Origin: Collinsella aerofaciens
GTDB lineage: Bacteria > Actinomycetota > Coriobacteriia > Coriobacteriales > Coriobacteriaceae
Direction of reading: 5' to 3'
DNA length: 64,000 bases
Assembly (NCBI RefSeq): GCF_028209625.1
Contig: NZ_JAQLDU010000002.1
Coordinates: 62,001-126,000 of the forward strand
The notes under the pieces were generated by a model, which had not been told where the DNA came from, searched no databases, and was given only the letters and a program-made list of their open reading frames with translations. The position numbers and the translations under genes were made by a program. Below are positions 1 to 64,000 of this stretch, in pieces. Each line of letters starts with the position of its first letter. The stretch's first letter is position 1.

Positions 1-622
1 CGCCGGACTTGTCGAGCTCGGCGTCGCCCTTAAAGTCGACGGCCTCGTCGCCAAAGACGGCGGCCTCGAAGGTGGCGCGGGTGCCGGAGCCGGCCTTGCG
101 GTTGAGAACGACGATCTTGGCGTCGTCGCCGCCGACCTCCTTCCAGTTGGTGATCTGGCCGGAGAAGATACCCTTGAGCTGCTCGAGGGACAGGTCGTCG
201 ACCTTGACGTTCTTGGAGACGACGGGGCCCATGCCCACGACGGCGACCTCGTGGTCGACGAGGTTCTTGACCTGGTCGGCCTCGAGCTTGGTCTCGGCGA
301 AGACGTCGGAGTTACCGATAGTGACGGTGCCGGCGGCGACAGCGGTCAGGCCCTTGCCCGAACCGTTACCCGAGCCAGAGACGGAGACGTCCGGGTTGGC
401 ATCCATGAACTTCTCGGCAGCAGTCTCGACGAGAGCCTGGAACGAGGAAGCGCCGTCGTAGGTCACCTCGCCCGAGACGGACTCGGCAGCAGCGGCGCTG
501 CCCTCAGCAGCGGTGTTGGCGGCGTTGGAGCCGCCGCAACCAACGAGACCGAGACCGACGATGCTGGCAAGACCACCAGCGAGGCCGAGGAACTGACGAC
601 GAGAATAAGCCTGATCGAGCAT
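1..622 (-). CDS. pstS: Phosphate ABC transporter substrate-binding lipoprotein (PstS-like), 3' end cut by window
   Basis: The minus-strand frame opens at ATG 622 and stays open to the window edge (207 codons seen). The N-terminus has an SRRQFLGLAGG stretch that resembles a twin-arginine signal, then a lipobox LVGC with the modified Cys at residue 29, then an Ala/Ser linker. The mature part shows PstS family signatures: TYDGASSFQALVETAAEKF, a GSGNGSGKGLTAV phosphate-loop-like segment, IFSGQITNWKEVGG and NRKAGSGTRATFE. The inferred role is binding inorganic phosphate outside the membrane and passing it to PstCAB, which would lie beyond position 1. An AGGAAG ribosome site lies just upstream of the ATG. 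Confidence in the family is high; the C-terminal third is not visible. Confidence 0.9.
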   Translation of the reverse strand, partial: MLDQAYSRRQFLGLAGGLASIVGLGLVGCGGSNAANTAAEGSAAAAESVSGEVTYDGASSFQALVETAAEKFMDANPDVSVSGSGNGSGKGLTAVAAGTVTIGNSDVFAETKLEADQVKNLVDHEVAVVGMGPVVSKNVKVDDLSLEQLKGIFSGQITNWKEVGGDDAKIVVLNRKAGSGTRATFEAAVFGDEAVDFKGDAELDKSG

Positions 623-825
623 GATCTTCCTTTCATACATGCGACTCGCGGGCACCCTGCCCGCTTTGCTGTTTGGAAAGATACGGCCCCGACCGGGCAG
701 CGCCCGCGCCAACTGCGGTTTTTTACGGGCATCTGATAGACCCTTACCGCAAGCGCGGCTCGGCTTTACAAACGAATAACAAACCCGCCACCAAGCATGA
801 CCCGCCTTTTACACCAATAAAAACA

Positions 826-894
826 AAGTTGCGGTGAAATAGTTCCTGCTTGGCCATCAAATGGCCCATTCTAGGAACTATTCCACCGCAACTT
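826..894. repeat. Palindromic TTGCGGTG-family element, copy 1
   Basis: Arms 826-847 and 873-894 are 22-nt inverted repeats with one mismatch. They enclose a smaller hairpin (GGCCAT-caa-ATGGCC). The outer arm begins AAGTTGCGGTG. The same design recurs at 4128-4190 and 10389-10453 with different but still paired arm sequences. It lies in the 319-bp gap between the M20 dipeptidase end and the pstS start, which otherwise shows no gene. Confidence 0.8.
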
Positions 895-941
895 AAAAAG
901 CCCGGACGAAAGGGGTGCTAAGTTGTTAAAACGCCGCAGCC

Positions 942-2378
942 TTAAAGCTCAAGCTCGTTCAAACGTAAGATTGCCACGATGTAGATCTTGAGCGCCTGCT
1001 TGAGCTGTTCCTCGTTGGCGCACTCATTGGGGCCGTGCATCTGGCCGCCCCATGCGGGCAGCTCCAGGCCGGTCTCCTCGGGGCCAAACGAGACGGCGCG
1101 GGCAAAGTTGCGTGCGTACGTGCCGCCGCCCATGGCAAAGGGCTCAGCATGCTTGCCCGTAAACTCGTTATAGGTATCAATAAGCGCCTTCACGGCCGGA
1201 TCGTCGGCAGAGACCGAGAACGGCACCTTCGCACGACCCACACGGCACGTCACGCCAAAACGGCCCACGAGCGGATCGAGCTGCTCGCGGATGGTATCGG
1301 CACTCGTGCTGTCGGGGAAGCGCACGTCGATGACCTGCTCGATGTGGCCATCCACCACACGGATGACGCCGGGATTGCTGGTGAGCGGGCCAAACGCGGG
1401 GCTCGTCGCATCGATGCCCAAGCCGCGGCCATAGGCGTCCGCATGCACAAAAGCCAAAAACTTGACAAACTCGTGCTCCGCAGGCGTCAACAGGCGCTCG
1501 TCACGGGCGCCAAACGCATCCTCGGCCTCGCGCAGATACGCCACGATGAGGCCGACGGCATTGATCGTTCCCTCGGGCATCGAGGCATGACCGCCAATGC
1601 CGTGGGCGAAAATCTGGGCATGTCCGTTGTCGAGCGCTGTGATCTCCAGGCGGTCGGCGTTCTCGACCGGTGCCGGCAGCTCATCGGCGTCAATCGCAAG
1701 CTCGCAGATAGACTGCGACGGAATGGCGTTGCTCGCCTCGGCACCGCTCCAGGACACAATACGGCCGCCGTCGATCTTGGAGCTCACAAATGTCGCCCCA
1801 AACTGGCCCTTCTCGGCATTGCAGACCGGGAACTCGGCATCGGGCGTAAACAGAAAGTCGGGGTCTGCGTGGTTCTCCAGATAATGGTGAACGTCGGACA
1901 TGCCCACTTCCTCATCGCAGCCCAGCAGCGCGCGGAAGGTATAGCGCGGCACAATGCCGTGTTTGAGCAGATAAGCGCCAGCGTAGAGCGACAGCACCGC
2001 CGGGCCCTTGTCGTCGATCACGCCGCGGCCGAGTAGCCAGCCCTCGCGACGCTCCATCGCAAATGGGTCGGTATTCCAGCCGGGGCCGGCAGGCACCACG
2101 TCCACATGGCAGATAGTCGCGAGCTGCTTATCGCCGCGACCCGGAATATCGGCGATGCCCACAAAGCCCTCGTCATCGCTCGTCTGGTAGCCGAGCTTTT
2201 GCGCAATGCCGAGCGCGCAATCGAGCGCATCACGAACCGGGCGGCCAAACGGCGCACCGGGCTCCGCATCGGCAGCAACGGCCACAGACGGATAGCTCAC
2301 CAGCTGCTCGATATCGGCGACGACATCTTCCCAGACCTCGTCGACATACTCAGCGACGCTCTGCTCCACCTGATTCAT
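942..2378 (-). CDS. M20 family dipeptidase (Sapep/PepV-like)
   Basis: 478-aa cytosolic metallopeptidase that would cleave dipeptides with two zinc ions. Metal-binding landmarks are in order: ATICHVDVVPAGPGW with His91 and Asp93, GRGVIDDKGP with Asp122, and LLGCDEEVGM with the catalytic Glu pair near residue 155. Further on are PDAEFPVCNAEKG and a C-terminal MGGGTYARNFARAVSFGP block, both typical of the Sapep/PepV branch. I chose ATG 2378 because TAAGGAGG lies 6 nt upstream; the frame extends to 2423 but has no ribosome site there. Probable role: peptide nitrogen salvage. The exact substrate cannot be told from sequence. Confidence 0.9.
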   Translation of the reverse strand: MNQVEQSVAEYVDEVWEDVVADIEQLVSYPSVAVAADAEPGAPFGRPVRDALDCALGIAQKLGYQTSDDEGFVGIADIPGRGDKQLATICHVDVVPAGPGWNTDPFAMERREGWLLGRGVIDDKGPAVLSLYAGAYLLKHGIVPRYTFRALLGCDEEVGMSDVHHYLENHADPDFLFTPDAEFPVCNAEKGQFGATFVSSKIDGGRIVSWSGAEASNAIPSQSICELAIDADELPAPVENADRLEITALDNGHAQIFAHGIGGHASMPEGTINAVGLIVAYLREAEDAFGARDERLLTPAEHEFVKFLAFVHADAYGRGLGIDATSPAFGPLTSNPGVIRVVDGHIEQVIDVRFPDSTSADTIREQLDPLVGRFGVTCRVGRAKVPFSVSADDPAVKALIDTYNEFTGKHAEPFAMGGGTYARNFARAVSFGPEETGLELPAWGGQMHGPNECANEEQLKQALKIYIVAILRLNELEL

Positions 2379-2432
2379 AGACTGCCTCCTTACCAATGAG
2401 CGGCGAGCGCGCTCGCCCCTCACATTACGTCA

Positions 2433-3095
2433 TTAGATAGAGAAAAGTTTAGCAAGCTCGGCCACCGAGTGCACCACTGCATCGGCACCCGCCGCCTCAT
2501 GCTCACCCGGCGCCGCCGCGCCCGAATAGATGCCGATGCACGGCACGCCCATCGCGTGCGCACCCTCGACGTCGTTAAAGCGATCGCCGATCATCACGGC
2601 ATCGTCCGCCGTCGCGCCGAGCGCCGCCAGGGCATCGCGAACCGAATCGGCCTTGGTCTCGCGCCCCTGCGGCGGATTCATGCCAACCACGGCTTCGAAC
2701 TGAGAAAGACCAAGCTCATGCACCATGTCGATGCATTTGGCCTCCATGCGTGACGTCGCCACGGCCATACGCTTGCCCCGGGCGGCCAACTCATCCAGCA
2801 GCTCGGGAATCCCATCGAACACGGGGTACTCCTCCGGTCCCAGCTCATCAAAAAAGGCGCGGTACTCGTCGGCCACCACAAGCGACTCCTCGCGGGAAAA
2901 GCCGTAAAAGTCGTGAAAGCTCTTCCACAGGGGCGGCCCGATCATGCGGCGCAGATCACCCATCTGCGTCTCCGAAAACCCGCGCGCAGCCAGCGTCTTG
3001 CGCGTCGAGGTCATCACTGCCCGACCCGTATCGGCCACCGTGCCGTCAAAATCGAACAGCACAACCGGCCGCTCGCAAAGTTGCAATGCCGCCAT
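2433..3095 (-). CDS. HAD-superfamily hydrolase, phosphoglycolate-phosphatase-like
   Basis: 220-aa single-domain HAD phosphatase. Motif I is VVLFDFDGTVADTGRAV with the nucleophilic Asp, motif II is AVATSRME, and motif IV is DDAVMIGDRFNDVEGA. A helical cap lies between motifs I and II, as in the Gph/PpaX group. The start at 3095 is preceded by AGAAGGG; the frame is open to 3128. It ends 54 nt upstream of the M20 dipeptidase start on the same strand, so cotranscription is plausible. The substrate is unknown; a small phosphate ester is the general expectation for the family. Confidence 0.85.
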   Translation of the reverse strand: MAALQLCERPVVLFDFDGTVADTGRAVMTSTRKTLAARGFSETQMGDLRRMIGPPLWKSFHDFYGFSREESLVVADEYRAFFDELGPEEYPVFDGIPELLDELAARGKRMAVATSRMEAKCIDMVHELGLSQFEAVVGMNPPQGRETKADSVRDALAALGATADDAVMIGDRFNDVEGAHAMGVPCIGIYSGAAAPGEHEAAGADAVVHSVAELAKLFSI

Positions 3096-3251
3096 CGGCA
3101 CCCTTCTTCCCCAGTTGATGATTTCCACACCACCGCTTCAAACTGTTGACTATTCAACAATTGAACCTAGCAATGTAGAGCAACTCCACTATACTTGTCG
3201 CACTTTGCTTTCAGAAGGCGGCGCTGCCGCGCCCCAACGAAAGGTGCAATT

Positions 3252-4112
3252 ATGTCTTTTGCCATCATAACCGACTCCACGTCGGACATCTCCCCCGCCC
3301 GCGCCCAAGAGCTCGGCATTTACGTGATTCCGCTGCATGTGATTATCGAGGGCGAGGACCTGCTCGACCAGGTGCAGATTACCGCCGAGGAGTACGTCGC
3401 CCGCATGGCCGGCTCCGAGCAGCTGCCGCACACCTCGCAGCCGAGCGCCGGCGAGTTCAAGGCACTCTTCGACCGCGTACGCGCCGACGGCCACGATAGC
3501 GCGATCTTTATCTCGCTATGCAGCGAGTGGTCCGCCTGCTATGCCAACGCATGCCTGACGGCCGAAACCCACGAGCTCGACGTGCGCTGCATCGATTCGC
3601 GCACCGGCTCGGGCGCCGAGGGCCTGCTGGTGGAGTACGCGCTGGCCATGCGCGAGGACGGCCGCAGCCTGGACGAGACCGAGGCGCAGATCCGCGCGAC
3701 CCTGCCCGACGCCCACCTGTTGCTGATTCCGCGCACGCTCGAGAACCTCGTTAAGAACGGCCGCGCGCCCAAGCTCGCCGGCCAGTTGACGCAGATGCTC
3801 AACATTCGCCTGGCCGTTTCGCCGGAGTGGAAATCGGGCGAGATCAAGGCCGTCAAAAAGGGCCGCGGCGCCAAGCGCATCGTTGCCAACACCATGACCG
3901 ATTGCCTCGCATTTTTGGCCGAGCATCCGGGCTCCAGCGTGCGCGTGCTCACGACCGGCGCCGCCGAGGAGCAGGAACTTGTCAACGAGGCGCTCGCGGG
4001 CCAGGACTACGTAGACGCCGGCACTGGCCCCATCGGCTGCACCATCGCCACCCACGTAGGCGTCGATGCCATCGCCATCAGCTACTGCCCCCGCTACCAG
4101 CCCATCCACTAG
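3252..4112 (+). CDS. DegV family fatty-acid-binding protein (first of two)
   Basis: 286-aa DegV-fold protein. It begins MSFAIITDSTSDISPARAQELGI (family hallmark DSTsD) and contains the HTSQPSAGEF segment and an RTGSGAEGL stretch matching the conserved serine-containing region. DegV/FakB proteins bind a fatty acid and present it to the FakA kinase for phospholipid synthesis; no fakA is seen here. ATG 3252 follows AAAGGTG, while the longer frame from 3195 has no ribosome site. A second, divergent DegV lies at 18255-19145 on the minus strand. Confidence 0.88.
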   Translation: MSFAIITDSTSDISPARAQELGIYVIPLHVIIEGEDLLDQVQITAEEYVARMAGSEQLPHTSQPSAGEFKALFDRVRADGHDSAIFISLCSEWSACYANACLTAETHELDVRCIDSRTGSGAEGLLVEYALAMREDGRSLDETEAQIRATLPDAHLLLIPRTLENLVKNGRAPKLAGQLTQMLNIRLAVSPEWKSGEIKAVKKGRGAKRIVANTMTDCLAFLAEHPGSSVRVLTTGAAEEQELVNEALAGQDYVDAGTGPIGCTIATHVGVDAIAISYCPRYQPIH

Positions 4113-4127
4113 GGGCACCTTTACCTC

Positions 4128-4190
4128 TTGCGGTGGAATAGGGACTGTTTTTGGCTTATTAGCCGCCAATCAATCCCTATTCCACCGCAA
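4128..4190. repeat. Palindromic TTGCGGTG-family element, copy 2
   Basis: Perfect 17-bp inverted repeat, arms 4128-4144 and 4174-4190 (left arm TTGCGGTGGAATAGGGA), between the convergent ends of the DegV gene and the toxin gene. There is no T-run on either side, so a simple terminator is not the obvious reading. Confidence 0.8.
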
Positions 4191-4205
4191 CTTAGAAAAC
4201 GGCGA

Positions 4206-4514
4206 TCAGCCCAGCGGACCCTGAAACAGTTCCTGATGAGTGCCCATTCTCACCAGCCTAATCACTGGGTTAGTCTTATGGGGAAGATAAAGAACGACCA
4301 CATCGACCAAGCCATCGGATAGGTGGAAATCGATGTGGCCGTTGTAGTTTCCGCCCGGGTTTGAGAGCTCGTGGGCGCCATACTCCGCCGGAAGTGACCC
4401 ATGAGCCACAAGCTCTGCAACCGCCGCTTTAAACTCACTTTTTAGCTGCGGATGCATGCGCATCGTTCGTTTGTAGTCCACCTTAAATTGAGCCTCGACT
4501 TTAATCTCGAACAT
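4206..4514 (-). CDS. Type II toxin, RelE/YafQ-family mRNA interferase
   Basis: 102-aa protein that follows the antitoxin gene after 2 nt. The sequence FEIKVEAQFKVDYKRTMRMHPQ, the central LPAEYGAHELSNPGGNYNGHIDFHL and the C-terminal LVRMGTHQELFQ match the YafQ branch of RelE toxins (ribosome-dependent mRNA cleavage). The His in GTHQELF lies where YafQ has its catalytic C-terminal His. Expected to be silenced by complex formation with the upstream antitoxin. Family call firm; activity inferred. Confidence 0.88.
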   Translation of the reverse strand: MFEIKVEAQFKVDYKRTMRMHPQLKSEFKAAVAELVAHGSLPAEYGAHELSNPGGNYNGHIDFHLSDGLVDVVVLYLPHKTNPVIRLVRMGTHQELFQGPLG

Positions 4515-4516
4515 CG

Positions 4517-4816
4517 CTATTCCTCATCGAGGAATGACATAAGCTCATCAGCGTTATTGAATGACAGGCTATCGTCCGGCAAAATCCCCAGCTCATGAGC
4601 CTCGGCGATCACCATGGCGCGCCTCGTCACCTCGTTGGGCACCTCCGCCCTTCCTACAATCTCAAAAGGAATCTTTCGCTGATTTACCAGCTGCCGAACG
4701 GCAAGATTGAGATAGGAATTGAGGCTGAGGCCGACCGAATCCAAGAACTCAGTCGCCTGCTCCTTGAGCCCCTCTTCGATTCGAACCGTCGTAGGCTTAA
4801 CTGTTGCTGTAGACAT
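4517..4816 (-). CDS. Type II antitoxin, RelB/DinJ family
   Basis: 99-aa protein with an N-terminal ribbon-helix-helix (TTVRIEEGLKEQATEFLDSVGLSLNSYLNLAVRQLV) and an acidic C-terminal tail (DELMSFLDEE) that would wrap the toxin. It is the first gene of the pair. GAGGAGG lies a few bases before ATG 4816. A TATACT -10 element (4848-4853, minus strand) and a perfect palindrome at 4866-4897 sit upstream and suggest autoregulation. Confidence 0.9.
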   Translation of the reverse strand: MSTATVKPTTVRIEEGLKEQATEFLDSVGLSLNSYLNLAVRQLVNQRKIPFEIVGRAEVPNEVTRRAMVIAEAHELGILPDDSLSFNNADELMSFLDEE

Positions 4817-4865
4817 TTGCGACCTCCTCGCCCTCGTCTTTTACACCAGTATACCCAATATAAAT

Positions 4866-4897
4866 GGCAATCTGATGTTAGATAACATCAGATTGCC
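4866..4897. promoter_or_regulatory. Perfect 14-bp palindrome, probable toxin-antitoxin operator
   Basis: Arms GGCAATCTGATGTT (4866-4879) and its exact complement (4884-4897) around AGAT. It overlaps the expected -35 region of the antitoxin promoter, whose -10 TATACT is at 4848-4853 on the minus strand. RelB/DinJ ribbon-helix-helix dimers bind such palindromes. It could alternatively act as the 3' hairpin of the LOG-family gene that ends at 4930, but no T-run follows. Confidence 0.6.
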
Positions 4898-4929
4898 ATG
4901 CGTATTCATGTCGCGTGGGCACGATTGAT

Positions 4930-5688
4930 CTACATCAGCCCGCTGAGCGCAATGTCAACGGCCTCGTTGAGGTCGTCGGTAATGTGTACCAGATCCGGAT
5001 CGAGCGGGCTAATCATACCGGTGCTCATCACCGGGCCGTTGAGCCAGTCGAATAGGCCCTGCCAGTACTCGGTGCCCACCAGCACGAGCGGCATGCGCTT
5101 GACCTTGTGCGTCTGCACCAGCGTGAGAACCTCGAACATCTCGTCGAGCGTGCCAAAGCCGCCGGGAAATACGATGGCGCCCGAGCTGTACTTAACGAAC
5201 ATGGTTTTGCGCACAAAGAAGTAGCGGAAGTCCATGCCGAGGTTCACGTATTTATTGAGCCCCTGCTCGTGCGGAAGCTCGATACCCAAGCCGACCGACT
5301 TGCCGTTGGCGCTCGCCGCTCCCCTGTTGGCCGCCTCCATGACGCCGGGACCACCGCCGGTGATAACCGCCACGCCGCGCTGGGCGATCTTGCGGCCAAC
5401 GGCGCGTGCCGCCTTGTAGAGCGGATCGGTCTTGGGCGTGCGGGCACTGCCGAAGATGGTCACCGCAGGACCAAGCTCGGCAAGTGCGCCAAAACCATCA
5501 ACGAACTCTGCCTGAATGCGCAGCACGCGCCAGGGGTCGGTGTGCAACCAGTCGGTCGAGTCCTCGGGCGCCAGCAGGTTGGCGTAGGTGTTGTCCTTGG
5601 GAATCATGGGGCCGCGCATGACCACGGGGCCGCGGCGGTACGTCTCGTCGTAGGCAGGCTCGCCCTCGACGTTCTCATTCTTAATCAT
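4930..5688 (-). CDS. LOG-family (TIGR00730) nucleotide phosphoribohydrolase
   Basis: 252-aa Rossmann-fold protein with both LOG signatures: VITGGGPGVMEAANRGA and the catalytic PGGFGTLDEMFEVLT motif. Family members hydrolyse the N-glycosidic bond of cytokinin-type or AMP nucleotides; in bacteria the physiological substrate is often unclear. ATG 5688 has AGGAGT 6 nt upstream, so the longer frame to 5760 is not needed. It lies downstream of tgt, separated by a terminator hairpin. Confidence 0.88.
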   Translation of the reverse strand: MIKNENVEGEPAYDETYRRGPVVMRGPMIPKDNTYANLLAPEDSTDWLHTDPWRVLRIQAEFVDGFGALAELGPAVTIFGSARTPKTDPLYKAARAVGRKIAQRGVAVITGGGPGVMEAANRGAASANGKSVGLGIELPHEQGLNKYVNLGMDFRYFFVRKTMFVKYSSGAIVFPGGFGTLDEMFEVLTLVQTHKVKRMPLVLVGTEYWQGLFDWLNGPVMSTGMISPLDPDLVHITDDLNEAVDIALSGLM

Positions 5689-5703
5689 GGGTACTCCTAT
5701 CGA

Positions 5704-5750
5704 GAAAAAGAAAAGCGGGCGGGGTCGACGCCATGCGTCAAACACCCGCC
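5704..5750 (-). terminator. Rho-independent terminator after tgt
   Basis: Read on the minus strand, a GC-rich stem (CGGGCGGGTG pairing with CCCCGCCCG) is followed by TTTTCTTTTTC. It lies between the tgt stop and the LOG-family start, so it probably ends the tgt transcript. Confidence 0.75.
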
Positions 5751-5901
5751 CGAACATCAACTATTCGGTATGGTACCCACGATGCATCAAGTGCTTGCAA
5801 GCTATCGGTCATCGGTCGCGCAAGCGGTGTTAGCAAACGTGATGACCGGCCGGCGCTCGCCCCTTGCCGTTGCCCGCGCTCTGCAAGCGCCCGTGCTGCT
5901 C

Positions 5902-7041
5902 TTAGTAATCCACCGCCGCAGGGCTGTTCATCCAGTCGCTCACGAACGCGCCGTAGCGGCCCTCGATAATGGCCTGGCGGGCCCGCTGCATAAGGTTGAG
6001 CAGGTAGTAGATGTTGTGCATCGAAAGCAGAATGCCGCCGAGCATCTCCTTCTGCGTGACCATGTGACGGATGAGCGCACGGCTGTAACCGCCCGTGCAC
6101 ACCGGGCAGGTGCAGGTGGGATCGATGGGACCGTCGTCGTGCGCAAAGCGAGCGTTGCGGAAGTTGAGGCGACCCTCGCTGGAGAATGCCGTGCCCATAC
6201 GGCCGGTGCGCGTCGGCAGCACGCAGTCAAACATGTCGATGCCCACGCCAACGCCGCGCACGAGCGTGGTCGGGTTGCCGACACCCATCAGGTAGCGCGG
6301 CTTATGCTTGGGCATGTACTCGCTCACGAGCGGCGCCAGGGTCTCGAACATGGTCTCGTGATCCTCGCCCACCGAATAGCCACCGATACCATAGCCCGGG
6401 AAGTCGCCGCACTCCTCCAGATGGCGCAGCGAACGCAGCCGCAGATCCAGGTGCATGCCGCCCTGAACGATGCCAAAGAGCGCCTGGTCATCGCGGGTAT
6501 GCGCCTTATTGCAGCGCTCGGCCCACATGCTCGACAGCTCAACGGCGCGCTCAACGTAGGCGCGCGTGGCGGGATAGCCCGGGCACTGGTCGAGCTGCAT
6601 GCAGATATCGGAGCCGAGTTTCATGGCGATTTCCATGTTGTCCTCGGGCGTCCAAAACACGTGGCGGCCGTCGTAATCGTTGACGATAAAGCGCACGCCC
6701 TCATCGGTGAGCTTGACGGCATCGTTGTGGCTGAAGACCTGGAAACCGCCCGAGTCGGTGAGGATGGGGCCGTGCCAGTTCATGAACTTGTGCAGGCCGC
6801 CCAGCTCGGCGATGGTATCCTCGCCGGGACGCATGGACAGATGATAGGTATTGGCGAGCACGATCTGGGCGCCGAGCTTCTTGACAGTCTCGGTAGGAAT
6901 GCCCTTGACGTTTGCCTTGGTGCCCACGGGCATAAAGATCGGCGTCTCGATGTCGCCGTGCGGGGTGTGCAGTACGCCGGCGCGCGCGTGCGTCGTCGGA
7001 TCCTCGGCAATCAGGTCGAATTTAAAAAGGTTCTGGTCCAT
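5902..7041 (-). CDS. tgt: Queuine/preQ1 tRNA-guanine transglycosylase
   Basis: 379-aa enzyme that exchanges G34 of GUN-anticodon tRNAs for preQ1 or queuine. Key features: LTDSGGFQVFS with the active-site Asp near residue 95, RYLMGVGNPTTLVRGVGVGIDMFDCVLPTRTGRMG with the second catalytic Asp and base-recognition region, and a zinc site CTCPVC...H near residues 312-332. Length matches bacterial Tgt. AAGGAGT precedes ATG 7041. queA and queH lie 3.7-5.5 kb away on the same strand; no preQ1 synthesis genes (queC/D/E/F) are in the window, consistent with, but not proof of, salvage. Confidence 0.96.
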   Translation of the reverse strand: MDQNLFKFDLIAEDPTTHARAGVLHTPHGDIETPIFMPVGTKANVKGIPTETVKKLGAQIVLANTYHLSMRPGEDTIAELGGLHKFMNWHGPILTDSGGFQVFSHNDAVKLTDEGVRFIVNDYDGRHVFWTPEDNMEIAMKLGSDICMQLDQCPGYPATRAYVERAVELSSMWAERCNKAHTRDDQALFGIVQGGMHLDLRLRSLRHLEECGDFPGYGIGGYSVGEDHETMFETLAPLVSEYMPKHKPRYLMGVGNPTTLVRGVGVGIDMFDCVLPTRTGRMGTAFSSEGRLNFRNARFAHDDGPIDPTCTCPVCTGGYSRALIRHMVTQKEMLGGILLSMHNIYYLLNLMQRARQAIIEGRYGAFVSDWMNSPAAVDY

Positions 7042-7182
7042 AAACTGGAACTCCTTGGTTGCGGTTCATACGCAAACCATTATACGGGCAACCCGCAAGA
7101 AGCACCGACTCGACAGAAACTGGTGCGAGGAGGATACGGCAGGGACACGGCAAATGAGCGTGGATTTTTGGACGCTTACCGG

Positions 7183-7250
7183 ATGAGCGTGGATAATCTC
7201 CCACTTTTGCCCAAAGCACAGCCCAAAAACGGGAGATTATCCACGCTCAT
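7183..7250. repeat. Perfect 20-bp intergenic palindrome
   Basis: Arms 7183-7202 and 7231-7250 are exact inverted repeats (ATGAGCGTGGATAATCTCCC and its complement), with a 28-nt loop. A third partial copy of ATGAGCGTGGAT stands in direct orientation at 7154-7165. The gap between tgt and the SDR gene (7042-7502) has no gene and consists largely of this and the next two elements. Confidence 0.8.
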
Positions 7251-7257
7251 TTTGCAG

Positions 7258-7315
7258 GTAGTCATTGGGGACGTTCTTAAACGACTAGTCAAACAAGAAC
7301 GTCCCCAACGACTAC
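7258..7315. repeat. Palindrome with GGGGACGTTCTT arms
   Basis: Arms 7258-7278 and 7295-7315 pair over 21 positions with one mismatch. The GGGGACGTTC core recurs as direct copies at 10507-10553. It begins 8 nt after the preceding palindrome and lies 25 nt before the structured element at 7341-7500. Confidence 0.75.
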
Positions 7316-7340
7316 ATCCAACAGCCAGGGTAGCCCCGAT

Positions 7341-7500
7341 GTTCTGGCAATGTCAGCGAGCGGTCACCAGAGCGAACAAATTGGCATGAAAAGAGGGCGG
7401 CATAGACCTTCTGGTCATGCCGCCCTCTTTGAATGACAAGTTGTCGCTCTGGTGACCGCGCAGCGTCGGCCCGTTACGGCGTTTGGTAAAACGCCGCAAC
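7341..7500 (-). repeat. Structured ~155-nt repeat element, copy A (3' of SDR gene)
   Basis: Outer stem 7360-7375 with 7444-7459 (16 bp, GCGGTCACCAGAGCGA and its complement). Inside it is a 14-bp hairpin, 7390-7403 with 7417-7430, capped by GACC-TTCT-GGTC. A separate end hairpin spans 7473-7484/7489-7500 with one mismatch. In the direction of the SDR gene the end hairpin comes first, 2 nt after the stop codon. Related copies at 10568-10729 and 50898-51041 keep the pairing with changed bases. Function unknown. Confidence 0.8.
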
Positions 7501-7502
7501 TC

Positions 7503-8303
7503 CTACGGACGCTGGCCCATGCCACCCTCGAGGGTGACGGTCTCGCCGTTCATATACTTAAAGTCGGGACCGCAGAGCTGAACGACGACGCGGCCGATTT
7601 CCTTCTCGACGTCGCCGTAGTGACCCGCCGGCGGCATGTGGACGTTGGCCTTGAACGCCTCGGGATAGGCATCCTGGAAGTTCTCGAGCGCGGCGGTCCA
7701 AGCAAGCGGGCAAACGATATTGACGTTGATGCCGTCCTTGCCCCACTCGTTGGCGGCAACGCGAGTCAGACCACGGATGCCCTCCTTGGCGGCGGCATAG
7801 CTGCACTGACCATAGTTGCCAAACAGGCCGGCGCCCGAAGCAAAGTTGACCACGGAGCCCTTGGTCTCCTTCAGGTGCGGGTAGGCCTTCTGCATGTACA
7901 GGTAGGTGGCATACAGACCGGAGTAAATGGCGAGGTTGAACTGGTCCATGGTGTGATCGGCGATCGTCACGCCCGAAGCGCTGGCCTGAGCATTGTTGAC
8001 GACGGCGTCGATGCGGCCGAACTCCTCAATGGCCTTGTCGATGACGTTCTGGACGACGGCCTCGTTGTCCTGACCAGCCGAGACATCGGCCTGAACAGGC
8101 AGAACCTTGACGCCGTACTCGGCCTCGAGGGATTCCTTGGCAGCCTCGAGCTTGGCAACGTTGCGGCCGGTAATGACGAGGTTTGCGCCCTCCTTGGCAA
8201 AAGCGATATCGATACCGTAGCCGATGGAGCCAGCGGAGCCGTCCTTGAGCGTGGCCTTGCCGCCGCCGGTGACGATCACGGTCTTACCAGTGAAAAGTCC
8301 CAT
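7503..8303 (-). CDS. SDR-family NAD(P)-dependent oxidoreductase
   Basis: 266-aa short-chain dehydrogenase. The dinucleotide site is unusual: KTVIVTGGGKATLKDGSAGSIGYGI has about eight extra residues inside the usual TGxxxGIG loop. Further landmarks are NLVITGRN, VVNNAQAS (the NNAG position reads NNAQ), VVNFASGAGLFGNYGQCSYAAAKEG with the catalytic Ser and a YxxxK-like YAAAK motif, and a C-terminal GGMGQRP. ATG 8303 follows AAAGGAC. The substrate cannot be told; gut Coriobacteria carry SDRs acting on bile acids and steroids, but nothing here assigns that role. Confidence 0.85.
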   Translation of the reverse strand: MGLFTGKTVIVTGGGKATLKDGSAGSIGYGIDIAFAKEGANLVITGRNVAKLEAAKESLEAEYGVKVLPVQADVSAGQDNEAVVQNVIDKAIEEFGRIDAVVNNAQASASGVTIADHTMDQFNLAIYSGLYATYLYMQKAYPHLKETKGSVVNFASGAGLFGNYGQCSYAAAKEGIRGLTRVAANEWGKDGINVNIVCPLAWTAALENFQDAYPEAFKANVHMPPAGHYGDVEKEIGRVVVQLCGPDFKYMNGETVTLEGGMGQRP

Positions 8304-8591
8304 ATAAAGTCCTTTCAAATCGCGACGGGCCTGCCCGTCGACTGCGCGCATCCAACTTCACGCGCCAAAAGCTGAAATGCAACTTTAGCGGGTTCAAGTG
8401 AAAAATAAAGCCCATGGCAGGCGAACGGCGCAACGTCTTTCGGCGAAGGGAATGTCAAGTACAAACTGGATAAAGTGGCCGAGTTTTTGCTATCGACGCG
8501 AGCCATCGAACACGTTTTGAAACTTTGCTGCAGCGCGCGGGATGTCGGCGCGAGACTTTATCATAGGGTGACAAACAACGATGAGGAGCAC

Positions 8592-10361
8592 ATGCCTATG
8601 ACAGACGAGCTGGACCCCCAGACTCAACAGCATATTGATGATTCCGCAGACGTCACTGCAGATGCCGACGCTGTGACCTGCGATGATATTGACCTCGACG
8701 GCCCATTCTTGGACGAAAACGCTACGGCGGAAACCCCTGGCGCCGAAGATGCAGACGAGCAAAACGACGATGCGCCCGCTCAGGACGACCGCCCCGTACA
8801 GGATGCTGCTCCGCAAGCTGCGGGCCCCATCGAGGTGTCTTCGGAAGAAGAGCTCGACGCCGTCATGGACTCCATGATGGATGCCGTCAAAGCGATGAAA
8901 GACGCCGTGGCCGACGCCGACGTGGATGCCGAGGAAGAGGAGGCCGCCGAGGCCGCCTCGACCTTTGTGCCCGGCGAGACCCCCGTTGCCGATCAAGGCA
9001 GCACCATGCCCTCGTTCCTGCAGCTCGAGCACCCCACAATTGGCGCCGACGCGGTCGATCCGCACGCAGCAGGCTTTTCTGTGGTCGAGGGCGGTACCGG
9101 CAATATCGCCGCGCCGCAGGCTGCCGATGCGGACGCTGTCGACACCGCTCGCCCGACCGCCCCGCACTCCCCCGCCGCGAGCCGCGATCTGGGGACCGCC
9201 GTCTCGAACACTGCGAACGCCGTGGGCGCCTTTATCGCCCAGGGCGCCTCGGCCATGCGTGAGATGAACGCCGCGAAAAAGGCACTTGCCGACGCCCGCG
9301 CCCACTTGGCCGAACTCGAGCAGCGCATTGCCGATCAGGCCGAGGAACTCGAGACGCGCCAGGATATCGCAGGCCGCTACGACCAGATCGTCGCCGACCA
9401 GCGCCAGGCGATTGCCGCGGCCCAAAAGACTGCAGCGGCCGCTGAGATTGACCGTGATGCCCACGCCGCCAAGGCGACAGAGCTCAAGGGCCAGCTCGAA
9501 CAAATGAAGACAGAGGATGACGCGACTGAACTCCGCTTGAAGGCCGCGCTCGACGCCGTGGAGGCCCGCGAGGCGAGCTCGCGCGAGACCGGCAACCGCC
9601 TCGTTCGACGTCTTGAGGATTCCAAGCGCATCCGCGACAAGGTGAAGGCCGAGCGAGACGCCGGCATTGCGGCCGCACAACAAACCGTCGACGCCACGCG
9701 CGCCCAGCTCGAGACGCTGCGTCATGAGTATGCCGAGCTGCAACGCAATCCCTCGGCAAATCCCGCCAACTATACGGTGCGCACCAGCGAGCTCTCGATG
9801 CAGATCTCCGACACGGCAGATGCCCTGCGTAAAGCCGAAGAAGATGTCCCGCGCATCACCGCCGACCTTGAGCACTCGCTTGCCGCAGCCGAGCAGGCCG
9901 TCGAACAGGCTCAAGCCCCTATCGCCGACGCAAAACGCGCGCACCAAGCCGTGACGACCGAAGCCGATGCCGCGCGCGACGAGCTGCAGACGGCGAAGAC
10001 GGCCGCCGCGACTCGTCAGCGCGAACTGCGCGAGAAGATCACCGCCGAGGACAAGGCATGCCGCGACCAGGAGCAGGCCATCGCCAATGCCCAAGCAGAT
10101 GCCGCACATGCGCAGTCGATCATCGAACAGGCGACCGAGGTGCACGACCACCCAGAGATCACTGAGTCGCTTGCAGGATCCTTGGCCCGAGACAAAGCCG
10201 AACACGCCGAGACCGAGCGAGAAGTCGCCCAGCTCGAGGCCACCGAGGACGCGGTGCGCGAGCGTACCCGCGACTCACGCATCAAATTCACCGGCGCCAT
10301 CGTCTGCATCGTCGCCGTGATTCTAGCGATCATCCTGGTCTGGCTCTTCGCGAGCAAGTAA
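8592..10361 (+). CDS. Large Ala/Asp-rich coiled-coil protein with C-terminal membrane anchor
   Basis: 589-aa protein not recognised as a named family. Residues 1-110 are very acidic (many Asp/Glu). Residues about 220-560 form an almost continuous Ala/Glu/Arg/Lys coiled coil (AHLAELEQRIADQAEELETR and many similar heptads). Residues about 565-587 (GAIVCIVAVILAIILVWLF) are one hydrophobic helix, followed by a four-residue tail, so the protein looks tail-anchored with a long cytoplasmic rod. GAGGAG (8583-8588) suits ATG 8592 or the in-frame ATG 8598. It stands alone between minus-strand genes. A scaffold or cell-envelope spacer is only a guess. Confidence 0.75.
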   Translation: MPMTDELDPQTQQHIDDSADVTADADAVTCDDIDLDGPFLDENATAETPGAEDADEQNDDAPAQDDRPVQDAAPQAAGPIEVSSEEELDAVMDSMMDAVKAMKDAVADADVDAEEEEAAEAASTFVPGETPVADQGSTMPSFLQLEHPTIGADAVDPHAAGFSVVEGGTGNIAAPQAADADAVDTARPTAPHSPAASRDLGTAVSNTANAVGAFIAQGASAMREMNAAKKALADARAHLAELEQRIADQAEELETRQDIAGRYDQIVADQRQAIAAAQKTAAAAEIDRDAHAAKATELKGQLEQMKTEDDATELRLKAALDAVEAREASSRETGNRLVRRLEDSKRIRDKVKAERDAGIAAAQQTVDATRAQLETLRHEYAELQRNPSANPANYTVRTSELSMQISDTADALRKAEEDVPRITADLEHSLAAAEQAVEQAQAPIADAKRAHQAVTTEADAARDELQTAKTAAATRQRELREKITAEDKACRDQEQAIANAQADAAHAQSIIEQATEVHDHPEITESLAGSLARDKAEHAETEREVAQLEATEDAVRERTRDSRIKFTGAIVCIVAVILAIILVWLFASK

Positions 10362-10388
10362 ACCAGTTGCCAAAAAACGTTCAACGCA

Positions 10389-10453
10389 GTTGCGGTGAGA
10401 TAGTTCCTGTTTAGTCCTCAATAAGGCCAATTCAAGAACTATCTCACCGCAAC
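10389..10453. repeat. Palindromic TTGCGGTG-family element, copy 3
   Basis: Perfect 18-bp arms, 10389-10406 and 10436-10453 (GTTGCGGTGAGATAGTTC and complement), 27 nt after the coiled-coil gene stop. Where copy 2 has GGAAT/ATTCC, this copy has GAGAT/ATCTC, so paired positions change together. Confidence 0.8.
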
Positions 10454-10506
10454 CTATTTAGATCGACGCAAGGCAACCTATCCCTCTTGCACCAATCTCT
10501 TGACAT

Positions 10507-10553
10507 AAGGACTGTCCCCAAGTGCCGACACAAAAGGAACGTCCCCAAGTGCC
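10507..10553. repeat. Two direct copies of a 20-nt GTCCCCAAGTGCC repeat
   Basis: AAGGAMYGTCCCCAAGTGCC occurs at 10507-10526 and 10534-10553 (27-nt period). It shares the GTCCCCAA core with the palindrome at 7258-7315 and lies just before structured element copy B, as that palindrome lies before copy A. Confidence 0.65.
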
Positions 10554-10567
10554 AACAAAGGCGACGC

Positions 10568-10729
10568 CGATGCCTTGGCAAAGTCAGCGAAAACCCGCCA
10601 GAGCGAGCAAGGTGCCTTGAAACGAGGCGGCATTGACCTTCTGGTCATGCCGCCGAAGTTGAAAGGCAGATTGCCGCTCTGGCGGGTTTGCAGCGTCGAG
10701 CCGTTACGCGGTTCGTAGAACCGCGTAAC
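10568..10729 (-). repeat. Structured ~155-nt repeat element, copy B (3' of queA)
   Basis: Outer stem 10591-10605 with 10675-10689 (AAACCCGCCAGAGCG and exact complement). Next helices are GCAA/TTGC (10607-10610 with 10671-10674) and GCCTT/AAGGC (10614-10618 with 10663-10667). An inner hairpin spans 10626-10654, with the same GACC-TTCT-GGTC cap as copy A. A perfect 12-bp end hairpin is 10703-10714/10718-10729, and its last base is part of the queA stop codon (10729-10731). Function unknown. Confidence 0.8.
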
Positions 10730-11946
10730 TAACAAATGAGCATGGCGTCGCCAAAGCTGAAGAAGCGGTAGCGCTCCTCGATGGCGGCGGCGTAGGCATC
10801 CATGATCTGGTCGCGGGTGGCAAGCGCGCTTACGAGCATCATGAGCGTGGAGCGCGGCACGTGGAAGTTCGTGATCAGCGCGTCGACCACGTGATAGGTC
10901 GAGCCGGGCATGAGGTAAAGCTGCGTCGTGGCGTTCTCGCGCGCCACGATGTCGCCGCGGCCGAGCGTGTCGGCACCGTCCTCGCGGCCTTCAAAATAGC
11001 GCGCTGTCACAGCCGGATCGGACACCGGCGCGTCCGCGTCAAACGCACTCTCGAGCGAGCGCACCGCGGTGGTGCCGACGGCGATCACACGATGACCCTC
11101 GGCCTTCGCCTTATGCACGGCGTCGACAACCTCCTGCGACACGTGGTAGCGCTCGGTGTGCATGACGTGCTGCGTAGGGTCGTCCTCCTCCACCAAGCGG
11201 AAGGTATCGATGCCCACCTCGAGCTCGACGGCGGCAAACTTCGCGCCCTTGGCCTCGATAGCGGCCATGAGCTCGGGAGTAAAGTGCAGACCCGCCGTAG
11301 GAGCGGCAGCCGAGTGCTCCTCCTTCATGGCGTAGACGGTCTGGTACTTCTCGGGATCGCCCTCGTAATCGGTAATGTAGGGCGGCAGCGGCACGTGGCC
11401 GGCGGCGTGAATGGCCTCGTCGAGCGTGCGCGGCTCGCCGGCGGCATTGCAACCGGCTGGCTCGAAGCGCACCAAACGGCCGCCGCGGCTATCGGTGACA
11501 AAGACGACGACCTCGGCCGTCAGCACCACGGGAGCCCCCTCGGGCGCATGGGCGCCACCGGCGCGATACTCAATCTGAGCACCGGGCTTCAGGCGCTTGC
11601 CCGGCTTGACCAGGCACTCCCAAACGTGGCCCAGCGGGTCAACATCCTCACGGCGCTTGAGCAGCAGCGTCTCGACCACGCCACCCGAGCCGGCTTTGCG
11701 ACCGATCAGGCGGGCCGGCATCACACGCGTCTTGTTGATGACGAGCACATCGCCCGGCTCGATATAGTCGATGATGTCGCGGAAGATGCGGTGCTCAACG
11801 GTACCGCCGTGCTCCAGCGGCTTCCCCGCCTGGGAGCCTTTGCGATCCACCACCAGCAGGCGGCAGGAGTCGCGCGGCTCGGCAGGAGCCTGGGCAATCA
11901 GTTCCTCAGGAAGGTTGTAGTCAAAATCATCGGTACGCATAGACAC
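10729..11946 (-). CDS. queA: S-adenosylmethionine:tRNA ribosyltransferase-isomerase
   Basis: 405-aa QueA, which transfers and isomerises the ribosyl part of SAM onto preQ1 in tRNA to give epoxyqueuosine. Signatures: DDFDYNLPEELIAQAPAEPRDSCRLLVV, FRDIIDYIEPGDVLVINKTRVMPARL, EEHSAAAPTAGLHFTPEL, VELEVGIDTFRLVEEDDP and NFHVPRSTLMMLVSAL. GGAG lies 8 nt before GTG 11946; ATG 11940 is an alternative start. queH starts 0.6 kb upstream on the same strand, with a short gap that allows cotranscription. Confidence 0.96.
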   Translation of the reverse strand: MSMRTDDFDYNLPEELIAQAPAEPRDSCRLLVVDRKGSQAGKPLEHGGTVEHRIFRDIIDYIEPGDVLVINKTRVMPARLIGRKAGSGGVVETLLLKRREDVDPLGHVWECLVKPGKRLKPGAQIEYRAGGAHAPEGAPVVLTAEVVVFVTDSRGGRLVRFEPAGCNAAGEPRTLDEAIHAAGHVPLPPYITDYEGDPEKYQTVYAMKEEHSAAAPTAGLHFTPELMAAIEAKGAKFAAVELEVGIDTFRLVEEDDPTQHVMHTERYHVSQEVVDAVHKAKAEGHRVIAVGTTAVRSLESAFDADAPVSDPAVTARYFEGREDGADTLGRGDIVARENATTQLYLMPGSTYHVVDALITNFHVPRSTLMMLVSALATRDQIMDAYAAAIEERYRFFSFGDAMLIC

Positions 11947-12010
11947 GTCGGATACTCCTTATATAGCTAAAGTCCGCTCTACATCCTAGCAGGCTGACGT
12001 CCCAAACGAA

Positions 12011-12586
12011 CTACTTTTTGGCGGCTTTGCGCTCGTCGCGGATGCGGGCGCGATCCATGGCCGCCTCGACCGCCGAGAAACGGCAGCCGCAGTAATTCTG
12101 CCGATACATGCCCAGCTCACGCGAACGGCGCGTAGCCTCGGGATAATACGGGCGAAAATCGCGAATCACCGGGGTGAGACCGCGGGCGGCAGCCAGACGC
12201 TCCAAAACATCATTGCAGGTATCGAACAGCTGATACGGCGAGACGGCGAGCGTCGTGCCCACAAACTCAAACCCGCGCTCCTGGGCCACGCGGCACGCCT
12301 CGGCCAAGCGCAGGGCATAGCACGAGCGACAGCGACGGGGCCGATCGGCACCCAGCGGGGCCACGCCGGCCTCCCAGCGCTCGCGGTCCTCCCCCGCCTC
12401 GATGAGCTCGATGTCGCCATCGGCACACCACCGGCGCAGCTCGTCCAGACGCCGCCGCCATTCATCGCGCGGTTGAATATTGGGATTGGTCCAGCAAATC
12501 GTGGGCTCAAACCCCTCCTCGCGCAGCAGGCGAACCGGCTCAAGCGAGCATGGTGCACAGCACGCATGCAGCAACAACGACTTCAT
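12011..12586 (-). CDS. queH: Epoxyqueuosine reductase QueH (DUF208)
   Basis: 191-aa QueH, the cobalamin-independent replacement of QueG that reduces epoxyqueuosine to queuosine in tRNA. Cysteine pairs for the iron-sulfur and metal sites are all present: LLHACCAPCSLEP near the N-terminus, RRCRSCYALRL in the middle, and YCGCRFS near the C-terminus. ICWTNPNIQP and TTLAVSPYQLFDTC also match the family. GACGGGG precedes ATG 12586 with 6-nt spacing; ATG 12592 lies directly on that site and is less likely. It lies upstream of queA. Confidence 0.94.
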   Translation of the reverse strand: MKSLLLHACCAPCSLEPVRLLREEGFEPTICWTNPNIQPRDEWRRRLDELRRWCADGDIELIEAGEDRERWEAGVAPLGADRPRRCRSCYALRLAEACRVAQERGFEFVGTTLAVSPYQLFDTCNDVLERLAAARGLTPVIRDFRPYYPEATRRSRELGMYRQNYCGCRFSAVEAAMDRARIRDERKAAKK

Positions 12587-12653
12587 CGACATCCCCGTCC
12601 CAGAAAACTCACCCCGACATCATGGCAGCTAAAATAGCCCCGTCCCAAAAAGA

Positions 12654-13223
12654 CTACTTTGCGAAAAAGCGCACGCCAAAGGACGTGTCCTCGCAGGCAG
12701 CGATGCGGCGGTCGCGCAAAATGGCCCGCACGTAATACCAGTCGCCCACACAGCCCGACAAATGCAAGCCAGCCGCCAGGTAACACAGCAGCGGATAGCC
12801 CGAGAGCGCAAAGCCCAGGGCAAACGCCACCGTCAAAACAACCGTGGGCGCCAGGCAAATGGCCATGTACCGCCGACGCGAATACACAACGCCCTCGGCG
12901 CAGGCATAGATCATCGCCGTCTCACGATTCGCGCCAAAGGTCACATGCGCGCCCGCAGGCGCCAGCAGCTTAAAAAACACCGCATGCACCAGCTCGTGCA
13001 CGGCAAACGACGCTGCAGAAACCGCAGCCACACCGACCATCCAGCCCACGACGGTGGTCCAGCCGCCCGCCTCAGCCGCGTCCAAGTCCGCAGGCCCGCC
13101 CAGCAGCATAAACACCGGCACCAGGCACACGGCAAACACCGCGACCACGGCCATCCCCCACACGAAGCAAGCGTGTAGAAAATCCTCGTCCTCAAACGCA
13201 TGTATGTTGGAAATCTCATTCAT
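12654..13223 (-). CDS. DUF3267-family membrane zincin-like protein
   Basis: 189-aa protein with about four hydrophobic segments. The first two (MAVVAVFAVCLVPVFMLLGG and VVGWMVGVAAVSAAS) lead straight into AVHELVHAVFF, an HExxH-type zinc motif. The following GAHVTFGANRETAMIYACAEGVVYSRRRYMAICLAPTVV matches the DUF3267 layout of putative membrane metalloproteases. Neither substrate nor partner is indicated. Its start (13223) is divergent from the tRNA-synthetase gene at 13356. Its last codons overlap a short AGTAGTCTTTTTGGGACGGGG-like repeat (12636-12657). Confidence 0.8.
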   Translation of the reverse strand: MNEISNIHAFEDEDFLHACFVWGMAVVAVFAVCLVPVFMLLGGPADLDAAEAGGWTTVVGWMVGVAAVSAASFAVHELVHAVFFKLLAPAGAHVTFGANRETAMIYACAEGVVYSRRRYMAICLAPTVVLTVAFALGFALSGYPLLCYLAAGLHLSGCVGDWYYVRAILRDRRIAACEDTSFGVRFFAK

Positions 13224-13355
13224 AGCATCTTAGGATAGCGCCCCTGCCACGTACCCGTCCGCATGTGCGATAATGTCGAACGATATGCACGAATTGACCA
13301 CCGCGCTGCCGAACCCCGTGCCCGGCCGCGCTCCCACCATATGCGAAGGAGTCCC

Positions 13356-15506
13356 ATGGCATCCAAATACTCCATGAACGACCGTCCCAGCTGGCCTCGC
13401 CGCGCCATCGTTACCGCCGGCGAGCCCTACGGCAACAAGGGCCTTCACTTTGGCCACGTTGGCGGCGTCTTTGTCCCGGCCGACTTCTTCGCCCGCTTCC
13501 TGCGCGACCGCCTGGGCCGCGAGAACGTCATCTTCACCTCGGGCACCGACTGCTACGGCTCGCCCATCATGGAGAGCTACCGCAAGCTCAAGGAGAATGA
13601 AGGCTACGATAAGTCCATCGGCGAGTATGTCGAGTCCAATCACTCCCGCCAGGCCGCGACCCTCAACAACTACAACATCAGCTGTGACATCTACGGCGGC
13701 TCGGGCCTTGAGCCGGCTGCGCAGATTCACAACGAGGTGACCGCGGAGATTATCGAGCGTCTGCACGAGCAGGGCACCATCTCCAAGCGCTCCACGCTGC
13801 AGTTCTACGATGCCAAGGCCGGCACGTTCCTCAACGGCCGCCAGGTCATCGGCCGCTGCCCCATCCAGGGCTGCAAGTCCGAGAAGGCGTACGCCGACGA
13901 GTGCGACTTGGGTCACCAGTTTGAGCCCGAGGAGCTTATCGCACCCAAGAGCCAGCTCACCGGCGAGGTGCCCGAGCTGCGCCCGGTCGACAACCTCTAC
14001 TTCGACCTGCCGGCCTACCTCGACTTTATGAAGACCTACACCGCCAAGCTCGCCCAGAACCCGCAGGTTCGCTCCGTGGTCTCCAAGACCATGGAGGAGT
14101 GGCTGCTGCCGGCTCAGCTCTACATCCAGAATAAGTTCCGCGAGGCCTTCGATGCCGTCGAGGACCAGCTCCCCGAACACACCGTGCTGGAGCCCGAGGG
14201 CAACAAGAGCAGCTTTACCGTCACCTTCCCCAGCTGGAAAGAGCGCGACGACGCCCACGCGGTGCTCGCCAACGGCGGCGTGCGCTTCCGCAGCGGCAAG
14301 GCGCTCGTGCCCTTCCGCATCACCGGCAACATCGACTGGGGCGTTCCGGTGCCCGAGGTCGACGGCGTGACCGACGTCACCTGCTGGTGCTGGCCCGAGA
14401 GCCTGTGGGCGCCCATCAGCTATACGCGCACCGTGCTCGCACGCGATGCCAAGGCCGCCGGCGTAACCGAGGGTGTCGCCGCCCAGGATGCCGCCCTCAT
14501 GGGCGAGCCCGCCGCCGATTCCACGCAGGTCCCCGCGCCCACCTACCAGCACAGCTCGCTCGACTGGCGCGACTGGTGGTGCTCTGACGACGCGCAGATC
14601 TACCAGTTCATCGGTCAGGACAACATCTATTTCTACTGCATCGCGCAAACCGCCATGTGGGAGGCCCTGGGTTGGGACCTTACGCAGAGCACCGTCAGCG
14701 CCTGCTATCACTTACTCTACATGGGCAAAAAGGCGAGCTCGTCCTCGCAGACGCCTCCCCCGCCGGCAGACGATCTGCTCAACCACTACACCTGCGAGCA
14801 GATGCGCGCGCATTGGCTGTCGCTCGGCCTGTCCGAGAAGCCGGTGAGCTTTAGTCCCAAGGCATATGACACGCGCGTGACCGGCAAGGATAAGGACGGC
14901 AACGAAGTGCGCGCCTGCGACGACAAACGCGTCATCGATCCTGCCCTTAAGGAGAGCGCCCTTTTGACCGGCGTCTTCAACCGCCTGGCCCGCAGCTGCT
15001 TCTACGGCGTCGCCGTCAAGGAGGGCGACGAGAGCCCCTATCGCAACGGCTGCATTCCCGCCGGCGCCGCCTCTGCCGCCGTGGTCGAGGCTGCCGAGCA
15101 GGCCGCCCTTGCCTTTGAGCAGGCCATGTACAAGTTCGAGACGCACCGCGCGCTCGCCGTGTGCGACGACTACCTGCGTGCCGCCAACAAGCGCTGGAGC
15201 GATGCCTCCAAGGCCGCCAACAAGCTCGAGGGCGAGCCGGCCAATGCCGCGATGACGCAGGCCCTCGTCGACGCCTTTACCGAGCTGCGCGTGGCGACCG
15301 TACTCATGCACGGCATCGTCCCGGCCGGCTGCGAGCTCATCTGCGATTACTTCGACATCGACCCGGTCGCCTTCTTTAGCTGGGATAACATCTTCGCCTC
15401 CACGGACGAGTTTGTGGAGAGCCTGGGCGAGAAGCCCGGCGAGCACCACGTGAAGCCGCTGCCCCCGCGCTTCGACTTCTTCAGCAAGCACGAGAGCCAG
15501 TACTAA
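13356..15506 (+). CDS. metG: Methionyl-tRNA synthetase, divergent class I type with altered KMSKS
   Basis: 716-aa class I aminoacyl-tRNA synthetase. The N-terminus carries AIVTAGEPYGNKGLHFGH (HIGH motif as HFGH, residues 31-34). The connective region includes RCPIQGCKSEKAYADEC with zinc-type cysteines. NIDWGVPVPEVDGVTDVTCWCWPESLWAPISY and GQDNIYFYCIAQTAMWEALG match MetRS. At the KMSKS position the sequence is GKKASSSSQT (residues 457-466), so the second Lys of the motif is absent. A helical anticodon-binding domain follows. GAAGGAG precedes ATG 13356. It may be the only MetRS or a paralogue; the window cannot show which. Confidence 0.85.
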   Translation: MASKYSMNDRPSWPRRAIVTAGEPYGNKGLHFGHVGGVFVPADFFARFLRDRLGRENVIFTSGTDCYGSPIMESYRKLKENEGYDKSIGEYVESNHSRQAATLNNYNISCDIYGGSGLEPAAQIHNEVTAEIIERLHEQGTISKRSTLQFYDAKAGTFLNGRQVIGRCPIQGCKSEKAYADECDLGHQFEPEELIAPKSQLTGEVPELRPVDNLYFDLPAYLDFMKTYTAKLAQNPQVRSVVSKTMEEWLLPAQLYIQNKFREAFDAVEDQLPEHTVLEPEGNKSSFTVTFPSWKERDDAHAVLANGGVRFRSGKALVPFRITGNIDWGVPVPEVDGVTDVTCWCWPESLWAPISYTRTVLARDAKAAGVTEGVAAQDAALMGEPAADSTQVPAPTYQHSSLDWRDWWCSDDAQIYQFIGQDNIYFYCIAQTAMWEALGWDLTQSTVSACYHLLYMGKKASSSSQTPPPPADDLLNHYTCEQMRAHWLSLGLSEKPVSFSPKAYDTRVTGKDKDGNEVRACDDKRVIDPALKESALLTGVFNRLARSCFYGVAVKEGDESPYRNGCIPAGAASAAVVEAAEQAALAFEQAMYKFETHRALAVCDDYLRAANKRWSDASKAANKLEGEPANAAMTQALVDAFTELRVATVLMHGIVPAGCELICDYFDIDPVAFFSWDNIFASTDEFVESLGEKPGEHHVKPLPPRFDFFSKHESQY

Positions 15507-15565
15507 AGCACGCCAGCAGCGGCGTGCCCGGAAAGTAGTCTATTTGGGACGGGAAGGAAAGACGG

Positions 15566-16669
15566 ATGTCCAAGCCGCGTCGTCGTAAGCAGAAAAAGCA
15601 GGTCAAGGCCGAGCTCAAGCTTAGGCAGTTTGCCGCTACCGAGCTTTCCGACCAGCTTGCCGCCCAACACTCCGCCGCCGACCTGCCGCGCTTTATGATC
15701 GACACGGTCGCCGGCGCCTATGCACCCGCCGATGCTCAGCTCATGATCGAGGGCTTCGGTGCCGCGGCCACACGCCCAGTCACGCTGCGCGCCAACACGC
15801 TCAGGGCAACCGCCGAGGGCATCGCCGCCGCACTCGACGAGACCGGCATCGCGCACCAAACCGTTACCTGGTATCCGGACGCCTTCATCCTGCCCGAGGC
15901 CCAGGTGACCGATCTGTGGGACCTCGACATCTACCGCGACGGCAAGATCTACTTGCAAAGCCTGTCGTCCATGATGCCGCCGTTGGTGTTGGGCGCCCAG
16001 GCAGGCGAGGACATCCTGGACATGTGCGCGGCCCCCGGTGGCAAGACGACGCAGATCGCTGCCCTCACCCAGGGCCAGGCACACCTCACGGCCTGCGAGA
16101 TGAGCATTCCCCGAGCCGAGAAGCTCGAAGCCAACCTCCATCGCCAAGGCGCCAAAAACGTGCCCGTCATGCGCATCGACGCACGCGAGCTCGACGAATT
16201 CTTCCGCTTTGACCGCATCCTGCTCGACGCCCCCTGCACCGGTACGGGCACCGTCATCAGCGGCAACGAGAAGAGTCTGCGCGGCCTCACCGAGCAGTTG
16301 CTCGGCAAGTGCGCCCGCTCGCAGCGAGCACTTCTGGATCGCGCCATGGGAGCCCTCAAACCGGGCGGCACGCTCGTCTATTCGACTTGTTCGATCTTGC
16401 CGCAGGAAAACGAGGACGCCTTGCAAGAGGCCCTCGACAAGCACATGGACTGCGAGCTTATCCCCCTCGATGGCACGCCGAGCGAAAGTGAAAAGCGCCG
16501 CGCCCAGGAAGCTGGCGAAGAGCCACGCGTCGAGAGCAACGCCCTCACCGAGGCCATCGCCGCCGGCCACGTCTCGTCCATCGCCAACGGTATGCCCGGC
16601 ACGCTGACCATTCCGCCCAGCCGCGACTTTGAGGGCTTCTACATCGCCTTGATCCGAAAACGCAGCTAG
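15566..16669 (+). CDS. RsmB/RsmF-type 16S rRNA cytosine-C5 methyltransferase
   Basis: 367-aa SAM-dependent methyltransferase of the NOL1/NOP2/Sun family. A lysine-rich N-terminus (SKPRRRKQKKQVKAELK) precedes the catalytic domain. The SAM site is DILDMCAAPGGKTTQIAAL. The two cysteines are in DAPCTGTG (release) and STCSILPQEN (nucleophile). The C-terminal PGTLTIPPSRDFEGFYIALIRK is typical. It lacks the N-terminal NusB-like domain of E. coli RsmB, so the target base is uncertain. GGAAGGAAAG precedes ATG 15566. It follows metG by 59 nt on the same strand. Confidence 0.87.
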   Translation: MSKPRRRKQKKQVKAELKLRQFAATELSDQLAAQHSAADLPRFMIDTVAGAYAPADAQLMIEGFGAAATRPVTLRANTLRATAEGIAAALDETGIAHQTVTWYPDAFILPEAQVTDLWDLDIYRDGKIYLQSLSSMMPPLVLGAQAGEDILDMCAAPGGKTTQIAALTQGQAHLTACEMSIPRAEKLEANLHRQGAKNVPVMRIDARELDEFFRFDRILLDAPCTGTGTVISGNEKSLRGLTEQLLGKCARSQRALLDRAMGALKPGGTLVYSTCSILPQENEDALQEALDKHMDCELIPLDGTPSESEKRRAQEAGEEPRVESNALTEAIAAGHVSSIANGMPGTLTIPPSRDFEGFYIALIRKRS

Positions 16670-16693
16670 CGCACGGATTCAAAACTCAACAAG

Positions 16694-16864
16694 CTATCTC
16701 TGTGCGCGCTTGTCCTGCTGGTCACGGTGCTGCTTAAGTGTCTCACGTTCCTTGCGCTCGGCTCTTTTGCCTTTAATGGCCGTAACCACAAAGTAGATGA
16801 CCGCGGCGGCTACGATTGCGCCCACACACAGGCCAATCGAGCCCAACATTGCTGTAAATTCCAT
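16694..16864 (-). CDS. Small single-pass membrane protein, 56 aa
   Basis: Short gene in the 386-bp gap after the rRNA methyltransferase. ATG 16864 is preceded by GAGGTGA at 6-nt spacing, which supports translation. The product has one hydrophobic helix (LGSIGLCVGAIVAAAVIYFV) and a highly charged tail (KGKRAERKERETLKQHRDQQ), so it would sit with a basic cytoplasmic C-terminus. No family recognised. It reads towards, and converges with, the rRNA methyltransferase gene. Confidence 0.65.
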   Translation of the reverse strand: MEFTAMLGSIGLCVGAIVAAAVIYFVVTAIKGKRAERKERETLKQHRDQQDKRAQR

Positions 16865-17055
16865 TCCGCGTCACCTCTCTTTTAAACGGGACTTTCAAGA
16901 TAGCACCTCAATACCCGCCACCACAGCTCCTTCACGTTCGCCGGCCCTTCGGTCTAACGGATGGCACGGCGGGGAAAAATCAACTCGTCAAACGATTTAG
17001 CAAGCACAACGCTGCCGGCACCTTGCAGGCCACCATCGCATAGAATCGAGGATCC

Positions 17056-18147
17056 ATGGATGCCCTCAACGACCTAAACGAGCGCGTCGACGCCTTCGTC
17101 GGCACCAGCTCCTTCGACACGCCGGTCACGGCAAACGACCAAGCCCCCATCGATGTTCCCGCCGAGGTTCACGAGGACATCGTCGCCTCGGTCGATTATT
17201 CCGAGGTCGAGCTCGCAGACGAGTTCACCGAGCCCCAGGTAGCCGTGACCCCCAACGGACTGCTCCCCATGGAGCCGCTGCCCATCGACGGGCGTTTGCG
17301 AAAGGCGGCCCTCCGCATGCCCGACGAGATCGAGGAGGCCAGCGGCTTTACGCTCTTCGGTCGTCGCATCAAGTCGCTTATCTACACCACCGACGTCGCG
17401 GTCATCCGCAACTCCAACGCCGATGCTGTCTTTGCCGTTTACCCCTTCACGCCACAGCCGGCCATTACGCAGGCGCTGTTGACCGTCGCCGAGTGCCCGG
17501 TCTTTGTAGGCGTGGGCGGTGGCACCACCACCGGTAAGCGCTCCGTGCAGATGGCAGCCGTCTCCGAGATGCAGGGCGCGGCGGGCTGCGTGGTCAACTC
17601 CCCCGCCACTGCCGAGATGGTCGAGCACATCACCAACATCGCCGACATCCCCGTCATCGCCACGGTCGTTCGCTGCGACGACGATGCTCACGCCAAAGTG
17701 CGCGCCGGAGCCAAAATCCTCAACATCGCGGCCGGCAAGAACACGCCCCAGGTCCTGCGCGAGTTGCGCGAACACTATCCCAACCTGCCGCTCATCGCAC
17801 CGGGCGGCAAGACGCCCGAGAGCATCCGTGAGACCATCGCCGCCGGCGCCAACGCCATCATCTGGACGCCGCCTTCGGCCCAGCAGCTGCAGACCGACAT
17901 GATGCAGCGCTACCGCAAGATGAAGGAAGACGCCACGCCTGTCATCTCGCGCGACGATGTGCCCATTATCGACCAGGTCGCCGCCGCCGAGGTCAGCCAG
18001 GTCGAGAACATGAATCCCGATGTGCCGATCCCCGACGAAGTCATCGAACGTGTCGCTTCGATCCACGATCACATCGAGGAGCGTCGCGCCAACCGTGGAC
18101 TCAAGCCGTCACTGCACGGCTTCTTCTTCCGCGGAAAGAAACGCTAA
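17056..18147 (+). CDS. Conserved TIM-barrel-like protein of unknown function (annotated 'hydrolase' in relatives)
   Basis: 363 aa. The first ~95 residues are an acidic, variable extension. The conserved part starts at FTLFGRRIKSLIYTTDVAVIRNSNADAVFAVYPFTPQPAITQALL, and continues with VFVGVGGGTTTGKRSVQMA, GAKILNIAAGKNTPQVLREL, LPLIAPGGKTPESIRETIAAGANAIIWTPPS and MMQRYRKMKED. The alternating beta/alpha pattern with GGG and PGGKT loops suggests a phosphate-binding TIM barrel like those of indole-glycerol-phosphate or ThiG-type enzymes. Homologues in Firmicutes are known only as putative hydrolases. Reaction unknown. GAGG precedes ATG 17056; a terminator follows. Confidence 0.72.
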   Translation: MDALNDLNERVDAFVGTSSFDTPVTANDQAPIDVPAEVHEDIVASVDYSEVELADEFTEPQVAVTPNGLLPMEPLPIDGRLRKAALRMPDEIEEASGFTLFGRRIKSLIYTTDVAVIRNSNADAVFAVYPFTPQPAITQALLTVAECPVFVGVGGGTTTGKRSVQMAAVSEMQGAAGCVVNSPATAEMVEHITNIADIPVIATVVRCDDDAHAKVRAGAKILNIAAGKNTPQVLRELREHYPNLPLIAPGGKTPESIRETIAAGANAIIWTPPSAQQLQTDMMQRYRKMKEDATPVISRDDVPIIDQVAAAEVSQVENMNPDVPIPDEVIERVASIHDHIEERRANRGLKPSLHGFFFRGKKR

Positions 18148-18157
18148 CCGCAACAGC

Positions 18158-18200
18158 AAGGCCCGCCCCGCAAACAACGGGACGGGCCTTTTCTGTTTTC
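18158..18200 (+). terminator. Rho-independent terminator
   Basis: GGCCCGCCCCG-caaacaa-CGGGACGGGCC followed by TTTTCTGTTTT, 10 nt after the TIM-barrel gene stop. Confidence 0.85.
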
Positions 18201-18254
18201 GAATGTCAGGAGTGGCAAGCGCAGCTGTTAAAACTGTCATCCAGCCCACGAACG

Positions 18255-19145
18255 CTAATCCACGCGCTTGTCGCCCATAAAGAAGAGCGCCACCGTACCA
18301 GGTCCGGTATGCGAACCGATCAGAGTACCGATGTTATTGATCTCAATCTTGCCTTTAAGCTGCGGAACCTGTTCCTCAATCAGCGCCGCAACTGCCTCGG
18401 CATCCTCGCGGCACGCCGAGTGCGACATGATGCACTTACCCGAATAATCCGCACCTTCCTGCACGTGTGCCATCATGGTCTTAGCCATCTCGGAAATCGC
18501 GCGCTTCTTAGTGCGAATCTTCTCACGTGGCGACAGCCCACCTTCGCAATCGACCGTCATAAGTGGGCAAATCTTAAGCGCCGTGCCGATGATCGCGCTC
18601 GCAGCCGAAATGCGACCGCCGCGCAGGTAGCTCGACAGATCGGTCGAGAAGAACCAGTGGTGAAGGTTGAGTTTATGCTCCTCAATCCAAGCGGCCGTCT
18701 CGTCGAGCGAAGCGCCACCATCGCGAATGTCGGCGGCACATTCCGCCAGCAGGCCAAAGCCCGAAGACGCCGCCAGCGAATCGATGACGCGCACCTTGCC
18801 GCCCTGAGGATAGCGATCCGCGAGCATCTGCGCCGCAACGCAGGCCGATCCATACGTGCCCGAAATACCCGACGACAACGTCAGGTGCAGCACGTCTTTA
18901 CCCTCGGCAACAAACGGCTCCCAAAACTCCTCGTACTCACCCACGCTCACCTGAGACGTCTTGGGCATGGCGCCCGCGGCGATCTGGGCAAAAAACTCGT
19001 CCGGCGTAATCGACTGATACAGATCGTCCGTATAGACAACATCGTCGATCTCGTAATGAAAACACACGACAGGGATATTGCGCGACGCAAAGAACTCACG
19101 GGTTCGATCGGCGGCGGATTCACAGGTCAGGACAAAATCACTCAT
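18255..19145 (-). CDS. DegV family fatty-acid-binding protein (second of two)
   Basis: 296-aa DegV-fold protein: SDFVLTCESAADRTREFFASRNIPVV (the usual DSTsD is CESAAD here), MPKTSQVSVGEYEEFWEP, HLTLSSGISGTYGSA with the fatty-acid-contacting Ser, and GGRISAASAIIGTALKICPLM. It resembles the longer DegV subfamily of Coriobacteria and Clostridia and is distinct from the copy at 3252. AAGGAG lies 6 nt before ATG 19145. An inverted repeat at 19163-19188 lies just upstream. Confidence 0.87.
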   Translation of the reverse strand: MSDFVLTCESAADRTREFFASRNIPVVCFHYEIDDVVYTDDLYQSITPDEFFAQIAAGAMPKTSQVSVGEYEEFWEPFVAEGKDVLHLTLSSGISGTYGSACVAAQMLADRYPQGGKVRVIDSLAASSGFGLLAECAADIRDGGASLDETAAWIEEHKLNLHHWFFSTDLSSYLRGGRISAASAIIGTALKICPLMTVDCEGGLSPREKIRTKKRAISEMAKTMMAHVQEGADYSGKCIMSHSACREDAEAVAALIEEQVPQLKGKIEINNIGTLIGSHTGPGTVALFFMGDKRVD

Positions 19146-19162
19146 ATGAGGCTCCTTAAGTA

Positions 19163-19188
19163 TTGCTGTGCAAATTATCGCACAGCAA
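19163..19188. promoter_or_regulatory. 9-bp inverted repeat upstream of degV2
   Basis: TTGCTGTGC (19163-19171) and its exact complement (19180-19188) around an AT-rich 8-nt centre, 17 nt before the DegV start. It could be an operator or a 5'-UTR hairpin. Confidence 0.45.
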
Positions 19189-19465
19189 GCTTAAATACGA
19201 TACAAATGTCCACTATTTACCAATGCGAACCATGTGTATTGATTATCTTTATCGTGAACATCCCCATCCCCGTCATGGGCCAACGTGGGCAAAATCACCC
19301 GCTTTGTCTCCACTCAACCGCCATATCTACCTCAACTAAATCGATTTACCAAACCGTTCAGCCGGCAATTCAGCCGCCGGCGCAAAATCGAAACAAAGCC
19401 GGCGCATACTGATAAACGCTTGACGCTGTTTTATCAGTTTTATCAACCATATCGGAAGGTGCTTC

Positions 19466-21382
19466 ATGGTCGCATTCGATCGCAATCCGCAAGACTTTAA
19501 GTATCTGCGTCTGCTGTCGAGACAATTTCCCACCGAGCAATCCGCGTTTACCGAGATCATCAATCTCTCGGCCATTCTCAACCTGCCCAAAGGCACCGAG
19601 CATTTTATGAGCGACGTGCATGGCGAGTACGAAGCCTTTATGCACATCCTCAACAACTGTTCGGGCGTCGTGCGCGAACATGTCGACGAGATTTTTGGCG
19701 ACACGCTCACGTTTGACGAAAAGGGCGAGCTGTGCACGCTCATCTACTACCCGCGCGAGAAGATCGAGCTGGTCCACAGCAAGCGCGAGGACTCGCCCAC
19801 CTGGTACAAGACCATGCTCGACCAACTCATTGTGGTTGCCCGCTCGCTTTCGAGCCGCTATACGCGCTCCAAGGTGCGTAAGGCCATCCCGCGCGATTAC
19901 GCCTACATCATCGACGAGTTGCTGCACACGCATCCGGACGAGAACAACTATCGCGTGCGCTATCACGAGCGCATCGTTGGGTCCATCCTAGAGACCGCAA
20001 GCGCCGACGACTTTATCGAGTCGCTCGCCTCGCTCATCAAGCGCCTGGCCGTCGACCACCTGCACCTGGTGGGCGATATCTTCGACCGTGGCGGCGGCGC
20101 TGCCAAGATTATGGACCGCCTGCTCACCTACCATTCGCTCGACATTCAGTGGGGTAACCACGACCTACTGTGGATGGGCGCTGCGGCCGGTGAGCCTGCC
20201 TGCATCGCCACGGTGCTGCGCAACAACCTGCGCTACGACAATTACGAGATCCTCGAGAACGACTATGGCATCTCGCTGCGCGAGCTTGTCGCCTTTGCCG
20301 ATGCCACCTATACCGCCGGTGAGCCCATCAGCCCGCTGATTAAAGCCATCAACGTCCTGCTCTTTAAGCTCGAGGGCCAGATTATCCAGCGCCACCCCGA
20401 GTTCGACATGACCAACCGCCTGCTGCTCGACAAAATCGATCACGACGCCGGCACAGTCACGCTTGCCGACGGCAGCGTGTGGCCGCTCACGACCAGCGAC
20501 TTCCCCACCGTCGACCCGACGGACCCCTACATGCTCACGCCCCAGGAGCAACACATCATCGACAAGCTCGTGTCCGAGTTTGTCACCGCCGACCACCTGC
20601 ATCGCCATATCGATTTCCTCTACACCCACGGCTCGATGTATAAGGTCGCCAACGGCAATCTGCTGTTCCATGGCTGCGTGCCGCTCAACGAGGATGGTAC
20701 CTTTAGCAGCATGAACTGCCTGGGCACCTGGCACGCAGGCCGCGATTATCTCGATTTTTGCGACCATATCGCCCGCCGAGCCTGGCGCGTCGGCGACCGC
20801 GATGCCCTCGACTGGATGTGGTACCTGTGGATCGGCTTTAACTCACCCGCCAGCGGACGCCTGGTGCGTACCTTTGAGCGCGCCTATATCGCCGATAAGA
20901 GCACCTGGGTCGAGCCGATGGACCCGTACTTTACGCTAACCAAGTCGCCCTCGGTCTGCGACGACATCATGCGCGAGTTCGGCGTTGCCCCCATGGCATG
21001 TTCGCCGACCGGTCACATCATCAATGGCCATACGCCCGTCAAGACTACCAAGGGCGAGCAGCCCATCCGCGCCAACGGCAAGCTGCTGGTCATCGATGGT
21101 GGTTTCTGCCGCGCCTACCATCCCAAAACAGGCATCGCCGGCTACACGCTCATCTCGAGCTCGCGCGGATGCCGCCTCAAGTCGCACCAGGCCTTTACCA
21201 CCGTTGCCGAGGCGCTCACCCGCAATATCGATATCGAGAGCGAGACCAACCGCTTTGACGAGGCCGACCGCCGCCGCATGGTAAGCGACACCGATACGGG
21301 TGCCAAGATCCGCAGCCAAATCCAGGACCTACGCCAACTGCTCGATGCATATAGAAACGGTGCTATCGAGGAGCGCGCCTAG
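19466..21382 (+). CDS. fbp: Fructose-1,6-bisphosphatase class III
   Basis: 638-aa metallophosphoesterase-type FBPase of the Firmicutes class, catalysing the gluconeogenic step from fructose-1,6-bisphosphate to fructose-6-phosphate. Metallophosphatase motifs in order: HFMSDVHGEYEAF (DxH), HLVGDIFDRGGGAAKIMD (GDxxDRG), WGNHDLLWMG (GNHD) and, near the C-terminus, NGHTPVKTTKGEQPIRANGKLLVIDGGFC. Length matches the class. GGAAGGTG precedes ATG 19466. The 320-bp gap upstream holds the divergent degV2 promoter region and no gene. Confidence 0.94.
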   Translation: MVAFDRNPQDFKYLRLLSRQFPTEQSAFTEIINLSAILNLPKGTEHFMSDVHGEYEAFMHILNNCSGVVREHVDEIFGDTLTFDEKGELCTLIYYPREKIELVHSKREDSPTWYKTMLDQLIVVARSLSSRYTRSKVRKAIPRDYAYIIDELLHTHPDENNYRVRYHERIVGSILETASADDFIESLASLIKRLAVDHLHLVGDIFDRGGGAAKIMDRLLTYHSLDIQWGNHDLLWMGAAAGEPACIATVLRNNLRYDNYEILENDYGISLRELVAFADATYTAGEPISPLIKAINVLLFKLEGQIIQRHPEFDMTNRLLLDKIDHDAGTVTLADGSVWPLTTSDFPTVDPTDPYMLTPQEQHIIDKLVSEFVTADHLHRHIDFLYTHGSMYKVANGNLLFHGCVPLNEDGTFSSMNCLGTWHAGRDYLDFCDHIARRAWRVGDRDALDWMWYLWIGFNSPASGRLVRTFERAYIADKSTWVEPMDPYFTLTKSPSVCDDIMREFGVAPMACSPTGHIINGHTPVKTTKGEQPIRANGKLLVIDGGFCRAYHPKTGIAGYTLISSSRGCRLKSHQAFTTVAEALTRNIDIESETNRFDEADRRRMVSDTDTGAKIRSQIQDLRQLLDAYRNGAIEERA

Positions 21383-21390
21383 CTCCACCC

Positions 21391-21429
21391 GTGGGGATTG
21401 GCTAAACTTGCTGAGTTTGTCATCCCCAC
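21391..21429. other. Hairpin between fbp and gtrA
   Basis: GTGGGGAT (21391-21398) pairs with ATCCCCAC (21422-21429), and an inner AAACT pairs with AGTTT. No T-run follows. It lies 9 nt after fbp and 31 nt before the GtrA start, so it may modulate readthrough or mRNA stability. Confidence 0.4.
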
Positions 21430-21460
21430 GGCGCTGCGGCGCCACCCTAAGGCAGGTACC

Positions 21461-21856
21461 ATGCAAAAGCTCCTTGCGCAGATCATGAAGTTTGGCGTCG
21501 TCGGCGTCATTGCCACCGTCATCGACTTTGGCATCATGAATCTGCTCCACTACGGCCTGGGTCTTAACATCCTGATCGCCAATACCAGCGGCTTTATCGT
21601 TTCGCTCATCTTTAACTACGTCGCGAGCATGAAGTACGTGTTTGCGCACAAGGAGGGCATGAGCCGCCGCCGCGAGTTCATTATCTTTGTCGTGCTGTCC
21701 GTGATCGGTTTGGCTCTCAACGACGGCATCGTACTGGCCCTCAACGCCGGCCTGGGCCTCGAGGCCAATATCGCCAAGATTTGCGCCACCGCGCTTGTTA
21801 TGGTCTACAACTTTGTGACCCGAAAGATCTTCCTGGAGGGCGAGGAGACAAAATAG
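21461..21856 (+). CDS. GtrA-family membrane protein (first of two)
   Basis: 131-aa protein with four hydrophobic helices: IMKFGVVGVIATVIDFGIMNLL, NILIANTSGFIVSLIFNYVAS, REFIIFVVLSVIGLALNDGIVL, and AKICATALVMVYNFVTRKIF. GtrA proteins are thought to help move undecaprenyl-linked sugars across the membrane for surface glycan modification. It shares blocks such as MKYVFxHxEGMSRxREF with the gene at 22076, so the two are paralogues. ATG 21461 is the start of the conserved domain; a weak GGCAGG precedes it. Confidence 0.85.
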   Translation: MQKLLAQIMKFGVVGVIATVIDFGIMNLLHYGLGLNILIANTSGFIVSLIFNYVASMKYVFAHKEGMSRRREFIIFVVLSVIGLALNDGIVLALNAGLGLEANIAKICATALVMVYNFVTRKIFLEGEETK

Positions 21857-21880
21857 CTCGGCCTCCTCGTTGCACTACGG

Positions 21881-21924
21881 GGCCCACGAACGACGTGCGT
21901 CGAGCGCTGCGTTGTTCGTGGGCC
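21881..21924 (+). terminator. Hairpin after first gtrA
   Basis: GGCCCACGAAC (21881-21891) pairs exactly with GTTCGTGGGCC (21914-21924). A weak T-containing tail follows. It could be a terminator or attenuator between the two gtrA genes. Two direct copies of a GCAAATTTGGC motif lie downstream at about 21939 and 21970. Confidence 0.5.
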
Positions 21925-22075
21925 TTGCTCGTTTACGGGCAAATTTGGCACGTTTACGGATTGTCTCTTGCAAATTTGGCGAGTTCGTATAGTTCTTGGC
22001 AAAGACCTTACGTTTCCCATGCAAAAGCTCTAAAGTATCCTCTGCTCGATTCGTCAACGCATTGGATGTGATTAC

Positions 22076-22483
22076 GTGCGCAAGGCACTGGCACAACCTC
22101 ATACTAAGCAATTCCTCAAGTTCGCTGTCGTGGGCCTTATCTCCTTTGGCATCGACTGGGGCATGCTGATTGCGCTCGTCGAGCTGTTCCATCTCGACTT
22201 TTTGATGAGCACCACAGTCTCGTTTACCACCTCCGTCGTGGTTAACTACTGGCTCAGCATGAAGTACGTGTTCGACCATCGCGAGGGCATGAGCCGCAAG
22301 CGCGAGTTTACGATCTTCACCATCCTGTCGGTAATTGGTCTGGGTCTCAACGACCTGTACATGTTTGTGGGCGTCACGTTTTTGAGCATCGGCTACCAGG
22401 CCATGAAGGCAATCGCAACGTTCTTGGTCACCTGGTACAACTACTTTAGCCGTCGCTTATTCCTCGAGGGCGCGCAGTCGTAG
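22076..22483 (+). CDS. GtrA-family membrane protein (second of two)
   Basis: 135 aa with four membrane helices and the same layout as the preceding GtrA: FLKFAVVGLISFGIDWGMLIAL, STTVSFTTSVVVNYWLSMKYVF, FTIFTILSVIGLGLNDLYMF, AIATFLVTWYNYFSRRLFLEG. The start is GTG 22076, giving MRKALAQPHTKQFLKF. The 219-nt gap after the first copy contains a hairpin and AT-rich promoter-like DNA, so it may have its own promoter. Confidence 0.83.
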   Translation: MRKALAQPHTKQFLKFAVVGLISFGIDWGMLIALVELFHLDFLMSTTVSFTTSVVVNYWLSMKYVFDHREGMSRKREFTIFTILSVIGLGLNDLYMFVGVTFLSIGYQAMKAIATFLVTWYNYFSRRLFLEGAQS

Positions 22484-22509
22484 ACGGCCCAACATAATCT
22501 CGCTTCGCA

Positions 22510-22543
22510 GCCGGTTGGAATTCACGTTCCAACCGGCTTTTTG
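22510..22543 (+). terminator. Rho-independent terminator after gtrA pair
   Basis: GCCGGTTGGAA-ttcacg-TTCCAACCGGC followed by TTTTTG. Confidence 0.9.
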
Positions 22544-22581
22544 TTTGCCGAGAGACCCGGCGACCCAGTCCTCTACGCATG

Positions 22582-22621
22582 AAAAACGGGCGGCTCGGAT
22601 GTTGGTCCGAACCGCCCGTTT
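22582..22621 (-). terminator. Rho-independent terminator of the DUF4430 operon
   Basis: On the minus strand AAACGGGCGGTTCGGA pairs with TCCGAGCCGCCCGTTT, followed by TTCATG. It starts about 20 nt after the stop of the 300-aa DUF4430 protein. Confidence 0.88.
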
Positions 22622-22641
22622 GGCGCGCCATGTCGAGGCCT

Positions 22642-23544
22642 CTAGCCCGTTACGTAATACCACACGACGGTGTCGCCATTCTTGAGAATGTAATTGCTGC
22701 AGGCGGTATTGGGCGTTTTGCCGTTAACGGAGTACATCCAGCCGCTCGTGCCGCCGTGTTCCTTCTCGGCCAAACCGCCAATCGCGGCAACATAGGTACC
22801 ATACGACGAAGGGCGCGCATTGATAGAAAGTCCCAACGCACACAGCGCGTCGTAAGGAGTTGCGCCCTCATTGAAGGTGAACGTGCCGCCAGAAGAGACA
22901 GGGTTACCCACGGCGCTCGATGTGACCGAGACCGTCACCGTGACGACGTGGCTAGGCTGCTGCGAGCCGCCCTGATCGCCCGTAGAGGCGCCGCCGCCGT
23001 TGGATGCAGAACCACCGCCGGTCGTCGAGCCAGCGCTTGAAGATGAGCCGTCAGAAGCGCTTGATCCGCCAGTGGACCCAGAATTCTGCGAACCCGATTT
23101 ATCCCCGGACTTCTTGCCGCCTTTGCCTTCGGACTTCTTCTCCTTCGAATCCTTGTCAGACTTCTTGTCCGAAGATTCAGACTTGTCCTTGGAATCAGAT
23201 TCATCCGAGTCCTTGGACTCGGAGTCCACAGCGTCAGAAGACGAGGAGCCCGCTGCCTCCGTCTTGCGAGAGGCGGTAGAGCCAGAGCCGGCAACGCTTT
23301 TCCCCGCCACGGCCCGAGCGATCCAATCGATGGACCAAGCACCGCTGGAAGAAGGTTGGACAAAACCCAGCGACACAACGATCAAGACGATGCAGACGGC
23401 CGTCAGGGCGCCAAAAAGCGCCTTGCGCCGAGGGGCGGACGCCGCCGAAGCGGCGTCCTTTTTCTTTGCATCGTCAAGCTGGATGAACGACGAGTCGGGC
23501 TGCTTGGACTCGGCGTCCTGAGGCTTATTGGACACAGCCCTCAC
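22642..23544 (-). CDS. Membrane-anchored DUF4430 (transcobalamin-like) surface protein, 300 aa
   Basis: Layout: cytoplasmic N-terminus, one membrane helix near residues 43-63 (ALFGALTAVCIVLIVVSLGF), a ~110-residue Ser/Lys/Asp/Gly linker of low complexity, then a DUF4430 domain from about residue 205. The domain reads FTFNEGATPYDALCALGLSINARPSSYGTYVAAIGG, then EKEHGGTSGWMYSVNGKTPN and YILKNGDTVVWYYV. DUF4430 has the fold of the C-terminal domain of intrinsic factor/transcobalamin. The gene starts at GTG 23544 directly after the TAG stop of the giant protein (GTG 23535 is possible), so the two are translationally coupled. A terminator follows. Confidence 0.85.
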   Translation of the reverse strand: MRAVSNKPQDAESKQPDSSFIQLDDAKKKDAASAASAPRRKALFGALTAVCIVLIVVSLGFVQPSSSGAWSIDWIARAVAGKSVAGSGSTASRKTEAAGSSSSDAVDSESKDSDESDSKDKSESSDKKSDKDSKEKKSEGKGGKKSGDKSGSQNSGSTGGSSASDGSSSSAGSTTGGGSASNGGGASTGDQGGSQQPSHVVTVTVSVTSSAVGNPVSSGGTFTFNEGATPYDALCALGLSINARPSSYGTYVAAIGGLAEKEHGGTSGWMYSVNGKTPNTACSNYILKNGDTVVWYYVTG

Positions 23545-26500
23545 CTACCGACGCTTGGTAAACACGAACACACCGATGACTGCGAGACCGATCACGCCGG
23601 CCGCCACGCCAACAATGGCGAGCGGGTTGAAGCCAGACTCCTGTGCCGGAGCAGCAGCGGACTTCTTAGCAGCGGTCGTAGCAGACGAGCCCGTATCGGA
23701 CTTGCCATCCTTCTTGCCGGACTTATCGGAATCCTTCTTGGAATCCTTATCGTCCTTGGTCTCGGTCGTGGTGGTCGTGGAGACCGGCTTCTGACCCGGC
23801 GAGACAGCACCGCCGGACTGCTGCCCGTTCGTACCGTTGCCAGAACCGGAGCCGCCATTGCCGCCAGAACCGCCGTTGTTGTCAGCGGCCTTCTTGATCC
23901 ACTTGGCATACAGCGTCATATCAGCCGTCACCGCAACGCTAAAGTCATACGCCTTTGTACAAGCTTCATCGGTGTACCAACCAGCGAAGGTATAGCCCTC
24001 GCGCGTCGGATCGGTCGGCTTGCTGACAGTCGAGCCCGAAGCGGGGGTCTGACCATTGACCGACGAGCCGCCCTGAGCATCAAACTTGACGCGATGTGCC
24101 TGAGATTTCACACAGAAGAGATGGCCCGAATCGTTGGTGTAATACAGATTGCCGAACTGATCGCAGACAACCGAGGCCATGCAATAGTTGGCATATCCAG
24201 AACCGGGAACGAACACCTCGGTTGCCTCGGCATCGCCCAGCTTGTACATGTACACGCCACCGCCGGTAGTGTAGTTAGGCCAATTGCCCTTGGCGCCGTT
24301 CAAGGTGAAATATACGTACGTCTCGCCATCATGCGTTGAGACGAGCGGCGTGCCCTTGGACTCAAAGCCAAGCTCTTCGCCATCGGCCTTCGTAATCTGC
24401 TTCACACTCATATCGGAGAGGTCAATGATCGAAAGCAGGCCCTTAGCCTTAGCCTTAGCCTTGGCCTTAGCCTTCCAATTGTTCACGGTTGTCCCGCCAA
24501 TAAAAGCATACTTACCACTGAAAACGGGCGTCGAAGTCGAATAAGCGGCAAACTGAACTTTCGCGGCCTCAGTAATGGAACCATCGGAACCAATGGTCAG
24601 CTTGTGCAACGTACCATCGTCGCGCGTAACAGCATATATATAACCGTCATGAACGGTAAGCGCCGAACGGATGTTGCCACCAGACAGCTTAATCGAACCA
24701 ACAAGCTTTGACAGATCGGCAGAATACACGCGCACCTGGCCATAGTCGCCGCCAACGACATAGTAGCCATTTACCATCAGGCCGCCAGACCAGTAGTAAC
24801 CTCCGTCAGCGACGGAGGCGCTACCGGCGATGGCGCCCGTGTGAATATTGATGCGCCTGACCGTACCGTTTTGCACGTCATTGCCATTGCCAGACCAATA
24901 ATCAAGGGTGTTGATATAGACGTAGTCGCCGTCAACGGTCAACGAAGACAGGTTCTGCTTCGTAAATGCATCGGAATACCAAAGCGTCTCAAACGTTTTC
25001 GCCGAAACAGCCTGCAGATAGCCGCCGGAAAGCGGAATCAAAATAATGCCTTGCGCAATAACAGGACGGCAGGTGGTATCCATGGAAGAGCCAAGCTCAA
25101 GAGATCGCAGAACGGAACCCGTCTCGGGATCAATCTCATTCAGGACAGCATTCCACGTCTTTCCACCCCATACCGAAGCGCCCGTGACAAGGTATACCTT
25201 TCCGTTCGCGACAATGGGGTCAGACGCAGAGGCGCTTGCACCTGCCTTCTGCTGCTCTTCGGTCAGAAGATTAAGTGCCCAAGAAGGCGTATCGGTCTTT
25301 GTTGTAGGCGTAAGGGCGTCCGTCGAGGATCCCGAGCCGCCGTTCGCAAAACCATTCCATGCCGCATCGACATCGGGATGCTCCGTTCCGGGATTGGTAG
25401 CAGGAGCCGTCGAGGGCTTCTGCGTGCCGTCACCCTTAACATAACGGAACTCGACGCAATCGCCGTTCTTGAGGTAGTAGCTCGGAGCACCGACGCTCGC
25501 ATACCCATTGTTTACAAAGAACGACCAGTAGCTGTACGGCGCGGCGCTCGTTGTGCTCAGCACGCGGCCATCGGGCATCGTCGCACTCGTAAGACCCCAT
25601 GCATTTGCTTCGAGGTTCGTGCAACCGGCAGCCGTCATAAGCTGCTCGAGCACCGACTCGGCCGTCGTGTCTTCGTCGGCAGGAAGCGTGAGCTCGGTCA
25701 AGGGCGCCACCGATTGCTCGGTATAATTGCCGTCAGCATCACTTGCGGAAACGCCCGTGACCTTGGCCGTCACCGTAATGGTCTTGCCCTCGTTCGGGTT
25801 GTCGAGCCCCGTCGTTCCCTTGACGTTTACCGTCGCAGAAACATCCAAGCCGGCAAGCACCGCGTAGTCCGAATTGTCGGGATAGCGCTCGGCATAACGG
25901 GCAAAACGCTCACTCTTCAGACGGCCGCTAATTGTGACTTTCGTGTTGTATTCGGGCTGAGTGAAGATAAGGTTCTCATGCGCGATAACCCTCGGTTTGC
26001 TCGACTTGAGCAAACGATAGGTGTTCTCCGTGCCGCCGGGGAGCTCACTGAACACGAAGCCGTAGTGGCCTGCAGCCTCTTCGGAGGAATAGCACCAGTT
26101 AACTGCATATCCCTGACCGTACACCTTCAACGGCGCATGCAAGTTCCCCGTTACATTGGACGCATCCTGCCCGTCAAGAATACCCTGAGAGAATGTTGAC
26201 TTTGCAAGGCTCAGGTGGAACAGCTCGGCATCGAGCTCGTTCTGGTCCTGCGGGGCAATCGCAAAATCGAGGGTCTTACTAGCCGTGACCTCGGCGTTAG
26301 ACTTATCGGTCACCGTGAGGGTGATCTTGGTCTTCGCTGCCTCGGTGCCAGGCAGCGGCTGATAGACCGTGCCCTTGTAACCGTTGAACGTGATGTCATC
26401 GGTGCTGGCGGAGTACTTGACCTCGTAATACTTGCCGTCGATTTTGAGCGTGCTCGTGCGCGGCATCTGCAGGTCGGCGGTCAAGCCGTCCTTGTTGGCG

Positions 26501-29500
26501 GGCGCGTCGGTGCCGGAGTACTTGATGTTGCCGTAGGTAAAGGCCGCATCGACCTTCTCCTGCAGCGCCTTCTTGTCGGCAGCGACCTTCTCGGGATCGC
26601 CCTTGACGGTCACGGTGAAGTCGTGCGAGCCGGCAAGCTTGATGTCGCCGCTCGTAACCGTAACCTTGGCGGTCAGCGTCACGTCGCGATCGCTCGATGC
26701 GCGCGAAACCTTACCCGTCTTATCTTCCCAGCTATACCCAGAAACAAACAGGCGCTCGGTGTCGGAGCTTGTCCATTCAACAGAGAATTTCTTTGCGGAA
26801 CCCGCCTTGTACGGAAGCGTGACATTTTGGGTCACGCCATCGGCGGACTCGCCCGCCGCGTAGCCAATCTGCAGGGATTCGGCAGCACTGTCAAGAAGGT
26901 CTTGCAGTTTAGCCTCGTCCCAAGCAACCTGCACCGACTTGTTGGGCAGGTAATACTCGGTCTTGCCATCACGTGACAGTTCAAACGCCACATCGGCGCT
27001 ACGCAGACCGTCGATGTTGTAACCGGTGTAGTCGTTGGGGTCAATGAAGAAGAACGTCACATCGCCGTTGGTCTTATCCTGGGCGTCGGAGATGCCGACC
27101 GTGGCCTTGGCGTCCTCTGCCTTAAAGGCAACGCCGTCCTCGGAGACCTTGACGTCAATATCGGTGAAGCCCAAATCGGCAAGCTGCGCCTTCAGCGCAT
27201 CATTGACGTTGCCGCCCTTGGCGCTGTAATCAACAGCGATCTGCTTATTGGCATCGTTGAGCTTTTGGACTGCAGCCTCAAGCGAGCCCGCGGCGATAAC
27301 CTTGTTGGTGGAGACGAGCTCGACCGTCGAGCCTCCGCTCGTGGCGACAGCCTTCAGATACTTGCCCGTGGCTGAAGCCGAAACCGTCGCCTCGGCGCCC
27401 GACATATCGGGCAGCAGCGTCCAGTCAGCCGCCGGAGCCTTCGCATCGTCTGCCGCATACCAGGCAACAGTCGCCTGGTCGGTGACATCGATGCCATTGG
27501 TGGCCGAACCGTCGGCGCGCTTGGCCTGCGCCGTCGCCTTAACGCTATCGCCCGAGACGAGATGGGTCGATTCGCTATTGATCTGCGGCGTAGTGGTCAC
27601 GCGCAACAGGTTATACTCCCCCGCCGCGGTAACGCTATCGGACGAAACCCATTCAACCGTGTTGTCGAGAGCGCTCGCCGTAACTTTGATGCGCTTGCCA
27701 ACAAGCGCGTCCGAAATGGTCAGGCTGCCATCGGTCGTATCGATGCCGTCGGAGAGCTCGGTCCATTCGGCATCGCCCTCGCCCTTGGCATACCACGCCA
27801 TGGTGAGCTCGGCATCGTCGGGCACGTCCTTGGTCGAGCCCGACCAGCTACCCGGAACCTGCACGCTCGGTGTGATCTTTGAGCCCACGCTGAGCGTAAC
27901 GTTCTTATCGGCAAGCTCAATGCCCGCCAGCTTGTACTGGCCCTTAAGCGTCACGGGGCCGAGCGGGGCAACGGACTGCGTGCCGCCGTAGGAGCTCTTC
28001 TTCTGCGTGCTGGAGACAGTTTTTTCGCTCGTCACCTTCACGCGCAGGTACTTGCCGGCATAGGCGGCGTCAACGGTATAGGCGGTCTCGGTAGCACCGG
28101 GGATATCGGTATAGGCGGAGTCGTAGCTCGAGCTGCTGTTTGCATACTGCCACTGGTAGGTCACGTTATCGGTGCGGTCGATATAGTGATAGTTGGAGCC
28201 GTCCTTTTTGCGCACCTTAGTCTTGAGCGTATCGCCTACGCGCACGCCATTGGTAGCGGGAGAACCCTCGAACTGCACGTCGTAAAGCTCAACTTGGCCA
28301 GCGACGGAAACGGGACCCACCGCATAGTACGGCTTCTGCTCGCCATAGCCGCCGTTGGCCTTGGCCACGACGCAGTAGCCCTTAAGGGCGGCGGTCACCG
28401 TCAGGGTGTTACCGGTCTCACCCTTGATAGGCGTGTCGCACTTGCTTGCGGTGTTCGAGGTGCCCTTATACCACTGCCACGTGACATGCGAATCGGCGGT
28501 AACGTCGGTGGAACCCGCCTTGGCGGTCGCCGTAATCGTAGAACCAACCTCGACTTTGCCCGAAGTCGGGCTCATAGTCACGCTCGTAACATTAATTGAA
28601 CCGGTAGCCGCAACGAGAGCGCCCGTGTTGTTGGCCATGCTCGAAGAGCCGATCTTCGAGGACACCTTGCACTTGAGGTACTTGCCACCTAAAGCGTCGG
28701 TAAGCTCGAGGGTCTCACCCGTGGCACCCGCAATGTCGGTATACGTGCCACTCTTGGTGTCAGAGCTCTGCCACTGATAGTTGAGCTTGCTCGCGTCGAC
28801 GAACGCGCCGTACGCGCCGCCTTTCTCCTTAGCGCGGGCCTTAGCGGTATCCCCCACCGCAAAGACGCTCGTATCGTCCTTGGTATTGATGATGGACACG
28901 GCCGAAATCTCGACCGCACCGGCCTGTTTGACCTTGCTGGAAGTGGTCTTGTTCACCGTGTTGACGCCAGCGTTGGCCTCGACCCTGATGTACTTGCCCT
29001 CAAGGTCGTCGCCCACCACGAGCGAAGCACCCGTCTCGCCCTCGATCTTGGTAAAGCCCGAGTACTGCGAGGTGGATGCGGACCACGTGTAGGTAACCTT
29101 GGCGTCGGCGGGGGCTTGCTGATAATAGCTTATGTACGGAGTCGCCGTCAGGGTATCACCTATGCTCGGCGTGTCGCTATTCAGCTTGACGCTGTTAAGC
29201 TCCATCTGACCGGCGCCCAGCACGGGGCCAGGAATGTAGTTGGCATTGATGCCCGAGCCGGAAGAAACGGACGGACCATAGTAGTCCTTGCCATCAACCG
29301 TTACCTTGCAGATGAAGTATTTGCCTTCCATCGCGGCGGTGACGGCGAGCGACTGCTCGTGGCCTACGACCTCGGTGTAGTCGGCGACATTGCTGCTGGC
29401 CCTAGTCGTACCGGCGAGCCAGGTGTAAGTCCAAGTGCCGGGATTGGCAACGGACTCAGTCGAAGTGCCGTACCAGTCGTCCTCGACCTCATCGTACATA

Positions 29501-30018
29501 TTTGCCCAAAGCGTCTCACCGGCCTTGAGCGCGCCCGACTTCGTGGAATAGGAGCTGTCCTTATCCTTGGTATCCTGGATGAAGACCTTGGCCTCGCTCG
29601 AAAGCGTTGTGGCAGACGCGGCGGCAACGGCGTTCTTCTGCTCCGAAGCAGCAGGCGTCGCAGCAGAGTTCTCGGACTCAGTCGCGTTGCCTGCGGCGGT
29701 GTCGGCACCATTCGCGGCACTCGCAGTTGCGCCCTGATCTGCGCCGGCGTCATCGGCAGCGGCGCTCGCCGCCGCACTGTTCGCGCCGGTGTCGGCAGCG
29801 GTGCCATCGTCGGCCGCCGCGCCCTCGCCGCCCGTCGCAGCCTGCGCCACGGCCTCGGCAATGCCCTCGGCGCCCTCGGCCCAAAGTTGCGCCGGCGTGG
29901 TGCCAAAAGCCATGGCAAAAGCCAGGAACGCCACCAGACCGCGCTTGGCTACGCCGCGGGCAATCGCTCCATGACGACGCCACGAGGCGCGTTGGCACTC
30001 ATCCTCAAACATATCCAT
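23545..30018 (-). CDS. Giant surface protein: Ig-like repeats, DUF4430, beta-propeller, InlB repeat, C-terminal anchor
   Basis: 2157 aa. Approximate order: export signal (GLVAFLAFAMAFGTTPAQLWA, residues 28-48), Ala/Asp-rich linker to ~140, about eight Ig-like repeats ending in patterns such as GKYLRVKV (140-920), atrophied Ig-type repeats (920-1400), DUF4430 (1416-1529; SYWSFFVNNGYASVG, YYLKNGDCVEFRYV), PQQ-like beta-propeller (1586-1963), InlB-type repeat (1973-2043; GYTFAGWYTDEACTKAYDF), Ser/Lys linker, membrane helix and KRR tail. No LPxTG seen. ATG 30018 has AGGAGA just upstream; ATG 30099, with a weaker site, would add 27 residues. A cobalamin riboswitch-like leader precedes it, suggesting extracellular B12 or corrinoid binding (inferred). 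Confidence 0.85.
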   Translation of the reverse strand: MDMFEDECQRASWRRHGAIARGVAKRGLVAFLAFAMAFGTTPAQLWAEGAEGIAEAVAQAATGGEGAAADDGTAADTGANSAAASAAADDAGADQGATASAANGADTAAGNATESENSAATPAASEQKNAVAAASATTLSSEAKVFIQDTKDKDSSYSTKSGALKAGETLWANMYDEVEDDWYGTSTESVANPGTWTYTWLAGTTRASSNVADYTEVVGHEQSLAVTAAMEGKYFICKVTVDGKDYYGPSVSSGSGINANYIPGPVLGAGQMELNSVKLNSDTPSIGDTLTATPYISYYQQAPADAKVTYTWSASTSQYSGFTKIEGETGASLVVGDDLEGKYIRVEANAGVNTVNKTTSSKVKQAGAVEISAVSIINTKDDTSVFAVGDTAKARAKEKGGAYGAFVDASKLNYQWQSSDTKSGTYTDIAGATGETLELTDALGGKYLKCKVSSKIGSSSMANNTGALVAATGSINVTSVTMSPTSGKVEVGSTITATAKAGSTDVTADSHVTWQWYKGTSNTASKCDTPIKGETGNTLTVTAALKGYCVVAKANGGYGEQKPYYAVGPVSVAGQVELYDVQFEGSPATNGVRVGDTLKTKVRKKDGSNYHYIDRTDNVTYQWQYANSSSSYDSAYTDIPGATETAYTVDAAYAGKYLRVKVTSEKTVSSTQKKSSYGGTQSVAPLGPVTLKGQYKLAGIELADKNVTLSVGSKITPSVQVPGSWSGSTKDVPDDAELTMAWYAKGEGDAEWTELSDGIDTTDGSLTISDALVGKRIKVTASALDNTVEWVSSDSVTAAGEYNLLRVTTTPQINSESTHLVSGDSVKATAQAKRADGSATNGIDVTDQATVAWYAADDAKAPAADWTLLPDMSGAEATVSASATGKYLKAVATSGGSTVELVSTNKVIAAGSLEAAVQKLNDANKQIAVDYSAKGGNVNDALKAQLADLGFTDIDVKVSEDGVAFKAEDAKATVGISDAQDKTNGDVTFFFIDPNDYTGYNIDGLRSADVAFELSRDGKTEYYLPNKSVQVAWDEAKLQDLLDSAAESLQIGYAAGESADGVTQNVTLPYKAGSAKKFSVEWTSSDTERLFVSGYSWEDKTGKVSRASSDRDVTLTAKVTVTSGDIKLAGSHDFTVTVKGDPEKVAADKKALQEKVDAAFTYGNIKYSGTDAPANKDGLTADLQMPRTSTLKIDGKYYEVKYSASTDDITFNGYKGTVYQPLPGTEAAKTKITLTVTDKSNAEVTASKTLDFAIAPQDQNELDAELFHLSLAKSTFSQGILDGQDASNVTGNLHAPLKVYGQGYAVNWCYSSEEAAGHYGFVFSELPGGTENTYRLLKSSKPRVIAHENLIFTQPEYNTKVTISGRLKSERFARYAERYPDNSDYAVLAGLDVSATVNVKGTTGLDNPNEGKTITVTAKVTGVSASDADGNYTEQSVAPLTELTLPADEDTTAESVLEQLMTAAGCTNLEANAWGLTSATMPDGRVLSTTSAAPYSYWSFFVNNGYASVGAPSYYLKNGDCVEFRYVKGDGTQKPSTAPATNPGTEHPDVDAAWNGFANGGSGSSTDALTPTTKTDTPSWALNLLTEEQQKAGASASASDPIVANGKVYLVTGASVWGGKTWNAVLNEIDPETGSVLRSLELGSSMDTTCRPVIAQGIILIPLSGGYLQAVSAKTFETLWYSDAFTKQNLSSLTVDGDYVYINTLDYWSGNGNDVQNGTVRRINIHTGAIAGSASVADGGYYWSGGLMVNGYYVVGGDYGQVRVYSADLSKLVGSIKLSGGNIRSALTVHDGYIYAVTRDDGTLHKLTIGSDGSITEAAKVQFAAYSTSTPVFSGKYAFIGGTTVNNWKAKAKAKAKAKGLLSIIDLSDMSVKQITKADGEELGFESKGTPLVSTHDGETYVYFTLNGAKGNWPNYTTGGGVYMYKLGDAEATEVFVPGSGYANYCMASVVCDQFGNLYYTNDSGHLFCVKSQAHRVKFDAQGGSSVNGQTPASGSTVSKPTDPTREGYTFAGWYTDEACTKAYDFSVAVTADMTLYAKWIKKAADNNGGSGGNGGSGSGNGTNGQQSGGAVSPGQKPVSTTTTTETKDDKDSKKDSDKSGKKDGKSDTGSSATTAAKKSAAAPAQESGFNPLAIVGVAAGVIGLAVIGVFVFTKRR
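24441..24474 (-). repeat. In-frame hexanucleotide repeat coding for (Ala-Lys)n
   Basis: Tandem CCTTAG units (plus strand; one unit is CCTTGG) code for a KAKAKAKAKAK stretch in the beta-propeller of the giant protein. Slippage would change length by two residues without breaking the frame. Confidence 0.75.
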
Positions 30019-30159
30019 TTGTCTCCTATTGTCTGAACTTGGGACATTGCCCAGCGGCTGCCCCACGTCATCGCGCATGTTGCGCTCGAGTTCCCCCATC
30101 GGGGTCCCCCTTCCCTCCAGAGCCCAACGCGTACCGGCGGCATGCGCCGCGGTCGCGCA

Positions 30160-30335
30160 CAAGATGGGAGGCGATCCGACTTAACCTTACCGACCCGGGC
30201 GCGCCGTCCGATCTGCGACGCGAACATCCCGGGCCAAGAGGAATTACGGTTACTGGTACAGCCGAGGACTTGCACCCCGATTCTCCCAAACGCGCAGGAA
30301 AACCGCGCATTCGTGCGTCTCCGCACCACCATCTA
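30160..30335 (-). promoter_or_regulatory. Cobalamin (adenosylcobalamin-type) riboswitch
   Basis: Read on the minus strand, the conserved core is present: GGGAGAATCGGGGTGCAAGT (30287 down), then CC and CGGC, then TGTACCAGTAACCGTAA (30260-30244), matching the family pattern GGGAA..GGTGnAAnTCC...CTGTnCCnGnAACnGTAA. A hairpin closed by GCCCGGG/CCCGGGT follows, then AAGTCGGATCGCCTCCC (30183-30167), which fits a B12 box. The 5' side has short stems (GTGCG/CGCAC; TGCGCG/CGCGCG-like). It lies 140 nt before the start codon of the giant DUF4430 protein. This is pattern reading, not a covariance-model hit. Confidence 0.75.
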
Positions 30336-30344
30336 GGCCATCGA

Positions 30345-30372
30345 TTATTACTGTCAGTATGGTAGCACGCAA
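30345..30372 (-). promoter_or_regulatory. Candidate sigma-70 promoter for the riboswitch operon
   Basis: Minus strand: TTGCGT (30372-30367), 16-nt spacer, TAATAA (30350-30345), placing transcription start just before the riboswitch. Confidence 0.45.
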
Positions 30373-30462
30373 AAGGGCCCCGCACGCAGGCGAAGCCCAA
30401 GGTAAAAGCTATGGTTTGCGATAGGAAGGGCTGTCGGCGGACCTTGCAAGAATAGCCCGTTT

Positions 30463-30616
30463 CAAAACTATGCCGGATTACGGGGATGATTCAGCACCTC
30501 GCAACCATATCTGCCATTTTCGAAAACCAACGACTCATCTACCTGCGGTTTTAAAAGCGCGAATTTCGGCATGGTCGAGGTTCGGCACTCCAGCCCCGTA
30601 AACCGGCATAGTTTTG
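30463..30616. repeat. 154-bp intergenic element with 23-bp terminal inverted repeats
   Basis: Ends 30463-30485 and 30594-30616 are inverted repeats matching at 22 of 23 positions (left end CAAAACTATGCCGGATTACG). The interior has no ORF. It lies between the UbiB gene end and the riboswitch operon promoter; nothing else was identified in the rest of 30373-30682. Confidence 0.75.
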
Positions 30617-30682
30617 TTCGGACCAGCCCACGCCGGCGCGACGCAAGGCAAAATAACCCGTTTCCCCGACCCCGGGAAATCG

Positions 30683-32446
30683 TTAATGCTTGCCGCCGTG
30701 ACTGTTGCGCCAGATCTCGCGGCCCAGCATCAGCGCCAGCACCAGCGCGCTCACGTAGCCCATAAAGCCAATGACCGGGATACCAAACACGACCGGCTCG
30801 ATGCGCGCGTAGTACACCACCGACGAGCCGATAAACAGGCCGGCGATTACAATTGCCATCGACATGCGATCGATAATTCCGCCCAGCTGTCGCAGCGCCT
30901 TATCGCTGCTCATAATCTGCGTGTTCACCTTAAGCTGGCCACGCGTGAGCATGCGCGACGCCAAGCCCAGATACTCGGCCGCCTCGAGCGAGCCTTTTGC
31001 CGCGCGATAGCTGCTCGCGGCAAGATCGCGCCCCATATCGCGCATGCGCGCATAGGTGCTCTTCTCGTTTTTGATGTGCGTCTGGATAATCTGGATCATG
31101 TTGACGTTGGGCATGTACTCGGTCAGCAGACCCTCGAGTGTCACCATGCCGCGGGCAAACATCGTCACCACACTCGGCAGCTCAACGTCGTTTTTGCGCG
31201 CCAGGTTTAGCAGCGAGGTCAAAAACTCGCCGATATCCAGGTCCTTAAGGTCGAGGCCCGCAAAGTCGGCAACGATAAAGTCCAAATCGGACAGAAAGGC
31301 CGAATGGTCGAGCTCGGCCGAGTCGCCGCGCGTCACGGCAAAGCGCATAAGCGAATCCTTGAGCTTGGGGACGTCACCCTCGGCCACGGCGAAAATCATG
31401 TCCTTAACGATACCGCGGTCGTGGCTCGACATGCGCCCAACCATGCCCAGGTCAATAAAGTAGACGATGCCGTCCTTAAGAATGATGTTTCCCGCATGCG
31501 GGTCGGCATGGAAAAAGCCGTCGTCGAGCACCTGCGTCGAATAGTCCTCGACAATCGCCGAGCCGATCTTTTCCAGGTCATAGCCCTCGGCCACCAGGCG
31601 CTCGGGATCGGCAATCGAGATGCCGTCAATGTAGTCCATGACCACGACATGCTCGGTGCAAAGGTCCAGGTAAGATTTGGGACACGACACGCCGCGCACG
31701 CTCTTATGGAACTCATAGAAATCGTTGAGGTTTTTGGCCTCGGCCAAAAAGTTGGTCTCCTCGCGAAACGAGGTCCACAGCTCCTCGACCACGCCATGCA
31801 AGTCCACAAACTGATCGGTATTGACAAACTTTGAGACGATGCGCACCACCGAGCGAATGATGTCGATGTCCTGAGCCATCACCTGCTGCGCACCGGGGCG
31901 CTGCACCTTAACGGCCACGTCCTCGCCGGTCACCAGGCGGGCGCGGTGCACCTGTGCAAGAGAAGCGCTTCCGAGCGGGTTGGGATCGATCGCGTCGAAC
32001 ATCTGCCCCAGGCGCTGGCCGTACTCCTCTTCCAGACACCGGAGCACTACCTCATACGGCACCGGCTCTACATCGGAGCGCAGACGACGCAGCTCGTCGC
32101 AAAACCGCTGCGGCAAAATCTCGGAGCGGTTAGCCAGAATCTGCCCCATCTTGACGAACATAGGGCCGAGCTCTTCAAGCAGACGACGCAGGCGCACCGG
32201 CGTGAGGTTGTCCCACACGCGATACTTTTTGATCAGGCGAACGATCTGCCCAATGCGCTCACGACGACCTGCCGGCGTGAGCTGGTATTCCTCATCCGGC
32301 GCCATCGCGTCGGGCTCCTCGGGGACCATATCGACAGCGCGCGGCTTCTTGCGAGCGCCCGAGACGGCGGCATCGACCTCGTCGACAACCGCCGCCTCGT
32401 CACCCAAGGGATCTTGATTGTTGTAATCGGTGGTGGAATCTGCCAT
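30683..32446 (-). CDS. ABC1/AarF/UbiB-family atypical kinase
   Basis: 587-aa UbiB-type protein. Family features: ELGPMFVKMGQILANRSEILP with the KxGQ motif in the nucleotide-binding N-extension, an Ala-rich loop SLAQVHRARL, AVKVQRPGA with the Lys, VVVMDYIDG, the catalytic-loop HADPHAGNI, and YFIDLGMVGRM with the DLG variant of DFG. Two hydrophobic helices at the C-terminus anchor it (AIVIAGLFIGSSVVYYA; FGIPVIGFMGYVSALVLALML). UbiB proteins support isoprenoid lipid or quinone metabolism and lipid transport; the exact role here is unknown. It starts 8 nt after the small coiled-coil gene, so they form an operon. Confidence 0.9.
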   Translation of the reverse strand: MADSTTDYNNQDPLGDEAAVVDEVDAAVSGARKKPRAVDMVPEEPDAMAPDEEYQLTPAGRRERIGQIVRLIKKYRVWDNLTPVRLRRLLEELGPMFVKMGQILANRSEILPQRFCDELRRLRSDVEPVPYEVVLRCLEEEYGQRLGQMFDAIDPNPLGSASLAQVHRARLVTGEDVAVKVQRPGAQQVMAQDIDIIRSVVRIVSKFVNTDQFVDLHGVVEELWTSFREETNFLAEAKNLNDFYEFHKSVRGVSCPKSYLDLCTEHVVVMDYIDGISIADPERLVAEGYDLEKIGSAIVEDYSTQVLDDGFFHADPHAGNIILKDGIVYFIDLGMVGRMSSHDRGIVKDMIFAVAEGDVPKLKDSLMRFAVTRGDSAELDHSAFLSDLDFIVADFAGLDLKDLDIGEFLTSLLNLARKNDVELPSVVTMFARGMVTLEGLLTEYMPNVNMIQIIQTHIKNEKSTYARMRDMGRDLAASSYRAAKGSLEAAEYLGLASRMLTRGQLKVNTQIMSSDKALRQLGGIIDRMSMAIVIAGLFIGSSVVYYARIEPVVFGIPVIGFMGYVSALVLALMLGREIWRNSHGGKH

Positions 32447-32454
32447 CTGCGCTG

Positions 32455-32871
32455 CTACTCGGCCTCTTCGGCGTCCTCTGCGTCGTCGGGTTCAACGGAC
32501 TCGACGGGCACCGAGGTCACGTTGTCCTCGACCGAATCGACGATGTCGCGCACATGGGCCAGGAAGGCCGTGCGCTCGGGGGCGGTCATAACGCGGACGC
32601 GAGCCAGGATGAGCTCGTCGAGCACGCGCTGTGCCGCAGTCTCGCCCTGCATGCCCAGGCGCTCGGTCAGGTCGGAGATGGTGCCGCCCGCCTGCTCGAA
32701 CATATCGGACACGCTGCGAGCGATATCGGGGGTGCCGGCATCCTTGCGGACCTGCTCGCCCTTGGTACCGAGGTCGTCGAGAACCTTCTTGCCGCCCTCG
32801 ACGGCAACGGCAGCGGCGCCGAAGCCCACGTTGATGGCACCGTTAACAAGCTGATCGAGTTTCATAACCAT
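32455..32871 (-). CDS. Small phasin-like helical protein, operon partner of UbiB
   Basis: 138 aa, mostly helical with an acidic C-terminus (EPDDAEDAEEAE). The N-terminal MVMKLDQLVNGAINVGFGAAAVAVEGGKKVLDDLGTKGEQVRKD looks like a phasin or polyhydroxyalkanoate-associated helix, a type of small protein often found beside ubiB genes. GGAG lies 6 nt before ATG 32871. Function is unknown; association with UbiB or with the membrane is inferred from context. Confidence 0.7.
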   Translation of the reverse strand: MVMKLDQLVNGAINVGFGAAAVAVEGGKKVLDDLGTKGEQVRKDAGTPDIARSVSDMFEQAGGTISDLTERLGMQGETAAQRVLDELILARVRVMTAPERTAFLAHVRDIVDSVEDNVTSVPVESVEPDDAEDAEEAE

Positions 32872-33019
32872 GGTTGGCTCCAATCATGAACAACTGCATT
32901 GGACTTCTTGTACCCAAGATTGAGTGAACGACACAAAATCGTTTTACCGCCAAGATAGAAATCGAGCGGGCCAAAGCCTTTGACGGCGTTTGCCCCGCTC
33001 GTTCGCTGCAAGGTTGCCT

Positions 33020-34543
33020 TTACCTTACGTTGTCGTTCATCGCGAAGGAGTTCTTCATGGCGCAGCTCGTGGTGTAGAGCACCTTGCCCAACAGAGCATC
33101 GGTCTCCACCCGCACGCGCTCGGCAAACTCCTCGTTGGCGCGGGCGAGCTCGGCGGGCGCCTCGGCTTCGGGCAGCGCGGCCACGGCGGCATCGACGTCG
33201 TGAATCTGCTTGTGGCCCATGCCGCCGACCTTCTCCTGATAATCCTCGACCGCGCGACCGCACTCATGGAAGCGAACATCGGCCAAGGCACCGATCAGGC
33301 GGTTGGCCCAATAGAAATTCTCGGACGTCACGCGAGCCTGCGTGCCGGCATAGTACTCGGGCATGGTCTCGACATTGGCGTACAGCGGTACGAGCGCGTT
33401 AAACGAGTTGGAGCCAAACGCCATCCACTGCACGGCGCGATACGCCGGCTGCGCATAGGGGCGCAGCTGCAGCACGGCAAGCTGGCTGTTGCGGTTGATG
33501 CCGACGGGACGATAGGCGCCGCGCGTGGCGGGCGTGCCCTTGCTGCCGTAGCAGTCGTACTCCGTGCCCTGGTAGTGGCTCGAAAGCACGTACTTGATGT
33601 CCTCGATGGTCACCTTGCGCTCGGGCACGCGGCTCCAGGGAATGTCGTCGCTCTCGGGCGTGTAGTCGGCGTCGGGACCGTCCCACACATCGCTGGGGTT
33701 GAGGCAGCGCTGCATATACCAGGCGCGCGGCGTGTTGTAGACGTGATCGCTGTCGCTGTGCGAGCCAAAGGCCTCGCGCGGGTTAAAGACCGCGGCGGGA
33801 CCGTCACCCTCGACGCCCAGCGTTAGGTCCAGATGCCACTCTGCCATCCAGGAGCGCAGGTCGGCAGAGCACATGTGGTCGACCTGAGCGCCCTCGGCGT
33901 CGTCCAGGTCAAAGCTGTCAATACCCAGCTGGTTGGGCATGGTCACATAGGCGTCATCGGGCACGCGCTTGGCGATCCAGTGGTGGCCGCCGATGGTCTC
34001 GAGCCACCAGATCTCGTCAACGTCACTAAAGGCGATGCCATTGTTCTCGTAGGTGCCGTAGCGCTCGAGCAGGTCACCCAAAATACACACGCCGTCGCGG
34101 GCGGACTTGGCGTACGGCAGCACCAGGGTCACCATATCCTCCTCGCCCAGTCCGCCGGGCTGGGCCGGAACATAGCCGTCCTCGCCCTCGTTGCCCTTGG
34201 CGGGTACATAGTCCACGAGCGGATCGGCGCCGCGGACGCGCTCGTTGGTGGTGAGTGTCTCGGTTGCGGACATGCCAACATTGAGCTCGTTGAAGCCGGC
34301 CTCGGCCCAAATGCCATGGCCCGGGACAACGTCGGGGACGCTCGTGTAACGCATGGGGTTGTCGGGCAGCTCAACGGTCAGGTGGCTCAGGACACTCGTG
34401 TAGACACGCGGTTGCTCGTCGGGATGCACCACGCGCATGCGCTTGGGCTCAAACACCCCGTTGGACGAGTCCTCGTTGCGGGCGACAAGCGTCGACCCGT
34501 CGTAGCTCGCGTTCTTACCAACCAAAATCGTTGTGCACGGCAT
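33020..34543 (-). CDS. C69-family dipeptidase (PepD-like)
   Basis: 507-aa Ntn-type cysteine dipeptidase. The nucleophilic Cys is at position 3 (MPCTTILVGKNASYDGSTLVARNEDSS), so removal of the first two residues would expose it, as in PepD/C69 enzymes. Other landmarks are VPGHGIWAEAGFNELNVGMSATET, GIAFSDVDEIWWLETIGGHHWIAKRVPDD and TPATRGAYRPVGINRNSQLAVLQ. ATG 34543 has AAGGAGG 6 nt upstream. The role is degradation of dipeptides of broad specificity. It is a single gene with a 135-nt empty gap before the phasin-like start. Confidence 0.92.
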   Translation of the reverse strand: MPCTTILVGKNASYDGSTLVARNEDSSNGVFEPKRMRVVHPDEQPRVYTSVLSHLTVELPDNPMRYTSVPDVVPGHGIWAEAGFNELNVGMSATETLTTNERVRGADPLVDYVPAKGNEGEDGYVPAQPGGLGEEDMVTLVLPYAKSARDGVCILGDLLERYGTYENNGIAFSDVDEIWWLETIGGHHWIAKRVPDDAYVTMPNQLGIDSFDLDDAEGAQVDHMCSADLRSWMAEWHLDLTLGVEGDGPAAVFNPREAFGSHSDSDHVYNTPRAWYMQRCLNPSDVWDGPDADYTPESDDIPWSRVPERKVTIEDIKYVLSSHYQGTEYDCYGSKGTPATRGAYRPVGINRNSQLAVLQLRPYAQPAYRAVQWMAFGSNSFNALVPLYANVETMPEYYAGTQARVTSENFYWANRLIGALADVRFHECGRAVEDYQEKVGGMGHKQIHDVDAAVAALPEAEAPAELARANEEFAERVRVETDALLGKVLYTTSCAMKNSFAMNDNVR

Positions 34544-34630
34544 GCGCATCCTCCTTGAGCGAAGAAATCAAACGGCAACAGTGTATCGCTTCGGCGCAAA
34601 AAGGGCGAAACCACGGCCACAGCAACCCCT

Positions 34631-34860
34631 GTGTGCAAAAAATGCCAAATATGAGTACTGTCACCAATTTAGTAGCAGCTATTTTGCCGGGCGTGGGCGT
34701 CGAAAGTCTACATTTGTACAAAAGTTAGACTATGTAATTCCTCAAAGGTCCAATAAAATAGGCTCCCTATCGATACTAAATATCGTTAGAGAGCCAAAAT
34801 GACCTAAATTATATGTGACTAGCTTGGCAACAGTACTCATATTTGGCATTTTTTGCACAC
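34631..34860. mobile_element. 230-bp AT-rich MITE-like element with perfect 31-bp terminal inverted repeats
   Basis: Ends 34631-34661 and 34830-34860 are exact inverted repeats over 31 bp (left end GTGTGCAAAAAATGCCAAAT). The interior is AT-rich compared with the surrounding genome, has no ORF of note, and carries a hairpin (GGCTCCCTATCGATA with TATCGTTAGAGAGCC). It fills most of the 365-bp gap between the C69 dipeptidase start and the folD end. No clear target-site duplication was seen. Non-autonomous transposable element is the leading reading. Confidence 0.65.
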
Positions 34861-34908
34861 GGCGTGTCACGGGAGTATATATCTAACCCCCTAATCAGCC
34901 AAAAATGC

Positions 34909-35763
34909 CTAGTTCAATGCGCGCTCCGCCGCCTCGATCACGTGTTTGGCGAGAATCGCCGTCGTCACTGCGCCCACGCCGCCCGGCACGGGCGTGATGG
35001 CGCCAACAATCGGCTCCGCAGCATCAAAATCGACGTCGCCGACCAGCTTGCCGGCGGCCTCGTCCCAGTTAATACCCACGTCGATGATCGTCTGGCCCTC
35101 GCGAACCGCATCCGCGCCAATCGTACGCGCACGCCCAACCGCGGCAACAACAATGTCGGCAGAACGGCACTCGGCAGCCAAGTCGCGCGTATGCGTATGG
35201 CACGTCGTCACTGTGGCATTGCGAGCCGTAAGCATGGCGGCAACGGGACGGCCAATCACCAGCGATCGACCGACCGCCGCAACCTTGGTACCATCCAGCT
35301 CAACGCCGTAATGGTCCAGCAACGCCAACACGGCCTCAGCCGTGCAAGGAGCAAAGCCCACTCCACGACCCGAAAGCGTGGTAAGCAGCGAGGCCGGCGT
35401 CATGGAGTCAACATCCTTGGCGGGATCGAGCGCCGCGGCAACTGCATCCTCGTCAAGACCGGCAGGCAGCGGGCGAAACATCAGACAACCGTGAACAGTG
35501 GGGTCGGCATTGATGTCCTTAATAGCCGCCAGCAGCTCATCCTGCGAAACATCGGCAGGCAGCAATACGCGACGAGCTTCGATGCCCACCTTTTCGCAGC
35601 GCTTGAGTGCACCACGCTCGTAGGACAGGTCGTCCTCGCGCTCGCCCACGCGCACGATGGCCAGCGTCGGCACAACGCCGCGCTCGCGCAGGGCGGCGCA
35701 GCGAGCGACGAGCTCCTCGGTCAAAGCACGGGCAACAGGGGCCCCCTTGAGCAGCTCGGCCAT
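34909..35763 (-). CDS. folD: Methylenetetrahydrofolate dehydrogenase (FolD), cyclohydrolase residues altered
   Basis: 284-aa FolD fold. The NADP site is present (VAAVGRSLVIGRPVAAMLTARNATVTTCHTHT) and the C-terminus has PVPGGVGAVTTAILAKHVIEA. In the active-site helix, SYERGALKRCEKVGI has Tyr48 but Ala52 where bifunctional FolD has the catalytic Lys (human Lys56). In HGCLMFRPLP, Phe96 replaces the conserved Gln (human Gln100). The KDVD Asp is kept. This suggests dehydrogenase activity without cyclohydrolase activity. GAGGGG precedes ATG 35763; the gene starts 2 nt after fchA. Confidence 0.88.
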   Translation of the reverse strand: MAELLKGAPVARALTEELVARCAALRERGVVPTLAIVRVGEREDDLSYERGALKRCEKVGIEARRVLLPADVSQDELLAAIKDINADPTVHGCLMFRPLPAGLDEDAVAAALDPAKDVDSMTPASLLTTLSGRGVGFAPCTAEAVLALLDHYGVELDGTKVAAVGRSLVIGRPVAAMLTARNATVTTCHTHTRDLAAECRSADIVVAAVGRARTIGADAVREGQTIIDVGINWDEAAGKLVGDVDFDAAEPIVGAITPVPGGVGAVTTAILAKHVIEAAERALN

Positions 35764-35765
35764 GG

Positions 35766-36398
35766 CTATCCCCTCTTCCTGGCGGCATCTGCGGCACGGC
35801 GCGCCAGAGCATCGGCGCGCGGAAGCCACGTATCCAGCAGCTCATCGCACGCCGCCTCGAGCTCCTCGGCGCGGGCACGATCCTTCATAGACGTGGTGTT
35901 GGCGAAGAGTGTCAGGCTTGCGCCCTGCATGGCGGCGCGGCAGAATACGGCGCCGCACGCCACATCGGACAGCAGCTGTCGGGAGCCCTTGTCCGCCATG
36001 TCCTCGAGAAGCGCCAGCGCACGACCGCACGCATCCATAATGCGGTACGGCGGCATGGCCGCCACGTGCAGCGCATCCTGAATCGCGGCCGGTCGAGCCG
36101 GATCCTCGCGCGAAATACCGTACGCCGCAGACACCTGGCCGTACGCACGAACGTCCTCGGCGACCAGACCCACAAGTTCCTGTGCCAACTCGTCTGCCTG
36201 GGCGAATGCGCGCGTCAGATCGTCCGCGCGATCGGCAAGCGCGGGGTTCGTCGCGCCATAGCGAGCAACCATCCCGCACAGCGAGGCGCCCAGTGCTCCC
36301 ACAAACGCACTGGCGCTACCGCCGCCGGGAACGGGCTCGCGTGCAGCCAACGCCTCGGCAAACCCTCGGCAGGTTTTGTCCATCATCTCTTGGCTCAT
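35766..36398 (-). CDS. fchA: Methenyltetrahydrofolate cyclohydrolase (FchA, cyclodeaminase family)
   Basis: 210-aa all-helical protein of the FTCD cyclodeaminase/FchA family. The hallmark folate-site motif EPVPGGGSASAFVGALGASLCGMVA is at residues 21-45, followed by the DAYGQV-like DVRAYGQVSAAYGI segment and DVACGAVFCRAAMQGASLTLFAN. It would interconvert methenyl-THF and 10-formyl-THF. GAGGTG precedes ATG 36398. It is directly followed by folD, which has lost cyclohydrolase residues, so the pair splits the two reactions between two proteins. fhs (46746-48413) provides formyl-THF from formate. Confidence 0.88.
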   Translation of the reverse strand: MSQEMMDKTCRGFAEALAAREPVPGGGSASAFVGALGASLCGMVARYGATNPALADRADDLTRAFAQADELAQELVGLVAEDVRAYGQVSAAYGISREDPARPAAIQDALHVAAMPPYRIMDACGRALALLEDMADKGSRQLLSDVACGAVFCRAAMQGASLTLFANTTSMKDRARAEELEAACDELLDTWLPRADALARRAADAARKRG

Positions 36399-36444
36399 CG
36401 AAACACCTCTGCCCACCGCGCCGGCCACCATGGGCCGCACGCAT

Positions 36445-36486
36445 AATAAAAAATGGGACAACGACGCCAGGAAGCGGTTGTCCCAT
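36445..36486 (-). terminator. Rho-independent terminator of the zinc-ribbon protein gene
   Basis: Minus strand: AATGGGACAAC pairs with GTTGTCCCATT, followed by TTTTATTATG. It lies between the stop at 36584 and the fchA start. Confidence 0.85.
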
Positions 36487-36583
36487 TCATCGATCTTGTC
36501 CAAGCCAGTCTAGCCCATAAGACAAAGACTGTCAGGAGCTCTGGCTATCGGCGTTTCCGATTGCCGGCTATAGGCACGGATGC

Positions 36584-37435
36584 CTAGTCCACCTGAAACG
36601 TCGGCAACAGCGTGTCGATAATCTTCGACCCCATGTCGCGGTTCGCGGTCGAGCACTCCAAATGCGCCGTGGCAATTGTCGAATCCGTGACGATCGTCTT
36701 TTCGTAAATGATCGTATCGCCCTCGCGCCACGAAACCACGTACCAGTTGTCGCCCTCCGCGGTATAGAGGTCGGCCTTACCCGAGGTGTCCTCATCGACA
36801 AACATCTCGTGTGCAGTTTCGTCGTTAACGTTGACGTAGCCAGACAGGTTGATTACAAAGCCCGTCTCCGGATCCTCGTACCTTGTGCCACTGCCACTGG
36901 GAGTATCTTCCATCTCAAAACGATTGGGAATCGACATGCTATAAGGATGCATGTCGTTCGTGTACGTATGCACGTCGGTTAGGTAATCGTCCGAATCGCC
37001 CGAACCGTAGTATGCCGACTCGTCCTCGGGAACGGCCTCGTCATCGGACGACGAGGATTCCTTGGACTTGGACTTGTCGCTCTTCTTCTTGGCAGAAGAA
37101 TCTTTCTCGTCCGAAGACCCGGTATCGACCACCGAAATCTGAGTGCCGGAACTCTTTGACCCGTTGAGCACCGTAAGCGCAAACACCGTGCCGCCCCCAA
37201 GGAGTACCACGGCGGCACACGCCACCGCGATGACAATCGGAGCTTTGCTCTTAGGCTTTTGAGGCGCGGGCGCGACCGGCGGCATCGACTGGGTCAGGCC
37301 CGGGCCGGACGTGGGCGCAGAAGTCGGTGCGGCAGCCGTAGGCGTCGGCACGGAACCACCCGCCAGCGAGGCCCCACAGTGCGTACAAAACGTCGATCCA
37401 TCGGGAACTTGCTGTCCGCATTTTTGACAGAACAT
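36584..37435 (-). CDS. Zinc-ribbon membrane protein with extracellular domain
   Basis: 283 aa. Residues 1-25 form a cytoplasmic zinc ribbon (MFCQKCGQQVPDGSTFCTHC, two CxxC pairs). A Pro/Thr/Ala linker leads to a membrane helix (IVIAVACAAVVLLGGGTVFAL, about 67-87), then a Ser/Lys/Asp low-complexity stretch and a C-terminal domain with DMHPYSMSIPNRFEME...GFVINLSGYVN, which resembles lipoprotein-type beta domains. Its ECSTANRDMGSKIIDTLLPTF tail is like the PsbP/DUF1795-type stress proteins. Function unknown; sensing at the membrane is a guess. Confidence 0.7.
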   Translation of the reverse strand: MFCQKCGQQVPDGSTFCTHCGASLAGGSVPTPTAAAPTSAPTSGPGLTQSMPPVAPAPQKPKSKAPIVIAVACAAVVLLGGGTVFALTVLNGSKSSGTQISVVDTGSSDEKDSSAKKKSDKSKSKESSSSDDEAVPEDESAYYGSGDSDDYLTDVHTYTNDMHPYSMSIPNRFEMEDTPSGSGTRYEDPETGFVINLSGYVNVNDETAHEMFVDEDTSGKADLYTAEGDNWYVVSWREGDTIIYEKTIVTDSTIATAHLECSTANRDMGSKIIDTLLPTFQVD

Positions 37436-37561
37436 CGTTCGACCTTTCGTGGTTTAGCTTTTGTCACAGCCAAGTCTATACGCCCCCACCCAAGACGCTG
37501 TTGCGCAACATGGAAAAGTCGATGCTGAGCCGTGCCGTCCCATGCGCCCCGTGCCCCAAAC

Positions 37562-37580
37562 ATGGGACACATGGCCCACC
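37562..37580. repeat. 19-bp direct repeat upstream of first lipoprotein
   Basis: ATGGGACACATGGCCCACC, identical to 38503-38521 before the paralogous lipoprotein. The gap 37436-37776 otherwise shows no gene. Confidence 0.7.
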
Positions 37581-37776
37581 TTTCGAGACTCCCGGGCAGC
37601 ACAAGCTGGGGCATATCTATAGGTAAGGAACCCGTTGGGGCGCGGCCGAGCGACGGCCGCAAACAACGAACGGAGGTATCGCCGCACAGTACACAGAGAC
37701 ATCCGCCGCCAGCGCAATCAGTACCCCAACAACCCGCGGCGCCGTGATGTCATCGGCAGACAAGGAGGACGCCATC

Positions 37777-38376
37777 ATGAAGAAAAAGACCCTATCAATC
37801 CTTTCCCTCTGCATCGCCCTCTTTGCCGCGTTTGCCCTTGTCGGCTGCGGCGGGAGCGCATCGGGCGGCGGCAGCGCCCCCAAGAGCGAGAGCAAGGAAA
37901 AGGCCCCCGTCGCCAAGAAGACCGACTTCATCTGGTTTAAGGTCGAGATGCCCGAGGGCGTCGGCGTAAGTGACTCTGCCGGCAAGAATGCCGACAGGGT
38001 CCAGCTCACCTTCCCCGAAGATGAGAACGCCTCGGCCGATCGCTTTATCCCCGTTTGGAAAAAAGCGCTGACGGCCGAGGAATCCCACGCCGACCAGGCG
38101 GAAAAGAAGGGGGACACGTTCCAGTGGAAGGATGGCGGGTCCGTCGAGTATAACGGCAGGACGTGGCTCGTCGGAACATACGAGGACAACAGCGGCATCT
38201 CAACCATGCTTTTTACCGACGTTGAGCCGGGAAGCGTCTACGTCCTCATCTCGAACTTCGACCAGCACGAGAAAGAAGCCGAGGCGCTCCTCAACTCCAT
38301 CGAGTTCCCCGATGACATGGAAGAGGCAGTTTCCGAGGCACGCGAAGTCGAAATTTCGAGCATCGAGATCAAGTAA
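37777..38376 (+). CDS. Lipoprotein of unknown function, paralogue 1
   Basis: 199 aa with a type II signal: MKKKTLSILSLCIALFAAFALVGCGG, modified Cys24. A Ser/Gly/Lys linker is followed by a domain beginning KTDFIWFKVEMPEGVGVSDSAGKNADRVQLTF and ending FDQHEKEAEALLNSIEFPDDMEEAVSEAREVEISSIEIK. The same framework (TDFIWFKVExPEGV, GGSVxYNGxTW, TEYFTDVxxGSVYVxI) is found in the next gene, so the two arose by duplication. AAGGAGG lies 8 nt before ATG 37777. No catalytic motif is visible. Confidence 0.8.
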   Translation: MKKKTLSILSLCIALFAAFALVGCGGSASGGGSAPKSESKEKAPVAKKTDFIWFKVEMPEGVGVSDSAGKNADRVQLTFPEDENASADRFIPVWKKALTAEESHADQAEKKGDTFQWKDGGSVEYNGRTWLVGTYEDNSGISTMLFTDVEPGSVYVLISNFDQHEKEAEALLNSIEFPDDMEEAVSEAREVEISSIEIK

Positions 38377-38502
38377 CGGGGCACCCGCACGCGCCCCATT
38401 AAAACAACGGGCGCCCAACCCGGGGAGGGTCGACAGCACCGGCCCTCCCCTCTTTTGCGCCCGGACATATTGCCACTTGCCGGCGCAAATCCGGCCCCCA
38501 GA

Positions 38503-38521
38503 ATGGGACACATGGCCCACC
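38503..38521. repeat. 19-bp direct repeat upstream of second lipoprotein
   Basis: ATGGGACACATGGCCCACC, second copy, 72 nt before the paralogue's start. Confidence 0.7.
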
Positions 38522-38593
38522 CGAACGAGCCGCTCGCGCGTACAGTAAAGGCAAGTAATCCATGGGCGGTTACAGATCGAGGAGGACACGACC

Positions 38594-39187
38594 ATGAAAA
38601 AGAAGGCCTTTGCGATTCTCACCCTCTGCATCAGTCTCTTTGCCGCAGTTGCCCTGGTGGGTTGTGGCGGAAGCGGCGGCGCTACCGGCAGTGGCGGTGG
38701 CGGCGGAGCAGAAAAGCCAGCCGTGGATATGAGGACCGACTTCATCTGGTTTAAGGTCGAGGTCCCCGAGGGCGTCGAGATCACCAACGTTGCCGGCGAC
38801 ACGGCCGACAGGGCCCAGTTTAAGTTCACCGAGAGCGAGCACGCCAGCGACCGCTTCATCCCCGTCTTCGACTCTGACAAGAACGCTGACGAGCTGTTCG
38901 ACTACGAGGCCAAATGGAAGGCCAACTTTGAGTGGACCGAGAATGACCCCGTCAAGTACAACGGCAAGACTTGGCGCAACGCTTCCTACACGCACACGGG
39001 CGGCGTGACGACCGAGTACTTCACCGACGTTGACGGCGGCAGCGTGTACGTGCGCATCGACAATGTCGAAGAGCACAAGGACGCCGTCGAGACCATGATG
39101 AAGTCCCTGGAGTTTGCCGACGACATCGCCAAGGCCAAGACCGAGGCCATGGACGTTAAGCTCGACGATATCGAGATCAAGCGCTAA
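38594..39187 (+). CDS. Lipoprotein of unknown function, paralogue 2
   Basis: 197 aa with signal MKKKAFAILTLCISLFAAVALVGCGG, lipidated Cys24, Gly-rich linker, then DMRTDFIWFKVEVPEGVEITN and a C-terminal EFADDIAKAKTEAMDVKLDDIEIK. Clearly homologous along its length to the preceding gene. GAGGAGG lies before ATG 38594. A terminator follows at 39225-39263. Probably a surface-exposed binding or stress protein; no specific function is indicated. Confidence 0.8.
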   Translation: MKKKAFAILTLCISLFAAVALVGCGGSGGATGSGGGGGAEKPAVDMRTDFIWFKVEVPEGVEITNVAGDTADRAQFKFTESEHASDRFIPVFDSDKNADELFDYEAKWKANFEWTENDPVKYNGKTWRNASYTHTGGVTTEYFTDVDGGSVYVRIDNVEEHKDAVETMMKSLEFADDIAKAKTEAMDVKLDDIEIKR

Positions 39188-39224
39188 AGCTCCAACGGCA
39201 TGCAGCAGCGCCGTTTTAGCTCAG

Positions 39225-39263
39225 CCGGGATGCAAGGTGCGACTCCTTGCATCCCGGTTTTTT
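39225..39263 (+). terminator. Rho-independent terminator
   Basis: CCGGGATGCAAGG-tgcgact-CCTTGCATCCCGG followed by TTTTTT. Confidence 0.93.
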
Positions 39264-39281
39264 GTGTTCGAAAGCGCCCGG

Positions 39282-39551
39282 TCACATCACCATATTGAGC
39301 ACGTTGACGAATTCCTGCGCCCTCGCGTGACTGCTGAGGCTAAAGACACAGGCAGTCAACAGCCTGTTACGCAGAAAAACGTCGCGGCCCTTGATCCTGT
39401 TGACCCCCGTGATGTCCTTAAGGTAGACAATCTCGGTGTGCTTGCCGCCGAAAGCGCCCTTCTTGAGCACCTCGATACGGTTAGGGTAAATTTTGACGTC
39501 TTTAAACCTACCCGAACCCTTGTCCTGAAACAGCAAGGTGTTGTTGTCCAT
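39282..39551 (-). CDS. Small PH-domain-like protein, 89 aa
   Basis: Sequence MDNNTLLFQDKGSGRFKDVKIYPNRIEVLKKGAFGGKHTEIVYLKDITGVNRIKGRDVFL... followed by a C-terminal helix (HARAQEFVNVLNMV) has the strand-rich then helix pattern of short bacterial PH-like domains. Start at ATG 39551 is supported by GGGAGTG upstream; ATG 39566 or 39596 are possible. It converges on the lipoprotein terminator. Function unknown. Confidence 0.65.
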   Translation of the reverse strand: MDNNTLLFQDKGSGRFKDVKIYPNRIEVLKKGAFGGKHTEIVYLKDITGVNRIKGRDVFLRNRLLTACVFSLSSHARAQEFVNVLNMVM

Positions 39552-39716
39552 GCGTGTCACTCCCATGGGGTTCGCTAAAACTGCCTCTATGGTCACATTT
39601 TAGTCACCGCAAGGCTCCCATGCGAAGGTGCCAGACAGCACAGCAATTCGTGTCCGCGCGAGGCTTTAAACTAAATGCGATAAAGATGCATTCCATAAGA
39701 GGAAAGTGGGGCGACA

Positions 39717-40769
39717 GTGATGGGCGAACTGGTAAACCGTGGAGAATCGGCAATCGTGCCAGAAGTTTTTTACAAGCAGGTTTCCTCGATTCTCAACGCC
39801 GCTCGCGACAAGGCCTATACCGCCGTTAACTTTGCGATGGTTGAGGCATATTGGGAAATCGGCAAGAGCATTGTTGATGAACAGGGCGGAGAGGAGCGCG
39901 CAGCATATGGAGAGGCATTGATTGCAGGCCTCTCCAGAAGGCTTACCGCGGATTTCGGAAGAGGCTTTGGCATCGCAAACCTTCGCAATATGCGTCAGTT
40001 CTTTCTTGCGTTTCCAATTCGCGACGCACTGCGTAGCGAATTGAGCTGGACTCATTACCGCAGGTTGATGCGCATTCCCGACCCTGATGCTCGCGCCTGG
40101 TACATGAACGAATGCGCCGATTCTCGTTGGAGCACGCGTCAGCTCGAGCGTCAGATCAACACCATGTTCCGCGAGCGCCTGCTTGCCAGCAAGGACAAGG
40201 AGGCCGTCACCCAGGAAATCCAAGAGAGCGCCCCGGCTCGTCGCCCCGAGGATATCATCCGCGATCCATATGTACTGGAGTTTTTAGGTTTCTCGGACGA
40301 TACTGCGTTTCGCGAGAGCGATCTAGAGCAGGCGCTCATCACGCATCTTCAGAAGTTCCTGCTGGAGCTTGGCCGTGGTTTCGCTTTCGAGGCGCGCCAA
40401 AAGCGCATCACCTTTGATGGGCGCCATTTCTATATTGACCTTGTGTTTTACAACTATCTGATGCGCTGCTTCGTGCTCATCGACCTTAAGACGGACGATC
40501 TTACGCATCAGGACCTGGGCCAGATGCAAATGTACGTGAACTACTACACGCGCGAGCTCATGAACGAAGGCGACAATCCGCCTATAGGCATCGTGCTCTG
40601 CGCGGACAAAAGCGACTCGATTGTCGAGTACACGCTGCCCGAAGACAACGACCAAGTGTTTGCCGCCAAATACTTGCCGTATCTTCCAAGCAAGGAAGAG
40701 CTGGCGCGCGAGCTGAGTGCCGAGTACCGCGCCATCAACGAAGCGACTAATGGCGAAGCGCAAGGGTAG
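39717..40769 (+). CDS. DUF1016 / YhcG-family PD-(D/E)XK nuclease
   Basis: 350 aa. The N-terminal DUF1016_N region (YTAVNFAMVEAYWEIGKSIVDEQ, YGEALIAGLSRRLTADFGRGFGIANLRNMRQFF) is followed by the nuclease domain: FEARQKRITFDGRHFYIDLVFYNYLMRCFVLIDLK with the D-x(n)-DLK-type catalytic residues, and a late QDLGQMQMYVNYYTREL. Relatives occur in variable genomic islands, often beside restriction or toxin genes, and are predicted endonucleases. The start is GTG 39717 or ATG 39720 after GTGGGG. It heads a cluster of accessory-looking genes. Confidence 0.88.
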   Translation: MMGELVNRGESAIVPEVFYKQVSSILNAARDKAYTAVNFAMVEAYWEIGKSIVDEQGGEERAAYGEALIAGLSRRLTADFGRGFGIANLRNMRQFFLAFPIRDALRSELSWTHYRRLMRIPDPDARAWYMNECADSRWSTRQLERQINTMFRERLLASKDKEAVTQEIQESAPARRPEDIIRDPYVLEFLGFSDDTAFRESDLEQALITHLQKFLLELGRGFAFEARQKRITFDGRHFYIDLVFYNYLMRCFVLIDLKTDDLTHQDLGQMQMYVNYYTRELMNEGDNPPIGIVLCADKSDSIVEYTLPEDNDQVFAAKYLPYLPSKEELARELSAEYRAINEATNGEAQG

Positions 40770-40832
40770 CAGCACGTTGCGACCGATACCCCCGACGGCG
40801 TTTCATATCCCCCGACATAAGAGGAGCGCTCC

Positions 40833-41621
40833 ATGACAGACAGACCGAAAACGACACTGCGCGACTGCATCTATGGGCTTGCCGTCGGCGACGCGCTGGG
40901 CGTTCCCTACGAGTTCAGGCCCCGCGGCACATTCGAATGCACCGACATGATCGGCTACGGCACGCATGGGCAGCCCGACGGCACCTGGAGCGACGACACG
41001 TCCATGACGCTTGCTACCTGCGACTCGATTAGGGAGCTCGGGCACATCGACACCGCGGACATGCGCGACAAGTTCGTCGGCTGGATTGCCCGTGACGAGT
41101 ATACAATCGACGGCGTTTTCGATTACGGCGGCACAACCGCCCGCGCCTTGCACACCGGCAAAGGAGGCTCCGGCGAGCGCGACAACGGCAACGGATCGCT
41201 CATGTGCATCGCGCCCCTGGCGTTCACCGATGCGACAGACGAAGAGGTCAGCGAGGTCTCCGCGATTACGCACGCCCACAGAACGTCAACCGATGCATGC
41301 GTCATATTTGTCGAGCTGATGAGGACCGTGATGAACGACGCGCTCCCCTCGTGGGCACTCCACCTGAAAGGCGTGCCTGAGCACGAAATCAGGTCTGGCG
41401 GCTTCGTGCTTGACACGCTTAAGGCTGCCGCCTGGTGCTTTGTGAACACCAACAGCTACGAAGAATGCGTGCTTGCCGCCGTCAACCTAGGCGACGACGC
41501 CGACACCACCGCAGCCGTCGCCGGCGCGCTCGCAGGCACGGCATACGGCATCGACGCCATCCCGCAGGAGTGGGTCGACACCCTGCGCGGTAAAGAGTTG
41601 ATTGAGAGCTGCCTGTTTTAG
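40833..41621 (+). CDS. ADP-ribosylglycohydrolase-family protein (DraG-like)
   Basis: 262 aa. The dinuclear metal site is visible in two halves: DGTWSDDTSMTLATCDSI (WSDDT, residues ~51-56) and NLGDDADTTAAVAGALAGTAYG near the C-terminus. The N-terminal LRDCIYGLAVGDALGVPYEFRPRGTF and HAHRTSTDACVIFVEL are also typical. Such enzymes remove ADP-ribose from arginine or other acceptors. No partner ADP-ribosyltransferase is in the window. AGAGGAG precedes ATG 40833; the gene follows the DUF1016 gene by 63 nt on the same strand. Confidence 0.9.
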   Translation: MTDRPKTTLRDCIYGLAVGDALGVPYEFRPRGTFECTDMIGYGTHGQPDGTWSDDTSMTLATCDSIRELGHIDTADMRDKFVGWIARDEYTIDGVFDYGGTTARALHTGKGGSGERDNGNGSLMCIAPLAFTDATDEEVSEVSAITHAHRTSTDACVIFVELMRTVMNDALPSWALHLKGVPEHEIRSGGFVLDTLKAAAWCFVNTNSYEECVLAAVNLGDDADTTAAVAGALAGTAYGIDAIPQEWVDTLRGKELIESCLF

Positions 41622-41653
41622 GGCGCCATTCAAGAAATAAGGCAGGAGGCATC

Positions 41654-41872
41654 ATGGAGAGGAAGGTCGCAAATATAGACGAGTTCCAAGTGGACGAAAA
41701 CGGGATTCCGCTATTTCCAGTAGGACTGAAGGAAGAAGCCAGCCTCTATATCCTCCCCGACGGGCGTTACCTCCCCTGCGGGGTCTACAGGACCGCGGAC
41801 GGCGATTCGCTCATTTATGAGCCGTTCGAGCTCAGCACCTTCGGGCAGATGCTGGCTCAATTCAAACTATGA
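41654..41872 (+). CDS. Hypothetical 72-aa protein
   Basis: Acidic small protein (MERKVANIDEFQVDENGIPL...LYILPDGRYLPCGVYRTADGDSLIYEPFEL) with no recognised family. GCAGGAGG precedes ATG 41654 at good spacing, which supports it being real. It lies 32 nt after the ADP-ribosylglycohydrolase gene and overlaps the next tiny ORF by an ATGA junction. It may be part of the same transcript. Confidence 0.6.
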   Translation: MERKVANIDEFQVDENGIPLFPVGLKEEASLYILPDGRYLPCGVYRTADGDSLIYEPFELSTFGQMLAQFKL

Positions 41873-41961
41873 ACTTGTTTCTTGAAATCCTGCGCCTCTC
41901 GATGTATGTGACCGGCATTGCCCGGAACCTCTACTCGATCTGGCGGGAATATAAGCAGTAA
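41869..41961 (+). CDS. Possible 30-aa amphipathic peptide, coupled to the 72-aa ORF
   Basis: ATG 41869 overlaps the TGA stop of the preceding ORF (ATGA). The product starts MNLFLEILRLSMYVTGIARN and ends in WREYKQ, forming a hydrophobic/amphipathic helix with a basic end. Translation by coupling is plausible; the peptide is too short for family assignment. Toxin-like or membrane-acting peptides often look like this, but that is only a resemblance. Confidence 0.4.
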   Translation: MNLFLEILRLSMYVTGIARNLYSIWREYKQ

Positions 41962-41984
41962 CGGATAGCGAAGGGAGTCATAGA

Positions 41985-42010
41985 AAAGGGTCGGTTGCAG
42001 CCGACCCTTT
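41985..42010. terminator. Hairpin terminator, probably bidirectional
   Basis: AAAGGGTCGG-ttgcag-CCGACCCTTT. T-runs flank it on the minus strand (TTTTCT) and at the stem end on the plus strand. From here to 42240 no gene is seen, and the DNA is AT-richer than its surroundings. Confidence 0.65.
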
Positions 42011-42240
42011 AAGACGATAGCACCTGCGTTGCCCGCGCTTCCAAAGTTGACCGACTGAGGAGCGGGTTCCGCGGCACATCCTGATTTTACCCAGTGGCAA
42101 GGCTCTTTTACAGCCGTTCCACCGTTTATTTACATCTGCCAATCAAGACGAGACTACTACGCACCTTTATTACACACGATATTTTCAGCCTGGTATAACC
42201 AAGTTCAATAATAGAATGCAAATCCAACCACCGTGTCTGA

Positions 42241-42345
42241 TTACAAAAAGATTTTTGCCTTTTCTGCAGCAAACTCTTCCTCGGTAAGCACTCCACTATC
42301 ACGCAGCGTTGCAAGCCTCTCAAGCCTTGCAACTACATCAATCAC
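42241..42345 (-). pseudogene. SHOCT-domain tail, displaced into +1 frame
   Basis: The 34-codon frame reads [20 protein letters not shown] then [12 protein letters not shown], an almost perfect SHOCT domain (short helical C-terminal module). It begins at a GTG (42345) that overlaps the stop of the upstream gene, one base out of frame. A complete gene would join the two, so either a one-base change split it, or the tail is expressed separately or by frameshifting. Confidence 0.65.
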
Positions 42346-42709
42346 TATCCGCCAGCGTCTCAATAGTCTGTGAAACCTGCGGATACCGCTCAAGCTCCTT
42401 CGATAGGGCATCGACTATCTCGGCAATATTCTTTGCATTTTTGCCCCCGTTTAATACGTTTGCCCTGACCTTAGATGACGACTTGACAGTAACGCCAGAT
42501 CCGCCTTCAACTGGAACAACCGAAATACTGATATTTTCGCCCCAAGACCAAAGGCTCATACCAATCTCGGCTGCAACTGTTCTTGTTGTGGGCGATGCAC
42601 TATCAACTTTTACTTTAGGCAGCTTTTCCATAGCTGCCTTCAAGGCATTAAACGTGTCGTCAGGAGAATACGGTACCTGAAGCTGAAGCTGCTGATCCGC
42701 AAAACCCAT
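42338..42709 (-). CDS. Hypothetical 123-aa protein, probably the N-terminal part of a frameshifted SHOCT protein
   Basis: Starts [20 protein letters not shown]; the strand-rich body ([26 protein letters not shown]) and [17 protein letters not shown] helix resemble small lipid-binding or DUF1499-like folds, but no family is certain. GGAGG precedes ATG 42709. The frame ends with LADSD-stop, exactly where the SHOCT module starts in the next frame. Without SHOCT the protein would lack its presumed oligomerisation or membrane-targeting tail. Confidence 0.6.
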
Positions 42710-42825
42710 AATCTGGCCTCCGCTTCTTACAAGATTAAGGCTATCGGCAATGGTAGCACGTTCCCAGCAGTCTTAAATTCGTCTCATGACCTTGCGATGC
42801 AGCCCGACGCCCCGGCTCCGCTTCC

Positions 42826-44163
42826 CTACTTCCCAAAGATCGCAGCGAACAATCCCTTGCGCTTGGGTTTTTCTTCTCGGTAGGAACCCTCGGCAGCCGC
42901 TGCCACCTGACGTGGCTGCTCGTCGCCTCCACGGCGCACAATTTGGTACAGGAATGGCGATTTGATGTATTTGACCTCGACGGGCGTGGCGTGAACGGTG
43001 CTTTCGCCGGACAGATGCAGGCTCGGATTGAGCGGCGCCACAATATGCGTCTCGCGCTTGTCGCTAAACACCACCGCCGCCGCACGGCCCGTCTGGCCGT
43101 TCACGGCAATGCGCACCTGCTCGCCATTACGTCCATCCGACGCGGGACGATCGACAAAGTAGACCGGCACCATAACCAGGCCGTCCTTGTGCTTGCGGGC
43201 CTTGCGCGCCCAGGTGCGGATGCTCTTTTTATTGAGCCCCAGGAAAGTCTCGGCATCGTTGCCAACAATGTCGAGCGCCAGCTTGTCAATGACCACCTGG
43301 TCCTTGGTGGACGCATCGACGGAGACAACGCGGAAGTCGCCTTCCTGCATGGCCGGGTCGAACGACCCAACCTTGGCAAAGTCCCATGGCTCCAGAATGC
43401 CCATAAGGCGAACGTCCAGGTAGTTTGCCCTGGGATATGCCCAGTCGAGCACCTCGTAGTACACCAGGGTCTCCTTGCTCAGGCCCTTGCCCGGGAAGGA
43501 CGCCATCATGCGCAGGTCCGCGAGCGCCATGGGGAAGTAGAAGAGCATCATGTCGTTTTGAATCGCGTCTTCCACATCGTGACCGGCAAAGGCGTCTGGA
43601 TATCGGCGCACCAGCTCAAGCGCATTGGCGCGCGCCTGCTGCGGCGTTATCTCGCAGGGAATACCCTGCTCGGGCACATATTCCGCACCAACGCCCATGG
43701 TCAGGCGCTTGCTAAACGTCCCCGGCTTGAGCAGGTCGGCGACACCGATCTTATTGCCGCAGGACGGGCACTCAAACACGCGCTGGGTCGACTCGCCCTC
43801 AAAGGACGCTCCGCAGAAGGGACAGGGGATGCTCACGTGCGTGGCCTCTTGGAACTCCTGGGCCGTGCCGCGGTCTTCCCACAGCAGATGCTCCAGAACC
43901 GACTGATTGCGCCAGTGCTCATTAAAGAAATACCAGTCGGGGTCCACCGGGCGCTCGAGCTGCGACACATGCGTGAGCTTAAGCAGCCCATCGACAACCG
44001 TCAGTGGCGTATGGCGAATGCCCAGGGCGCTCTTGGGCTCCCCCGCATCGGCCTGCCACGGAACGACCGTGCCGCAATAGGCGCACTCAAAGCTGCGTTT
44101 AGCCTGGTGTGAGTACATAGGGCCGCCGCAGTTTTGGCATTTAATGGCAAACATCTCGTCCAT
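42826..44163 (-). CDS. Multi-zinc-ribbon protein, 445 aa, unknown function
   Basis: Three ribbon-like segments near the N-terminus: KCQNCGGPMYSHQAKRSFEC followed by AYCG, then PCPFCGASFEG and FECPSCGNK. The rest is a large domain (LLKPGTFSKRLTMGVGAEYVPEQG, GLNKKSIRTWARKARKHKDGLVMVPVYFVDRP) that may relate to TFIIB-type zinc-finger proteins with an added beta domain seen in Firmicutes. The C-terminus is basic (EEKPKRKGLFAAIFGK). AAAGGAGG precedes ATG 44163. Possible membrane-protein or virus-associated roles cannot be separated from sequence alone. Confidence 0.65.
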   Translation of the reverse strand: MDEMFAIKCQNCGGPMYSHQAKRSFECAYCGTVVPWQADAGEPKSALGIRHTPLTVVDGLLKLTHVSQLERPVDPDWYFFNEHWRNQSVLEHLLWEDRGTAQEFQEATHVSIPCPFCGASFEGESTQRVFECPSCGNKIGVADLLKPGTFSKRLTMGVGAEYVPEQGIPCEITPQQARANALELVRRYPDAFAGHDVEDAIQNDMMLFYFPMALADLRMMASFPGKGLSKETLVYYEVLDWAYPRANYLDVRLMGILEPWDFAKVGSFDPAMQEGDFRVVSVDASTKDQVVIDKLALDIVGNDAETFLGLNKKSIRTWARKARKHKDGLVMVPVYFVDRPASDGRNGEQVRIAVNGQTGRAAAVVFSDKRETHIVAPLNPSLHLSGESTVHATPVEVKYIKSPFLYQIVRRGGDEQPRQVAAAAEGSYREEKPKRKGLFAAIFGK

Positions 44164-44381
44164 GAATACGTCCTCCTTTGCACTGGGGCTGTCGACATTA
44201 AGTATGTCGGGCAGGTAAGCACATGCCCATACCCATGTGGCCCAAAATCGAGCACCCAGGCAGACGAGAAGGCTCGCTCGTTAGCACCGGCAGACCATTA
44301 CTGCATTTTCTGAGCATCGGTGCACAGCGCCTCCGCGCGAGCTACACTATCCCCTTAAACATGATTGTGAGGACGACCGCT

Positions 44382-45563
44382 ATGCTATTTGTAAATCGGC
44401 TGGTACATACGCTTGTTCCCGGCAGCGAGGGCGAGCCGGTCGATACCTCCTGCCGCACCAACGCGGGCTTCGCCGCAAGCCTCATCTGCATTGGCCTCAA
44501 CATCACTCTGTGCCTGGCCAAGGGCATCGCGGGCCTGCTCGCCGGCTCCGTCTCCCTCATCGCCGACGCTTTCAACAACCTCTCCGATGCCTCGAGCAAC
44601 ATCGTAAGCCTGCTCGGGTTCCGCCTTGCCAGCCGCCCGGCAGACGAAGGCCACCCCTATGGCCACGGCCGCTACGAGTACCTAGCCGGTCTGTTCGTCG
44701 CCGTCCTGGTTTGCGCCGTCGGCATCAACCTGATCCTCGAGTCGGTCACCAAGATCATCAAGCCCTCCCCCACCGCCTACACGCTGGTCTCCCTAGCCGC
44801 TCTCGTCTTGTCCATGCTCGTCAAATTCTGGATGGCCGCATTCAACCGCGCGCTGGGCAACCGTATCGATTCCGAAACACTCATTGCCACAGCACAGGAC
44901 TCCAAAAACGACGTCATCACCTCGGGTTCGGTCTTGATGGCGGCGCTTATTTCGCAGACGACCGGCTTTGACCTCGATGGCTGGGCAGGCCTGGGTGTGG
45001 GCATCTTCATCTGCATCAGCGGCATGGGTCTAGTGCGCGACGCCATCAGCCCGTTGCTGGGACAAGCGCCCGACCCCAAGCTCGTTCAGGCAATCCGCGA
45101 CAAGATCATGTCCTATCCGCAGGTCTTGGGCACACACGACCTGATGGTGCACGACTACGGCCCCGGTCGTCAGTTTGCCAGCGCCCACGTGGAGATGCCC
45201 GGCGAGGGCGACGCATTTGAGCACCACGAGATTTTGGACACCATCGAGCACGACATCAAGCGCCAGATGGGCATCGGCATCACGTTGCACTGTGACCCCA
45301 TCGCCACCACCGGCGACGACCTGCGCGGCTGGGTCAAGCGCGGCATCATGCAGATCGACCCCGCGCTCTCCATCCACGACCTGCACGAGCACGACGGGTT
45401 CGTTTCGTTTGACCTTGTGCGTCCCGACGGCTTTGACATATCCGACGAGGAGCTGCTGGAGCTCGTCACGCGCATCGTGCACGAGCGCCGACCCAATGCC
45501 TCATGCGTCGTTACGTTTGACTCGGGCTTTAGCTCGCCCGAGCGTCCGGCCGAGCAACTGTAG
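44382..45563 (+). CDS. Cation diffusion facilitator family transporter
   Basis: 393 aa. Metal/proton antiporter for Zn, Mn, Co or similar divalent cations. Six membrane helices in the N-terminal 220 residues, with the metal-site helices SVSLIADAFNNLSDASSNIVSLLGF (helix II Asp/Asn) and IATAQDSKNDVITSGSVLMAAL (helix V). HPYGHGRYEYLAGLFVAVLV marks the loop after helix II. A cytoplasmic domain with QFASAHVEMPGEGDAFEHHEILDTIEHDI follows, and an acidic tail. GAGG lies 9 nt before ATG 44382; the frame upstream to 44223 has no ribosome site. Confidence 0.9.
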   Translation: MLFVNRLVHTLVPGSEGEPVDTSCRTNAGFAASLICIGLNITLCLAKGIAGLLAGSVSLIADAFNNLSDASSNIVSLLGFRLASRPADEGHPYGHGRYEYLAGLFVAVLVCAVGINLILESVTKIIKPSPTAYTLVSLAALVLSMLVKFWMAAFNRALGNRIDSETLIATAQDSKNDVITSGSVLMAALISQTTGFDLDGWAGLGVGIFICISGMGLVRDAISPLLGQAPDPKLVQAIRDKIMSYPQVLGTHDLMVHDYGPGRQFASAHVEMPGEGDAFEHHEILDTIEHDIKRQMGIGITLHCDPIATTGDDLRGWVKRGIMQIDPALSIHDLHEHDGFVSFDLVRPDGFDISDEELLELVTRIVHERRPNASCVVTFDSGFSSPERPAEQL

Positions 45564-45575
45564 CCCGCTTAACAG

Positions 45576-46565
45576 CTAGTTTCCCTGCGCGCCCGAGATG
45601 CCGTTTTGCAGTGCGTTCCAGGCATCCGTCGCCATATCACCCAGGTTCTGAGCGGTGTCGCCCAGGTTCTGCGCCGTGTCGCCCAGCTCTTGCGCTTTGT
45701 CTCCCAACTCCTGTGCCTTGTTGCTCAAGTCCTCCAGCGTATTGGAGCTCGAGCTGTCGGTACCGCTTTGGCCGTCGGGCGAGTTGCCCGAGCTATTCTT
45801 GTGCGTGAGTTGAATTTCGAGGTTGCCGCTGTCGTTATAGTAAGCAGAAGTAACGACCCAGTTGGCATCGATGACGGGCGTTGAGCCATCATCAGTCAGG
45901 ACCACGGCATTCGAAAGATTGGCGCCGCGCGACTTGAGAAGTTTCTTGGCGTTGGACCAGTACTGCCCCGGGATATCGCTCAGATCGACGGTGCTAGACG
46001 AGGCGGACTCGGTTTGCTCGGCAGCGGTATCAGCCGTTGAACTCCCTCGCTTGTTGAGCATGCCCGACACAATGGCAAACACAACCGACAGCGCAAAGAA
46101 GATCGCCAGCACGATGAGGATCTTCTTGATCACGCTCGACGAACGCGACGGCTTCTTCTCCTCGTCCTCGCCATATTGCGGAATCGACTTGGGGTACTCG
46201 CGATACGGCTCGCGCGACTCGTAGCGAGGCTGCGCCGTGCGAGGCATATACGTCGTCTGCTGAGGCTGCGGAATGGGATTCTGCGGCAGGTCATCATAGG
46301 GATTCGGTGTCGAGGCGGCATAAGAATCCTGCGGCGCATAATCAAACGGGTCCGGAGCTGCGTTGCCATAGGGGCCTTGCGAAGATGCAGCATAAGAATC
46401 CTGCGCCGTGTCGCCATAGCCCATAACCCGGGTGGGCTCGGCAGAAGGCTGCGTCGCGGCGGGGTCGGTATAACCGCGGTTGGGAACAACGCGGGTCGCA
46501 TCGGCGCTATCGCCAGCCTGCGCGGAACCGTAGCCGCCCATCACGGTTGTCTTGTCCTGATCCAT
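45576..46565 (-). CDS. Membrane protein with N-terminal TxV-type repeats and C-terminal heptad tail
   Basis: 329 aa. The N-terminus has spaced short motifs DKTTVMGGYG, DATRVVPN and EPTRVMGYG, resembling phospho-threonine/FHA partner sites of Ser/Thr kinase substrates, within a Gln/Pro/Tyr-rich tail. A membrane helix (IKKILIVLAIFFALSVVFAIVSG, ~145-165) follows, then a Ser-rich linker, a small domain (VDLSDIPGQYWSNAKKLLKSRGANLSNAVVL, PASTA-like), and near the C-terminus four AQ(E/N)LGD(K/T/M) heptads. Not a recognised family; cell-envelope protein is likely. Convergent with the transporter gene. Confidence 0.65.
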   Translation of the reverse strand: MDQDKTTVMGGYGSAQAGDSADATRVVPNRGYTDPAATQPSAEPTRVMGYGDTAQDSYAASSQGPYGNAAPDPFDYAPQDSYAASTPNPYDDLPQNPIPQPQQTTYMPRTAQPRYESREPYREYPKSIPQYGEDEEKKPSRSSSVIKKILIVLAIFFALSVVFAIVSGMLNKRGSSTADTAAEQTESASSSTVDLSDIPGQYWSNAKKLLKSRGANLSNAVVLTDDGSTPVIDANWVVTSAYYNDSGNLEIQLTHKNSSGNSPDGQSGTDSSSSNTLEDLSNKAQELGDKAQELGDTAQNLGDTAQNLGDMATDAWNALQNGISGAQGN

Positions 46566-46682
46566 GCAACGATTCCTTTCCGTCGCGCGTGAGCATCAAG
46601 TTATCCATGCATTCTACCCGCGCAAAAGCCTATGATGGGCAGAGCCCGTCGGTATCTACAAGACATGCGCGGGCCTAAGGAT

Positions 46683-46720
46683 AAAAAAGCCCCGCCGGGC
46701 CTTGGTAGGCACGGCGGGGC
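46683..46720 (-). terminator. Rho-independent terminator after fhs
   Basis: Minus strand: GCCCCGCCG pairs with CGGCGGGGC around a 14-nt loop, followed by TTTTTTAT. It lies 26 nt after the fhs stop. Confidence 0.9.
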
Positions 46721-46745
46721 GGGCTAGCAGCTATGGACAGCAGGC

Positions 46746-48413
46746 TTAGAACAGGCCGGTGATGTTGCCGTCGTTGTCGACGTCGATGTTCTCGGCCGCG
46801 GGGACCTTGGGCAGGCCCGGCATGGTCAGAACACTGCCAGTCAGTGCGACCACAAAGTGGGCACCGGCGGAAACCTTGAGCTCGCGCACCGTGATGCGGA
46901 AGTTCTCGGGAGCGCCCAGGGCCTTGGCGTTGTCGCTAAAGCTGTACTGCGTCTTGGCCACGCACACCGGCAGGTTGCCAAAGCCGTTCTCGCGCAGCTC
47001 GGCGAGCTGGCGCTTGGCGGCCGGCGTAAAGTCGACGCCGTCGGCGCGGTAGACCTTGGTGGCAATGGCCTCAAGAGCGTCGGCCACATCGGCGCCGTCC
47101 TCATAGGCAAACTTGAGCTCGCTCGGCTGCTCAATCAGACGCATGACCTCATCGGCAAGCTCGAGCGCGCCCTCGCCGCCCTTGGCCCAGACCTCGGAAA
47201 GCTTAACGTTGACGCCGAGCTTCTGACACTCGGACTCGATGAGCGCAAGCTCGGCCTCGGTGTCCGTCGGGAAGCGGTTGATGGCGACTACGCAGGGCAG
47301 ACCATAAACGTTCTGGATGTTGTCGACGTGACGCAGCAGGTTGGGCATGCCGGCCTTGAGTGCCTCGAGGTTCTCCTCGTTGAGGTCGGCCTTGGCGACG
47401 CCACCGTTGTACTTCAGCGCACGAGCGGTCGCGACGACCACGACGGCGCTGGGGCGAACGCCCGTCATGCGGCACTTGATGTCGAGGAACTTCTCGGCAC
47501 CCAGATCAGCACCGAAGCCGGCCTCGGTAATGGCGACATCGCCAAAGCGCATCGCCATACGCGTGGCCATGATGGAGTTGCAGCCGTGGGCAATATTGGC
47601 GAAGGGACCGCCGTGGACAAACGCGGGCGTACCCTCGAGCGTCTGCACCAGATTGGGCTTGAGCGCATCCTTAAGCAGGGCCGCCATGGCACCCTGAGCC
47701 TTAAGGTCACGGGCGCGAACGGGCTCGCCGGCATAGCTGTAGCCGACAACAATCTCGCCCAGGCGCTCCTTGAGGTCGTTAATGCTCGTAGACAGGCACA
47801 GGATTGCCATGACCTCGGAGGCGACGGTGATATCGAAGCCGTCCTCGCGCGGCACGCCCTGGGCCTTACCGCCAATACCGTCGATGACGTGGCGCAGCTG
47901 ACGGTCGTTCATATCGACGACGCGCTTCCAAGTGATGCGTTTAACGTCGATGCCAAGCTGGTTGCCCTGCTGAATATGGTTGTCGAGCATGGCGGCCAGC
48001 AGGTTGTTGGCAGCACCGATGGCATGGAAGTCGCCGGTAAAGTGCAGGTTGATATCCTCCATGGGGATGACCTGAGCCCAGCCGCCGCCGGCAGCGCCGC
48101 CCTTAACGCCAAAGACGGGGCCAAGCGAAGGCTCGCGCAGGGCCACGGCGCTCTTGACGCCGCGACGGCGCAGGCCGTCGGCCAGACCGATGGTCGTGGT
48201 GGTCTTGCCCTCGCCCGCAGGCGTTGGGTTGATAGCGGTCACGAGGACGAGCTTGGCCTGGTGATCAGTCGGCTCGTTGAGCAGTGAATAATCGACCTTA
48301 GCCTTGTCGAAGCCGTACGGAATCAGGTGCTTAACGTCGACGCCGGCGTTCTTGGCCACCTCGGTAATAGGCAGCGGCGTGACAGAACGTGCGATTTCGA
48401 TGTCAGTAGGCAT
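46746..48413 (-). CDS. fhs: Formate-tetrahydrofolate ligase
   Basis: 555-aa enzyme forming 10-formyl-THF from formate, THF and ATP. The P-loop region is [21 protein letters not shown]; other family blocks are [57 protein letters not shown] and [22 protein letters not shown] 48413 is preceded by AAAGGAC; the frame continues to 48473. With fchA and folD (34909-36398) it makes the oxidised arm of the C1-folate pathway. Confidence 0.96.
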
Positions 48414-48557
48414 AGGCGGTCCTTTCGTTACCGAATGAGAAAAAGACCAATTCAGCATAGCACGGGCGCGCAATAGTAAAACACCCGTAACCGATGAATG
48501 GCGATATGTTTATCCAATGCTCAGCGATAGCTTAACAGCCCGCCAAAACAAAGCGCC

Positions 48558-49625
48558 CTAAATGGTAGGTTCAATCCCCAAGTGCTCAAAGGTGCGAAGC
48601 GTTGCCTGGCGGCCCTGGGGCGTGCGAATCATCAAGCCGCACTGCAGCAGATAGGGCTCATAGACATCCTCGAGCGTTCCCGGGTCCTCGCCCACCGCGC
48701 TGGCAAGCGTTGTCAGGCCCACGGCACGTCCGGAGAACGTCTTAGCGAGCGTCTCCAAAATGCGAATATCCATCCAGTCCAGACCGAGCTCATCGATCTC
48801 GAAGAACTCGAGCGCCTGGCGACAGATATCGAGCTCGATGGGGCCGTTGCCGCGCACCTGTGCGTAATCGCGCACGCGCTTGAGCAGGCGGTTGGCAAGA
48901 CGTGGCGTGCCGCGCGAACGCGAGCCGATCTCGAGTGCACTGGGATGGTCGATCGTCACGCCCAGGATAGTCGCCGAGCGCGTAACAATCTGCGCGAGTT
49001 CCTCGACCGTGTAGTAATCCAGGCGATATGAAATGCCAAAGCGGTCGCGCAACGGGCCGGTCAACATGCCTGAGCGGGTCGTTGCCGCCACCAGCGTAAA
49101 CTTGGGAATATCCAGGCGAATCGAGCGCGCCGCCGGACCCTTGCCAATCACGATATCGAGGGCAAAGTCCTCCATCGCGGGGTACAGGACCTCCTCGACC
49201 GAACGGTTGAGGCGGTGGATCTCGTCGATAAACAGCACATCACCCGGCTGCAAGTTAGTAAGGATGGCTGCCAGGTCGCCGGTGCGCGCGATGGCAGGGC
49301 CACTCGTGGTCTTGATCTGAGCGCCCAGCTCGTTGGCGATAACCGTAGCCAGCGTGGTCTTGCCCAGACCCGGAGGGCCCGAGAAGATCACGTGGTCGAG
49401 CGTCTCGCCACGGCTCTGCGCCGCTTCGATCAACACGCGCAGGCTCTGCTTGATATGCTCCTGGCCGCAGTAATCGTCCAGGCGCTGGGGGCGCAAAGTG
49501 CGATCGACATCGAGGTCCTCGGCCGTCAGCTCCGAGCCCACCATGCGCTCGCCGTGCGCCATGGATGCCGCCGGCGAGTTGCCGGGCGTCGCCCACAGGT
49601 CCTGAGAGTCATCGGCTTCCCACAT
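48558..49625 (-). CDS. ruvB: Holliday junction branch migration ATPase RuvB
   Basis: 355-aa AAA+ motor. Walker A is [20 protein letters not shown], Walker [21 protein letters not shown], sensor 1 [18 protein letters not shown], and the C-terminal winged helix includes [13 protein letters not shown] and [19 protein letters not shown] 49625 overlaps the ruvA stop (TGATG); GTG 49628 is an alternative. It is the last gene of ruvC-ruvA-ruvB. Confidence 0.97.
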
Positions 49626-50245
49626 CACGCATCCATTCCGAGTCGCTTAAGCGCCGCGCCGAGCAAATCCTCGACACGCATATCCTGCCCATCATACCCG
49701 CTCAGAGCGACATCGGTCTCCTGCGGGCTAAAGCCCATGGAAAGGAGTGCCGCACGGGCGTCATCGATCGCCGAAGGAGCGGCGGCGGGCACGGGCATCG
49801 CAACCTGACCGGGGATCGCATCGACCGGCACAAAGCCCTTGTCCTTGGCAAAGGTGCTCTTGAGCTCCAAGATGAGGCGCTGGGCGGTCTTTTTGCCCAC
49901 GCCGGGCACCTTGGCCATGCCCTTGTCGTCCTCGGCCATCACCAGGGAATACAGCTGTCCCACGGTATAGGTGGAAAGTACGGCGAGCGCCAAGCGCGGG
50001 CCAACGCCCGAGACGGACACGAGCCGGTCGAACATCGTGCGCTCATCCTTTGAAGAAAAACCGAAAAGTGTCATGGCGTCCTCGCGCACCTGCATACGCG
50101 TGTAGAGGCGGACCTCGCCGCCGGGCGTCGGCAACGTGGCCGCAGTGCCGCCAGAAATGCCGAGTTCAAAGCCAACGCCCGACACGTCGACGACGGCCGA
50201 GCTCATCGTGGCCTCGACAAGCGTTCCATGGAGCTGGGAAATCAT
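49625..50245 (-). CDS. ruvA: Holliday junction DNA-binding protein RuvA
   Basis: 206 aa. OB-fold N-terminus [28 protein letters not shown], then two helix-hairpin-helix motifs ([17 protein letters not shown] and [19 protein letters not shown]), and the C-terminal domain that binds RuvB ([21 protein letters not shown]). Its ATG overlaps the ruvC stop by TGATG, and its own stop overlaps ruvB in the same way. Confidence 0.97.
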
Positions 50246-50766
50246 CAGTATCCGGTTCCTCTCTGTTGATAGAACTCGCCACCGGTAAGGGCACGGGTGC
50301 GGCTGAGGTTTACGTGGCAGATGGCGCAAGCCAGGGCATCGGCGGCATGGTCGGGATGCGGGTCGTGGTCGAGCTGCGTGAGCGTACGAACCATATACGC
50401 GACCTGCCGTTTGTCCGCGGCTCCGGTGCCCACAACAGCCTGCTTAATCTGCATAGGCGTGTACTCGCCAATCTCGAGCGCGCATTCCGAAAGCGCCACG
50501 AGCGCGGCACCGCGGGCATGCGCCGTAGGGATGGCCGAGCGAACGTTGGCGCCAAAGTAAATGCTCTCGATGGCAGCGGTATCGGGTCGATAACGCTCCA
50601 CGACGCCCTTGAGGTCGCGGGCGATATGCGACAGGCGCACCGCGAGCGGACTACCCGCGCTGGTCTCGATGCAGCCATAGGCACGGCAGCGAACCTCGCC
50701 ACGCCGCTCCTCGATAATCCCCCAACCCGTATGAGCCAAACCGGGGTCAATGCCCAAGATAACCAA
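50245..50766 (-). CDS. ruvC: Crossover junction endodeoxyribonuclease RuvC
   Basis: 173-aa resolvase. Catalytic acidic residues: ILGIDPGLAHTGWG (Asp), IESIYFGANVRSA (Glu), and HPDHAADALACAI (two Asp). The product has a typical length. I prefer TTG 50766, 5 nt after GGGGAGG, giving (M)VILGIDPG; a GTG further upstream (50787) has no clear site. First gene of the ruvCAB operon with overlapping junctions. Confidence 0.95.
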   Translation of the reverse strand: MVILGIDPGLAHTGWGIIEERRGEVRCRAYGCIETSAGSPLAVRLSHIARDLKGVVERYRPDTAAIESIYFGANVRSAIPTAHARGAALVALSECALEIGEYTPMQIKQAVVGTGAADKRQVAYMVRTLTQLDHDPHPDHAADALACAICHVNLSRTRALTGGEFYQQRGTGY

Positions 50767-50897
50767 GCCAACCTCCCCTCGCCACAAGCGCAGCGCAAGA
50801 CAAGGCCCCGCGCACTATTCACGAACGTCTGTTCTAGAATAACACAACGCTAGCCCTATAAGTCAGCCGAGATCGAATTGTAGGTTGAGCATACGCA

Positions 50898-51041
50898 AGC
50901 GAGCGCCCGCCAGAGCGAGCAAGGTGCCTTGAAAGAGGAGGGCATTGACCTGGTGGTCATGCCCGACGATTGAAAGGCAGATTGCCGCTCTGGCGGGCGC
51001 GCAGCGTCGACTCGTTACGCGGTTTGGCAAAACCGCGTAAC
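50898..51041 (-). repeat. Structured ~145-nt repeat element, copy C (3' of NAD-synthetase-like gene)
   Basis: Outer stem 50903-50917 with 50986-51000 (GCGCCCGCCAGAGCG and exact complement). Helices GCAA/TTGC and GCCTT/AAGGC match copy B. The inner hairpin (50940-50964, GGGCATTGACC with GGTCATGCCC) is shorter than in copies A and B. The end hairpin 51014-51025/51030-51041 is a perfect 12 bp and comes 4 nt after the stop of the minus-strand gene at 51046. The rest of 50767-51045 has no gene. Confidence 0.8.
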
Positions 51042-51045
51042 CTTT

Positions 51046-53031
51046 TTAGTTCTGGCTAAAGAACGGGAACTGCCTCGGATCCACCGGCGGATGCGGCATC
51101 GGCGTGCCCTGGGGTCCACCCTGCGGGCCACCCTGGCCGCCCATCATCTTATCGATGGCGTCCTGAACCTCGCCCTCGAACTTTTTCATGCCCTCGTGCA
51201 AACGACGCTGACCGTCCTCAGAGCGCAGCTCCTCCATCTGCTCGGGCGAAATACCCAGCAGCTCACCCAAAATGCCCATCATCTCACCGCGCATACGGTC
51301 ACTCGTATCGTCGTCGGCAAAGCGACGCACCTCGGCGCGCGCCAGCGAATCAACCGTCATGCGCTCCTTGCCGTTGAGCCCCAGATCGGACCACGCAAGC
51401 ATGTACGGCCAGGCGCGCTCGGCAAACGAACGGGCAGAGACGATCGGCACCGTCGGCAGCATGCGGCGGGCGGCCTCGCCCTGACGCACGAGCATCAGCA
51501 GCAGCGAGCAGGCCTCAGGCTTGCCAGCGGCCATCGGGATGTCGTCGAAAGATCGATTGCGGTCCACGTGCGACTCGAGCGCACCATCGACCTCACCCGG
51601 CTCGAGCCCGCCGAGCAGCTGTGCCGCGCGGTCGAGCATATCGACCGGACCGTCGAGCGTCGAGAGCGCCTGCGCCAGCACTCGCTCCATACAATCTTCC
51701 ACCGCGTTGAGCGTCACGAGCTCTTGGGGCACCACGGCAGACGTGCGGTTGCGCACGCGCGCCACAAACTCAAGCGTCGACAGGTACACATCGCCAAAGG
51801 GCGCGTAATCACCCTGGTAGCCGCCGCAAAGCGCCGGCGCCGCCAGCGCGTACTCGGTTTTGGACAGCGGACTCAACGCCATCGCACCCAGCTCGAGCGC
51901 CGTGTCCTCCAGCATGAGGCCCAGCGTGCGAGAGCGCAGGCGCTCGGCGTCGCCCGCCGACACATCGCGGTCGAGCACGCGCGCGGCATCCGGCGCATCG
52001 CGCTCAACCGTGCGAATATGCAGGCGCTCGGCAATGGCGCGAACGGCGGCACAGCGAGCAGCCTCGGCCTCCTCCTGCGCCGGCGTAAAGATGCGGTTGC
52101 GCCCCAGCACCAGGCCAATCACGTTACGTGGGCCCAGAGCGTCGACGGCCAGCGCCGCCAGCAGGGACGACGGCAAGTCGCCCTCGAGTGCCACCACGGC
52201 GCGCGACGCACCGTGGGCCCGGGCGTTGTCGCGCACGGCGAGCACCAGCGCCTGCCACAGCCACTCCTCGGAACGGAACTCGGGCAGTTCGTGATCTTCC
52301 AGGGCATCGAGCATCACGCCGCGCTGAATCTCCTGAACCAGCAGGCTCTCCTCAAAACACGGCGCTTGGGCCACCACGCGACCGCAGTCGTCGAGCACAA
52401 ACGAACCGCCGGTATACACCGACTCGTCATAGGCACCGACCGGCGCCATACAGGCAAACCACACGCTGCGCTTGGATGCGATCTTGCGGTAGGCGCCGCT
52501 GCGAACGGCGGCAATGGCGGCAGTCTCGCGGTCGGTCATGTCAAACGCATTGAATTGGAAATACGCAATGAGGTCAACACCGGTCGGCAACATCTCGAGT
52601 TCGCGGTCCAAGTCAAAAATCACGGCGATGCGCACGCCGTCCACGTCGAACACCGGCGGCGCCCAACGCGTGTCGTTGTTCTCGCCACGCTGCAGGGCAA
52701 TGCTCGAACGCGCCGGCACCACATGACCGTCCTTGAGCATCATGTAGTCGAGCAGCGGCTGACCCTCAAACGAAACCGCCGCGGGCACGATGCAGATCAT
52801 GTCAAGCTCCTGGATGCGCTCGGCGATACCAGTCAAGCCGGCAAGCATGTCGTGCTCAAAGTCGGCAGCGCCCACCAGGCCACCGGGCATGGCGCCCATA
52901 AAGAGCGGAGCCGGAACGCACAGCACGCGCGCCCCGCGCTCGTGGGCCAGACGAGCCTGGTCCTCGATGCGGCCGCAAATGCCCTCAATATCACCCAGGC
53001 GCATATCGATCTGTGCAAGCGCGAGCTTCAT
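51046..53031 (-). CDS. Glutamine-dependent NAD synthetase-like protein with altered active sites
   Basis: 661 aa with the NadE two-domain layout: an N-terminal nitrilase-like domain (MKLALAQIDMRLGDIEGICG onward) and a C-terminal NAD-synthetase domain ending in SKTEYALAAPALCGGYQGDYAPFGDVYLSTLEF. Catalytic positions look lost. The nitrilase Glu region reads CVPAPLFMG (39-46), and the Cys of the usual CED motif is Phe139 (IFDLD). The ATP loop SGGxDS is EGDLPSS (283-289). An extra Gly/Pro-rich tail (GGQGGPQGGPQGTPMPHPP) ends the protein. It may be a pseudoenzyme or a specialised paralogue; a canonical NadE elsewhere would be expected. ATG 53031 follows AAAGGG. Confidence 0.75.
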   Translation of the reverse strand: MKLALAQIDMRLGDIEGICGRIEDQARLAHERGARVLCVPAPLFMGAMPGGLVGAADFEHDMLAGLTGIAERIQELDMICIVPAAVSFEGQPLLDYMMLKDGHVVPARSSIALQRGENNDTRWAPPVFDVDGVRIAVIFDLDRELEMLPTGVDLIAYFQFNAFDMTDRETAAIAAVRSGAYRKIASKRSVWFACMAPVGAYDESVYTGGSFVLDDCGRVVAQAPCFEESLLVQEIQRGVMLDALEDHELPEFRSEEWLWQALVLAVRDNARAHGASRAVVALEGDLPSSLLAALAVDALGPRNVIGLVLGRNRIFTPAQEEAEAARCAAVRAIAERLHIRTVERDAPDAARVLDRDVSAGDAERLRSRTLGLMLEDTALELGAMALSPLSKTEYALAAPALCGGYQGDYAPFGDVYLSTLEFVARVRNRTSAVVPQELVTLNAVEDCMERVLAQALSTLDGPVDMLDRAAQLLGGLEPGEVDGALESHVDRNRSFDDIPMAAGKPEACSLLLMLVRQGEAARRMLPTVPIVSARSFAERAWPYMLAWSDLGLNGKERMTVDSLARAEVRRFADDDTSDRMRGEMMGILGELLGISPEQMEELRSEDGQRRLHEGMKKFEGEVQDAIDKMMGGQGGPQGGPQGTPMPHPPVDPRQFPFFSQN

Positions 53032-53070
53032 GGCTCAGCCCTTTCCGTCGTAAACCATCGAAATCGTAGT

Positions 53071-53102
53071 AAAAGCGCCGGCCGCATGATGCAGTCGGCG
53101 CT
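53071..53102 (-). terminator. Rho-independent terminator after superoxide reductase
   Basis: Minus strand: AGCGCCG pairs with CGGCGCT around a 15-nt loop, then TTTACTACG. It follows the gene ending at 53149. Confidence 0.7.
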
Positions 53103-53148
53103 CGCATGTGCATATGCTAGCTATGATACCCCGAGCGGGGGCGCGCTC

Positions 53149-53511
53149 CTAGAACGTCGCGGACCACAGCCCGTGCAGGTTGCAGTAGGCATAGACGGTA
53201 CCGGTCTTGGAACCGCCGGCAAAAAACGTCGCGGGCTTCATGCCGGGCTCAAGGTAATGGACCTCTAAGCGGCCCTCGGCCTCAAGGGCGATCCACTCAA
53301 TATAGTGCTCGGGCAGGCTGGGGTGCTCGACCGAGCCAACGCGTGCGCGAATCACGTGACCGTCGCGCTCGGTCTCGACAACAGGCACGTGCTTCTCGTG
53401 CGCCGCGTCCTCAGTGTTTGCAGTCAGTTCCGTGCAACCGGCAGGGGTTGCAACGTCGTTGCCAAGGGCGGCAATGAGCTTACCGTCGGGGTCCTTAAAG
53501 AATTTCGCCAT
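53149..53511 (-). CDS. Superoxide reductase (desulfoferrodoxin-like)
   Basis: 120 aa, non-haem iron enzyme that reduces superoxide to hydrogen peroxide in anaerobes. The iron centre ligands are visible: EKHVPVVE, SVEHPSLPEHYIEWIAL (two His) and AYCNLHGLWSA (Cys and His). TANTEDAAHEKHVPVV is typical of the family. The N-terminal rubredoxin-like Cys4 desulforedoxin domain is missing, so this is the single-iron (neelaredoxin-like, class II/III) type. GGAG precedes ATG 53511. Confidence 0.92.
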   Translation of the reverse strand: MAKFFKDPDGKLIAALGNDVATPAGCTELTANTEDAAHEKHVPVVETERDGHVIRARVGSVEHPSLPEHYIEWIALEAEGRLEVHYLEPGMKPATFFAGGSKTGTVYAYCNLHGLWSATF

Positions 53512-53676
53512 GATGTTCTCCTTTGCTGACGTGCCAATGTTCTTGATGGTTCTTATGCCCAAAGGCAGACAAACCATCCACGGCATTGCAAATGAACACA
53601 TAACGGATCAGGCAAGCGGTCGGGCCAAAATGCGTCGACCGTCCTGCCCACTCCAGCAGTCCCACCCCGCGCGCGG

Positions 53677-56600
53677 CTAGCGCCCGTCGCCGCCCAGCAG
53701 TGCCAGAACATCTTCGCGGGTAAACAGCGCCGACGAGATGCCGTCGCCGCCGAGCACGCTGTTGACCAGGTCGCGCTTGGACTCCTGCATCTGCATAATG
53801 CGTTCCTCGATCGTGCCCTTGGCGATGAGCTTGTACACGGTCACGGTATGTTGCTGGCCAATACGATGCGCGCGGTCGGTCGCTTGGTCCTGCGCCGCCA
53901 CGTTCCACCACGGGTCGTAGTGAATGACCACGTCGGCCGCCGTCAGGTTGAGGCCCACGCCGCCCGCCTTGAGCGAAATCAAAAAGACCGGAACCTCGCC
54001 CGCTTGGAACTGCGCGACCATCTTGGCGCGGCTCTCCTTAGACGAAGCGCCCGTGAGCTTAAGGAAGGCGATGTCCTCCTTGGCCAAGCGCTTGCCGATG
54101 ATATCGAGCATGCCCGTAAACTGGCTGAACAACAGGATGCGATGCCCGCCGTCGAGTGCGCCGTGCACGAGCTCCATGCACGTATCGAGCTTGGCGCTCC
54201 CCGCCTTGTAATCCTCGTAGTGTAGACGCGGGTCGCAGCAGATCTGGCGCAGCTTGGTGAGCTCGGCGAGCACTTTGAGCTTGTCTTTTTTAAACTCGGA
54301 TGCCTCGCGGTGCTGCACCTGCTGGGCGATGCGGTCCTGGTTGGCCAGGTAGAGCTTGCGCTGCTCGCCGGTGAGCTGTGCCATGACGGTGTCTTCGATC
54401 TTCTCGGGCAGGTCGGCCACCACGTCTTCCTTAACACGGCGCAGCACAAACGGCGACACGAGCGCCTGCAGGCGAGCGGCGCTATCGCCCTCGGCATGCT
54501 CGACGGGGCTCTCAAAGCGCTTGGCAAACGACTCGCGCGTCCCCAAAAGGCCCGGCATCAAAAAGTCGAAGATGCTCCAGAGCTCGGACAGGCGGTTTTC
54601 GATGGGCGTGCCCGTCAGGGCAAAGCGCACGCCGGCAGGCAGGCGCTTGGCGGCGCGCGCCACCTGCGTGAGCGGATTTTTAATGTACTGTGCCTCATCG
54701 AGCACCACGCGGGCAAAATCCCGCTCGACGTACTCGTCGATATCGCGCCGCATAAGGTCATACGACGTCACGACCACGCTATGCTCGGCCACGCCGGCGA
54801 TCTGCACGCGGCGTTGAGCCTTGGCGCCCACAATGGCGCACACATCGAGCGACGGGGCAAAGCGCTCCAGCTCGGCAGTCCAGTTGTACACGAGTGAGGC
54901 CGGGCATACCACGAGCGTGGGCTTGGTGTCCCCCGCCTCCACGCGCGCCAGAATATGCGCAATCATCTGGAGCGTTTTGCCCAGGCCCATGTCGTCGGCC
55001 AAGATGCCGCCAAGGCCCAGGTGTTCGAGCGAGCCGAGCCACTGGTATCCGTCGACCTGGTAGCCGCGCATCGTTGCCTTGAGCGATGCCGGCACCGTAA
55101 AGTCCATCTTGCCGAGCGTGTCCAGGCGCTCGACGGTACGGCGGAACGCAGCGTCGCGATCGGCCTCGAGCGCCGGCGTGCGTGCGAGCATGCTGTCGAC
55201 GAACAGGGTGCTCGACGCGGGAAGCGACACGCCGTCGAGCAGGTCGACGGCATCGACACCCAGGTCCTCGGCAAGGCCAAACGCGGCGCGCGCCCCCTCG
55301 TCCAGGCGAATGATGTCGCCGGACGTAAGGCGCGCAAACGTTTGATGGCGCTTGTACGAATCGAGATAGACGGCAAGGTCCGCGGCCGAAAGCCCGCTCG
55401 CGCCCAGCTCGACATCGAGCAGATTGCTCTTAACGGTCGCACGAACCGAGAGCTTGGGCGCGGGGCGGACCGAGATCTGGCGCAGACGGTCGCTGAGCAT
55501 GATCTCACCCAGTTCGGACAGGGCAGACAGGCCCTCGGTCAGCAGGCAGAACAAGCGGGCGTCATCGCGCTCCTCAAACGCCAGACCGCGCTCGTAGAAA
55601 TCGAAGTACAGGGCCGCCGTGTCCATAACGCGAAACTCCGCCACCTCGTCGCGGGGCGGCACACCGGGGCGCTGCTCTTCGAAGGGGCTGCCCGGAGCGC
55701 CCAGGCTAAAGAGATCCGCCGACCAATCGCCGTAGGTAACCGTAATTTTGCAGGTCACGAGCCCATCGTCGACACCGATCGCCATAGCAAAGCTCGGCTC
55801 GGGTGCCACGGTATCGAGCGCGGCGGGCGCGGTGAGGTCGGTGTAGTCGCGCAAAATGGGCAGCGCCATACGGCAGAACTCACCCACCTGCTCGGCGGCA
55901 ATATGGGCGGGCGTGCGGCACGGCAGCAAGCGCGACAAAAAAGGTGCGGCATGCTGAGCAAATGCAGCGTCGGTACGGCGCGCGCGGCGCGTGTCAACCA
56001 AGTAGGCGGCATCGCCCGACGCAAAGCAGTACACATCGGCGGGCAGGCGCAGGTCATAGCTACCACCAGCCGCCGGCGCGATTTTGGCGGCAAGCAGCGG
56101 TGGGCGCTTAGCGGATGCCTCGTCCTCCCCTTGCGGAGACAGCTCAACCGCCACGTCGTAGGTGCGATGCGTCGTCATCCCCCGCGACCAGGCGGGCTCA
56201 AAGGAGATGGTCTGGCCGCGCAGCAGGTCCAGCACATATACGATGCTATGCTCGGACAGCGGCAACTGACGCTCGGCAACAAAACCACTGCGGGCAAAGT
56301 CGTACGACGCCGAACGCGAGCTTGTGATGTCATCGAGATAGGCAACTGTCGTCGCAACAAGGTTGAGCAGCTTTGCCGATGTTTCGTCAAAGGCCTCAGG
56401 TGAATGGACAAACGTGAGCTTCTTGCCATAGGAGAACGTGCCGCCGCGCACGTAGGCATCGGCCATGCCGTCGATGTCCTTGACCACGTAGGAGACCGAT
56501 CCACAGCGAATGCGGAACTCGAGCGCCCAGCTAAAGCGGTCAGCGAACAGCGGATTGTAGTACGGCACCAACGAGGGCTCCAACGCCGCTTTGGGGGCGT

Positions 56601-57141
56601 CGGGATCAACGGCACCGGCAAGCTTGCGGCGCATGCTCGCCAGCTCATCCATGCGCGCGTCCGAAAGATCGGAAAGCGCCGCCACAAGGCTCGGGCTCGT
56701 GGGGACGGGCGCCGGGAAGGGAAAGTTGGGGTTGACGGCCGGCGCTTTGGGCGCGGTGCGCGCGGGCTGTTTCGGCTGCGCCGTAAACGTGCGGACCGGC
56801 GTGCGCAGGCCCTCGACGGGCTCGGTGCCGCTTGCGTCCAGATACGCCAGCGCCGTGGCGATGGCGTGCTTGCACATGCCGGGATAGCGATAGGCAGCGG
56901 GGCAATCGCAGTCGTAGTCGATCACCTCATGCTCGTCCATGTCGAGCGCCACGCGCGTCTTGTACAGGTCGCCGCGCGAGCCGCGCACTGAGCCCTCGAC
57001 CGTCACGTTTTTGGAAAAGCGCGAGCCGCTGTCCTCAATCGACAGCACGGCGCCGTTGAGCATGAGCGAGCGCCCCTTCATAAAGGTGCCGCTCAGCGCC
57101 GCCTCTTTCCGAAACGCCTGCACAAACGTTCCCTGTGCCAT
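53677..57141 (-). CDS. SNF2-family helicase with N-terminal SWIM zinc finger
   Basis: 1154-aa DNA-dependent ATPase. A SWIM motif (CDCPAAYRYPGMCKHAIATAL, residues ~69-90) is followed by a long Firmicutes-type SNF2-associated region and the helicase core: ILADDMGLGKTLQMIAHIL (Walker A, ~717), ARVVLDEAQYIKN (DEAQ box), FALTGTPIENRLSELWS, and C-terminal VFLISLKAGGVGLNLTAADVVIHYDPWWN with DQATDRAHRIGQ. It would remodel protein-DNA complexes. GGAGGAAG precedes ATG 57141, 28 nt after the dnaE stop on the same strand. Confidence 0.93.
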   Translation of the reverse strand: MAQGTFVQAFRKEAALSGTFMKGRSLMLNGAVLSIEDSGSRFSKNVTVEGSVRGSRGDLYKTRVALDMDEHEVIDYDCDCPAAYRYPGMCKHAIATALAYLDASGTEPVEGLRTPVRTFTAQPKQPARTAPKAPAVNPNFPFPAPVPTSPSLVAALSDLSDARMDELASMRRKLAGAVDPDAPKAALEPSLVPYYNPLFADRFSWALEFRIRCGSVSYVVKDIDGMADAYVRGGTFSYGKKLTFVHSPEAFDETSAKLLNLVATTVAYLDDITSSRSASYDFARSGFVAERQLPLSEHSIVYVLDLLRGQTISFEPAWSRGMTTHRTYDVAVELSPQGEDEASAKRPPLLAAKIAPAAGGSYDLRLPADVYCFASGDAAYLVDTRRARRTDAAFAQHAAPFLSRLLPCRTPAHIAAEQVGEFCRMALPILRDYTDLTAPAALDTVAPEPSFAMAIGVDDGLVTCKITVTYGDWSADLFSLGAPGSPFEEQRPGVPPRDEVAEFRVMDTAALYFDFYERGLAFEERDDARLFCLLTEGLSALSELGEIMLSDRLRQISVRPAPKLSVRATVKSNLLDVELGASGLSAADLAVYLDSYKRHQTFARLTSGDIIRLDEGARAAFGLAEDLGVDAVDLLDGVSLPASSTLFVDSMLARTPALEADRDAAFRRTVERLDTLGKMDFTVPASLKATMRGYQVDGYQWLGSLEHLGLGGILADDMGLGKTLQMIAHILARVEAGDTKPTLVVCPASLVYNWTAELERFAPSLDVCAIVGAKAQRRVQIAGVAEHSVVVTSYDLMRRDIDEYVERDFARVVLDEAQYIKNPLTQVARAAKRLPAGVRFALTGTPIENRLSELWSIFDFLMPGLLGTRESFAKRFESPVEHAEGDSAARLQALVSPFVLRRVKEDVVADLPEKIEDTVMAQLTGEQRKLYLANQDRIAQQVQHREASEFKKDKLKVLAELTKLRQICCDPRLHYEDYKAGSAKLDTCMELVHGALDGGHRILLFSQFTGMLDIIGKRLAKEDIAFLKLTGASSKESRAKMVAQFQAGEVPVFLISLKAGGVGLNLTAADVVIHYDPWWNVAAQDQATDRAHRIGQQHTVTVYKLIAKGTIEERIMQMQESKRDLVNSVLGGDGISSALFTREDVLALLGGDGR

Positions 57142-57169
57142 CACTTCCTCCAATCTCACCCGGGGTAGC

Positions 57170-60100
57170 TTAGATCACCGTCACGCGACCCTGGTTGCCC
57201 ACGATGGCCTTGGCCTCGGCCAGCAGCGGAATCGAGCGCGCGTTGACCTTGGCAGGCACCTCGGCGCGCAGCACGCGCCCGTCCACCTGCTCGATAAAGA
57301 TCTCCACGCGATCGCCGCCCGGGTTGGTGGTGAGCACCGTGGCCAGGCGCGCCATATTGCCCTGGCTAAAGCGGCTGTTGGGCACCATAACCTCAAACAC
57401 CTTGGGCTTGTTGTTCTCCTCGTTGAGCTCCAGCGGCACGATCTCCTGCGCGATGATCTGGTCGCCGCGGTCCGAGCGCTCGAGCTTGCCCTTAATGCGC
57501 ACAAACGCATCGGACAGCTGTGCACCGGTCTCGGGATCGACCTCGCCGTACAGGTACCCCTCGGCCTCCTTGTAGGTCTTGGGGAACACGACGACGGTGG
57601 CCTCGCCTTCCATGTCCTCGAGCTGCACGATGCCCATGGGGTCGCCGTTTTTGGTCACGCGCTTGGACACGCTCGAGACCATGCCGGCCCACCACAGTGC
57701 CTTGCCCTCGGGAATCTCCTGGTTGATGGTACCGCCCGTGGGGTTTTGCACCTCGTAGCCGGTGTCGATCTGCGAGAACGAAAAGTCGCGCGCTTTGCTG
57801 AGTGCATACTCAAACGGACGCAGCGGGTGGTCCGAGACATAGATGCCCAGAACCTCCTTCTCCTGGCTCAGCTTAAGGTGGCGGTCCCACTCCTGGCCAT
57901 CCGGATCGGGCACGCTCACCTCAAAGCCCGAGCCCTCAACATCACCAAACATGTCGAAGAACGACGTCTGGCCGCTCGCACGATCCTTCTGGCGCTTCAC
58001 CGCGGCATCGATGATGTTCTCGGGGTTGTTCTTGTCCACAAAGTGCATCATCTGGCGACGCGGATACCCCGTGGAGTCAAAGGCGCCTGCCTTGATGAGC
58101 GATTCGATCACGCGGCGGTTGGCCTGGCTCGAGTCCACGCGCTCGACAAAGTCGTGCAGCGTCTTAAACGGACCGCCCGCCTCGCGCTCGGCGATAATCG
58201 CCTGCGCCACGCCGGTGCCCACGCCGCGGATGCCGGCCAGACCAAAGCGCACGCCCTCCTTGGTAGCCGTGAACTCGGTACCGGACTCGTTGACATCTGG
58301 CGAAAGCACGGGGATGCCGTCGTGACGGCATGCCGAGACGTAGTGCACGATCTTGTCGGTCTTGCCCGTGTAGGACGTCAGAACGGCCGCCATGTACTCG
58401 TGCGGATAGTGCGCCTTGAGCCACGCCGTCTGCATAACCAGGATGGCGTAGCCGGCAGAGTGCGACTTGTTAAAGGCGTAAGATGCGAACTCGAGAACAT
58501 CGTCCCAAATCTTCTGGGCGACCTCGCGCGTGTAGTTGTTCTTGATGGCGCCGTTCATCCAGTGGTCGTAGGTGGTCTCGTCGGAGCCATCCTCCCAGTG
58601 GAGCACCGTCGACGTGAGCAGCTTGATTTTCTTCTTAGCCACGGGCTTACGGATACGCGAGTCCGATTCGCCCTTGGAGAAGCCGCACATCTCGACGGAG
58701 ATGAGCATAACCTGCTCCTGGTAGACCATGGTGCCGTAGGTTTCGCCCAGGATGTCGTCCAGGCGGTCGTCGTAGGAGACCGCCGGCTCCTTGCCGTTCA
58801 TACGGTTGATGTAGGACGAAACCATGCCGGCGCCCAGCGGGCCCGGGCGGTACAGGGCGATCAATGCTACGACGTGCTTGTACTCGGTGGGCTTCATGTT
58901 CTTGATCGTGGCCGTCATGCCGGCGGACTCGACCTGGAAGACGCCGGCGGTGTGGCCGGAACCCATGAGCTTAAAGATCTCGGGGTCGTCAAAGGGAATC
59001 TCTTCCTCTTTGATGTCGATGCCGAAGTTCTTTTTGATGTTTGCCTTGGCCTTGGAGATAACAGTCAGCGTGCGCAGGCCCAAGAAGTCCATCTTGAGCA
59101 GGCCCATGTCGGCAACGGTATGGCCCTCGTACTGGGTAATCTCGACGCCGCCCTTGGTGTCGAGCTTGGTGGGCACGTGCTCGTTGACGGGGTCGCGGCA
59201 GATCAGAACGGCGCACGCGTGCACGCCCTCGCCACGGGTGAGGCCCTCGATTGAGAGCGCCGTGTCGATGATGCGGCGGGCGTCGTCGTCCTTTTTATAT
59301 GCCTCGGCAAAATCGGGGTTAAACAGGTCCTCTTTGCCGGGTTGCTTTTCGAGCACCTGCTTGAGCTTGACCTTGGGGTCGCTCGAGACCATCTTGGACA
59401 GACGCTGGCCCATGTAGACCGGGTAGTCCAGGACGCGAGCGGCGTCGTTGATGGCCTGCTTGGCCTTAATGGTCGAGTAGGTGATGACGTGGGTGACCTT
59501 CTCGGGGCCGTAGAGCTGGCGAACGTGCTCCACGACCTCGAGGCGCCGCTCATCGTCGAAGTCCATATCGATATCGGGCATCTCGGTACGCTGCGGGGAC
59601 AGGAACCTCTCGAACATCAGGCCGTTCTCGAGCGGGTCGAACGCGGTGATGTTCATGGCGTAGGCGACGATGGCGCCGGCGGCCGAGCCACGGCCGGGGC
59701 CGACGCCGATGCCGTTGTCCTTGGCCCATTGCACGTACTCGGCAACGATCAAGAAGTAGGCGGCAAAGCCCTTGTCGCAGATGACCTTGTATTCGTACTC
59801 AAAGCGCTCTTTGATATTGACGCCGCCGATCTCGCGCGTGGCCCAGTCGTCACCATAGTGCTGGCGCAGGCCCTTCTCGCACTCGCGGCGGAACTGGCTC
59901 TCGTGCGTCTCGCCGGGGTCGAGCAACGGGAAGCGCGGCAGGATGATGGAATCCCAGTCCAGCTCAACGTAGCACTTATCGGCGATCTCGAGCGTGTTGT
60001 CGCAGGCCTCGGGGCAATACGGGAACATCGCCCGCATCTCCTCCTCGGTCTTCATGTAAAACTCCGAGCCGGTCATGCGCATGCGGTTGGGGTCGTCGAC

Positions 60101-60973
60101 CTTGGCGTTCATACCAATGCACATGATGACGTCCTGCACGGGCGCGTCCTCGCGGCGCAGGTAGTGGAAGTCGTTGGTGGCGATGACCTTGACGCCCACC
60201 TGTTTGGCGATGTCGATGAGCGTGCGGTCCATCTGCTCGTCGGTCAGGCCATTGTCGGTGGTGATGCCGTGTTCCTGGATCTCGATATAAAAGTCGCCAG
60301 GTTCGAAGGTATCACGGAAGGTCTCGGCCCACTTGATGGCGCCCTCCATGTCACCGCGGTCGATGTATTTGGGAATGATGCCCGCGATGCAGGCGCTGGT
60401 GCAGATCATGCCCTTGGCGTGGCGGCGTAGGTTGTCGAGCGTCACGCGCGGCTTGTAGTAAAAGCCCTGCACGGCGGCCTCGGAGACCGTCTGCATCAGG
60501 TTGACGTAGCCCTCCTGGTCCTTGGCCAGAAGGATCATGTGGTAGAGCTCGGGCTTATGGTCGCGAGCAAGGGTCTCGTCCGGCGTAAAGTAAACCTCGC
60601 AGCCAAAGATGGGCTTGATGACCAGGGGCGGCTTGAGCTCGTCGATGTTGCCCTTCTCGTCCCACATGGCCATGTCCTTCACATACTGGGCATGCTCGCG
60701 CGGGTTTGCCTCAGGATCGGGCTCCACCAGCTCGTCGCGGCGGTCCTTTTCCAAGAAGGCCTTGTCGTGGCTCCAGGTTTTGTACTCGGGCGTGTTGTGG
60801 TTGACGGCGTCGCAGGCCAGCGCCAGGTCGGGCACGCCATACATGTAGCCGTGGTCGGTAATGGCCACGGCGGGCATGCCAAGCTCAACGGCACGGTTAA
60901 CCATATCCTGGATACGGGTTGCGCCGTCGAGCATGGAGAAAACAGTGTGATTGTGCAGATGGACGAATGCCAT
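57170..60973 (-). CDS. dnaE: DNA polymerase III alpha subunit
   Basis: 1267-aa DnaE1-type replicative polymerase. PHP domain at the start (FVHLHNHTVFSMLDG; AITDHGYMYGV), palm motif with catalytic carboxylates EMPDIDMDFDDERR (~464), fingers region with GVHACAVLICRDP and GLLKMDFLGLRTLTVI, helix-hairpin-helix (VRFGLAGIRGVGTGVAQAII), OB-fold (WAGMVSSVSKRVTKNGDPMGIVQLEDMEG) and C-terminal tau-binding region. The length fits the family. GGAG precedes ATG 60973. It is upstream of the SNF2 gene. Confidence 0.97.
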   Translation of the reverse strand: MAFVHLHNHTVFSMLDGATRIQDMVNRAVELGMPAVAITDHGYMYGVPDLALACDAVNHNTPEYKTWSHDKAFLEKDRRDELVEPDPEANPREHAQYVKDMAMWDEKGNIDELKPPLVIKPIFGCEVYFTPDETLARDHKPELYHMILLAKDQEGYVNLMQTVSEAAVQGFYYKPRVTLDNLRRHAKGMICTSACIAGIIPKYIDRGDMEGAIKWAETFRDTFEPGDFYIEIQEHGITTDNGLTDEQMDRTLIDIAKQVGVKVIATNDFHYLRREDAPVQDVIMCIGMNAKVDDPNRMRMTGSEFYMKTEEEMRAMFPYCPEACDNTLEIADKCYVELDWDSIILPRFPLLDPGETHESQFRRECEKGLRQHYGDDWATREIGGVNIKERFEYEYKVICDKGFAAYFLIVAEYVQWAKDNGIGVGPGRGSAAGAIVAYAMNITAFDPLENGLMFERFLSPQRTEMPDIDMDFDDERRLEVVEHVRQLYGPEKVTHVITYSTIKAKQAINDAARVLDYPVYMGQRLSKMVSSDPKVKLKQVLEKQPGKEDLFNPDFAEAYKKDDDARRIIDTALSIEGLTRGEGVHACAVLICRDPVNEHVPTKLDTKGGVEITQYEGHTVADMGLLKMDFLGLRTLTVISKAKANIKKNFGIDIKEEEIPFDDPEIFKLMGSGHTAGVFQVESAGMTATIKNMKPTEYKHVVALIALYRPGPLGAGMVSSYINRMNGKEPAVSYDDRLDDILGETYGTMVYQEQVMLISVEMCGFSKGESDSRIRKPVAKKKIKLLTSTVLHWEDGSDETTYDHWMNGAIKNNYTREVAQKIWDDVLEFASYAFNKSHSAGYAILVMQTAWLKAHYPHEYMAAVLTSYTGKTDKIVHYVSACRHDGIPVLSPDVNESGTEFTATKEGVRFGLAGIRGVGTGVAQAIIAEREAGGPFKTLHDFVERVDSSQANRRVIESLIKAGAFDSTGYPRRQMMHFVDKNNPENIIDAAVKRQKDRASGQTSFFDMFGDVEGSGFEVSVPDPDGQEWDRHLKLSQEKEVLGIYVSDHPLRPFEYALSKARDFSFSQIDTGYEVQNPTGGTINQEIPEGKALWWAGMVSSVSKRVTKNGDPMGIVQLEDMEGEATVVVFPKTYKEAEGYLYGEVDPETGAQLSDAFVRIKGKLERSDRGDQIIAQEIVPLELNEENNKPKVFEVMVPNSRFSQGNMARLATVLTTNPGGDRVEIFIEQVDGRVLRAEVPAKVNARSIPLLAEAKAIVGNQGRVTVI

Positions 60974-61079
60974 GTGATGAGCTCCGATGCGGGTTCGTGT
61001 TCTGACTGAACGATTTTACCCCACGGCACGGACAGCACCCGAACCTAGCCAAACCCACACGGTAGTCTTTTTGGGACCT

Positions 61080-61229
61080 TCAAAAAGGGGAATAAGGGCA
61101 TCCAGATATATCGAGTATTACTGAAACCCCGGCGATACGCTGAATGATTTGTGACGAATAGTCATGTCCATCAAGAAGGCTCGACGCTTCGGGCAGCTCG
61201 TCAATCGATATATCAATTCTTGGAGACAT
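61080..61229 (-). CDS. Possible 49-aa ORF overlapping the MFS gene end, likely a gene remnant
   Basis: ATG 61229 lies inside the last codons of the MFS gene (overlap 17 nt, different frame). The product starts MSPRIDISIDELPEASSLLD, continues GHDYSSQIIQRIAGV and ends soon after. No family recognised; the composition is protein-like but there is no clear ribosome site. It may be the leftover N-terminus of a gene interrupted by a rearrangement. Confidence 0.35.
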   Translation of the reverse strand: MSPRIDISIDELPEASSLLDGHDYSSQIIQRIAGVSVILDISGCPYSPF

Positions 61230-62412
61230 GTATTCCTACCATTTTTAAAGAAACAACGGCGGTAATTGCTATCGCGATTGCGCCAATAACACCGAGCGCT
61301 ATCTGAATGGGATATAACCCCAACACATATCCAAATATGGAGAAAAACATTGCAGAAAAGAGGGCCCTTACCAGAGACGCGACGGAAAGGATCGTCGCGC
61401 GGAGATCGTCCGCTATCGCGTCTTGGATTAAGTTTTCCGAAGTGATGTACACCACTTCCGGGAGAAAACAAAGCACCATGCTAAGGCCAAACAAACACAG
61501 CGGATTTGAAGCGAACCACGGAAGAATCATGAAAAGACCGGCCTCGATTAACATCGAGCCGAGCATGGTATTTCTTTTCCCGAAACGCGATGAGAAGAAA
61601 TCTGCTGCAATGTAGGCCGTCGCATTTACTGCATAGGATGCACCGAAAAAGATTCCTATTATGGAGACGGGAGCATCAAATGCATCGAATACCAACTGAT
61701 TCAAGTTGTAATAACTCCCATAGAATCCATCGAGCATGCTTGTGCCGATTAGAAGAAGCAATACCGCAAAAGCGGATTCTCCAATGCACCAGGTTTCGCG
61801 TCTGAAGATCTTGGCTACGTCAAACCTTTCCTCCCCAGAGTTTTTGGAATGGGTCGTTTCCATCCTCTCAATGGGATACAGAAGGAAAAGCTGCAGGAGA
61901 TAGAAAACGGAAACGCATACGTAGAGGACACTCCAAGATACTTGGGCAATGAATGATCCAAGTACGATTGCCACTCCCGTCGCGATTGATTGCGCGGCAA
62001 GCAGCCGAGCGTTGATGGTGAGGAAGCGCTCTCCTTGACCGGCATTTCGGGCAATTTCATATAAAAGTGCTTGTTCGGATCCCGATTGAAGGGAGTAGGC
62101 GAGTGCCTCAACAAGGGAAAGCGCGACGAGAAAGGGGCCTGAGAGTAACAGCATGCCAGCCGTATGGAAGAAAAGCAGCAGCACGCCCACTTGAATCGAA
62201 AACTTCTTTCCAAAGAAATCGCCTATCAGCCCTGTTGGCAGCTCGAGAACGACCGTTGCAATGTTAAACAGGGCTTGATAAAGCGCGATTTCCGTGACAG
62301 ACATTCCTTTCTCCGCAAGGAAAAGTAGAAACACTCCCCGATTTAAAACAAATCCCGCGAGAACGAAAAAGGCGGAATAGATGTGCAGCTGCGTAGCGGC
62401 ATTCTTATTCAT
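61213..62412 (-). CDS. MFS transporter, AT-richer than its neighbours
   Basis: 399 aa, twelve hydrophobic helices, with the loop 2-3 motif GLIGDFFGKKFSIQVG and the interdomain stretch ERMETTHSKNSGEERFDVAKIF. The layout matches drug or small-molecule exporters of the major facilitator superfamily; substrate unknown. Its codons use more A/T than flanking genes, and it is bordered by two short fragments (61080-61229 and 62499-62657), which suggests horizontal acquisition. GGAAGTG precedes ATG 62412. Confidence 0.85.
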   Translation of the reverse strand: MNKNAATQLHIYSAFFVLAGFVLNRGVFLLFLAEKGMSVTEIALYQALFNIATVVLELPTGLIGDFFGKKFSIQVGVLLLFFHTAGMLLLSGPFLVALSLVEALAYSLQSGSEQALLYEIARNAGQGERFLTINARLLAAQSIATGVAIVLGSFIAQVSWSVLYVCVSVFYLLQLFLLYPIERMETTHSKNSGEERFDVAKIFRRETWCIGESAFAVLLLLIGTSMLDGFYGSYYNLNQLVFDAFDAPVSIIGIFFGASYAVNATAYIAADFFSSRFGKRNTMLGSMLIEAGLFMILPWFASNPLCLFGLSMVLCFLPEVVYITSENLIQDAIADDLRATILSVASLVRALFSAMFFSIFGYVLGLYPIQIALGVIGAIAIAITAVVSLKMVGIHVSKN

Positions 62413-62498
62413 TTGGCACTTCCAACAACATTTTTTGTCGGGCTGTTCGCTACTGACTCGAAACCCGAAGCGTTCACGGTTTCCGATGAAGAGTCACC

Positions 62499-62657
62499 TT
62501 ACCTTTTGCGGTATGGGCGCTTCTCGTACTTATAGCCGTTGAGCCTGTTGCGGCTGGGACACTTGCCCGTGGCGTTCTCGATATCCTGCATGATGGACCC
62601 CGCCAGAGCGTCAAAAAGCTCCTCCGGCGTCACCTTAAGCGTTTTGGTGAGCTGCAT
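62499..62657 (-). pseudogene. Truncated DUF3284-like gene, 52 aa remaining
   Basis: MQLTKTLKVTPEELFDALAGSIMQDIENATGKCPSRNRLNGYKYEK matches the N-terminal third of DUF3284 proteins (usually ~140 aa), then ends early at PYRKR-stop. AAGGGG precedes the ATG. It might be a short functional variant, but loss of the rest next to the MFS insert suggests truncation. Confidence 0.55.
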
Positions 62658-62793
62658 GATGGCCCCTTATCCGTTTGAACCGTTCGGGCCATTGTACCGC
62701 CCCAAGCTCTCCCATGCGTTGCGGTGCCATTTGGACGATTGAGGGCCTTACGGCCGCAAAACCAACCAAATAGCACCATAAAGCCTGAGGTGG

Positions 62794-64000
62794 CTAGAGG
62801 CTGTAGGTGACCACCTGAGGCTCGCACGGGTTGGCGGGGTCGACTTGCTCCACGCGGACGAACTTGACCGTCACGGCCTCAAAGCCCGCCTTGTGCAAAA
62901 CATCAGCGTAGACGCGCGCCTGCAGGGCATGCTTCTCGAGCAGCTGGTCGGGCGTCTCATCCGGCGTGCCACCCGTCTTGTAGTCGATGACCAGTGCGCG
63001 TGACGGATCGGCCGGGTCGGTCGCCAGTGCATCGATGGCGCCCTCGGCATAGGCACCGTAGCGAGCGATGTCCTCGTCCTCACAGCCCAGCGAAAAGAAC
63101 GGCACTTCGGCACGGACGCACGGCCAGGCAAGCAGCTCGGCACGGACCGCCGACTTGAGCCAGCGGTCCAGGGCAACGTCGAAGCGTTCGCGCCGCTCCG
63201 GCGTCAGGCACCACAGGCGCGCCAGCGCATCGGCACGCTCAGCGGGCAGCGCATCGGCACCCATCTCGATCAGCCACTGGCAGGCGGCATGGAACGCCGA
63301 GCCCAGCGCCATGGGGTTGCCGGCGGGCTCAACGGCGGCCACGTCTGCATCGGCCATCTCCGAGCCATCCGACTCCGCATCATCGCCGGACTCGTCCATG
63401 GGCACACGCGCCTCGGCGGCACGGTCTTCTGTCTCGGCATGGAGCGCCGCGGCGATTGACGAGTAGCTATACGAGTCACGCGCCGGGAACGGACAGGTGC
63501 CCATGCGCACGCCCACTGCCTGGGGATACACAAGCTCAAACGAATCGGGCTCGGGGTCGGCAGGACCGGGCACAGTTGAGTGCGCAGCATTATCAGCAAC
63601 ATCGACATCGCCGCGAACAAGCCTACCCTCGGCATCCAGCGAAGCGTTAGCCTCAAACGCCTGCTCGCCAAAGGTAAAGTCCGCCAGCGAGATGAGCTCG
63701 TAATCGCCCGGCTTGGAGTTGTCGAACACCAAACGGTCGCTATCGAGCTGCGGCATGTCCAGACTGTCGGTCGGTAGGATGCGACGCAGCACTTCGTAGG
63801 TCAGATCGGTCTCGGCATCGAAGGTCGGCGCACACACCTTGCCGCGGCTCACGCCGGCATCCATCGCCAGAATGACCAACTCGCGCGCTCGCGTCATGGC
63901 GACGTAGAGCAAGCGGGCCCGCTCCTCGAGCGAGAGCCGCAGGTCATCGTTGCGCAGGCGAACGAATGCCTCGGCGGGAGAACCTGTCGCGCAGACATCC
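62794..64000 (-). CDS. UvrD/AddA-like helicase-nuclease, C-terminal part (5' end beyond window)
   Basis: 402 codons seen, open to the window edge. The start of the visible part has helicase motif VI (ARLLYVAMTRARELVILAMD). A long acidic, poorly conserved insert follows. The C-terminal PD-(D/E)XK nuclease of RecB/AddA type is present: GSAFHAACQWLIEMG, AEGAIDALATDPADPSRALVIDYKTGG with the DYK catalytic motif, and QLLEKHALQARVYADVL with the QxxxY-type motif. It would be the nuclease-helicase subunit of an AddAB-type double-strand break repair enzyme; addB would be outside the window. Confidence 0.85.
   Translation of the reverse strand, partial: DVCATGSPAEAFVRLRNDDLRLSLEERARLLYVAMTRARELVILAMDAGVSRGKVCAPTFDAETDLTYEVLRRILPTDSLDMPQLDSDRLVFDNSKPGDYELISLADFTFGEQAFEANASLDAEGRLVRGDVDVADNAAHSTVPGPADPEPDSFELVYPQAVGVRMGTCPFPARDSYSYSSIAAALHAETEDRAAEARVPMDESGDDAESDGSEMADADVAAVEPAGNPMALGSAFHAACQWLIEMGADALPAERADALARLWCLTPERRERFDVALDRWLKSAVRAELLAWPCVRAEVPFFSLGCEDEDIARYGAYAEGAIDALATDPADPSRALVIDYKTGGTPDETPDQLLEKHALQARVYADVLHKAGFEAVTVKFVRVEQVDPANPCEPQVVTYSL

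Follow-up and report, generated by a model that had tools for sequence, protein, structure and literature searches.

A structured interspersed repeat adjoining stop codons in Collinsella genomes

The window analysed here, a 64,000-nucleotide stretch of Collinsella aerofaciens DNA (assembly GCF_028209625.1, contig NZ_JAQLDU010000002.1, positions 62,001 to 126,000), contains three copies of a structured element, at 7341-7500, 10568-10729 and 50898-51041. A first-pass annotation made from the letters had placed the copies at these positions and quoted arms that pair with each other, and on both points it was accurate. All three lie on the − strand, where their first hairpin adjoins the stop codon of a − strand gene: an SDR oxidoreductase (7503-8351) for copy 1, queA (10729-11946) for copy 2 and an NAD-synthase-like gene (51046-53031) for copy 3. 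On the gene strand, the stop codon is followed, after a few bases, by hairpin 1, and then come the linker, stem-loop 2 and TCGCTG. Hairpin 1 is 27-28 nt long with a GTTACGCGG-like arm, and the linker after it ends in GACGCTGC. Stem-loop 2, of 98-100 nt, has an outer stem of ~15 bp and ends in a GACC/GGTC tip; its pairing is interrupted by internal loops and a bulge of one base.

All features of the copies are on the − strand. In copy 1, hairpin 1 (7473-7500, 28 nt, GTTGCGGCG..CGCCGTAAC in sense) lies 2 nt from the stop of the 7503-8351 frame; it is followed by the linker (7460-7472, GGGCCGACGCTGC in sense), stem-loop 2 (7360-7459, 100 nt, with the tip GACC-AGAA-GGTC) and a right edge (7352-7359, TCGCTGAC in sense), the same edge at which IS110 insertions are found in other genomes. 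Hairpin 1 of copy 2 (10703-10729, 27 nt) has as its first base the last base of the queA TAG stop (10729-10731), and the linker (10690-10702), stem-loop 2 (10591-10689, 99 nt) and right edge (10583-10590, TCGCTGAC) follow. Copy 3 begins 4 nt from a TAA stop (51046-51048) with hairpin 1 (51014-51041, 28 nt), continuing through the linker (51001-51013) and stem-loop 2 (50903-51000, 98 nt) to a right edge at 50895-50902 (TCGCTTGC in sense). Each copy folds far better on the − strand than its dinucleotide shuffles (z of −10.5, −10.2 and −10.2; 0 of 200 shuffles in each case). Variation is greatest in the outer arms, and conservation is highest in the linker, right edge and internal-loop motifs; GACGCT in the linker, together with the C after the next base, is invariant in 22 of 22 aligned rows (three window copies and 19 from the related genome G001). 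The perfectly paired outer stem described in the first-pass annotation holds for the three window copies and does not extend to every copy in other genomes.

The window copies belong to a large interspersed family. In G001, the closest related genome searched, one window copy used as a BLAST query gave 27 of 61 rows at E ≤ 1e-5. A covariance model was built from the three window and 19 G001 copies (alignment A2), and it found a match at E ≤ 0.01 in 33 of 58 related genomes, namely 31 of 35 within the genus and 2 of 23 outside it; the first-pass annotation had staked its claim on such further copies. Among the 31 matching genus genomes some have one weak match only and 15 have at least 30 rows, these being counts among at most 52 scored candidates per genome, which may include opposite-strand echoes. 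Counted once per place at E ≤ 1e-12, genomes G008, G024 and G015 carry 29, 28 and 31 copies, a few of which are without hairpin 1. From these three genomes, 121 matches at E ≤ 1e-6 were reduced to one per place, leaving out opposite-strand echoes and weak or partial rows, which yielded a set of 88 copies (87 distinct). Outside the genus, G052, from another family of the order, has ten long, strongly diverged copies and one partial copy. A plasmid collection contained one matching record (NZ_OY725717.1, Collinsella aerofaciens), whose element coordinates are the same as those of contig C6 of G008, and a phage search gave no match to the element. A pattern scan of one genome per species returned a single place, a chance match within a Bacteroidales MAG coding sequence; near genomes may be missing from the genomes scanned, which makes the scan a poor guide to distribution.

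We conclude that this is a real repeat family, which we did not find described in the literature searched. The first-pass annotation did not recognise it as a named family, and the window indeed gives no Rfam match to the element at gathering score; the best match for the copy 3 region at E ≤ 5 reaches 16.5 bits against a gathering score of 100. The accessible part of a human-microbiome RNA survey gives a name to one Collinsella motif, which lies upstream of a ribosomal gene, and refers to a further 250 candidates that are palindromic, among which this repeat could be (PMC8040213). No paper on the repeat was found in a search that lay mostly outside subscription journals and supplementary tables, so an earlier report is possible. 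The sole Rfam match in the window is a full-length Collinsella-1 RNA (RF01700) of 156 bits at 41988-42154 on the − strand; it is also structured and occurs in the same genus and window, but its place and sequence are separate from those of the repeat.

Base pairing is preserved across the family by changes on both sides of the stems, and the covariation that the first-pass annotation had asked for beyond three copies is present when compared with shuffles. In alignment A2, 33 of 54 pairs have two-sided change. The corresponding number is 42 of 54 in the 88-copy set, where 94.6% of cells are paired compared with 76.0% in shuffles and 33-40% for slid structures, and where the covariation score is 0.436 versus 0.134 (0 of 500 shuffles for each measure). 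A distant set of 20 distinct rows behaves likewise, with 89.2% of cells paired versus 65.8%, two-sided change in 41 of 54 pairs and covariation of 0.532 versus 0.151. The alignments of both sets were fitted to the model, which biases them toward structure; for this reason, and because the copies are related, the shuffle counts are not probabilities. From the effect size and the slid controls, chance pairing is unlikely. Further standard pair types number 91 for the 88 copies, which is unexceptional against 86.9 in shuffles (reached in 57 of 500). Much of the two-sided change coincides with the replacement of one whole subfamily by another at a given gene end and is thus not independent compensatory mutation. 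Selection on structure had been proposed from the three copies, with action in RNA or single-stranded DNA. This is supported in part, in that pairing is retained through two-sided change in the 88 copies and the 20 diverged rows; action on RNA is not borne out.

A second feature of the repeat is its position. Under a mechanical rule that accepts any open frame of 100 codons or more, a frame ends between −60 and +1 of hairpin 1 in 69 of the 88 copies and at −8 to +1 in 67; at least one of these 67 (site L153) is false. Of 19 typed copies in the distant set, 18 lie at −10 to +1 from a stop (19 places from 23 rows, with three duplicates and L054 left out). PGAP coordinates of the Collinsella aerofaciens record place the element against queA, the SDR gene, an M20 peptidase gene, lysS and tyrS. 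The downstream frames show no fixed orientation: a rough rule puts 41 in the same direction and 47 in the opposite one. The stop codons of the 69 upstream frames are TAG in 49, TAA in 18 and TGA in 2, compared with 64 TAG, 59 TGA and 39 TAA among 162 other frames of at least 120 codons at the same loci. TGA is scarce too among the window's own 33 long ORFs (15 TAG, 12 TAA, 6 TGA); thus, avoidance of TGA at element-bearing gene ends depends on the background and is only suggestive. Targeting of the gene-opposite strand as the lagging strand was considered and is unsupported by the direction of the host genes, 46 of 59 of which are co-directional with replication in a count without gene background that assumes circular contigs and a terminus opposite dnaA.

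At site L153 the upstream frame belongs to a glutamine-amidotransferase gene (PF00117 in relatives). At the loci L288, L290 and L295, in G008, G010 and G029, this frame crosses hairpin 1 and the linker and stops inside stem-loop 2, so that the protein acquires a new tail encoded by the repeat. By eye, the same gene end of a more distant species (L309) also seems to carry a similarly designed stem-loop, in the opposite orientation.

Tight spacing behind the stop codon and uniform orientation in most copies, with structure intact while the letters differ, are what one would expect of a structured 3′ untranslated RNA, which would serve as a terminator without a U-tract, an exonuclease barrier or a ribosome-release brake and would be kept behind the stop by selection. 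The repeat may possibly affect the upstream mRNA end or translation termination, and its retention at many sites in different species would also be consistent with a useful function at the ends of mRNAs. A parallel is offered by E. coli, in which REPs that lie no more than 15 nt from a stop are described in the accessible part of one report as lowering translation (PMC12306157). Nevertheless, we regard this reading as doubtful. A U-tract of four or more T follows hairpin 1 in 1 of 88 copies and stem-loop 2 in 7 of 87, too rarely for intrinsic terminators. A terminator-like match in the sense direction at 10611-10594 comes from a short alternative stem. Many close species do without the element at four gene ends, and at L153 it lies inside a reading frame.

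The folding energies of the two strands also weigh against an mRNA element. Distinct stem-loops in which the linker pattern was found (20, 69 and 20 in sets A2, A3 and A4) were compared. By RNA energies, the better fold of stem-loop 2 belongs to the gene-opposite strand in 19 of 20, 67 of 69 and 19 of 20 cases, with mean advantages of 5.7, 9.0 and 12.5 kcal/mol, respectively, which leaves the mRNA-sense strand as the worse folder in all three sets. DNA energies give the same bias (19 of 20, 65 of 69 and 18 of 20). As a control, perfect hairpins made from single A3 arms gave −0.9 kcal/mol in the reverse direction with RNA energies; the loops and mismatches, and not base composition, therefore make the difference. 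These predicted energies favour folded DNA or an antisense RNA and disfavour the idea that stem-loop 2 is selected for its fold in an mRNA tail. Counts of G-U against A-C cells on the gene strand are mixed and do not settle the strand question: in 87 distinct copies, G-U exceeds A-C in hairpin 1 (20:4) and the inner stem (39:24), as would suit a 3′ untranslated RNA, but not in the outer stem (28:75), and the ratio is 12:24 when cells are counted once per subfamily.

An antisense RNA would be a structured small RNA made from the opposite strand, ending at hairpin 1 and pairing with or shielding the neighbouring mRNA end. The better RNA fold of that strand is in its favour, as is copy 3, in which CTTTTT follows the + strand reading of hairpin 1 and gives a terminator-like match. 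This match is absent in copies 1 and 2, however, and the strand bias is the same with DNA energies. A search for sigma-70-like promoters, the type covered, found no match inside the element in the three window regions, and the places inspected showed no conserved promoter. Moreover, the sequence beyond TCGCTG, which would be upstream on that strand, falls into several unrelated classes. We consider an antisense RNA highly unlikely. As regards the alternative left in the first-pass annotation, RNA or single-stranded DNA, the second half fits somewhat better than the first in view of the strand energies, the rare U-tracts and the want of a conserved promoter.

Comparison of orthologous gene ends reveals that the subfamily at one site often differs between species. 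The 88 copies represent 41 sites, of which 18 are filled in all three genomes, 11 in two and 12 in one. Of 65 cross-genome pairs sharing a site, 33 agree in subfamily and 32 do not, and identity of stem-loop 2 is bimodal (27 pairs above 95%, 6 at 80-95% and 32 below 80%); pairs from different sites have a mean identity of 67% (n = 2514). At the queA site, the element stands at the stop codon in 18 of the 18 close species read, with at least three stem-loop types, and is not visible within 230 nt in 11 of the 11 more distant species read, one further locus being unread. Empty alleles are found at four sites. The element is present in 7 of 17 alleles at L137, 4 of 19 at L188 (with two remnants), 3 of 18 at L153 and 5 of 19 at L131 (with two truncated copies and one allele carrying another repeat), in counts that leave out the more distant species and two unreadable contigs. 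When occupancy was placed on an 18-species tree built from five gene fragments, which may themselves recombine, its scatter was similar to that of shuffled labels; one remnant and one truncated copy were counted as carriers. Filling at L188 and L153 is accompanied by the loss of some target bases. No target-site duplication was visible by eye at the four empty/filled sites, the junctions of which are aged and contain small deletions. The empty L153 alleles of G004, G011, G013 and G019 already contain GGTTCCGC, the start of hairpin 1, which is a target, a footprint of loss or chance.

Of three chimeric copies, two (L068 and L077) are joined at the tip of stem-loop 2 and one (L329) within the hairpin 1 loop; they suggest that exchange may begin with breakage at hairpin tips. 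In three cases (L139-L186, L125-L147 and L133-L147) a downstream flank matches a different site by sequence that is not an IS110 flank, and rearrangement at the copies is one possibility. The chimeric joins, like the differing subfamilies at one site, are also what passive palindromes would produce, in which two-sided changes result only from arm-to-arm templated correction and ectopic recombination, with no function or recogniser. Correction between arms should erase the internal loops and the bulge, but these stay in place in most subfamilies with different arms, and it would not yield anchoring at stop codons; such a passive origin is quite improbable.

Taken together, the element is probably a non-autonomous, interspersed DNA repeat of the REP/BIME-like kind, reshuffled by recombination and situated mostly against stop codons. 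In the mechanism that we propose, a folded single DNA strand, rather than the mRNA tail, would be recognised or processed, and hairpin cleavage or single-strand recombination would drive exchange between dispersed copies. The site just behind a stop codon may be the least harmful place for insertion and hence be kept. A more specific form of recombination can be imagined by analogy with integron attC sites, which are strand-specific folded DNA with bulges and lie directly behind a stop codon. The repeat would then be a strand-specific folded-DNA recombination site at which a putative recombinase swaps ~100-nt stem-loop cassettes among dozens of gene ends, with anchoring at the stops, and gene tails and chromosome order would be reshuffled by a dedicated system. 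The likeness is one of analogy only, as no gene cassettes or arrays were noted around the repeat, and we think this form unlikely.

The resemblance to REPs is closer. According to the accessible parts of two reports, REP, BIME and REPIN sequences are interspersed intergenic palindromes near the 3′ ends of genes; GTAG-type REPs adjoin these ends and often supply the TAG stop of flanking ORFs (PMC3733652), and REPs are targets of insertion sequences (PMC1525189). The Collinsella repeat shares the intergenic location and, in places, the overlap with a TAG stop, and hairpin 1, at 27-28 nt and ~30 copies per genome, corresponds to the 20-40 nt palindrome of a REP in many copies, though joined to a larger stem-loop. 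There are distinguishable differences. The first is that the Collinsella repeat is a longer composite of a 28-nt hairpin, a linker and a ~98-nt stem-loop, with variable outer arms. The second is the tag, which in REPs is GTAG or CGTC at the hairpin foot: GTAG occurs within −8 to +1 of hairpin 1 in only 14 of 88 copies (TAG in 56). The third is that REPs with a cognate Y1 transposase (TnpA-REP/RAYT) have the repeat flanking its gene. Y1 transposase genes (PF01797) are found in 37 of the 58 genomes, with 80 matches among those listed; at none of the 32 loci examined does the element clearly flank the gene, and the best model match there has E 0.05 and 15.5 bits. The Collinsella repeat is thus REP-like rather than a demonstrated REP, the GTAG tag being confined to a minority of copies and no Y1 gene being clearly flanked by the element at the 32 of 80 loci examined. 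Small mobile sequences of the MITE type (RU repeats) are likewise dispersed, 100-200 bp long and known with empty alleles, but the Collinsella repeat has no visible target-site duplication at the four sites and differs in its strand-biased fold and its anchoring at stop codons.

On this reading, the repeat would constitute a REP-like family of Coriobacteriales with no transposase identified alongside it, and its stop-codon rule is sharper than in the accessible parts of the REP reports compared. Filled, empty and differing alleles at orthologous gene ends of alignable species make it testable how REP-like repeats come to adjoin stops, and which of the two forms, folded DNA strand or mRNA tail, is the one that matters.

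The repeat also provides, at its right edge, a target site for insertion sequences of the IS110 family, and it is a possible typing marker for a common gut genus. At six places in five genomes, selected for a TCGCT junction already seen there, an insertion sequence starts immediately after TCGCT. In one of the six the transposase was classified, and it belongs to the IS110 family (PF02371, E 6.6e-20; PF01548, E 2e-10). The right junction, read in two places, resumes at CTGTCC or CTGACA, and PGAP annotates an IS110 family transposase beside the tyrS copy. Insertion sequences of the IS110 family can use RNA-guided targeting; by analogy, the TCGCT edge is a candidate for such targeting of a dispersed repeat. 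Loci with an IS110-family element at this edge are L277, L278, L279, L280, L281, L282 and L349.

Other repeats accompany the element. GGGGAC-type repeats adjoin copies 1 and 2 (window positions 7265, 7301, 10514 and 10541) and follow many copies elsewhere. Among 12 Y1 loci read in detail, two (L207 and L208) have GGGGAC repeats at both ends and none has the element; the GGGGAC repeats may be the true REPs of Collinsella. A Y1 group of 345-348 aa was considered as a partner, having by eye tracked high copy number, and was rejected, since the members fetched are without the element at their ends. Two further kinds of intergenic palindrome occur nearby: a long one, GAGCGTGGATAATCTCCC-like with its inverse, at window positions 7230-7249 and at L012, L042 and L334, and another, GTTGCGGTGGAATAGTTCC-like with its inverse, in several species, at about 10400-10455 of the window and at L063, L072 and L218.
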